Of a stretch of 32,815 nt of DNA, positions 1 to 32,815 are shown in pieces. Source of the stretch: Candidatus Hydrogenedens sp. (GTDB lineage: Bacteria; Hydrogenedentota; Hydrogenedentia; Hydrogenedentales; CAITNO01). Each line of letters opens with the position of its first letter. Position 1 is the stretch's first letter. The position numbers and the translations under genes were made by a program. The stretch spans positions 144,425 through 177,239 of the forward strand of contig JAAYJV010000048.1 in assembly GCA_012522755.1 (NCBI GenBank), given 5' to 3'. The notes beneath the pieces were generated by a model. The model did no database searches. It was not told where the DNA came from and worked only from the letters and a program-made list of their open reading frames with translations.

Positions 1-2
1 AG

Positions 3-155
3 AAGAACAGGTTACTCCAAGGGATAGAGAAAATGGGGAATGAGGCTATGATACCAGAAGGAGAGTTGAACTGTACAGAGGGAGAAGGGGACATTTCTAA
101 GGAGTTACGACAGCCCCTGAATAATCTCTGGACTTTCCCTCGTCCCTTGGTTTAG
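3..155 (+). CDS. possible 3' end of an upstream gene (partial)
   Basis: The frame starting at base 3 stays open for 50 codons from the window edge and stops with TAG at 153-155. The other two plus frames are closed within about 45 bases. The predicted tail is hydrophilic and contains a Glu-rich stretch (MIPEGELNCTEGEGD). No domain is recognisable. It sits 44 bases before the next start on the same strand, which suits a gene end, but an open run of this length is not rare by chance. It may therefore be non-coding. Confidence 0.4.
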   Translation, partial: KNRLLQGIEKMGNEAMIPEGELNCTEGEGDISKELRQPLNNLWTFPRPLV

Positions 156-199
156 AATCATGGTGTGTGAAAAAACATAAACCCGAAGGAGAGAGTAGG

Positions 200-664
200 A
201 TGAATGACAAAAATATTTGGGCCGATGATAACGATGAAACAGCTGAATTCGCAGACTTTGGCGACATGGATTTCGATGCGGAAGAGTTGAACGCTTATGC
301 TGATGCCTATTCCGACGCAGGTTTCTGGGACAAACTTTTCACCTATGCCGTGAAGATCGGCCGGACACTCGTGGAAGAAGCGCTGGTCCTGTACTATTCA
401 CTGCAGGATCCGAGTATGCCCGCCTGGGCGAAAGCCAGTATCATCGGAGCTTTGGGCTATCTGATTTCGCCCATTGATCTGATTCCCGACGTGATCCCCG
501 TTGTGGGCTTCACAGATGATGCCGGAGTGATCGCCGCCGTACTGCTCCTGATCAAAGCCTATATCAAAGACGAGCATCGGGCCCGGGCCCGCGCCAAGAT
601 CGCTGAATTCTTCGGTGAAGAGGTTCTGGATATAGAGGCGGAGACAGACGAAGACGAAGATTGA
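200..664 (+). CDS. DUF1232 (YkvA-like) family protein
   Basis: A 154-residue protein. The ATG at 200 is preferred over an in-frame ATG at 167 because GAAGGAGAG lies at 184-192, a good distance upstream of it. Residues about 65-125 carry the DUF1232/YkvA core: a hydrophobic helix, the signature GYLISPIDLIPD, then a second hydrophobic helix (AGVIAAVLLLIKAYI). The family is small, membrane-associated and without an assigned biochemical role. Both ends are strongly acidic: an Asp/Glu-rich N-terminus and a DIEAETDEDED tail. No signal peptide is seen. It is a lone gene between the window edge and the isomerase, with no functional link visible. Confidence 0.85.
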   Translation: MNDKNIWADDNDETAEFADFGDMDFDAEELNAYADAYSDAGFWDKLFTYAVKIGRTLVEEALVLYYSLQDPSMPAWAKASIIGALGYLISPIDLIPDVIPVVGFTDDAGVIAAVLLLIKAYIKDEHRARARAKIAEFFGEEVLDIEAETDEDED

Positions 665-787
665 GATCTTCGGGCTGCTGTCGTTTTCTCACTCTTTCTC
701 TGTTGCCGGCACTCGGACAGGAACAGAAATGTCTGCTGTATTGTTGACACAGCAGTACTGACTTATTGACAATGAATACGAATTTCT

Positions 788-806
788 TTTACGGTACATC
801 CGTAAA
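788..806. promoter_or_regulatory. perfect 7-bp inverted repeat, possible operator
   Basis: TTTACGG (788-794) and CCGTAAA (800-806) form a perfect palindrome around the 5-base spacer TACAT, 35 bases before the exported isomerase start. A TTGACA hexamer lies just upstream at 766-771 without a convincing -10 at the right distance. The repeat could be a repressor site or a leader hairpin. Function is inference only. Confidence 0.3.
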
Positions 807-841
807 GGATCGAAAAATACCAAGAGGAGCCTATTGTTTTT

Positions 842-1717
842 ATGCAACATTCATCTGAAATGTCAAGAAGAGCCATGTTAACCACTGTTGCTGCAGCCTC
901 TGGAGCCGCCCTGGCCATGCCCCAAGCCCGGGCTGAAGAAAAGGCTGCTGCGGCCGGTGCTGGTCGTTTGAAACAAGCCGTGAGCAAGTGGTGTTTTAAC
1001 GACATTCCCATGGAGGAATTCTGTCAAGCAGTGAAACCCATGGGCATTACAGGCATTGATCTGCTGGGCGAAGACGACTGGCAGGTCGTGGCTGATCAGG
1101 GCCTGGTCTGTTCCATGGCCAATGGTCCCGGCGGCATCAGCAAAGGCTGGAACCGTGAAAAGCACCATGAGGAATTGATTGCCCGTTCCCGGAAACTCAT
1201 CCCCAAAGCCGGCGATCTGGGCGTTCCGAACATGGTCGTTTTTCCCGGTAACCGCCGCGGTCAGGACGACGAAGTCGGTTTGGAAATCTCAGCTCAGGGT
1301 CTGGCGAAAATTCTTCCTCTCGCAGAAAAGTCAGGCGTGATCCTGTGCATGGAATTGCTCAACAGCAAAAGAGATCATAAAGACTATCAGTGCGATCATA
1401 CAGCCTGGGGCGTTCGTCTGGCGAAAAAACTGGACTCCCCCAATTTCAAACTCCTCTATGATATTTATCACATGCAGATCATGGAAGGGGATATCATCGC
1501 CACCATTCAGGAAAATATCGACTATATCGGCCACATCCATACGGGTGGTGTTCCGGGACGTGCGGAAATCGACGATAGCCAGGAATTGTATTATCCCCGT
1601 ATCTGTGCAGCCATAGCCGACACAGGCTTCGATGGCTTCCTCGCTCATGAATTTGTGCCCAAAGGCCCCGATCCGCTGGAATCCCTGCGTCAGGGCGTGG
1701 AGATCTGCCGGGTCTGA
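842..1717 (+). CDS. Tat-exported hydroxypyruvate isomerase-like TIM-barrel protein
   Basis: A 291-residue sugar isomerase/epimerase-type TIM barrel (AP-endonuclease 2 superfamily) most like the hydroxypyruvate isomerase family, which interconverts hydroxypyruvate and tartronate semialdehyde. The N-terminus has a twin-arginine motif (SRRAML, residues 8-13), a hydrophobic Ala-rich stretch and an ARA cleavage site near residue 31, so a folded enzyme is probably exported. Expected metal and catalytic residues are present: Glu171 in CMELLN, Asp207 and His210 in the family signature YDIYHMQIMEGD, and Glu270 in AHEF. GAGGAG at 824-829 serves the ATG at 842; an ATG at codon 7 is an alternative. It stops 6 bases from the convergent cytochrome gene. 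The true substrate is unknown, since many such barrels in carbohydrate-degrading bacteria are isomerases or epimerases of other sugars. Confidence 0.8.
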   Translation: MQHSSEMSRRAMLTTVAAASGAALAMPQARAEEKAAAAGAGRLKQAVSKWCFNDIPMEEFCQAVKPMGITGIDLLGEDDWQVVADQGLVCSMANGPGGISKGWNREKHHEELIARSRKLIPKAGDLGVPNMVVFPGNRRGQDDEVGLEISAQGLAKILPLAEKSGVILCMELLNSKRDHKDYQCDHTAWGVRLAKKLDSPNFKLLYDIYHMQIMEGDIIATIQENIDYIGHIHTGGVPGRAEIDDSQELYYPRICAAIADTGFDGFLAHEFVPKGPDPLESLRQGVEICRV

Positions 1718-1723
1718 TTCAGA

Positions 1724-3847
1724 CTACTTGGTCAGGACTTTATCGTTCAGAATAGGATTGTACCAGGGCTCAAAGGTGCCTCCTGTGGAGATGTGTCCCA
1801 CGATTTCTTCCGGTGACTCATCCATATCCACAGCATTGCCCTCGCTGTCTACAGGCTCGCCGTCTTCGTCAACGGCCACTATTCCTGTAGGCGTTGTCCC
1901 TTCTCCGTCCTCGTCATAAGGGCGGCTTGCAATGATTTCGCCCAGGGGGATCACTTCTCCCCGGGCATTTTTTATCTCTCCATCTGAACGGAAAGTAAAG
2001 GGGACATGCCCTTCTTCAGAGCCGAAAACATCTTTGCCCAGATTGAAGCTCTGATCCAGAACGATTTGGCGGTAGAGCTGCAGATTTTTCTTCATTGTGT
2101 CTTCTGAAGGGTAGAGGATTGTTCCTTTGATAAACAGTTCATCACTGTCTTCTCCGGCATCGAGATAGGCTTTTTCGTCCACAAAGGCGCGCATGAGCTT
2201 CTGTCGCTCTTCCAGATGAAGTTTGCGTTCTTCCCTGGGCATCTGTGAAAGCAGACTGTCATCCAAAACAGCGTCAACACCTTTTGCAAGCGCCAGTTTC
2301 TCTCCTTGCTTTTCCCCGAAGGCTCTCAAAGTCTCTGCGATTTCCGCCGGCATGACCCCGAAGAGGTCAGCTCCAACCACGACTTTGTAGAAGAAGCCCA
2401 TTTCACCCAGACCCTTTTCATATTCATAATCTCGAAGAGTGCTGCGTCCGGGTGTGTCCGATTTATAGGCGCCATAATCCATTTCGCGCCAGCCCGGTGC
2501 TCCGGGAAGCTTTCTCGGGAAAGACCACACGCTGTCCACCGTATTTCCTGTCATGCCATGGCAGCCCAGACATTGCATGAGTTCTTCTGTTGTCTGAGTT
2601 CTCAACTCACCCTGTCGATTTTCAATATATCCTGCCAGAATCCAACCCATATTGTTGTCTATCCAGCCCTGACCTTCATGGCCGAGAACATAGTCATCGG
2701 GATGGGCATCTTCCTCCAGTTCTTCCCATTCAACGGACTTCCATTTATACATATAACGGATCTCTTTGACCCGCTTGGATCGGGTTCCCGGAAATTCATA
2801 ATCAGGCCCCTGCTGGTTGGCGACGCCATCGAGATTTTCACCCACTTCGCCATCGGCCTTCAGATCCACATAATGGAGAGGATGGGCGAACTCTGTACCT
2901 ACGGGAAACAAGCCTTTGTCCACAGAGATGTCATAGGCATCGCCCAGATAAGCTTTTTCTCTCAGCGGCTGGTTCTTGATATTTCTTTCCAGAATATCCA
3001 GATTGCGCTTGTACAACTCCAGATCAACAATTCCCGCATCAGTACGGAAAATTCCGGGCAGACGTATATAAATACCGCTCACGCTCCCCGTCAAGGGCGT
3101 GAAGATGCCATAAGGGAAAAAGTTGACGGCACGCCAGCCCGTATAATTTGCACGCTCATCCCGGACAAATCCATCAGCATCAATATATCCGTGGCTGTTG
3201 CCATCTGTGGGATCCGGCTGGACTTCCGGGAAAAGGTGGGCCGGATTCAGAGCGGGGAAGAGGAGGAAATCGCCGGCATCGGGAAGGACCCACTGCTTTT
3301 CATTTCCCGGACGGACACGATCATACAGGACTTTCCAGTTGTCCTGGCGCATATAACTCAGATCTTCAGGATCAGGAAGTGCAATACCTTCTTTTTCCAG
3401 ACGGGCCGTGATTTCCTGCGGATAAATGGTATTGCGCCAGAGCACTTTGTTCAGATCGGGACTGGGGAAACTGTATAGAACCTGATCATCAGCGATGGGA
3501 TAGTTATTACCGTGTTTTTCCCGGCTCAGATAATCGCTGTGACAGAAAAGACAGGCATTCTGGGTGCCGTAGCCTGTTTCAATCCAGCATTGCGCAGGAA
3601 TATTCGGCTCTTCATTATAGGAGGGCTTGTACGGAGCGCCACTCCTTGCCTTAAAATTTCGGGGAGTCTCGCCCTTATGAAAACTTTCGCAGGCAATCTC
3701 TTCAGGTTCCAGGCCCGTTGTTGCAAGTGCGTCCAGTGCCGAAGGGGCTTCCATCTCACTGTCATCGCCTGGAAGCCCCGAAACGAAGTTGGATAAGAGG
3801 CTCAAGGTTACCAACAGAAAAAAGAGGTATGCAAATTTGTTTTTCAT
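1724..3847 (-). CDS. large exported dihaem c-type cytochrome, uncharacterised
   Basis: A 707-residue protein. The start at 3847 is chosen because a signal peptide follows directly (MKNKFAYLFFLLVTLSLL) and CAGGAGT precedes it by 9 bases; an upstream in-frame start at 4018 would place 57 odd residues before the signal. Two CxxCH haem-attachment motifs are visible: CLFCH at residues 99-103 and CLGCH at 426-430. The protein therefore probably works in the periplasm or at the cell surface in electron transfer. The spacer between haem sites is over 300 residues and has no domain I can name. The C-terminal 90 residues include an acidic Gly/Asp/Glu linker (VDEDGEPVDSEGNAVDMDE). No partner oxidoreductase or other cytochrome is adjacent. 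Electron donor and acceptor cannot be inferred. Confidence 0.8.
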   Translation of the reverse strand: MKNKFAYLFFLLVTLSLLSNFVSGLPGDDSEMEAPSALDALATTGLEPEEIACESFHKGETPRNFKARSGAPYKPSYNEEPNIPAQCWIETGYGTQNACLFCHSDYLSREKHGNNYPIADDQVLYSFPSPDLNKVLWRNTIYPQEITARLEKEGIALPDPEDLSYMRQDNWKVLYDRVRPGNEKQWVLPDAGDFLLFPALNPAHLFPEVQPDPTDGNSHGYIDADGFVRDERANYTGWRAVNFFPYGIFTPLTGSVSGIYIRLPGIFRTDAGIVDLELYKRNLDILERNIKNQPLREKAYLGDAYDISVDKGLFPVGTEFAHPLHYVDLKADGEVGENLDGVANQQGPDYEFPGTRSKRVKEIRYMYKWKSVEWEELEEDAHPDDYVLGHEGQGWIDNNMGWILAGYIENRQGELRTQTTEELMQCLGCHGMTGNTVDSVWSFPRKLPGAPGWREMDYGAYKSDTPGRSTLRDYEYEKGLGEMGFFYKVVVGADLFGVMPAEIAETLRAFGEKQGEKLALAKGVDAVLDDSLLSQMPREERKLHLEERQKLMRAFVDEKAYLDAGEDSDELFIKGTILYPSEDTMKKNLQLYRQIVLDQSFNLGKDVFGSEEGHVPFTFRSDGEIKNARGEVIPLGEIIASRPYDEDGEGTTPTGIVAVDEDGEPVDSEGNAVDMDESPEEIVGHISTGGTFEPWYNPILNDKVLTK

Positions 3848-4056
3848 GATATAACTCCTGATTAAGTGAAGAGGATGAATAGGCCGAAAATAATCAGCGT
3901 CATGCCTGTTATATCCCTCTGATGCGACAGTTACGAGTATAAAATAACCATACCACAGCTTTATTACAGGGTACAAGGATTGTTTGCAGCGTGATTGGAT
4001 TCCAGGTTTTTTCGCCACAGAGGTACCGGGAAATGGGATGATGTTTTAATCAGGTC

Positions 4057-4200
4057 GTCACAGAGGGCAGCATAGCCGCAAAAAAAAGATCTTTTCTTTT
4101 TTAACCACGGAATTCAGATCACACATGGAAGAGAAACAGGCGATAGAAAAAGATCTATAATCTTACCGTGTCCACTCTGTCCACTTGGTCCACTGATTCA
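4057..4200 (-). repeat. dispersed repeat family A, copy 1
   Basis: Read on the minus strand, this copy runs from GTGGATC/GTCCAC-type motifs through TATAGATCTTTTTC and CGCCTGTTTCTCTTCC to GCGGCTATGCTGC. The same order of blocks, with many substitutions, recurs on the plus strand at 18770-18905. Shorter copies of the final GCGGCTATG block are at 4364-4419 and 19376-19440. Origin is unknown. No terminal inverted repeats or transposase are seen. Confidence 0.65.
4170..4196. repeat. 9-bp tandem array, GTCCACTNN x3
   Basis: Three consecutive 9-base units (GTCCACTCT, GTCCACTTG, GTCCACTGA). The corresponding place in the inverted copy near 18785 keeps only decayed units (GTGGATCAGTGAAC). Confidence 0.75.
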
Positions 4201-4233
4201 GCATAATTGCTCTGACCCCCCGAGCCCCTCGCA

Positions 4234-4278
4234 GATCCGACCGATCCGACTGATCCGACTGATCCGACCGATCTACGA
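4234..4278. repeat. 9-bp tandem array, GATCCGACY x4-5
   Basis: Four units of GATCCGAC followed by C or T run from 4234 to 4269, then a degenerate fifth unit (GATCTACGA). The related region near 18750 has only about one and a half units, so unit number differs between repeat copies. Confidence 0.8.
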
Positions 4279-4363
4279 GAAGCGCAGGCATGTCTTGGGA
4301 TATAAAAGAAACTCCGGGGAGACATAAGCTTTTTCCTCTCATTCCTTTCGCGGCGTTTTATGC

Positions 4364-4419
4364 TTTTCGCGGTTAAAAAGAAAAAACTTCCTTTGGTTGC
4401 GGCTGTGCTGCGCTGTGAA
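4364..4419 (+). repeat. dispersed repeat family A, short copy 2
   Basis: Contains CGCGGTTAAAAAGAAAA, then TTGCGGCTGTGCTGCGCTG. This is the same block order as the copies at 18850-18905 and 19390-19440. It lies opposite in orientation to copy 1, so the two flank the tandem arrays as an inverted pair. Confidence 0.65.
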
Positions 4420-4488
4420 TGTTATAATCTTTGTATCTGTTCCTACCGACAATTCACCGTCCAGCCCGGACAGCAAAGGAAGAGTCCC

Positions 4489-5979
4489 ATGCTTACGCGT
4501 CTGACCATTCTTCTTACCACCCTTTGTTTCCTGATCCTGTCCGCCTGCCATCACGGAGCGCCTCCCGTGGCTGAGAGTGGCAATCCACTGGCGGGCTTGA
4601 GCCTTCTTCGAGAGGGAAGCAGTCAACGCGCTTCTTCCTGTGATCCTGACTGGGAGGGGAGTAATGCCGATGCCAGATATATTCCCCCGGGAGACTGTCT
4701 GGTCATCGCTGATCTGAAAGGGCCGGGCATCATCCAGCATTTCTGGAATACCGTCGCCGCCTCCGACAGAGGCTATTCACGTCTTCTCCTTCTTCGCATG
4801 TACTGGGATGATGAAGAAGCGCCTTCCGTGGAAGTGCCTCTGGGCGATTTCTTTGCCTTGGGTCACGGCGTGGATCAGACTGTGGATTCCATTCCCGTGA
4901 GCGTGTCTTCCGGAGGTCGTGCAAGAAACTGTTATTGGCCCATGCCTTTCCGGAAATCAGCACGGATAACAGTGACCAATGAGGGCCGCGGACCCGTTCA
5001 GGCCTTTTATTATTACGTGGACTGGTTACAAGTGAAAAAGCTTCCCCGGGATACAGCTTATTTCCATGCTTCCTACAGACAGGAGCATCCGGCTCTTTCC
5101 GGGAAGCGTTATCTCATCGCCGATATAAAAGGTCGTGGCCATTATGTGGGTACTGTTTTGAATGTGCGGCAACATCTTCCCAACTGGTGGGGGGAAGGGG
5201 ATGATTTCTGGTTTATTGATGGCGAGGCAACACCTCGCCTGAGAGGAACGGGCACGGAAGATTATTTTTGTGATGCCTGGGGATTGCGTGAGTTTTCGGC
5301 ACCCTGGTTCGGTGCCCCACTCATGGAAGGCTTCGGCCCTCTGGATCGCACCACCTGCTACAGATGGCATGTCCCTGATCCTGTGCTTTTCAACAAGTCG
5401 CTCCGCCTGGAAATAGAACATATGGGAGTGACCTATAACGAGGAGGGGGACATACGCTCCGGCTTTGAAGAAAGAGCCGATGATTTTTCTTCCGTAGCAT
5501 TCTGGTATCAGACAGAACCGCACAAAGTCTATGAGCCTCTTCCTCCCGGCGAAGAACGCCTGTACGGCGGCTGGGATAAACTTGTCGAGGCTGAAACACT
5601 CATCGAAAACTGCACTGCGTCTCAGGGCAATCTTGAAATTCAAAGCGATGTAGGCTATGGAGGTGGCCAGATCTTCTGGACTCCTCTTGAAAAAAACTGT
5701 GTTCTGGAAATGGAAGTGGAGATCACGGAAGCGGATGCGAAAGAGCTGGTTCTTTTTCTGACCCGCTCTCATGATTACGGCATTTTCCAAGTCTTTCTGG
5801 ATGACAGAGCTTTGGGTGCAGCGGTGGATCTTTTCAGCCAGGGCCTGAATATCCGGGAGTACCGTTTTCCCTTATCCGGTCCGGCTCCGGGCAAACATCT
5901 CCTTCGATTTGAAAATAAAGGCAAAGCTCGGGACAGTGGCGGTTATTTCTTCGGCCTGGATGCTTTTATGATCTTTTGA
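4489..5979 (+). CDS. DUF2961 / GH172-family lipoprotein
   Basis: A 496-residue predicted lipoprotein. The ATG at 4489 is chosen because AAAGGAAGAG precedes it and a lipobox signal follows (hydrophobic stretch, then LSAC). Residues about 30-330 match DUF2961: GPGIIQHFWNTV, YWDDEEAPSVEVPLGDFF, YWPMPFRKSARITVTNEG, then FIDGEATPRLRGTGTEDYF. DUF2961 is glycoside hydrolase family 172, known to act on fructofuranosyl or arabinofuranosyl linkages with glutamates as catalysts; Glu246 (DGE) and Glu257 (GTGTEDYF) are candidates here. The C-terminal 130 residues look like a beta-sandwich, perhaps for binding sugar. It converges on two large secreted TIM-barrel proteins, suggesting a shared glycan target. 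Actual specificity is unknown. Confidence 0.8.
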   Translation: MLTRLTILLTTLCFLILSACHHGAPPVAESGNPLAGLSLLREGSSQRASSCDPDWEGSNADARYIPPGDCLVIADLKGPGIIQHFWNTVAASDRGYSRLLLLRMYWDDEEAPSVEVPLGDFFALGHGVDQTVDSIPVSVSSGGRARNCYWPMPFRKSARITVTNEGRGPVQAFYYYVDWLQVKKLPRDTAYFHASYRQEHPALSGKRYLIADIKGRGHYVGTVLNVRQHLPNWWGEGDDFWFIDGEATPRLRGTGTEDYFCDAWGLREFSAPWFGAPLMEGFGPLDRTTCYRWHVPDPVLFNKSLRLEIEHMGVTYNEEGDIRSGFEERADDFSSVAFWYQTEPHKVYEPLPPGEERLYGGWDKLVEAETLIENCTASQGNLEIQSDVGYGGGQIFWTPLEKNCVLEMEVEITEADAKELVLFLTRSHDYGIFQVFLDDRALGAAVDLFSQGLNIREYRFPLSGPAPGKHLLRFENKGKARDSGGYFFGLDAFMIF

Positions 5980-6001
5980 GTTCCGGCCATACCAGCTTTC
6001 A

Positions 6002-8845
6002 TTATTCCTGAAGAGGCGCTCCTTCGCTGAGCACGGTGACCCTGGCCCGGGGAGGCCGCATTTCTTTGTTTGTGGGCATGCTGATTTGAAGAATATTTTC
6101 GCCTCTTTTGAGTCGGGCCGATCCTTTCACGGCAATTTCAGCCTGGATATTTCCTTTTGCGTCATAGAGTACAGCCCCTCTTTCGCTGTCATATTCCAGA
6201 CAACAGCCTGTGGGAATCTCAACAGGAAAGAAGAGAGGCTTGCCATTGACCAGAAGGGTCGGGCCTTGGATAACTGATTCTTCCAGAGGCAGCGCTTTCA
6301 CAGGCCCGATGGCACAGCGAACTTCCTGATCGGGAGGCAGATTGTTGAACCATACGGAAAAGGATTGCAGAGCACTGAAATCCACATGTTCCCGGTACAT
6401 GCTGTAGTGATTGCCATAGGGCCACAGCCATTGCGGGATGGTACCTCCTTCAAATTCCACAAGAGAAATATATCGCCAGCCTGTGAAATCCAGTTTCACA
6501 TAATGATCGCCGATGCCGCCGGCCGTTGTGTGGGCGGCACTCAGTGTTTGCAGATTCAAAAGTGCGCCGCTCCCATCCCCCCGGACCCAGGCACCCAGAG
6601 CAGCCCGGTCTTTGGCATTTTTCGAGGGCGTGAAACTGGTGCCGAACTGCGCCCAGGAACCTTCTTTTTTCGGCCGTGAACTTTGCAATGTGAATAGGGC
6701 CATGGACTTCTGATCTTTGAATGAACTCTCTTCCATGGAAAAGGTAGCGGTGATGCCTTCATTGGATCGTTGCAGATCCAGCGTGTTTTCATCGGAAAAA
6801 TCATTCAAGACCACGGCCTCTTCAGAATCATAGGGAGCAGGGGACATGAGTGTTTCCATACGTAAACGGATCTCCTGCTCATCAAAGGCATTTTCAACAG
6901 TCCATTGCAGGCTCTTGGGGTTGGCACCATCAGCCACATGTTTGTGCGTGGCCGCTTCACAAAACTGAAAGGCTTTTTCTTCCGTCTGTTTCAGCACATG
7001 TTCCGCACCGGGACGACGGAGCCGTTCTTTGATACTTTCCGGAACCACGCCTGAGAGCCGTAGATTTTCATAAGCCTGGAAGAGGGGGATGAAGCGTTGA
7101 AAAGCGGGCATCTCCGGCAGGTTCTTCGGGTTGACGCCCATGAGTGACAGGCTGAAATCATTGCCCAGAGCCTTGCACAGCAGATATTCAATATCCTCGT
7201 ACCAGGTGGGTTCCGACCAGGCGGAAGCGACGCCTGTCTGCCAGTTTTTCACAGCCCACCAGCCCAGATTCATGGGCAGATACATCTTGCTCCCTTGCTG
7301 GTTAATTTCGCAATGAAGATCGATGAACTCTTTGTGACTTCTTGCCGGATGATCCCAGGCGCCCATGCGTGCGCGGACAAACCACAGATGATGGGACATG
7401 GTGCTCATCTCAAAGAGAGCGGGCCGCTCCAGACGGCTGGCTATTTCAAAAGCGAATTTGGGCGCATAGTGCCAGGCATGTTCACCTCCGGCCAGAATGT
7501 CCGAACCATCGAGAGCATCCAGATAAATCATGTCGAAACCGCACTCATTGAAGGTGTCAGCAGTGACAGCGGCAATCTCCGAGAACAGGGTGGAATCTCC
7601 ATCAGGACAATAGAGCCCGAAACATTCTTTCAGTTTGTGGACGGGTGTCCCGGCCGCATGAGCGCTGATCGCTGTGCCCAGGGCACCGCGGGTGCATCCC
7701 GTAAAAGTGAAGGGCGCCTCCGAACTAACACCGGTGAATATGATCAGTTCATCGTCTATTTGCAGGGTCACGCTGTTGCGTGCGAAAAAGCCTGTATCGA
7801 TCTTTACCTCAGCTGTAGATTCCTCAACAACGACTTCACTCTCTTCAGCGGAAAGATCCACAGCCAATGTGTAGGTGGCGTCTTTACCCAGACGGGGATC
7901 AGGCACAGGGGTGATGTACGGCGAGTTTTTCGCAATGAAGAAAGCATAGGTATGCAGGCCTGCGGAGATCCCGGCCTCATGGAGCCGGTCAATGACAGCC
8001 TTCACACTCTCCCGACCTTTGGGGAAAAGTGTTTCATTGGGGGTCAGGTCTCCAAAGCGCAGAGAAGTGCCCGTATGAAAATCGATCTGTTTGAAGCCCA
8101 GATCCTGTGTCAGCTGAATCCAGTCATCAACGTTTTCTTCAGTGAGATTGCCGAAATCAAAGAGATAAGAGCCCCGGTTCGAAGTGGCATCAAGTGCCCA
8201 GGGACCGCCCAGAGGAGGAACAGAGGCATCTATGTGACGGGGCAGCTCGGGAGAATTCAATACGACCTGCTGCATGGCCTGCCGAAGGGACTCCCGTGGG
8301 CAGACAATGACATTCAGGCGGGCACCGGCAAGACCGAAGCGACTGACAGCGGAACCCTGAATACGGGAGACGGGGGAGGGGATCCCCGGAACACGGGTCT
8401 GCAAGTTTCCAGCGAGCATGGACGCAACGGTCTTTTCAGTCCCATCACCCTTCAATTTCAAAGGAAGATCCAGAAGCTCCACAGTCTCCACGCGCTCATC
8501 ATTGACAGACAACAGCGACAGGCTGAAGTAGTCGGCGGCAATTTCCACTTGAAACTGCGCTTCTATATCCGTATCACCATACCGGACAGTATAGCCTTGT
8601 TCAGCAGGGAGCACCGCTGTGGCCGGCAGCGTTTTTCCTTCCAGAATAACAGAAGAGAAGGCTTGTTGCTCCTCCAATGCGAGCAACTCCTCCTCTTCAT
8701 CTTTGTCCCAGAGAGACAGGGCTTTCCCTTCTTTTCCGATCACCCAGCGCACATGATCTGTATCCACAGTGAAAACAGTCCCTTCCGTGTCTACAGCCGC
8801 ACCGGCATTCACAGCCACAACGAGCGAAAGCAAAAGAGCGTACAT
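6002..8845 (-). CDS. large secreted TIM-barrel glycosidase-like protein
   Basis: A 947-residue exported protein with a short signal peptide (ending near AVNAGA). AGGAGT lies 7 bases before its ATG. An N-terminal beta-sandwich (about residues 20-230) precedes a TIM-barrel region (about 230-620) with QIDFHTGTSLRFG and DMIYLDALDGSD; Asp443 and Asp446 are candidate catalytic residues by position, as in alpha-galactosidase-like clans. The C-terminal 300 residues look like carbohydrate-binding sandwiches. Residues about 340-400 interrupt the barrel with a module (LQIDDELIIFTGV, then CTRGALGTAISAHAAGT) resembling short modules common in phage virion proteins. It is the second gene of a minus-strand operon, 29 bases behind the DUF6259-like gene. 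I cannot name a family with confidence. A polysaccharide substrate is inference from context. Confidence 0.75.
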   Translation of the reverse strand: MYALLLSLVVAVNAGAAVDTEGTVFTVDTDHVRWVIGKEGKALSLWDKDEEEELLALEEQQAFSSVILEGKTLPATAVLPAEQGYTVRYGDTDIEAQFQVEIAADYFSLSLLSVNDERVETVELLDLPLKLKGDGTEKTVASMLAGNLQTRVPGIPSPVSRIQGSAVSRFGLAGARLNVIVCPRESLRQAMQQVVLNSPELPRHIDASVPPLGGPWALDATSNRGSYLFDFGNLTEENVDDWIQLTQDLGFKQIDFHTGTSLRFGDLTPNETLFPKGRESVKAVIDRLHEAGISAGLHTYAFFIAKNSPYITPVPDPRLGKDATYTLAVDLSAEESEVVVEESTAEVKIDTGFFARNSVTLQIDDELIIFTGVSSEAPFTFTGCTRGALGTAISAHAAGTPVHKLKECFGLYCPDGDSTLFSEIAAVTADTFNECGFDMIYLDALDGSDILAGGEHAWHYAPKFAFEIASRLERPALFEMSTMSHHLWFVRARMGAWDHPARSHKEFIDLHCEINQQGSKMYLPMNLGWWAVKNWQTGVASAWSEPTWYEDIEYLLCKALGNDFSLSLMGVNPKNLPEMPAFQRFIPLFQAYENLRLSGVVPESIKERLRRPGAEHVLKQTEEKAFQFCEAATHKHVADGANPKSLQWTVENAFDEQEIRLRMETLMSPAPYDSEEAVVLNDFSDENTLDLQRSNEGITATFSMEESSFKDQKSMALFTLQSSRPKKEGSWAQFGTSFTPSKNAKDRAALGAWVRGDGSGALLNLQTLSAAHTTAGGIGDHYVKLDFTGWRYISLVEFEGGTIPQWLWPYGNHYSMYREHVDFSALQSFSVWFNNLPPDQEVRCAIGPVKALPLEESVIQGPTLLVNGKPLFFPVEIPTGCCLEYDSERGAVLYDAKGNIQAEIAVKGSARLKRGENILQISMPTNKEMRPPRARVTVLSEGAPLQE

Positions 8846-8874
8846 GGGATCAACTCCTGTCTTTGAAATGAATA

Positions 8875-11142
8875 TCAGTTGTGTTGCTCTGAAATAAATT
8901 CAACCAGGCATAAGGAATTGCCCGGCAGATTGAGATCTTGAAGAATCCGGCCCTCTTTCCAATGGCCGAGGGGCCGGGTTTTGTCCGCCAGAATTTGAAT
9001 GATCTTTCCGGAAGTGCCCAGAGGATAGTCTTTGTCATTCAAAGCAAGAGAGACGCTTCTGTCCTCTTCCGTGATGTTGACCAGGGCCACAGCCATATCA
9101 CCATCCGAAGCCAGCCAGGTGGCGGCCAGCACAGCAGGAACTTCACGGCTGTATTCCTGTACGGCATCATGCTGACCCGCATAGATGGACAGGCGTGACG
9201 TGGGTATTTCCACCATCTCCGGAGCGATTGCCGGAGGCCGGAGCATGACACCATCTCTCAGATATTTCAAAGAACGCTGACGGGTATGGGCCAGCTCCAT
9301 CAGAAAATCCATCTCTGCTTTTCGTTCTTCCAGATGCTCCGGCTGAAAATTGGCTATACAGGGGATCTGTCCCCAAACGAAAGAGCGTCCCTGTTCCAAA
9401 CGGAATTGGGTGGAAAACTTCTGATCCAGAAGGGCGAGAGGATTATCCGGCGCACTTTTCTCAGGCCATAAGGAATCATAAGGCGGTCGTGTCAGGGAAC
9501 TGTAGTTTCCGAAAAAGCGCGCGCAATCATGATATACCGCATGGAAGAAGGGGATGGGTTCCCATTGTCCCGGTGTGGCATAGCGTTCCATACTTACCTG
9601 AAGGCTCAGCATGAGATCCAGGTGGGGCAGCCAGGCCTCGCCACAACCTTCTCCGGCCAGAGCCGGAGCTTTTACCGGGAGACAGCGTTGCCGGATATCA
9701 GAAGCCAGCGCTTGAAAGCCCTGCATCCACCACGGCCCGCCCCCCGGAGGATGGTTGTGGGTGGGATCGTAACAGGCCAGACTCGAACAGGCCTGGTCCA
9801 TATAGATGCCGTCCACACCCAGATCGAGCAATGCCTCCACGGCAATATCAGCATAAGTGTTGCGCCAGAAAGGAGTGCTCATGCACATGGAAGCGCAAGG
9901 CGATTGAGTGAAAGTATTGTAAATCTCCCGTCGGATCGTACCATCGGGACCTTTCACGGCAAAGCGCTGGGCGTCTTTTTCCTCCCAGCTTTTTGTCTCC
10001 ATGCCCCAGAGCCGCTGGTTCATATATACAATGGCATGAATACCTGTCTCCTGGGCTTCCTGCAGGGATTTCTTGAAAGTTTCCGTGCCTTCCCGTGGCG
10101 GCAGATATTCAGGAAAGCCCGCATCATAGGCGCAGCCGTGCCACCAATGCCAGAAGAGACTGACAGGCAAGCCCAGCGCATCCTGCAAAGCCATGGCGGG
10201 AGGGAGGACACCCGGCGAAACATCACGGTTCCAGATCCAGAGCCCCGTATCTTCCACCCAGTCAGGCAGCAGTTCTTTGCGTACTCGGCTTTCCGCCACA
10301 TAGGGAAGGGCATCCCGTTCTTCGCGATAGAGCAGGGCCCCATCATACCAGTCGCCTGTAAATGCGGAGAGATAGACCGGGCCGGCCAGCTGAAATTCCG
10401 TGGAATCGGAAGAAGCCGGGTGCACAATTTCCAGGCCCAGCCCATCCGAGGACGTACCGAAAACAGCGAATTCACGGCGTATGGCTGTGCTGTCTCGCGT
10501 ATGGAGCAGAAGCCCGCCATCATCGCCGTAAAAGCTCATACACTGTAAAGACAACAAACCGGGATACTCCCAACTGCGACGAAGTGGGGGAGCCTCCGCT
10601 GGATTTAAAAAATTTCGGGCTGTGGAGGTCTTTTCACCCATCCAGAAAGGAACGGCAAGACATTCCTTCTCCTGCTCGGCCAGGGCGCCGATTGAAGGAA
10701 AAATCACCTGACGCAGAGAAAGAGGCTCCGCCGCCTTCACAGAAATATGCCAGACACTTTCGGCTTTCTCTTCGGCCAGTGATACAGTAACAAGCACTTC
10801 CAGGCCTGACCGTTCCGGCGTCTCAAAATCCTTCCATAAAAGCTGAAGTTCTTTATCCGTTTTTCCGGACAGACAGGAAAATTGTTGCCCTTCCTCAGGT
10901 CGCAGAATGGAACCGTCTGTAAAGACCAGTTGCCAAAGAGCCTCTCCGGAATCTTCCGAAAGGAGATTGAAACTCTCTTCCCCCTGTCTGATGCCGACAA
11001 GACAGCCCGTCATTTCGTCAAAAGCCAGTGTCATGGCTTCATTGGAAATTTCGAGGGAAACCCCTTCCCAATGGATCCCCAAAAAAACAAATGCGGCGAC
11101 AATGCACAAGAGACGACGCTTTTTTTGAATCATGATAAACAC
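8875..11142 (-). CDS. secreted DUF6259-like TIM-barrel protein
   Basis: A 755-residue protein. GTG at 11142 is the likely start because AAGGAG lies 8 bases upstream (11151-11156); the ATG at 11133 is too far from that site and the ATG at 11166 has no room for one. A hydrophobic export signal follows (LLCIVAAFVFLGI). An N-terminal beta-sandwich (about 30-270) leads into a TIM barrel with LFWHWWHGCAYDAGFP, AIVYMNQRLWG and GVDGIYMDQ; Asp449 is a candidate catalytic residue. A small C-terminal sandwich ends the protein. The layout matches DUF6259-type glycosidase-like proteins of Lentisphaerota and related groups, related in fold to alpha-galactosidases. It is the first gene of the operon. Substrate is unknown. 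Confidence 0.75.
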   Translation of the reverse strand: MFIMIQKKRRLLCIVAAFVFLGIHWEGVSLEISNEAMTLAFDEMTGCLVGIRQGEESFNLLSEDSGEALWQLVFTDGSILRPEEGQQFSCLSGKTDKELQLLWKDFETPERSGLEVLVTVSLAEEKAESVWHISVKAAEPLSLRQVIFPSIGALAEQEKECLAVPFWMGEKTSTARNFLNPAEAPPLRRSWEYPGLLSLQCMSFYGDDGGLLLHTRDSTAIRREFAVFGTSSDGLGLEIVHPASSDSTEFQLAGPVYLSAFTGDWYDGALLYREERDALPYVAESRVRKELLPDWVEDTGLWIWNRDVSPGVLPPAMALQDALGLPVSLFWHWWHGCAYDAGFPEYLPPREGTETFKKSLQEAQETGIHAIVYMNQRLWGMETKSWEEKDAQRFAVKGPDGTIRREIYNTFTQSPCASMCMSTPFWRNTYADIAVEALLDLGVDGIYMDQACSSLACYDPTHNHPPGGGPWWMQGFQALASDIRQRCLPVKAPALAGEGCGEAWLPHLDLMLSLQVSMERYATPGQWEPIPFFHAVYHDCARFFGNYSSLTRPPYDSLWPEKSAPDNPLALLDQKFSTQFRLEQGRSFVWGQIPCIANFQPEHLEERKAEMDFLMELAHTRQRSLKYLRDGVMLRPPAIAPEMVEIPTSRLSIYAGQHDAVQEYSREVPAVLAATWLASDGDMAVALVNITEEDRSVSLALNDKDYPLGTSGKIIQILADKTRPLGHWKEGRILQDLNLPGNSLCLVEFISEQHN

Positions 11143-11285
11143 GATGCTTTCTCCTTGAAGGCTCATTCCTGAATACAGTCATTATGTAGGAAGAGGCCAT
11201 GAGGTTCAAGATCTTGCTGGTCTTCTGTGCTGTCACCGGGATCTCCGGCGAATTAGCTGCAGTTTGCCCGACGGAACGCATCATG

Positions 11286-11315
11286 TTGGATACGGAAGGA
11301 TGAAATGTCTATACT
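11286..11315 (+). promoter_or_regulatory. candidate sigma-70 promoter for the ComEA-like gene
   Basis: TTGGAT (11286-11291) and TATACT (11310-11315) are separated by 18 bases. The -10 hexamer is 41 bases before the downstream ATG, in the intergenic region shared with the divergent DUF6259-like gene. Assigned from consensus similarity only. Confidence 0.35.
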
Positions 11316-11356
11316 GATAGGACTTCATGGAAAAGGGAATTACCGGAGGATAGTCT

Positions 11357-12205
11357 ATGTCGAGAAACCAAATGCTGAAGGTCTGTCTGATCCTTCTCGC
11401 AGGCATATCTCTGGGACTTCTTTCGGGCTATCTCCTTTTTTATTCGCCGCTACCTTTGCCCGATGCCGGACTGTCTGAAGACTCAGAATTTTCAACAGAG
11501 GGGGAACAGGAAGATCCGGCCCGGGGAGATGGACTTCAGGACGCAGCCTTGCACCTTTCAGAAGAACTCCCGCCTGTCCCTGAAAAAGCCAGTCTCATGT
11601 TGCCTTCGGAAGTTAATTCAACTGTACGGAAAGACCTCTGCATTTCTGTTGAAGGAGCCGTGCGCAAGCCCGGTGTCTATTACTTTGAAAAGGACAGCCG
11701 TGTCAATGATGCCATTCTCGCAGCCGGGGGTCTGCAGGAAAACGCGGATCTGAGCGATATCAATCTTGCCGCCTGGGTGCTGGATAATGTCCCTCTTTAT
11801 ATTCCTTTCCAGCGTCTGGTCCTCAAAGAGGGGCCGGGCATTGTCGCCCGGAACAGTCCCGCCGCCTCTGAGATGAATCCGCCTCATTATACCCGCAGCG
11901 GCTGGCCGGTTCTTCTTCAGACTTCCTCTGCAACAGAAGCCGTTTCTCCTCTCAAAAATGAATCAAGGCCGGCGGAAGCTTCGCCATTACCGCCTTCTGC
12001 TGGAGACAATTCCGGAAAGATCAATCTGAACAGCGCAACGACGAGAGAATTGGAAAGCCTCCCCGGAATCGGCCCGAAAACAGCGGCCCAGATAGAGGCA
12101 TACCGGGAGCAGCAGCCCTTCCGTTCCATAGAGGATTTACAGCAGGTTCACGGTATCGGACCCAAAAAATTTGAGGCTGTACGGGATCTGATCACCGTGG
12201 ATTGA
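11357..12205 (+). CDS. comEA: ComEA-like SLBB and helix-hairpin-helix DNA-binding protein
   Basis: A 282-residue protein with a strong GGAGG site 8 bases before the ATG. Residues about 8-29 form one membrane anchor. Residues about 95-155 are an SLBB (soluble-ligand-binding beta-grasp) domain: CISVEGAVRKPGVYYF and VNDAILAAGGL. Residues about 222-282 are the paired helix-hairpin-helix of ComEA: INLNSATTRELESLPGIGP and DLQQVHGIGPKKFEAV. ComEA binds incoming double-stranded DNA in the periplasm during natural transformation. The anchor-SLBB-HhH layout is that of Gram-positive ComEA, whereas proteobacterial ComEA is usually just signal plus HhH. A Pro/Ser-rich linker (about 165-220) separates the domains. 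No comEC or comF is nearby, but a type IV pilus operon lies 14 kb away. Confidence 0.85.
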   Translation: MSRNQMLKVCLILLAGISLGLLSGYLLFYSPLPLPDAGLSEDSEFSTEGEQEDPARGDGLQDAALHLSEELPPVPEKASLMLPSEVNSTVRKDLCISVEGAVRKPGVYYFEKDSRVNDAILAAGGLQENADLSDINLAAWVLDNVPLYIPFQRLVLKEGPGIVARNSPAASEMNPPHYTRSGWPVLLQTSSATEAVSPLKNESRPAEASPLPPSAGDNSGKINLNSATTRELESLPGIGPKTAAQIEAYREQQPFRSIEDLQQVHGIGPKKFEAVRDLITVD

Positions 12206-12261
12206 AGGTCCGGGAAGCCTTTTTGCTTCCAGCCCGTCACACAGGCTATAATGCATGGCTG

Positions 12262-12402
<141 letters not shown>

Positions 12403-12445
12403 GGTCCCTTGATTTAATCAACCCGGCCGCAGACGGATCCAACCC

Positions 12446-13510
12446 ATGCTTAATGGCGTACCCCGCATTTTAATTATCCGTTTCAGTGCGATAGGCGACG
12501 TGGTTCGCGTTTTGCCTGCGCTCCATGCACTCCGGGACGCCTACCCCCATGCCCAGATCGATTGGGCCATTGAGCCCAAGTCTCTGGATATCATTTCCGG
12601 CCACCCCGCTTTGGACCAGATACATGTTTTTGAACGACCCGAAGGCTTTCGGGCGGGTATCCGGGCCTTCCGCTCCTTCTGCCGCACCCTGCGCGACGGT
12701 CATTATGACATGGTTCTGGATTTTCACGGCATCTTTAAAAGCGGCTATGCCATGGGCGCCACACGGGCGGCCACTCGGACGGCTTTCGCTGCTCCCCGCA
12801 GTCGTGAGCTGAGCCATTGGTTTGCCAATCAGCGTGTCACCCTGCCCGATCAGGTACTGAACCGCATCGAGGAGAATCTGATTCTGGCTGCTGCAACAGG
12901 AGCTTCAGGAAGCGGCCTGGAAGTGACCATTGCCGTGCCTGATGAAGTGCAGGAAGCGGTGGAAAGTTTTATCCACGACACCTTCCAAAGTGCAAAGCGG
13001 CTGGTTATCGTGCATGCCCCTGTGGAGCGTGCAGAGAAACAGTGGCCCCTCAATCATTATGCGGCTCTGGTGGATATGCTTCTGTCTGACGGTCGCTTTG
13101 ATGTACTCCTCACCTGGGGTCCCGGTCAACGGAAGATCGTTGAAAAAGTACATGCAAAATGCAAGCGTAATCCTGTCATTGCTCCGGAAATGCCTTCCCT
13201 GAAATATTTCTCCTGGCTGGCCAGACAGGCGGATCTCTACTTTGGCGGAGATACGGGGCCCATGCATATCGCCTCGGCCATGGACGTGCCGGTAGTCGCT
13301 GTTTTCGGAGGCACCTCACCGAAACGGCATCATCCTTTCCGCGAACCCAGCCAGATCCTGTATGCCGCTCCTGAAAAAAAGACGGAGAATATGACGCCCC
13401 AGGCCGCCCGGGAGTATCTGGAAAAAATCACGGCGGAAGAGGCCTACGACGCCTGTACGGCCATGATCAAAAGAGTGGAAGGACAGGGAGCAGCACTTAT
13501 GCCCGCTTGA
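12446..13510 (+). CDS. glycosyltransferase family 9 (heptosyltransferase-like)
   Basis: A 354-residue GT9 enzyme of the type that adds heptose or related sugars to the lipopolysaccharide core at the inner face of the cytoplasmic membrane, from an ADP-sugar donor. The N-terminal Rossmann half has ILIIRFSAIGDVVRVLPAL, the classic GT9 opening. The C-terminal half has HAPVERAEKQWPLNHYAAL and the donor-site motif YFGGDTGPMHIASAM (Asp269 to His274), followed by VVAVFGGTSP. The length is normal for the family. The ribosome site is weak (GACGGA). The last 14 bases overlap the end of the convergent aldo/keto reductase. No other envelope-sugar genes are adjacent, so the acceptor is unknown. Confidence 0.9.
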   Translation: MLNGVPRILIIRFSAIGDVVRVLPALHALRDAYPHAQIDWAIEPKSLDIISGHPALDQIHVFERPEGFRAGIRAFRSFCRTLRDGHYDMVLDFHGIFKSGYAMGATRAATRTAFAAPRSRELSHWFANQRVTLPDQVLNRIEENLILAAATGASGSGLEVTIAVPDEVQEAVESFIHDTFQSAKRLVIVHAPVERAEKQWPLNHYAALVDMLLSDGRFDVLLTWGPGQRKIVEKVHAKCKRNPVIAPEMPSLKYFSWLARQADLYFGGDTGPMHIASAMDVPVVAVFGGTSPKRHHPFREPSQILYAAPEKKTENMTPQAAREYLEKITAEEAYDACTAMIKRVEGQGAALMPA

Positions 13511-14588
13511 GTTCTTCGAAGCGGTCCAGGATGGGCAGATGCTGCGTACACAGTTCTTCACAGAGGCGGCATTCGGTGCAATCAGCCAACAGTGCCCGCA
13601 CATCAGGGCTGTTCCAGTGATAACGCATATGGCTCACAGCCTTCTCCATCCCTTTCAGCATGCCATGGTTATAGGCTTCCATGAGCCGTACCACAGGGAT
13701 GCCTTCCGGACAGTCCCGACAATAGCCACATTGGGTACACATGTCTTTATAGGCTTCGGCCATGATCTCTGAGACTTCAGCTATTTCCTCACCACTCATG
13801 ACCTCCATCCGCTTTACCGCATCCACAGCCTCATCAATATCTTCTTTGTTGCGGAAGCCAACGAGGGCGACGTTTATTTCAGGGATGGAAAGATTGAAGC
13901 GCAGGGCTGCGTCCACGATGGAACGATCGCCCGGCCGGAGAACAGACTGGAATCGTTCAGAATGATCCGTCAGGATCCCGCCACCGAGAGTGTTCATGGT
14001 CACGACACCCATGTTTCTTGCAGCCGCAGCCTTTACGCCTTCCATGCGCAGATGACTGTTTTGAAGGTTCAGACCGATGAGCATGCTGTCAAAGAGGTCT
14101 TCTCCCTGTTCCAGCATAGGCGCTACGTGGCCATGTTCCAGGTGGGTGGAGACAGAGATATGTTTGATGAGTCCTTCTTCTTTCAGTTGCCTGAAAATTT
14201 TGAGTACGCCCTTCTTCTTTCGGGCTGGCAGGTCTTCGGGCTTGACGAGACACCAGACATGATAAAAATCGATGTGATCCACGCCCAGCCGTTCCAGAGA
14301 TTCTTCGCAGGCACGACGGACCGCGTCGGGTGTGGCCAGGGTCGTTTTCGTGGCTACAAAGTACTCTTTGTCTTGTTTCTTGAGTTCCTGAATAGCACGA
14401 CCGAAAATCACCTCGCTCTGATAATCCACATAATCCGGTGCCGTATCGAAGTAATTGATTCCCTCTTCGAAAGCATGGAGCACCACTTCAGCCATGGCGT
14501 CCGTGTCATGGGGGTCCTCAAAACGCATACCCCCGAAACCGAGACGGGAAACACGATGCCCCGTCCGTCCAAACTCTGTATAAAGCAT
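13497..14588 (-). CDS. aldo/keto reductase with C-terminal 4Fe-4S motifs
   Basis: A 363-residue protein. The N-terminal 260 residues are an aldo/keto reductase barrel with the tetrad Asp and Tyr in YFDTAPDYVDYQSE, Lys in FVATKT and His in IDFYHVW. The C-terminus adds two cysteine clusters of ferredoxin type: Cys284, 287, 290 and 293 (CTQCGYCRDCP) and Cys337, 340, 343 and 347 (CTECRLCEELC). Together these could hold one or two iron-sulphur clusters. This fused type (COG1453-like) is common in anaerobes; its substrate is unknown. The ATG at 14588 lies 12 bases after the response regulator stop, with an in-frame TTG at 14591 as alternative, so the two genes are probably one transcript. The 3' end overlaps the convergent GT9 gene by 14 bases. 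Confidence 0.88.
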   Translation of the reverse strand: MLYTEFGRTGHRVSRLGFGGMRFEDPHDTDAMAEVVLHAFEEGINYFDTAPDYVDYQSEVIFGRAIQELKKQDKEYFVATKTTLATPDAVRRACEESLERLGVDHIDFYHVWCLVKPEDLPARKKKGVLKIFRQLKEEGLIKHISVSTHLEHGHVAPMLEQGEDLFDSMLIGLNLQNSHLRMEGVKAAAARNMGVVTMNTLGGGILTDHSERFQSVLRPGDRSIVDAALRFNLSIPEINVALVGFRNKEDIDEAVDAVKRMEVMSGEEIAEVSEIMAEAYKDMCTQCGYCRDCPEGIPVVRLMEAYNHGMLKGMEKAVSHMRYHWNSPDVRALLADCTECRLCEELCTQHLPILDRFEELKRA

Positions 14589-14600
14589 CAAATAACCGTT

Positions 14601-15536
14601 CTATCGATTGGTGTGGCGGCGATCAACAAAAATGGTACTGACGCTGTTGACAGGCTGTGCTTTCTGACGAACCTGAGCGAGTACTTCAAACATTTTCTTG
14701 GCACTTTTGAAGCTGCGGAATTTGTTGTGAGCCACGCCGATGGCCAGTGCCATGATGGGCGCCTGCACTTCACGGCCGTCCCGGGCCAAAGCGGTGATAT
14801 AGCCTTTTTCCAACTCTTCAGCCGTGTAGAGCTGTTTGACCTCTTCGTCAAAAGTCTGGGCAAGAAGGGTGCAGAATCTTTCATGGTCTTCCATCTTCAG
14901 CATGACCACAAAATGCTGGCGACCCATATGAGCAATGGCTGTTTCATAAAAAGCCTGGGAACGGATAAGCCCGCTGATGAGCCCTGCAATGGTCTTGAGA
15001 GACTGTTCCTGAATTTCCGCACTGCGGCTCCGGCAATAGGCCTCAAAGCCCACCACATCCAGATAAACACAGGCAATGGCACTGTCACGGGCAAGCTGAT
15101 GATTGAGTTCCCGTTTGAAAGCTTCCGTGCCCATCATATTGGTGACACGGTTCACCTGAGCAAGAGAACCCAGCAAAGCATTGAGGGAGGTGATTTTATC
15201 CATGAGCCGTTCAAATTTGAAAGGTTTCACGAGATAGTCATCAGCGCCCTGCTCCATGCCGTGCACTATTTCCGGTTCTTCGCCCAGAGCTGTGAGCATG
15301 AGGACTGCACTGCGGTAAAGTTCAGGATCTTTGCGGATACGGCGACAGATCTGATAGCCCGTCTGACCGGGCAGCATGATATCAAGAAGAATGATATCGG
15401 GCTTGATCTGTTTGGCATACTCAAATGCGCCGTCCCCCGTGTGAATGGCAAAGGCCTGATGCTTTTCTTTGGTTAACTTGGTGCGAACCAGTTCAGCGAG
15501 ATCAACATCATCATCAACAATCAGTATTTTACTCAT
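14601..15536 (-). CDS. response regulator with degenerate GGDEF-like output domain
   Basis: A 311-residue protein. Residues 1-120 are a receiver domain with the acidic pair at Asp8-Asp10, phosphoacceptor Asp52 (DIILLDIMLPG), Thr82 and Lys104 (YLVKPF). Residues about 135-300 have the pattern of a GGDEF domain (CVYLDVVGFEAYC, then IAHMGRQHFVVML). The active-site signature is replaced by MGRQHF at residues 204-209, so diguanylate cyclase activity is very unlikely. It may bind a nucleotide or a partner protein instead. No histidine kinase lies nearby. It is first in an apparent two-gene unit with the aldo/keto reductase and is divergent from the Gfo/Idh/MocA gene across a 258-base region containing a foldable RNA. 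Confidence 0.87.
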   Translation of the reverse strand: MSKILIVDDDVDLAELVRTKLTKEKHQAFAIHTGDGAFEYAKQIKPDIILLDIMLPGQTGYQICRRIRKDPELYRSAVLMLTALGEEPEIVHGMEQGADDYLVKPFKFERLMDKITSLNALLGSLAQVNRVTNMMGTEAFKRELNHQLARDSAIACVYLDVVGFEAYCRSRSAEIQEQSLKTIAGLISGLIRSQAFYETAIAHMGRQHFVVMLKMEDHERFCTLLAQTFDEEVKQLYTAEELEKGYITALARDGREVQAPIMALAIGVAHNKFRSFKSAKKMFEVLAQVRQKAQPVNSVSTIFVDRRHTNR

Positions 15537-15576
15537 AAAAACACTTCCATCATAGAAAAAGTTACATTAATAATAT

Positions 15577-15658
15577 AATAAAACCTTCGGTGGTCACAAC
15601 CCACCTGAAGAATAGTAACCCCCGCATCTTAAGCAATGAAATCCGGGAGGGTTTTATT
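15577..15658. ncRNA. candidate structured RNA element in a divergent intergenic region
   Basis: AATAAAACC (15577-15585) pairs perfectly with GGTTTTATT (15650-15658) as a closing helix. Inside, CTTCGGTGG (15585-15593) pairs with CCACCTGAAG (15601-15610) with one bulged T and a 7-base loop. A weaker CCCG/CGGG stem (15621-15624 with 15644-15647) encloses CAT/ATG pairs. The three helices make a junction-like fold. It ends 136 bases before the plus-strand dehydrogenase and begins 41 bases before the minus-strand regulator, so strand is unresolved. It matches no riboswitch I recognise and could instead be a terminator-like hairpin set. Confidence 0.35.
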
Positions 15659-15794
15659 CCCTATCTATTTTATCATAAAATGAAGCTGTGTGGCATCTTG
15701 TCGCACAAAAGATTTTTTTTCTCTCAACTGTCCCGCAATATCCATTGAAGTCTCTTTAATCTCAGAGACTGGAAAGAGGAGCAACAAGAAGTTT

Positions 15795-16862
15795 ATGGCA
15801 AAACAATCACGTGTTCTGAAAGTGGGTCTGATCGGATCTGGTGCCATTGCCCGTGACCAGCACCTGCCGTACTGGCGCGAGCTGGAGGAGGAAGGTCGTG
15901 TCCGGGTTGTCGGTGTTTGTGATCTGATTAAAGAACGGCGGGAAAGAGAAGCAGCCAAGTGCGCTTCTGCAACGCCTTATGCCAGTTACAAGAAAATGCT
16001 GCAAGGGGAATCTTTTGACATTATTGATATCTGTACGCAGAACCGTGTTCACGCCCCGGCCGCCATTGCCGCCTCCGAAGCCGGCGCCCATGTGCTCGTG
16101 GAAAAACCCATGGCCATGAACAGCCGCGAATGTGAGGCCATGATTGCCGCTGCGAAGAAAGCGGGGAAAAAACTCATGGTCGCCCAGCACATGCGTTTCG
16201 AAGCCCGTGCGGAAAAGCTGAAAGAAGTGGTGGAGAGCGGAGCGCTGGGAGAAATCTATACAGCCGAAACCAAATGGCTGCGCCGTCGCGGAATTCCGGG
16301 CTGGGGACAGTTCCATATCAAAAAGGAATCTCTGGGCGGACCGCTCATCGATATCGGTGTCCATATGATGGATTTGTGTGTCTGGCTCATGGGTTCACCC
16401 AAACCTGTGGCTGCATCGGGCAAAGTATATCGCAAATTCGGTGACAGACCGGATCTTTTCAATGCGGACTGGGGCGTTCATTATCCCGCCAGAGAATTTG
16501 ATGTGGAAGACTACGCCACAGCACTCATCCGCTTTGAGAAGGGACTTACCATGCAGATGTCCGTTTCCTGGGCGGCCAATGTGCACGACGAAATTGAAAA
16601 CATGTTCATCCTCGGAGATAAAGGGGGTATCGGACTGAATCCCCTGGGCTATTTCAGTGCGGACCATTCCTCACTTTCCCACATGACTTGGGATTGGCTC
16701 TCGGAGGAAGATGGCCACCGTCGCGAAGTTCGGCATTTTTGTGAGTGTGTGGAAAAGGATCAGCCCGTCATGGTCAAGCCGGAAGAGTCATTGCACATTC
16801 AGAAGATCATTGACGCCATCTATGAATCCTCCCGACGCAATAAAGAAATAATCATCAAGTAA
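15795..16862 (+). CDS. Gfo/Idh/MocA family NAD(P)-dependent oxidoreductase
   Basis: A 355-residue protein. The start at 15795 is set by the Rossmann motif that follows (LKVGLIGSGAIARDQH). AGAGGAG sits upstream at about 15774 and CAAGAAG is closer. An in-frame upstream extension to 15690 is not credible because it holds no domain. Lys104 in VEKPMAM is the family's substrate lysine; Asp186 and His190 in DIGVHMMDLCVW are the usual C-terminal catalytic pair. Members oxidise or reduce hydroxyls of sugars, inositols and related compounds in the cytoplasm. No signal peptide is present. The specific substrate cannot be read from sequence, but carbohydrate catabolism fits the neighbourhood. A strong hairpin terminator follows 35 bases after the stop. 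Confidence 0.9.
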   Translation: MAKQSRVLKVGLIGSGAIARDQHLPYWRELEEEGRVRVVGVCDLIKERREREAAKCASATPYASYKKMLQGESFDIIDICTQNRVHAPAAIAASEAGAHVLVEKPMAMNSRECEAMIAAAKKAGKKLMVAQHMRFEARAEKLKEVVESGALGEIYTAETKWLRRRGIPGWGQFHIKKESLGGPLIDIGVHMMDLCVWLMGSPKPVAASGKVYRKFGDRPDLFNADWGVHYPAREFDVEDYATALIRFEKGLTMQMSVSWAANVHDEIENMFILGDKGGIGLNPLGYFSADHSSLSHMTWDWLSEEDGHRREVRHFCECVEKDQPVMVKPEESLHIQKIIDAIYESSRRNKEIIIK

Positions 16863-16896
16863 CTTTCCGGCTGAAGATTGTGAAGTGCATAAAGAA

Positions 16897-16942
16897 AGCC
16901 GGCGGTGATCCTTACTGGACTACCGCCGGCTGATTGTTTTTA
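16897..16942. terminator. bidirectional rho-independent terminator
   Basis: AGCCGGCGGT (16897-16906) pairs perfectly with ACCGCCGGCT (16922-16931), with a 15-base loop. It is followed by GATTGTTTTT on the plus strand and by TTTCTTTA on the minus strand. It lies between the convergent dehydrogenase and the exported protein gene and can serve both. Confidence 0.85.
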
Positions 16943-16951
16943 CAACAGAAT

Positions 16952-17509
16952 TTATTTGGCCAGGCGAAGAAGATTGCCTTCACCGGGGCGAACACGATCT
17001 TTGAATTTCATGAGATGGGGGACGTAGCGACGCTGTGCACGGCGGACATCACCTTTGATTTCCCGGACTTCCAGAGGCTTGGGAGGACCCGCAAGCTGCT
17101 GAGCCGCACTCAGATCGCCTGTCTGAGCCTCTCCGTTCAGAGTCATCTCGATGAACAGTGCGGCGAAATCTTCATAGCTCCGTTTCTTTTTCAAAGGGCC
17201 TTTGGGCGGAAGAGGGGCATAGACCATGCCGCGGGCCGTGTGATCGATAAACACGCCTGTACCGCAGATGGCTCCTTTGGTCCCTTTGCAGATGGATGCA
17301 GGAGGATGCTTATGGATACCACGGTGCAGACCGTCATGAGTCTTGGAGACAAGTTTGCGGAATCCCAGCCAGGGCCATTTGACGACACGCAGCGCCGGTT
17401 CTTCCGGATTTCCAAACTGACCTTCATAGGCCGGAGGGACGGCATAGCCTGACAGACAGAATGTCAGAGCCAGAAGAAGTGCAGCACTGATGATCTTTAT
17501 TTTGCTCAT
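16952..17509 (-). CDS. exported protein of unknown function
   Basis: A 185-residue protein. The start at 17509 is chosen because an AGGGAG site lies 7 bases upstream and a signal peptide follows (KIISAALLLALTFCLSGYA). The mature part is basic and rich in Pro and Lys (PLPPKGPLKKKRS) and includes a short hydrophobic, Cys-containing stretch (GAICGTGVFIDHTARG). No transmembrane segment or known domain is recognised after the signal. It probably acts in the periplasm or envelope. It is followed by the shared terminator and preceded, 110 bases upstream on the same strand, by the TPR membrane protein. Confidence 0.65.
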   Translation of the reverse strand: MSKIKIISAALLLALTFCLSGYAVPPAYEGQFGNPEEPALRVVKWPWLGFRKLVSKTHDGLHRGIHKHPPASICKGTKGAICGTGVFIDHTARGMVYAPLPPKGPLKKKRSYEDFAALFIEMTLNGEAQTGDLSAAQQLAGPPKPLEVREIKGDVRRAQRRYVPHLMKFKDRVRPGEGNLLRLAK

Positions 17510-17619
17510 CCTGAATCTCCCTTGGTTAGCACAGGGTGGCTTGAATTGAGTGCAACAGCTGAAAGACAATCTTTTCTTTTCCTTGTATTTTACACAAAAT
17601 CACTGTAAATGTAAACATT

Positions 17620-18615
17620 TTACTCTTCCTGCTGCGACGCATCTTCTTTTTCCGCCTCGGAAAGGGGGTTTTCAGGAGGAAGCTGTCGCTGCAGCAGGGC
17701 CCGGCGTTGCTCCCAAAAATCCATTTGCCGGTAAGGTGCCGGAGCACTGTCTTCATATAAATCAACGTTCACCTCACCATAAGCCATGCGCAGCCGTGTA
17801 AGATCCGCCTCGGCAAGAGAGCAAAAACGACTTTCAGGCATATCATCAGCAATACGCTTGAAAAGAGCCATGGCTTTATAAGGCTCGTCTAAAAAACTTT
17901 CATAAAGTTTACCCAGATTGTAGGCCGCTTCCGACCAGAAGTCAACATCTTCCTGAGCATGTTCAAGAACTTCCTGATACAGGGAAACGGCTTTTTCATA
18001 ATCTCCTTCGACGCGATACCAGCGTGCGATGATCTCCAGAGCCCGGGGACGTTGCATCAGGGATTCAGTCAGAACATCCAGGGCCTGCATCATCTTTCCT
18101 TCATGTAAAAGAAGATGAGCCTGCGTAATCGCAGGAGCTTCAGGGATCTTTGTTCCCACAGCTGTCAATCGCTGACTTCCCTGCCAGCTGATGGCGTTCA
18201 CCAGATTCATGGCATATTGAAAACATACGGGAATGAGGAAAAGAACCAGCCACATGAGCAGAGGCCCGCGCTCCTCCTGAGAACTGGTCCAGTACAAAAT
18301 GGAACTCACCAGAAAATAAAGGGAGAAGACCATGAAGAGCAAAGTGAAGGCAACAGAAACGGGCAGAGCCTCCTGATTCTCCAGCCATTTGCGTTTGATG
18401 AAAAAACTGATGCCCGCCAATTCCAGAAGAACGGCAAACAAGATGGCTATTTTCCACCAGGCGGGCATGAATATAATGGTCGAGGTTGTCGCCTCGGCCG
18501 CCTTTGAAGCAGCAAACATAAGCATGGAGCACGCTCCGTATCTAATGGCCAGAGCCAGCATGAAAAGCAAGAATATGCTTCCAACACATGGCGCATCCTC
18601 TTTTTCGCGTCTCAT
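17620..18615 (-). CDS. four-helix membrane protein with cytoplasmic or periplasmic TPR region
   Basis: A 331-residue protein. The N-terminal 140 residues hold about four hydrophobic segments (roughly residues 11-31, 46-72, 85-108 and 118-138). Residues about 165-290 are helical repeats of tetratricopeptide type (GDYEKAVSLYQEVLEHAQ; AAYNLGKLYESFLDEPYKAMALFKRIADDMP). The tail is acidic. TPR domains mediate protein contacts, so this may be an inner-membrane scaffold. No enzyme motif is present. The start has only a loose GAAGAGACGG ribosome site. No partner can be inferred from the neighbours. Confidence 0.7.
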   Translation of the reverse strand: MRREKEDAPCVGSIFLLFMLALAIRYGACSMLMFAASKAAEATTSTIIFMPAWWKIAILFAVLLELAGISFFIKRKWLENQEALPVSVAFTLLFMVFSLYFLVSSILYWTSSQEERGPLLMWLVLFLIPVCFQYAMNLVNAISWQGSQRLTAVGTKIPEAPAITQAHLLLHEGKMMQALDVLTESLMQRPRALEIIARWYRVEGDYEKAVSLYQEVLEHAQEDVDFWSEAAYNLGKLYESFLDEPYKAMALFKRIADDMPESRFCSLAEADLTRLRMAYGEVNVDLYEDSAPAPYRQMDFWEQRRALLQRQLPPENPLSEAEKEDASQQEE

Positions 18616-18693
18616 CCGTCTCTTCGGAAACCCAGAGGATATACAGAAGTATAGTCTCTTGAGCTTTCCAGTTCAATTGAAGGAGTGTTGCGG

Positions 18694-18905
18694 CGGTATG
18701 TCTTGGGACAAATAAGAGACTAAAAAGGATCAGGCGTTTCAGGGGAGTCGGACCGATCGCAGGTGGCGGCAGGGCATTTATGGTGGATCAGTGAACAAAG
18801 TGGAGGTGTTAAAATTATAGATCTTTTTATGTCGCCTGTATTTCTTCCGTGTGTTCTGTGATTTTAAAAAGATCATTTGGTAGCGGCTATGCTGCGCTGT
18901 GTTAC
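18694..18905 (+). repeat. dispersed repeat family A, copy 3 (long)
   Basis: Opens with ATGTCTTGGGA (18698-18708), passes through GTCGGACCGATCGC, GTGGATCAGTG, TTATAGATCTTTTT and CGCCTGTATTTCTTCCGTGTG, and ends with GCGGCTATGCTGCGCTGTG. The same block order is present on the minus strand at 4057-4305, except that the ATGTCTTGGGA block (4290-4300) is flipped relative to the rest. Confidence 0.65.
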
Positions 18906-18937
18906 TACCCGTCAACTTCCATTATTCTTTCGAAGAA

Positions 18938-19100
18938 GTCCATATTGCTGACTCTGCAAGCCACATACTTTCAAGATATTATGAGTCCTCGATTTGGCAA
19001 GGTGTCTTCAGATAATCACGAACAAATAATGCCTGAGGAAACCCTGAAAGACTTTGAGGTTTTCTCCTGGGAACGCCAATTTCCACATTGGCAGACAGCG
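18938..19100 (+). repeat. dispersed repeat family B, copy 1
   Basis: About 163 bases that align along their whole length with 32559-32724. Shared blocks include TTGCTGACTCTGCAAG, TACTTTCAAGATATT, TCCTCGATT and CAAATAATG, ending in a hairpin core identical in both. Middle positions have diverged, so the copies are old. Confidence 0.8.
19067..19094 (+). repeat. REP-like 28-bp hairpin core, copy 1
   Basis: Starts CTGGGAAC and contains the imperfectly symmetric core GCCAATTTCCACATTGGC (6-bp stem, 6-base loop). It is identical over 28 bases to the cores at 32691-32718 and, inverted, at 19225-19252. Confidence 0.88.
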
Positions 19101-19135
19101 CGTGTAATACGTAGATAATTTGTAAACAGTGCTTC

Positions 19136-19252
19136 GGCAACATACTTTCTGAGAATCATGAATCAACGAAGATTTTACGACCCCGTTAAATATCTACATG
19201 AGTCACGGTCTTTTCCCGGGTATCCTGCCAATGTGGAAATTGGCGTTCCCAG
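19136..19252. repeat. dispersed repeat family B, rearranged copy
   Basis: The left part (GGCAACATACTTTCTGAGAATCATGA) resembles the middle of family B in direct orientation. The right end is the 28-bp hairpin core in inverted orientation. It looks like a fragment joined to an oppositely oriented core. Confidence 0.5.
19225..19252 (-). repeat. REP-like 28-bp hairpin core, inverted copy
   Basis: The exact reverse complement of the cores at 19067 and 32691. With the core at 19067 it makes an inverted pair 130 bases apart that could also pair into a long cruciform. Confidence 0.88.
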
Positions 19253-19375
19253 GTAAGTCTCCGACGCTTTTCTGAACCTTTGTGTACACCTCTGACGTTC
19301 AGGTAAAAAACTTGTCTTCTTCGTGAAGCTTCGTGCACGACCTGCTTTCGTGGTAAAAGATTTTTCACTCGGTAG

Positions 19376-19440
19376 TTCTTGGTGTCCTCTGTGGTTAAAA
19401 GAGAAAAGCTAATTTCGTTGCGGCTATGTCGTGCTGTGAC
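19376..19440 (+). repeat. dispersed repeat family A, short copy 4
   Basis: GGTGTCCTCTGTGGTTAAAA followed by GAGAAAAGC and TTGCGGCTATG. It matches the right end of the long family A copies. Confidence 0.65.
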
Positions 19441-19506
19441 CTTCTCACGCTTTTTTGCTTTTCAAGGCCTGTGCAATGTATCCTTTTCAGGGAGAAAGTG
19501 CAGTAA

Positions 19507-19531
19507 AACCATGAGAACCCATTTCATGGTT
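19507..19531. promoter_or_regulatory. 8-bp inverted repeat upstream of yggS
   Basis: AACCATGA (19507-19514) and TCATGGTT (19524-19531) are perfect inverted arms around a 9-base spacer. A TATACT hexamer follows at 19539-19544. This could be an operator, but no matching -35 is clear. Confidence 0.25.
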
Positions 19532-19632
19532 GTCTGTCTATACTCCGATGGAAGAAGATATCCGAGGGGGAGGCATAAGGATTATTCCACCGCACAGGTC
19601 AGCTTGTCGACGGGGCTGAAATCAGGATTGTC

Positions 19633-20292
19633 ATGAAAGACCGCATAGCACATAATTTAAGAACCATCCGCCACAGAATCCAAGAGGCGGCTCTCCGTGT
19701 GAACCGTGATCCCGCCGGGATCACGCTTGTGGCCGTGACCAAAAGTGTGGGTGTTGATGAAATCCTGGCTCTCTATGAACAGGGAGTCCGTCATTTTGCC
19801 GAGAACCGGCTGGAAGCAGCACTGGAAAAAATACAATGCTGTCCCGCAGATATACACTGGCACTATCTCGCGCCCATCCAGACCCGCAAGGCCCGTGACG
19901 TGGTCGCTCATTTTTCCGTTGCAGAAGCTGTTGACAGAATCAAAGCGGCTCAGGCCCTTCAAAAGCGGTGTACTGAGCAGGACCGTCATCTGGAAATCTT
20001 TCTCGAAGCCAATATTTCAGGAGAAGAGAGCAAGCACGGATTTGAAGCGGAAGCGCTCCCCGAGGCTCTGGATGCTGTCCGTTCTCTGGATCGTCTCAGG
20101 GTGAAAGGCCTCATGACCATGGCCCCCTGGGGAGCGGAAGAGGAAATGCTCCGTCAGTGTTTTGGAGGACTCCGGCGCTTGAATGATACGCTGGGCCTGA
20201 GCGGATGCAGCATGGGCATGACCGATGATTTTGAGATTGCTGTTGAAGAAGGCTCCACGGAAGTACGCATCGGACGGGCCCTCTTTGAATAA
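19633..20292 (+). CDS. yggS: YggS/PLPBP family pyridoxal-phosphate homeostasis protein
   Basis: A 219-residue single-domain PLP-binding barrel without known catalysis; the family keeps pyridoxal phosphate and amino-acid pools in balance in the cytoplasm. Lys37 in VAVTKSV is the PLP lysine. GEESKHGF and the phosphate-binding tail SMGMTDDFEIAVEEGSTEVRIG are canonical. The usual WHFIGxLQxNK segment reads WHYLAPIQTRKAR here, a noticeable departure. AGGA 7 bases before the ATG sets the start. It is the first gene of the block leading to pheS, with a 77-base gap; a weak hairpin plus T-run at 20309-20329 may partly end the transcript. Confidence 0.92.
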   Translation: MKDRIAHNLRTIRHRIQEAALRVNRDPAGITLVAVTKSVGVDEILALYEQGVRHFAENRLEAALEKIQCCPADIHWHYLAPIQTRKARDVVAHFSVAEAVDRIKAAQALQKRCTEQDRHLEIFLEANISGEESKHGFEAEALPEALDAVRSLDRLRVKGLMTMAPWGAEEEMLRQCFGGLRRLNDTLGLSGCSMGMTDDFEIAVEEGSTEVRIGRALFE

Positions 20293-20308
20293 AAAGAAAG
20301 ACAAGACT

Positions 20309-20329
20309 GTTTCAGACTGAAAACTTTTT
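20309..20329 (+). terminator. weak hairpin with T-run after yggS
   Basis: GTTTC (20309-20313) can pair with GAAAAC (20319-20324) with one bulge, followed by TTTTT. The stem is A/T rich and short, so termination would be inefficient at best. Confidence 0.25.
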
Positions 20330-20369
20330 GTCAGAAACGATACAAGCTGATCAATCAAGGTGATTTCAC

Positions 20370-21380
20370 ATGAAAGAAGAATTTGTGCATATGGAGCAGG
20401 AAGCGCTTTCGCGTATCGCCGGGGCTCCTGATCTCAAAACGCTGGACGATGTACGTGTCGCTTTTCTGGGCCGAAAAGGTCAGATTACGGAAATACTCAA
20501 AGGCCTGGGCAATGCCTCTCCCGAGGAACGGCGCAGCCTGGGACAGACAGCGAACCAGCTCAAAGGGCGTGTTACGCAGGCTCTCGAAGAGCGCAAGGCT
20601 GTGCTGGAACAGGCGCTTCGCCAGGAAAAAGCCCAACAGCAACGGGTGGATCTCAGTCTGCCCGGTCGTGAAGCGCCCCGTGGCCAGGTTCACCTGCTGA
20701 ACCAGATTGCAGATGAAATTTCTGATATTTTCATTCAGATGGGTTTTCAACTGGCTCTTGGCCCCGATGTGGAAACGGAGTATTACAATTTTGATGCGCT
20801 GAACACTCCTGATGATCATCCGGCCCGTGATTCCCACGACACCTTTTTTGTGAAGCCGGGCGTTGTTTTGAGAACCCAGACTTCGCCTGTTCAGATCCGG
20901 ATCATGGAGCAGACCCGTCCCCCTGTGGCCATCATCGCCCCGGGGCGGGTATACCGTGTGGATCTGGATGCGACGCACAGCCCCATGTTTGTTCAGATGG
21001 AAGGATTGCTGGTTGATAAGGGCATAACTTTTTCTGATCTTAAAGGGACGCTGATGCATTTCATCCACAGCTTTTTCGGCCCGGATATACAAGTGCGTTT
21101 CCGCCCGCACTTTTTCCCCTTTACGGAGCCCAGCGCTGAGGTGGACATTCTCTGGACAGCCAAAGACCGGCATACGGGCGAGACCAAAAGCAAGTGGCTG
21201 GAGATTCTCGGCTGCGGAATGGTTCATCCTGAAGTGTTCAAAAACGTTTCTTACGACTATGAAGAATATTCCGGATATGCCTTCGGTCTCGGTATTGACC
21301 GCATCGCCATGGTGCGCCACGGGATCAGCAGTATCACTCACCTTTATGAAAATGACATGAGATTTTTGGAGCAGTTTTAA
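20370..21380 (+). CDS. pheS: phenylalanine--tRNA ligase alpha subunit
   Basis: A 336-residue catalytic subunit of the alpha2-beta2 enzyme that charges tRNA-Phe with phenylalanine. The N-terminal coiled coil (residues 1-90) binds tRNA and includes FLGRKGQITEILKGL. The class II catalytic core follows with GPDVETEYYNFDALNTPDDHPAR, motif 2 (GRVYRVDLDATHSPMF) and motif 3 (GYAFGLGIDRIAMVRHGI). The length is normal. AAGGTG lies 8 bases before the ATG. One base separates its stop from pheT, so translation is coupled. No T-box leader or attenuator-type peptide is seen in the 77 bases upstream. Confidence 0.97.
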   Translation: MKEEFVHMEQEALSRIAGAPDLKTLDDVRVAFLGRKGQITEILKGLGNASPEERRSLGQTANQLKGRVTQALEERKAVLEQALRQEKAQQQRVDLSLPGREAPRGQVHLLNQIADEISDIFIQMGFQLALGPDVETEYYNFDALNTPDDHPARDSHDTFFVKPGVVLRTQTSPVQIRIMEQTRPPVAIIAPGRVYRVDLDATHSPMFVQMEGLLVDKGITFSDLKGTLMHFIHSFFGPDIQVRFRPHFFPFTEPSAEVDILWTAKDRHTGETKSKWLEILGCGMVHPEVFKNVSYDYEEYSGYAFGLGIDRIAMVRHGISSITHLYENDMRFLEQF

Positions 21381-21381
21381 G

Positions 21382-23775
21382 ATGCAGATTTCATTCAATT
21401 GGTTAAAAGAACTGGTTCCCCTCGAAGCGGATGTTGATGAGATCGCCGAAAGGCTGACCATGCTCGGCCTGGAAATTGAAGCCATACGCCGGCCGGGCGA
21501 AGGAATGGAAAATGTCTATGTAGGGAAGATTCTCGATATCCAGCCTCATCCCGATGCGGACAAACTTGTGGTCTGTCAGACGGATACAGGGCGCGGCGAG
21601 ACCCTTCAGATTATTTGCGGTGCCAAAAACATGAAGGTGGGCGATAAAGTGCCTACAGCCATTGACGGCGCCGTCCTCCCCGGCGGTTTTAAAATCGGCA
21701 GTCGCAAAATGCGAGGTATTCAGTCCTGCGGCATGATGTGCTCCGCCCGTGAACTGGGACTGGGCGAAGAGCACGAAGGGCTTCTCATTCTGGAAGAGGA
21801 TGCGCCGCTGGGCGAAGACATCCGTGACTATCTGGGGCTCAATGATGTGGTCTTCGAAATTGAAGTCACGCCCAACCGGGGAGACTGGGCCAGCATGATC
21901 GGTGTCGCCCGGGAACTGGCCGCTTTCTATGGCAAAGAAATCATCTGGCCTGATGAGAGTGTGGAAGAATCTGGAGTTCCCGCAGCCGACTGCTCTTCCA
22001 TCACCATTGAAGATGCCGACCTGTGTCCGCGCTATGCAGGGCGGATCCTGCGCAATATCGTGGTGAAACCTTCGCCGCCCTGGCTCTGTTCCCGACTCAT
22101 TGCGGCCGGTCAGCGACCCATCAATAATGTGGTGGATATCACCAACTATATTCTGATGGAAACAGGCCATCCCCTGCATGCCTTCGACTACGATAAACTC
22201 TGCGAAAACCGTATTGTTGTCCGCCGCGCTCAGGAAGGCGAAAAAATCAACACGCTGGATGGTGAATCCCGTCAGCTGGACAGCGAGATGCTGACCATTG
22301 CCGATGGCAAGAATCCGCAGGCCGTGGCCGGGGTCATGGGCGGTGCCGACAGTGAAGTGGGAGAAGGTACCAAAACCATTCTTCTGGAAAGCGCCTGGTT
22401 TGAAGCACGCAGTGTGCGCCGCACCTCACGCTGTCTTTCTCTGTCCACCGAGGCATCGCAGCGATTTCAGCGCGGAGCCGACATGAACATGGTGACCTTT
22501 GCTCTGAACCGTGCGTCCCGTCTCATGCAGGAGCTGGCTGAGGCGGAAGTGGCACCCGGAATTCTGGATACCTGGCCGGAAAAAAGAGATACCCCTCCGG
22601 TAACATTGCGTTATGATCGCACCACCTCTCATGTGGGCGTGGAGATTCCGCCGGCTGATCAGAAAGCCTTTCTCCAAAGTCTGGGTTTCACTCTGGAATC
22701 TGAAGATGACAGTTCCGCCACCTTCAAGGTACCCTCGTGGCGTCATGATGTGCGTCATGAAGCGGATCTGATTGAAGAAGTGGCTCGTTTATACGGTTAT
22801 GAAAATATTCCCATCACCATGCCGCCGGTACGCCAATCGGACAGTGTTTTTGCGCCCCGCGCAACCCCCTTGAGAAATTTCCGAAGCTATCTCGCCGGTC
22901 AGGGTCTTACAGAAATCATGAACTGGTCTTTCGGCAGCACGGAGGCTCTGGCCAATACCGGCTTCGTCGCAGAAGATGCCGCTCTGGTGCGTCTGGCCAA
23001 TCCCCTTTCCGAAAGCTATGCTGTCATGCGCGCTTCTCTGCTTCCCGGCCTTTTCGGGACGGGTGCCTATAATGCCAAAAGAGGCCGCCGGAATCTTCAG
23101 CTTTTCGAGCTGGGTCCCGTATATCTGAGCCGGCCCGATGAAATCCTGCCCGATGAACCCATGTATCTGGGTATTCTTCTGTGCGGATCCGCTCCCGGAC
23201 ACTGGAGTCAGGAAGAACGGCCCCTCGACTTTTACGATATAAAGGGATGTCTGGATGATATGGGGCGTTTCTTTAAAAAAGAATTTTCTCTTGTGGCTGG
23301 AGAGTCGGCCGCCTTCCAGAGCGGACAGTATGCCGAAATAAAATGGCGCAAACACAGCCTGGGACAGCTGGGCAAAGTCTCTGATGATGCAGTCAAATTC
23401 TTTGACCTTCCTGAAAACAGCTATGCGCTGGAGATCAATCTTGAAACACTGCTCAGCAGAATGGCCGGGCCGAAACAGTTCACAGCCATTCCCCAATATC
23501 CCGCATCTCTCCGCGATCTCGCTGTTGTCGTTGACCAGAGTCTTCCCGCTCAGGAATTGCTCGCCACAACCAGACAGGCGGCAGGACCGCTTCTCGTATC
23601 CGTGGATATTTTTGACGTATACAGTGGCAAGCCGCTGCCCTCTGATAAAAAAAGTGTCGCCTTGAGTCTCATATTTCAATCGCCTGAGCGTACCCTCACG
23701 GATAAGGATACACAAAAGGCCATGGACAGGATTGTGGTCCGCCTGCAAAAGGACCTGGGAGCCGAATTGCGTTGA
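21382..23775 (+). CDS. pheT: phenylalanine--tRNA ligase beta subunit
   Basis: A 797-residue partner of PheS, full length for the family. Residues about 40-150 are the tRNA-binding OB fold (KLVVCQTDTG, IICGAKNMKVGDKVPTAIDG). The B3/B4 editing region follows (VTPNRGDWASMIGVARELAA; NNVVDITNYILMETGHPLHAFD), then B5 and the catalytic-like core (EADLIEEVARLYGYENIP). The C-terminus is the anticodon-binding FDX-ACB domain (IPQYPASLRDLAVVVD; SLIFQSPERTLTDKD). Its stop overlaps the TTG start of the next small gene. Nothing unusual is seen. Confidence 0.97.
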   Translation: MQISFNWLKELVPLEADVDEIAERLTMLGLEIEAIRRPGEGMENVYVGKILDIQPHPDADKLVVCQTDTGRGETLQIICGAKNMKVGDKVPTAIDGAVLPGGFKIGSRKMRGIQSCGMMCSARELGLGEEHEGLLILEEDAPLGEDIRDYLGLNDVVFEIEVTPNRGDWASMIGVARELAAFYGKEIIWPDESVEESGVPAADCSSITIEDADLCPRYAGRILRNIVVKPSPPWLCSRLIAAGQRPINNVVDITNYILMETGHPLHAFDYDKLCENRIVVRRAQEGEKINTLDGESRQLDSEMLTIADGKNPQAVAGVMGGADSEVGEGTKTILLESAWFEARSVRRTSRCLSLSTEASQRFQRGADMNMVTFALNRASRLMQELAEAEVAPGILDTWPEKRDTPPVTLRYDRTTSHVGVEIPPADQKAFLQSLGFTLESEDDSSATFKVPSWRHDVRHEADLIEEVARLYGYENIPITMPPVRQSDSVFAPRATPLRNFRSYLAGQGLTEIMNWSFGSTEALANTGFVAEDAALVRLANPLSESYAVMRASLLPGLFGTGAYNAKRGRRNLQLFELGPVYLSRPDEILPDEPMYLGILLCGSAPGHWSQEERPLDFYDIKGCLDDMGRFFKKEFSLVAGESAAFQSGQYAEIKWRKHSLGQLGKVSDDAVKFFDLPENSYALEINLETLLSRMAGPKQFTAIPQYPASLRDLAVVVDQSLPAQELLATTRQAAGPLLVSVDIFDVYSGKPLPSDKKSVALSLIFQSPERTLTDKDTQKAMDRIVVRLQKDLGAELR

Positions 23776-24065
23776 ACCCTTTTCTTCAACACCACATTGA
23801 ACAGATGGACAAACTGACCCGCCAGTTGAAAGAGATTTTGCGGAGTTATGAAGAACGGCTGGAAGACTGTCGGGACAAAAACAAAAGGAATGTGGAAGAA
23901 AACTGGGCCCTGGCGCGACAGGTGAAATCCCTGGAAGAGACAGTCAGCCGCCTTCCGGATCTGCAGGAGGAAAATGAACGACTCCGCAAAAAAGGTGAAC
24001 AGTCCGTGGAGCACGCCAGACAGATTCTGACTTTGACGAAAAAACTGACCCGGGATATGCGATGA
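23772..24065 (+). CDS. small coiled-coil protein between pheT and zapA
   Basis: A 97-residue, highly charged protein that is almost entirely alpha-helical with heptad character (LTRQLKEILRSYEERLEDC; LEETVSRLPDLQEENERLR). No signal or membrane segment is present. The TTG at 23772 overlaps the pheT stop as TTGA and has GGGAG 9 bases upstream; the first ATG (23805) lacks a ribosome site. Its end overlaps zapA as ATGA, so it is translationally coupled on both sides. The position beside zapA and its helical nature suggest a ZapB-like division partner. That is inference from context only, as no sequence match can be claimed. Confidence 0.7.
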   Translation: MNPFLQHHIEQMDKLTRQLKEILRSYEERLEDCRDKNKRNVEENWALARQVKSLEETVSRLPDLQEENERLRKKGEQSVEHARQILTLTKKLTRDMR

Positions 24066-24388
24066 AGAAAGAATCTCCCATGGAATGCAAAGTGCGTATT
24101 GCCGGGCTGGATTTGATGGTTCCTGTCCATATGAATCTGGAAACATCAGAAAAACTGGCTCAGGACATCAGTGAAAGAATCCTGGAGATTCAAACGGAAG
24201 GCGTCGGCATCAATACCCAGCGCGATGCCTTGCGTGTGGCTTATATGCTCGCCGTGGAGGCGATGGAAATCCAAGCCGAGTATAACCGGGATGTGCAGGA
24301 ATTGATCAAGGCTTTGGAAAGGCTCAACTCATCTTTGAAAGAACTGGTGGATACCTTTCATCTTGAACCTCTGTCCGGCGACGACTGA
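24062..24388 (+). CDS. zapA: cell division protein ZapA family
   Basis: A 108-residue protein that fits ZapA, which cross-links FtsZ filaments at the division ring. The N-terminus has the beta-strand pattern (ECKVRIAGLDLMVPV), then helix LETSEKLAQDISERILEIQ and the conserved segment INTQRDALRVAYMLAVEAM, followed by a C-terminal coiled coil. The start overlaps the upstream small gene by four bases. The pheS-pheT-zapA order recurs in many bacteria, which supports the call. The gene ends 17 bases from a convergent gene, leaving no room for the 6S RNA often found after zapA. Confidence 0.88.
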   Translation: MKKESPMECKVRIAGLDLMVPVHMNLETSEKLAQDISERILEIQTEGVGINTQRDALRVAYMLAVEAMEIQAEYNRDVQELIKALERLNSSLKELVDTFHLEPLSGDD

Positions 24389-24405
24389 AGAAAAGAGGAC
24401 GCTTC

Positions 24406-25896
24406 TCAGGGGAAAGGAATTCGATGGCGGGGGAAAGGACGATGTTCCGCCCGGATCCCGATGACGGGCGGTGGCGGGGGAGTGATCCGCTCATGCCACC
24501 ATTGCCGGCTGAAAGGCCGGAAGATCAGCTCTTCTGCTTCCTCATAAGATGAAATTCTCAAAGAGGCTTTTTCAGGGCTGTAGCACTCAATCTCCAGTTG
24601 AAGGGGAGCCGTGGACGAACTGGAGTACAGAGATGTGAAAGGAAGGGCTTTTCCGAAACAAGTGTCGGCACTGATTGTTTTTGAAAGATGCCAGGGTACA
24701 AAGCCGACATAGGTTATATCCGGGAAGAGGCCCAATATCTCATCAGGATGTTCCTGTGCAACGGACTGAGCACTTTCCATAAAACGCGACACAGCCTGCC
24801 CACCCCGATACCACTGCATATTCACCCATCCCTGACAGAGCATGGCTGCACAACACAGCAATGTGGAAAAACGTAGAACGGAAGAACGCCACCGGGGAAG
24901 CTTGCTCATATAAAGAAAGCCGCCGGCTATGACAATTCCCAGCAGGGCCTCAGGGATAAGCAGCCAGGCGCTGTTTTCCAGTGTAACCAGATCAATGGAA
25001 GTATGGCCCTGACTCAGGCGCACTGCAAAGATGGATAAAAAAGCAAAGCGTACCGAGGGCTCATCACAGCGACGGATAAGCAGTCCCAGAAACAGAATCA
25101 AGCCTGTCACCAGCCCATAACCGAAAAGAGGATACGCTTGAAAAAAAGAAAGAGTGCGTGGGAGAAAAGCGATGGGGTTCAAAAAAAGAATCAGAGGTGC
25201 GAACATGTTTTTCAAGGAAAGAGCTTCCGGAGACAGAACCTGTCCACTGAGAAAAAGCAGAGCCACACCGACGAGCGTGATATAGAGAGCCTGTCTGGAT
25301 CTGGAAAACTGTTGACGGGGAAAGCAGATATACTCCATGAGCAGGATGACCGCAAAGAGCGGTATTGTAGAGGGGGCTGCTAAGCTCACAAGCAGATAGA
25401 AAGGCAAGGGAAGCCAGGAGCAGCGTTGTTTTTCATCGGAGCGGCAAAAAGCATAGACCACAAGAACAGCCAGACCCAGAAATCCCGGAAGGAGCCAGCC
25501 GATTCCGCCCAGAGAAAAAACAGAGGCTGTTTTCAGCGGGTTTGCCATGAAAAGCACAGCCGCTACAGAGCCCAGCCACCAGGGACCCCGAGTAAGAAGA
25601 CGGGTCAAGATCAATACCAGAACCATGCAACCATAAAGGAGAAAGAGGTTGACCAGGAAATAAGCTTCAGTATGGTTTTTGAACAGATGGATCATGTGCA
25701 GAAAGAAAAAGCGGGGAAGGGGATACAGACTTTCCGGTGCCGCCATCTGCTCAAAAGCAAGACCTGTCGGATGCATTCGAAAAAACCATCCATACACAAG
25801 AATCAGATAGACAGCATCGGCAATGAAAAAAGGGAAGGCCCGTCCCGAAGGCGCTTTCTTTTTCTGATCGTCCTTTTTGTCAACAGTTGTCTGCAT
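24406..25896 (-). CDS. polytopic membrane protein of unknown function
   Basis: A 496-residue protein with roughly ten hydrophobic segments spread from residue 22 to about 360, then a soluble C-terminal region of about 130 residues that ends in a Pro-rich tail (ITPPPPPVIG). The layout recalls glycosyltransferase-like or polymer-handling membrane proteins with a large extracytoplasmic tail. I see no catalytic Asp/Glu loop that would prove this. A short charged cytoplasmic N-terminus (DKKDDQKKK) precedes the first helix. The ribosome site is weak. It is divergent from the pil operon and convergent with zapA. Confidence 0.7.
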   Translation of the reverse strand: MQTTVDKKDDQKKKAPSGRAFPFFIADAVYLILVYGWFFRMHPTGLAFEQMAAPESLYPLPRFFFLHMIHLFKNHTEAYFLVNLFLLYGCMVLVLILTRLLTRGPWWLGSVAAVLFMANPLKTASVFSLGGIGWLLPGFLGLAVLVVYAFCRSDEKQRCSWLPLPFYLLVSLAAPSTIPLFAVILLMEYICFPRQQFSRSRQALYITLVGVALLFLSGQVLSPEALSLKNMFAPLILFLNPIAFLPRTLSFFQAYPLFGYGLVTGLILFLGLLIRRCDEPSVRFAFLSIFAVRLSQGHTSIDLVTLENSAWLLIPEALLGIVIAGGFLYMSKLPRWRSSVLRFSTLLCCAAMLCQGWVNMQWYRGGQAVSRFMESAQSVAQEHPDEILGLFPDITYVGFVPWHLSKTISADTCFGKALPFTSLYSSSSTAPLQLEIECYSPEKASLRISSYEEAEELIFRPFSRQWWHERITPPPPPVIGIRAEHRPFPRHRIPFP

Positions 25897-26037
25897 GATT
25901 TTTTTCTCGCTTCAGTGCCCTGTCGGCAAGCATACCATAAGAGAGTTTTCCATCACCACCATTCAGCGACCCCATGGAGATTGGTTCACATTTAACCTGT
26001 CATTTTCAAAACAAAAAAAATTTCCTTTGAAAAGTTC

Positions 26038-26066
26038 TTGACAAACTGTCTGAACGAGAGTATAAT
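26038..26066 (+). promoter_or_regulatory. consensus sigma-70 promoter of the pil operon
   Basis: TTGACA (26038-26043), a 17-base spacer and TATAAT (26061-26066) match the housekeeping consensus exactly at all twelve positions and at optimal spacing. Transcription would start near 26073, about 247 bases before pilM. Confidence 0.85.
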
Positions 26067-26071
26067 AACTC

Positions 26072-26099
26072 TTGACATTTTGGGAATTTATGCTATTAG
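26072..26099 (+). promoter_or_regulatory. second, weaker tandem promoter candidate
   Basis: TTGACA (26072-26077) is followed after 16 bases by TATTAG (26094-26099). The -35 is perfect and the -10 imperfect. It overlaps the start region of the first promoter. Confidence 0.4.
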
Positions 26100-26319
26100 T
26101 AAATAATAGAAAGAATAAGATGATTGAAGACCTGAAAAATGTATGTCTGTCATCTGTTCTGAACCTGTTCAAAAATACTGTTATTTCTGGGAGTCAAGAC
26201 AAACCGTTACACATTGGTCGGTCATATAGTTCTAAGGTCTGAGTCACTGATTCTGTCTTTGTGCGAGAGGCTTTGCCTTCCCGTGGAGACAGGCGATAGT
26301 GTACAGGAGGAACCGGCAT

Positions 26320-27594
26320 TTGGGCTTCAGAAAACCTAGGAAAGTCATAGGCGTCGACATCGGAACACATGCGGTAAAAACCGTCTTGATGTCCCGTGCC
26401 GGCGGTCGTTTGAAAGTCGAGCAGGCGGCCATGTGTCCCATAGACCGCAATCTCATGAATTTGGATCCCGTCAAGGCGCAGGAAGAGGCTGTACGCACCA
26501 CTTTGGAAAAGATGCCTGTGTCCCAGTGCCTCATTGTCGGCGCTCTCACCGGTCAAACCGTTGTTGTTCGCTATCCCCGTCTCACCGATGTACCTAAAGA
26601 GAGGCTGGAAAGTGAGGTGGCCAAGGAGGCGGCCAACAGCATCCCCTACGATCTGAAGGATGTCTTTCTGGACTGGGTCGTACTGGAAGAATATTCTGAG
26701 GAAGGCCGTCAGCTGACTAAAGTGCTTCTGGTTGCAGCCCGCAAAGAAGTGGTTGATGTCCGTCTTCAGGTCATGCGTGCAGCCGGATTGGAATGCGGGA
26801 TTCTGGGTGTCGATTCACTGGCTCTGGCCGACGCGGCGGAGGCCTGTGACTTTTTCATGATGAACGAAACAGTGGCTCTCATCAATATCGGGCTCAGCTC
26901 TTCAAGCATCCAGTTTGTCAAAAACGGTGTTTCCAATTTCATCCGTGACGTGAACTGGGGAGCCCGGGAACTGATTCAGTCTGTTGCCAAAGGGATGCGC
27001 TGCAATTACGAGCAAGCTCTGGAGAGGCTGGAGGGATATTCTCTGGATCACACAGCTGTACCCGAAGCTCTGGAAGCGGGAGGTATAGAATCCAGTGCTT
27101 TTGCTCACATGGATTCAACAGGCGGCTTTTCTCAAGTGGAATCCGGGGGCTATGGACATTTTGAAACTCCCTATCTTGAGGATATTCCTCAGGCGGGCTC
27201 TTATCTGGATCCTCTGGATGACGAACAGGGCTTGCTTGAGTCTGATTTGAGCTATCTGGACAGCTCTCTGGGTAAAGGTGCCAGTGTTTTTGATCTCGTC
27301 GTTACCCCTTTGAACCGTCTCGGTGTGGAATTGCGCCGTTCCTTTGATTATTATGAGCATCAGTTGTATGAACAGCCGGTGGATAGAATCTTGATCAGTG
27401 GTGGCCCTGTTGCTTTTGCGCCTCTGGTTGAAAGTCTTCAGGAAGTCCTCAACTTCAGTGATATCGAGATCGTGAATCCCGCCGCAAGTGCCCTTTTGGT
27501 TTCTGAAGAATCGTCACTCAGTGCATTCCATAGTCATCCCGCGCAATTTGCCGTGGCAGTGGGCCTGGCAGCACGTGGCATGGTTGAGATATAA
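26320..27594 (+). CDS. pilM: type IV pilus assembly protein PilM with an inserted acidic segment
   Basis: A 424-residue actin-like cytoplasmic ATPase-fold protein that binds the PilN N-terminus and organises the pilus inner-membrane complex. The start is the TTG at 26320: a perfect AGGAGG (26305-26310) lies 9 bases before it, whereas the in-frame GTG at 26299 precedes that site. Phosphate-binding motif VIGVDIGTHAVKTVLM is at residues 9-24. ARKEVVDVRLQVMRAAGLECGILGVDSLAL and ALINIGLSSSSIQFVKNG are typical PilM. DRILISGGPVAFAPLVESL and FAVAVGLAARGM close the fold. Residues about 240-320 (Gly/Ser/Asp/Glu-rich) are extra compared with the usual 350-residue PilM. It is the first gene of the operon. 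Confidence 0.92.
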   Translation: MGFRKPRKVIGVDIGTHAVKTVLMSRAGGRLKVEQAAMCPIDRNLMNLDPVKAQEEAVRTTLEKMPVSQCLIVGALTGQTVVVRYPRLTDVPKERLESEVAKEAANSIPYDLKDVFLDWVVLEEYSEEGRQLTKVLLVAARKEVVDVRLQVMRAAGLECGILGVDSLALADAAEACDFFMMNETVALINIGLSSSSIQFVKNGVSNFIRDVNWGARELIQSVAKGMRCNYEQALERLEGYSLDHTAVPEALEAGGIESSAFAHMDSTGGFSQVESGGYGHFETPYLEDIPQAGSYLDPLDDEQGLLESDLSYLDSSLGKGASVFDLVVTPLNRLGVELRRSFDYYEHQLYEQPVDRILISGGPVAFAPLVESLQEVLNFSDIEIVNPAASALLVSEESSLSAFHSHPAQFAVAVGLAARGMVEI

Positions 27595-27606
27595 GGTCAC
27601 AGCAGC

Positions 27607-28269
27607 ATGATCAGAATAAACTTACTACCTAAAGAGCTGAGACCCGTACAACGGACTCCCATCCCGCATATTGTCAGCCTGTTGATTCTGGCTGCAGTGC
27701 TTGTCTTCATGAATAATGTGTATACAGACTTGCGCCTGGAACGCACAATCGTCACTTCCAAAGTGGACAAAACCAACAAGGAATTGTCCGGCCTCCAGGA
27801 AGCTGTTGAAGAACACAAAGCACTGATTAAGCAAAAAGCGCTTCTGCAGAGAAAAATTCTCGCCATCCAGGAAATTCTCGAAGGTAAAACGGTCTGGTCT
27901 GAACAGTTGCACCAGTTGGCGAGCCTGACTCCGGAAAACATCTGGTATAAGAGGATCCGGGTCACTTCCAAGAAATTCTCAGAAGAACAGCCGGCCATAG
28001 ACAGAAAGACAGGCAAACCTGTAATGGATGCGAGAACGAATTCACCCCGCATGACCCGTGTCTCGGTGGATAAACAGATTCTGGAGGTATCAGGCTATGC
28101 CATTGATGACGAACACGGCATGAGCAGCACCTCCACCCTGGCGGCTCGCACCTCCAATGATAAAGAGTTTTCCAGTTATTTTGAGCTGCACAACTCAAAA
28201 ATCGGGGATACGGATTTTAATGGATATCCCGTTCGTGAGTTTACTTTTGAATATATTATAGGCGGTTGA
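27607..28269 (+). CDS. pilN: type IV pilus inner-membrane protein PilN
   Basis: A 220-residue bitopic protein. The N-terminal motif IRINLLPKELRP is the PilN segment that docks into PilM. One membrane helix follows (residues about 21-37). A coiled coil (about 45-95) leads to a periplasmic ferredoxin-like fold (WSEQLHQLASLTPENIWYKRI, then ILEVSGYA). The C-terminal region contains a basic, extended loop (about 125-155). Twelve bases separate it from pilM, with AAGGTC as ribosome site. It dimerises with PilO in the known alignment complex. Confidence 0.9.
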   Translation: MIRINLLPKELRPVQRTPIPHIVSLLILAAVLVFMNNVYTDLRLERTIVTSKVDKTNKELSGLQEAVEEHKALIKQKALLQRKILAIQEILEGKTVWSEQLHQLASLTPENIWYKRIRVTSKKFSEEQPAIDRKTGKPVMDARTNSPRMTRVSVDKQILEVSGYAIDDEHGMSSTSTLAARTSNDKEFSSYFELHNSKIGDTDFNGYPVREFTFEYIIGG

Positions 28270-28334
28270 ACCCTGTTGTTTTCCGGAGCTTCGCCTGATG
28301 CAGGCGGGCACAATCATCAAACAGGAACATATAT

Positions 28335-28910
28335 ATGTCAATGTTCGCAAAAGGAAAGATTACCCGGCATGATTGGGCCTTTGTGGGAATTGTGCTGGGA
28401 GTGACCGCTTTGCTCTTTGTTGCTTTTTATTTCTTCGGATTTTCAAAGCTTAAAAACGAAATCAAAGCAGGCGAAGCGGAATTGGCAAAAGTCACCAAAG
28501 AGCTCAAGGACGCCCATGATCTTACTGACGGCATAGAGGAATTGAGGCTGGAAGCTCAGGAGATGAATCACCTGGTTGATACATTTGAAGACAGACTCCC
28601 GGAAGAAAGGCAGATTCCCGCCCTGCTGGCACGCTTTGAAAAACTGGGCAACGAAATGGGACTGCGCGTCCAATTGTCGTCCATGCCCACACGCAAGACA
28701 TTGAACAGTGACATGGAAGTAATACCTTACAAGGCCATTACTGATGGACAATTTCATCAGATTGTGTCTTTTATCAACATGCTTGAGCGTGATGAAAGGT
28801 ATTTGAAGATTTCCGACCTGGATGTTGAAGAAGAAGTGGAAGGAATTTCCAAGGCAACTTTTGTTCTCAGTACCTTCAGATTCCTTAATGAACCGGAAAT
28901 CGTGCAATGA
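28335..28910 (+). CDS. pilO: type IV pilus inner-membrane protein PilO
   Basis: A 191-residue bitopic protein with a membrane helix at about residues 17-37, a coiled coil (KNEIKAGEAELAKVTKELKDAHD) and a periplasmic domain with LPEERQIPALLARFEKLGNEMGLRV and FHQIVSFINMLERDERYLKISDL. This is standard PilO. CAGGAAC precedes the start. A 65-base gap separates it from pilN, the widest inside the operon. It overlaps the next gene by four bases (ATGA). Confidence 0.9.
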   Translation: MSMFAKGKITRHDWAFVGIVLGVTALLFVAFYFFGFSKLKNEIKAGEAELAKVTKELKDAHDLTDGIEELRLEAQEMNHLVDTFEDRLPEERQIPALLARFEKLGNEMGLRVQLSSMPTRKTLNSDMEVIPYKAITDGQFHQIVSFINMLERDERYLKISDLDVEEEVEGISKATFVLSTFRFLNEPEIVQ

Positions 28911-29476
28911 ATGAACAAAACAAAAAACAAATGATTGTGGCTGGTGTCCTCATGGTGGCCCTGCTGGGTGTGCTCGTCTACCAGTTCGGGATCAAGGGGC
29001 TTGCTACCGAAGTGCCCGCATCAGGATCAAAACCGGCGACCAGGGAAAAAGCGCCCAGAAAATCAAGTGTATCCCAGACGGGATCCGCAGCAGTGGGTTC
29101 CGGTGACTTGGACAGCATTGATATTATGGCGCTTATTGATACTGTGGAAGTGATTCCCTTTGATTATGCTCTCTCGCGGACAGCCCGCAATCCCATGGCG
29201 CCTCTGGTAGGCACACTGCCACCGGGACTCAGTGCGGACACAGGAGCTTCAGACGAAGCCGATGCACTGGCTTACGTGCAAAGAGGCACGACTGCTACCC
29301 GTGAAGTAAGTGGAATTATCTGGGATAAAAATTTTCCGGTTGCCATTGTTGATGATGTTGTTGTTCATGTCGGTTATGAGTTTCCCAATGGCGCTCTGGT
29401 TCATTCCATAGAACCATTACGTGTACTGTTCAAGGTTGGCGAAACTATTATTCCTGTGGGAATGAAGGAGTTCTGA
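28907..29476 (+). CDS. pilP: PilP-position protein, membrane-anchored
   Basis: A 189-residue protein at the place of PilP between PilO and PilQ. It has an uncleaved N-terminal anchor (residues about 9-27) rather than the lipobox cysteine of classical PilP, then a Ser/Thr/Lys linker. The C-terminal domain has RNPMAPL and EVSGIIWDKNFPVAIVDDVV, ending in VGETIIPVGM. This resembles the PilP/GspC homology-region fold that links inner-membrane components to the secretin. The call rests mainly on position and general pattern. The ATGA overlap with pilO indicates coupled translation. Confidence 0.72.
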   Translation: MNEQNKKQMIVAGVLMVALLGVLVYQFGIKGLATEVPASGSKPATREKAPRKSSVSQTGSAAVGSGDLDSIDIMALIDTVEVIPFDYALSRTARNPMAPLVGTLPPGLSADTGASDEADALAYVQRGTTATREVSGIIWDKNFPVAIVDDVVVHVGYEFPNGALVHSIEPLRVLFKVGETIIPVGMKEF

Positions 29477-29479
29477 TTT

Positions 29480-31738
29480 ATGTGTGACCACCGATACATC
29501 AAGGCGGTATGCTTAACCGGAGTCATCCTGTTTGCGGCGATCTCGGTATGGGCAGACATGGATCTTCAGGCCGGATCCCGTGAGTTGTCTGAAAGAAGTT
29601 CACTTCTTGCACAGCAGTTGAGTGAATTGTCATCTGACTCTTCACCGGAGTCTCTGCAGGCTGAAAAAGCCGAGTCGCTCAAATCGATGCTCGTGGACTT
29701 CGTCAATGAACAGGAATCCGACAGCAAAGCCATACAGAACGGTGCTGATGTGCATCTCATCACAGAAGAGAATGCCGCGAAACCATCGGCCATGGAGCAG
29801 AAAGTGCTCGCTGTTCTCCAGATGGATGATTTTACAGAAGGACTCGGCAACTGGGAAGCCCCCGATGGGGTAGACAATCAAAGCTCCGCTCCTGCGGCCG
29901 ACCCCGGCGCCGGTGACAGTCCCGAAATAGAATTATTCGACGACGAAGCTGTGGAAGATGATGGCGATGACGAAGGGCCTTTGCCCCCGGCACCGCGCGT
30001 CCAGACCTCCGAGGAAGTGAAAGAAGCCAACGTGTCTCTCACTTCGCAGCTTCGCACGCTTGCAGAAGATGAGGCCGAGGGAGTGACTGCTTCCGATGCC
30101 GGCACTGCTGCGGCTGCGACAATCGGCGGAGCAGCCACCATGTTCTCCAAAGATGGCTCCGATCCTTCTCAGGCGCCCAGCCGCACTTCAAAAGCCGGTT
30201 CCATGAATGATCTTGTGAATCTGGATTTCAGAAATACCGATCTCAGCCACGTTGTAGCTATTCTGGCACTCAAGGCGAATATCAATATTATTGCCGGAGC
30301 CGATCTCAAAGGCTCTGTCACTGCAAACCTCTATCAGGTTCCTCTCCATATAGCCATGGAAACAGTGCTGCGTATGAATGGTCTGGGACTTGTGGAAGAA
30401 GAGGGGATTTATTTCGTCGTTCCTTATGAAGAAGCCGCTTCGGTAAACCGTAAAACGGTCATGGTTACCATGGAAAATGCCAATGTGGACGAAGTGCGCA
30501 AGATCCTGGCCGACGTCACCAAAGGCATCCGTGAAGAAGCGCAGATCAGTATTTCCTCAAATAAAGCAACCAATGTTCTGATCATCAGTGCTCCCAAAGC
30601 GCGCGTTGAAGAACTGGTCGCCATGGCGCACCAGATGGATATTGCCGAGCCTGTTCTGCCCACGGAAACACGCGCCATCAGCCTCAACTATTCTGAACCG
30701 GGAAAGCTGGTGCCCCTGGTGGATAAAATGCTGAGTCCGCGTATTGGTAAAGCCGCTGCAGATGAACGGGCCCGCCACCTCATCATAACAGACATTCCCG
30801 TCGTGGTGGAGCAGATTGCTGATCTGATCAAGACTCTGGATATTCCCACCAAACAGGTGCTCATTGAATCCATGATTGTCGAAGCCCTGCTCAGTGATGA
30901 TGCCGATACAGGCGTAAAATGGCTCATAGACTCCGTTCACCGCATGTCCCGCCGTCAGGCTCTTCTCGGTGAAGAAGGAAGGAGCATTGGCAATATTCAG
31001 GATCTCAGTTTCGGAACAGATCTTGAAGCATTGCGGGATCCCGGCGGACTGCTCTCATTCAGCGTCCTTACGGATAAGATTGACTGGACCGGTTTGGTTC
31101 AAGCTGAAGTGCGTAACAGAAACGGACGTCTCCTCTCCAATCCCATGGTGTTGACTGTTGAAAATGAAACAGCCAATATTTCCATAGCACAGGAAGTGCC
31201 TTATATTGAACTGGCGCAGACTCATGCCGGCGGTTCTCAGACCAATACCCGTTTTAAAGAAGTGGGTACCGTCCTGAACGTAACCCCACGGGTAACCCAT
31301 GATAATACAATTATCTGCAAGATTGACAGCAAGGAAAGCTCCGTTTCCGGTGAGTTCCAGGGGGTGCCCATTGAGGACAAACGTGAAATAGCCTCCACCA
31401 TGCGCATGCAAACCGGGCAGACAATCTTTATCGGCGGACTGAGAAAATCACAGGGAACATCCACAGCCAAGAAGATACCTGTTCTCGGAGACTTGCCTAT
31501 AATCAACTTCGCATTCCGCTCCAATCAGCGCACAGAACAGATTAATGATCTTCTTGTATTCATGACCTGCTCCGTCATCGATGAAAAAGATTATCAGCTC
31601 AGTCCCCACCAGCAGAAAGTGCTGGAAGAGACACCGCCCAGAGAAATGAAGGTGGATGCCTGGGAAACCACCATGTTCGATACACGCCATCCCAATGTGA
31701 CCAAAGAGCAGCAGTGGAAATGGCGCCGAGAACCGTGA
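29480..31738 (+). CDS. pilQ: type IV pilus secretin PilQ
   Basis: A 752-residue outer-membrane secretin that forms the pore for the pilus. A signal peptide (residues 1-25) is followed by about 215 residues of acidic, low-complexity sequence. An STN/N0-type domain begins near residue 246 (NLDFRNTDLSHVVAIL), then two N1-type repeats (about 318-385 and 394-455). The secretin core runs from about 456 to 705 (QVLIESMIVEALL; NGRLLSNPMVLTVENETA; VGTVLNVTPRV; GQTIFIGGLRK; KKIPVLGDLPIINFAFRS). No AMIN domain is visible, unlike most PilQ. GGAG 11 bases before the ATG and only three bases after the previous stop place it in the operon. It is the last gene before a strong terminator. Confidence 0.93.
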   Translation: MCDHRYIKAVCLTGVILFAAISVWADMDLQAGSRELSERSSLLAQQLSELSSDSSPESLQAEKAESLKSMLVDFVNEQESDSKAIQNGADVHLITEENAAKPSAMEQKVLAVLQMDDFTEGLGNWEAPDGVDNQSSAPAADPGAGDSPEIELFDDEAVEDDGDDEGPLPPAPRVQTSEEVKEANVSLTSQLRTLAEDEAEGVTASDAGTAAAATIGGAATMFSKDGSDPSQAPSRTSKAGSMNDLVNLDFRNTDLSHVVAILALKANINIIAGADLKGSVTANLYQVPLHIAMETVLRMNGLGLVEEEGIYFVVPYEEAASVNRKTVMVTMENANVDEVRKILADVTKGIREEAQISISSNKATNVLIISAPKARVEELVAMAHQMDIAEPVLPTETRAISLNYSEPGKLVPLVDKMLSPRIGKAAADERARHLIITDIPVVVEQIADLIKTLDIPTKQVLIESMIVEALLSDDADTGVKWLIDSVHRMSRRQALLGEEGRSIGNIQDLSFGTDLEALRDPGGLLSFSVLTDKIDWTGLVQAEVRNRNGRLLSNPMVLTVENETANISIAQEVPYIELAQTHAGGSQTNTRFKEVGTVLNVTPRVTHDNTIICKIDSKESSVSGEFQGVPIEDKREIASTMRMQTGQTIFIGGLRKSQGTSTAKKIPVLGDLPIINFAFRSNQRTEQINDLLVFMTCSVIDEKDYQLSPHQQKVLEETPPREMKVDAWETTMFDTRHPNVTKEQQWKWRREP

Positions 31739-31766
31739 TGCGACGCTTTCAGCCTGGATAAAATTC

Positions 31767-31800
31767 AAACCCGGAGACAATAAACCGTCTCCGGGTTTTT
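31767..31800 (+). terminator. rho-independent terminator of the pil operon
   Basis: AAACCCGGAGAC (31767-31778) pairs perfectly with GTCTCCGGGTTT (31787-31798), 12 pairs with an 8-base loop. The run of T continues to 31800. It lies 28 bases after the pilQ stop. Confidence 0.93.
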
Positions 31801-31856
31801 CTTCACAAGATCAGCAGAGTTTTTTCTCCGGAAAAAACAAGTACTCAGCATAACCT

Positions 31857-32438
31857 TTAAAAAGATCTGATCCCGTCTTCTGCGATCAGATAATGGAGCG
31901 CCTCATCATAATTGTCCCGGGGAAATGAGGCATTCTCCTGAAAACTGAAACCCAGACCCACGCGAAGACCGCCATAGCCAGCCAGAAAACGGTCATAATA
32001 GCCGCCACCATATCCTAGCCGGTGCCCGTCAACACTGAAAGCGATTCCGGGAACAATGCAAAGCGAGTCCACCGGTGAGGTTCTGAGGGATTTGCAAGGA
32101 GCTTCAACTTCAAAAAGCCCGAAGCTTCCACGGATCAATTCACTTCTGTCCGTCAGTTCCGCCCACGCCATTGCTCCTGGTTGATCAGCCAAGAGGACAG
32201 GGATGAATACAGTCTTGTTCCGTGCCAATGCATCGTCTATAAGGGCATGGGTATCCACTTCGCCGTCCTTGGCTGATACATAACAGAGAAGCACTGTGTT
32301 TTCCAGATACAAGTCGCTGACTGTGAGATGTGCCAGAATACGGTCGCTCCTTACCCGCCAATCCTGAGGAGATAATGAACGCCGAAGATTTAAATAAAAA
32401 GTGCGTGCTTCCAATTTGCTTGAAAATGATGAGGGCAT
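31857..32438 (-). CDS. fau: 5-formyltetrahydrofolate cyclo-ligase
   Basis: A 193-residue enzyme that converts 5-formyltetrahydrofolate to 5,10-methenyltetrahydrofolate using ATP in the cytoplasm. The family signature GYGGGYYDRFLA is at residues 142-153. VDSLCIVPGIAFSVDGHRLG precedes it. The N-terminal helix has LEARTFYLNLRRSLS in place of the common K-R-xxR pattern. The ATG at 32438 is chosen because GAAGGT lies 7 bases upstream; a TTG at 32453 overlaps that site. The length is normal. It stands alone, convergent to the pil operon. In many bacteria this gene sits by zapA and 6S RNA; here it is 7 kb away. Confidence 0.92.
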   Translation of the reverse strand: MPSSFSSKLEARTFYLNLRRSLSPQDWRVRSDRILAHLTVSDLYLENTVLLCYVSAKDGEVDTHALIDDALARNKTVFIPVLLADQPGAMAWAELTDRSELIRGSFGLFEVEAPCKSLRTSPVDSLCIVPGIAFSVDGHRLGYGGGYYDRFLAGYGGLRVGLGFSFQENASFPRDNYDEALHYLIAEDGIRSF

Positions 32439-32558
32439 AGGATAAACCTTCAAATGTGATCAGGCCTGCTCTCAGTATATAAAAAATTAGCAGGAGGTTT
32501 TCAATCCTGAAAGCACAGTGCAGCAGAAAAAGATCTGCAGTCTTGATACATCCCTTCA

Positions 32559-32724
32559 GTCCATTGTGTTGCTGACTCTGCAAGTCATGTACTTTCAAGA
32601 TATTGTGAGATCCTCGATTCGGAGAGCTGTCTTCCGACAATCACGCCAAATAATGACTTTGGACTCTTTAAAAGCCCTTGGAAGTAACTCCTGGGAACGC
32701 CAATTTCCACATTGGCAGACAGCG
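32559..32724 (+). repeat. dispersed repeat family B, copy 2
   Basis: Aligns along its full length with 18938-19100 in the same orientation, with scattered substitutions and small gaps in the middle. It ends in the same 28-bp hairpin core plus ACAGCG. Confidence 0.8.
32691..32718 (+). repeat. REP-like 28-bp hairpin core, copy 3
   Basis: Identical to the cores at 19067-19094 and (inverted) 19225-19252 over all 28 bases, while the flanking repeat sequence has diverged. This suggests selection on, or mobility of, the core. Confidence 0.88.
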
Positions 32725-32815
32725 TATGATGACTCGAGGAAGATATTGTCTTGGATGCGGCATGACAGCTCTTTTCTCGAACAAATCCATTCCTCAGAAA
32801 ACTTTCCGGAAGAGA

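Follow-up and report, generated by a model that had tools for sequence, protein, structure and literature searches.

One gene of Candidatus Hydrogenedens sp. raises the question of what a segment resembling phage tail proteins is doing inside a bacterial enzyme. The gene lies in the 32,815-nt stretch of DNA analyzed here (hereafter the window; contig JAAYJV010000048.1 of assembly GCA_012522755.1, positions 144,425-177,239) and encodes a 947-aa protein, in which a first-pass annotation had proposed a virion-like module inserted in a secreted TIM barrel, possibly for substrate binding or oligomerization. Our computations support the homology of this module with phage proteins, its predicted autonomous fold, its predicted position in the TIM barrel, and its presence throughout the enzyme family as far as seen. 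Moreover, we consider it fairly probable that the module, a hub-type barrel fixed in the β3-α3 loop of a putative secreted GH36/GH101-like α-glycosidase, acts as a phage-type "domain B," a function that we infer. The features on which this reading is built are collected in Table 1.

TABLE 1 Features of the host gene and its product, with positions in the window
Feature	Position	Strand	Basis
ORF of the host protein, 947 aa, glycosidase-like, signal-peptide-like start	6002..8845	-	ORF translation; GH36/GH101-like predicted fold
Probable ribosome binding site (AGGAG), 8 nt ahead of the ATG	8854..8858	-	Read from sequence
Signal-peptide-like N terminus, residues 1-17	8795..8845	-	Sequence by eye and model
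N-terminal β-sandwich, residues 23-183	8297..8779	-	Model strands; within span of GH36/GH31 structural matches
TIM barrel β1-β3, residues 227-300	7946..8167	-	Model
H298, in last of these strands (β3), invariant	7952..7954	-	64/64 family rows
Phage-hub-like β-barrel module, residues 317-409, β3-α3 loop	7619..7897	-	PHROGs match, predicted folds, VIA
Loop 350-359, conserved inside subfamilies, differing between them	7769..7798	-	Alignments
E366, module core	7748..7750	-	64/64 family rows, 19/19 phage rows
R386-G387, module core	7685..7690	-	Family 64/64 and 63/64; phage 19/19 each
T391, module core	7673..7675	-	64/64 family rows, 18/19 phage rows
H396, module core	7658..7660	-	64/64 family rows, 19/19 phage rows
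Remaining TIM barrel from α3, residues 419-600	7046..7591	-	Model
D443, β4 end, candidate nucleophile	7517..7519	-	Model and alignments
E479, β5 end, candidate acid/base	7409..7411	-	Model and alignments
CBM11-like β-sandwich, residues 674-859	6269..6826	-	Structural match and sub-cutoff Pfam score

Sequence kinship of the module with phage tail proteins

When the whole 947-aa query was compared with PHROGs, residues 324-402 matched phrog_1101 ("tail protein") with an E value of 8.5e-6, and only one further family (E 0.4), elsewhere in the protein, appeared up to E 10. The phage resemblance is thus real and limited to the module. The isolated module matched the same family, in which the corresponding region is 556-628, with E values of 2.8e-7 (87 aa) and 1.3e-7 (93 aa), and 40/40 modules of alignment A2, which leaves out the most divergent rows (L062 to L065), matched it at E ≤0.1. 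The whole protein of L062 had no match in PHROGs at E ≤0.1, and its module was found by the A2 profile with an E value of 6.2e-7. In addition, alignment of the family profile with the phage profile (hhalign) gave a probability of 99.3 and an E value of 2.3e-20 over 76 columns, figures that are flattering because the phage rows had been fetched with a family-derived pattern.

phrog_1101 covers gp53, the baseplate hub of phage JBD30 (E 0), and also matches the hub of phage Chi. Searched against the whole JBD30 record, a mixed module profile gave one match, gp53 residues 496-553 (E 4.3e-4), and with profile A6 (10.7 bits) the module residues E366, R386-G387, T391, and H396 fall in register with E, RG, T, and H of this protein. 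The Chi tail tip protein (chi_070) contains two module-like stretches, 491-569 (3.1 bits) and 939-983 (8.6 bits), of which the second is the one found in the whole-record search (E 0.0019), while the copy matched in structure (452-582; see below) scores only 3.1 bits. Virion proteins of cyanophages, pelagiphages, and roseophages have the sequence module in common with the enzyme, most of the listed matches being individually weak; the annotated phage carriers are mostly structural or hypothetical proteins. The C terminus of the RcGTA megatron was considered as the nearest relative and rejected, since it was indicated only by sub-cutoff Pfam scores, whereas the hubs of both JBD30 and Chi are matched by phrog_1101. 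PF23666 (Rcc01698_C) reached 18.3 bits on the module of the window, under the curated 27-bit cutoff, and matched 23/40 modules at E ≤1 (best, 5e-4).

A resemblance between short motifs could also arise by chance or convergence, considering that the motif is short and glycine/alanine-rich and that the comparison of a single sequence with phages is weak: tblastn of the module against phage records matched 104 of 50,697 at E ≤10, with a best E value of 3e-4. We regard this explanation as very improbable, given that phrog_1101 was matched by every one of the 40 modules and that sequence statistics and structure agree on one JBD30 hub domain.

Recent capture from a resident prophage was likewise considered and is unsupported, the source genome (95% complete) having one copy of the module. 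Of 16 other ORFs of the window that were scanned, none had a phage Pfam match, and four had no match over the cutoff; together with the single module copy, this setting leans against a function within a virion.

A predicted autonomous small barrel resembling solved hub domains

The fold of the module was predicted both within the whole protein and alone. Residues 315-412 were predicted to fold alone with a pLDDT of 86.5 and a pTM of 0.77, from an alignment with 19 phage rows that could bias the model towards a phage-like shape. The strands of this model are those of the whole-protein model, shifted by 314; the latter was built from family rows only.

By VIA, in which models without a clear match typically top out at Z 7 to 8, the first match of the isolated module was the JBD30 baseplate (8rk3_b; Z 10.0, 3.0 Å, 86 aligned residues), followed by the VP1 capsid protein (9in6_M; Z 9.7), the GP4 portal-tail protein (8jov_1; Z 9.2), and the Chi tail tip (8vjh_A, residues 452-582; Z 9.2). 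These four phage proteins are all the PDB entries with Z ≥8, the next row having Z 7.0, and no amylase was found among the 50 VIA matches listed. The VP1 and GP4 proteins resemble the module in fold. In the Chi tail tip, the core residues E, RG, T, and H also line up with those of the module; it differs from the enzyme in being a virion protein with two copies and weak sequence scores. The Foldseek search suggested by the first-pass annotation gave 62 matches at E ≤0.001 in the BFVD viral library and none at E 0.001 in the PDB (best, 7.8e-3). The virion-like character that it had assigned to the module was thus borne out by sequence (phrog_1101 and hhalign) and by predicted fold (VIA and BFVD).

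In JBD30, the structural match extends over gp53 residues 443-562 (8rk3 chain b) and encloses the sequence match at 496-553, so that the two lines of evidence converge on the same region. This region probably corresponds to hub domain VI, which is described by its authors as a small six-stranded β-barrel that extends out of domain V, contacts domain VII, and stabilizes the baseplate. In the hub, too, the barrel is thus attached to a further domain. The JBD30 carrier differs from ours in being a virion protein with fibronectin-like hub domains V and VII, whereas here the carrier is a TIM-barrel enzyme. Taken at the level of the models, the module is an autonomous small β-barrel like the solved hub domains; it is present in all family members seen and is predicted to be separate from the TIM barrel rather than integral to it.

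The host protein and the predicted place of the module

The whole-protein model, built from family rows only, had a mean pLDDT of 93.0 and a pTM of 0.90 and consisted of an N-terminal β-sandwich, a TIM barrel, a CBM11-like domain, and a C-terminal β region. Its top VIA match was FpGalNase, the GH36 galactosaminidase of Flavonifractor plautii (8x1b; Z 18.0, 439 aligned residues, 5.6 Å, residues 25-613). Foldseek placed this enzyme sixth, in a list headed by GH101 chains (5a59; E 8.6e-16, TM-score about 0.3). The CBM11 structure 6r31_A matched residues 674-857 (Z 14.7, rmsd 3.6, 164 aligned), and the Pfam CBM_11 score of the 947-aa protein, 15.8 bits, was below the 27-bit cutoff. On the strength of the model, the host has a fold of the GH36/GH31/GH101 type, with an N-terminal β-sandwich and a TIM barrel. 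It shares this core fold with the GH36 FpGalNase (8x1b and 9awt) and the GH101 endo-α-N-acetylgalactosaminidase and differs from them in that its sequence has no Pfam match to GH36 or GH101; moreover, these enzymes are not known to carry the phage-type module at this loop. At E ≤1 only CBM_11 and Ribosomal_L24e appeared in Pfam, both below the cutoff; NCBIfam gave no match, and sequence searches of the PDB gave no trustworthy one. A neighboring DUF6259 protein showed profile similarity to the family over only 19 columns at the β4 strand (E 0.14).

Two acidic residues of the barrel are candidates for catalysis. D443 ends the strand 439-443 (β4), as does the catalytic aspartate of GH36/GH31/GH101-type enzymes, and is invariant in alignment A4 (63 rows); in the 64-row alignment, its column has D in 49 rows and a gap in 15, with a shifted FDG or YDG alongside. 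E479, a candidate counterpart of the GH101-type acid/base glutamate of β5, is found in 63/63 rows of A4 and in 45/64 of the wider set, where Q (11), G (5), and Y (3) take its place. Because E479 is replaced in 19/64 rows, D443 and E479 are put forward here as a proposed pair. The protein may thus be classed as a putative secreted GH36/GH101-like α-glycosidase. Its secretion, asserted by the first-pass annotation, is suggested by a signal-peptide-like N terminus recognized by eye, which is the sole basis for it; in the model, the N terminus forms a helix at residues 2-12, and pLDDT is below 50 at residues 11-20.

Along the model, β3 (294-300) is followed by the module, α3 (419-435), and β4 (439-443), which places the module in the β3-α3 loop. 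An insertion between strands of the TIM barrel, ahead of the DMIYLD strand, had been read from the sequence, and the model agrees. The limits then given were too narrow: LQIDDELIIFTGV and CTRGALGTAISAHAAGT do lie inside residues 340-401, followed by DMIYLDALDGSD, and the true extent is wider (317-409). Active sites of TIM barrels lie on the β-to-α loop side; in the model, the module is on this side, flanked by the invariant H298 upstream and by D443 downstream.

This place has a precedent in domain B of GH13 α-amylases, which occupies the β3-α3 loop after the β3 histidine and before the β4 aspartate. The likeness is one of place, the place in the host being that of the model, and the host differs from GH13 amylases in having no Pfam GH13 match.

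A fixed component of the family

To see whether the insert varies among homologues, as the first-pass annotation had suggested examining, the family was searched in 60 genomes, including that of the window, and matches were found in 39. From 69 matching ORFs, six shorter ones were dropped and the rows of at least 600 aa were aligned, giving 64 rows, two of which are the window's own protein; the module was at one common place in all 64, including subfamilies with 21-28% overall identity. A second set was drawn from named contigs (the best 80 of 168 loci; one of 82 ORFs, below 740 aa, was dropped), its genomes overlapping the first 60, and carried the module in 81/81 rows from Hydrogenedentota, Planctomycetota, Verrucomicrobia, Lentisphaerae, Armatimonadota, Poribacteria, Omnitrophota, and other phyla. 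To avoid bias, a third search (A8) of 291 genomes used a module-free query, restricted to the part of the barrel that follows the module. With up to 11 candidates scored per genome, it gave at least 77 matches at no fewer than 76 places, and a module match accompanied 75 of the 76 when compared by eye; the lone exception (G051:C38) was a 36-aa frame with three stops, a degraded fragment. The view of the module as a variable insert was thus rejected. Its presence in all rows suggests that it was acquired before the family diverged.

Shared core, subfamily loop, and proposed role

Conservation separates the module into two parts. When 27 family rows were compared with 19 phage rows, L327, E366, L367, I368, R386, G387, T391, and H396 were conserved on both sides, while the columns conserved only in the family included T351, G352, N357, S358, E342, L405, E407, and G410. 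Residues about 347-355 correspond to a gap in most phage modules, and residues 345-359 follow the pattern TGF..RNS in the main subfamily, while a second and a third have DGGY.G.G and ..NW, respectively. The residues shared with phages look fold-holding and say nothing on catalysis. A fold-holding core with a subfamily-specific loop is the pattern expected of a domain-B-like wall and would also suit a brace.

On the reading that we favor, the module, gained before the family diversified, would be kept rigid by its E/R/G/T/H core, common with phages, while the subfamily loop (about 345-359) and the conserved entry and exit (P315 and L319; L405, E407, and G410) would hold it over the barrel mouth. 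There, it would adjoin H298 (β3), D443 (β4), and E479 (β5) and form one wall of the substrate site, presenting its subfamily-specific loop to the substrate.

Alternatively, the barrel may be a structural staple that braces the TIM barrel and neighboring domains, without itself taking part at the substrate site, like the hub barrel of the phages. E366, R386, T391, and H396, invariant in 64 rows, are the very set shared with phages and would thus serve the module rather than catalysis; furthermore, the baseplate-stabilizing contact that the JBD30 authors describe for domain VI is a brace of this kind. However, the module is on the β-to-α loop side, between H298 and D443, and the loop 345-359 is conserved within subfamilies and switches between them, unlike a plain brace. 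We therefore consider a staple unlikely, although it is the foremost of the rivals to the domain-B-like wall.

Less probable still is a carbohydrate-binding insert, in which the barrel itself would grip a glycan in the manner of a CBM and keep the polymer near the active site. Domains of the JBD30 distal tail protein and of the RcGTA hub were termed oligosaccharide-binding by their authors. A chain of the R4C baseplate (8gtc_P) matched over 164-251 with Z 5.5, which is weak and on par with the barrels of F1-ATPase (Z about 5.3). F353 and F354, nearly invariant in A4, could stack on a sugar, but they are not conserved in the other subfamilies, and a CBM11-like domain is present in the protein in any case.

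Oligomerization, the other role suggested by the first-pass annotation, would make the barrel a subunit interface; its phage relatives work within trimeric hubs. Its placement on the barrel-mouth side makes a role at the active site the more economical explanation, and we regard an interface as distinctly improbable.

Other hosts and origin of the module

The module is not confined to this family. Among 386 genomes searched with the mixed module profile, at least 68 had a match at E 0.001, with up to 13 candidates scored per genome. A second TIM-barrel-like family (the GTYGAERVEDL family) carries it at nine loci; the four that were scanned matched nothing in Pfam at E ≤0.1. The module is also present in GHL15 proteins (L294 and L307 above the Pfam cutoff, L304 below); as it was found in 1/30 fetched GHL15 loci (37 match rows, some below the cutoff), it appears to be optional there. 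Weak matches of L330 in this check were taken as noise. In the molybdopterin oxidoreductases L266 and L282, the module falls within the span of the catalytic domain, and L288 was assigned to them by likeness. Further hosts include a fragment with a metalloprotease-like HEAGH and a pilin-like protein (both with sub-cutoff Pfam scores), an NHL-repeat protein, and tail-like proteins.

By reading of strand patterns, the module appears to follow β3 in the GTYGAERVEDL and GHL15 families too. Profiles of the flanks matched eight ORFs of the enzyme family and none from the other two (best full-sequence E, 0.22). Judged from sequence, no homology beyond the module was detected among the three families of TIM-barrel hosts, which is no proof of independent origin. 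In a module tree of 58 rows and 93 columns, 26/55 inner branches were open; the TIM2, GHL15, and molybdopterin groups each formed one side of a branch, while the three subgroups of the enzyme family were neither united nor separated from the phage rows. Thus, the tree does not speak for acquisition in one event, nor for transfer one way or the other.

A broader scenario can be offered tentatively, as a possibility that we rate below even: a plug-in barrel may have been exchanged between tailed phages and bacteria and may have entered the β3-α3 loop of unrelated secreted TIM-barrel hydrolases at least three times (in this family, the GTYGAERVEDL family, and GHL15) as a substrate-tuning domain B, and also molybdopterin oxidoreductases. 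Narrow phrase searches brought up no published account of this module as part of a bacterial enzyme, which does not imply its absence from print.

These findings give a common virion motif a structure, by way of the solved hub domains, and present a phage hub-type domain as a stable component of bacterial proteins, enzymes among them. Should structures confirm that it occupies the β3-α3 loop in all three unrelated TIM-barrel families, this would be a clear example of one small domain repeatedly recruited to one functional site.

Distribution of the module among host proteins

Beyond the main family, that is, the homologues of the 947-residue predicted secreted glycosidase in the window, the phage-hub-like small beta-barrel module was detected in a second TIM-barrel-like family (loci L259, L260, L263-L265, and L283-L286), where it apparently also follows beta3. 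These modules formed one clade in the module tree, and a Pfam scan of four members of this family returned no match. In addition, the module was found in GHL15 hypothetical glycosyl hydrolases (L294, L304, and L307, with the L304 assignment falling below the Pfam cut-off); since one of the 30 GHL15 loci fetched carried it, the module is optional in GHL15. Moreover, TAT-type molybdopterin oxidoreductases carry the module within the catalytic-domain span (L266, L282, and, by likeness, L288). Separately, a metalloprotease-like HEAGH motif immediately follows the module in a fragment at L066, and module-like stretches occur in two pilin-like open reading frames (ORFs) at L301, with the N-terminal methylation motif below the cut-off in the one scanned.

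Coordinates of features in the window and of the module in other loci
Feature	Location	Coordinates	Strand relative to 947-aa gene	Remark
764-aa ORF	window	1724-4018
DUF2961 gene	window	4360-5979	opposite	past 3' end of 947-aa gene
CBM11-like domain	window	6269-6826
E479	window	7409-7411		candidate acid/base
DUF6259 gene	window	8875-11166	same	29 bases upstream of 947-aa gene
Module, molybdopterin oxidoreductase	L266	residues 406-485
Module, molybdopterin oxidoreductase	L282	residues 422-497
Module, molybdopterin oxidoreductase	L288	residues 415-494		assigned by likeness
Fragment with module	L066	809-1180

Gene neighborhood and main-family features

Among the best 80 of 168 main-family loci, with flanks fetched up to 4 kb, the DUF6259 and DUF2961 genes were both present again at only one (L103). 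The 764-aa ORF gave no match above the cut-off in a Pfam scan. A single Planctomycetota contig (L105) encodes two main-family members near each other on the same strand, of 953 and 1139 aa, sharing 45% and 29% identity, respectively, with the window's protein.

Within that protein, the CBM11-like domain also matches a Haloferax tailed virus 1 turret protein (8qpg_TA; Z 15.0, rmsd 2.4, 144 aligned). Of the 64 aligned main-family rows, 19 have Q, G, or Y in place of the candidate acid/base, E479, and the subfamilies with such replacements may rely on a different residue or may be inactive.
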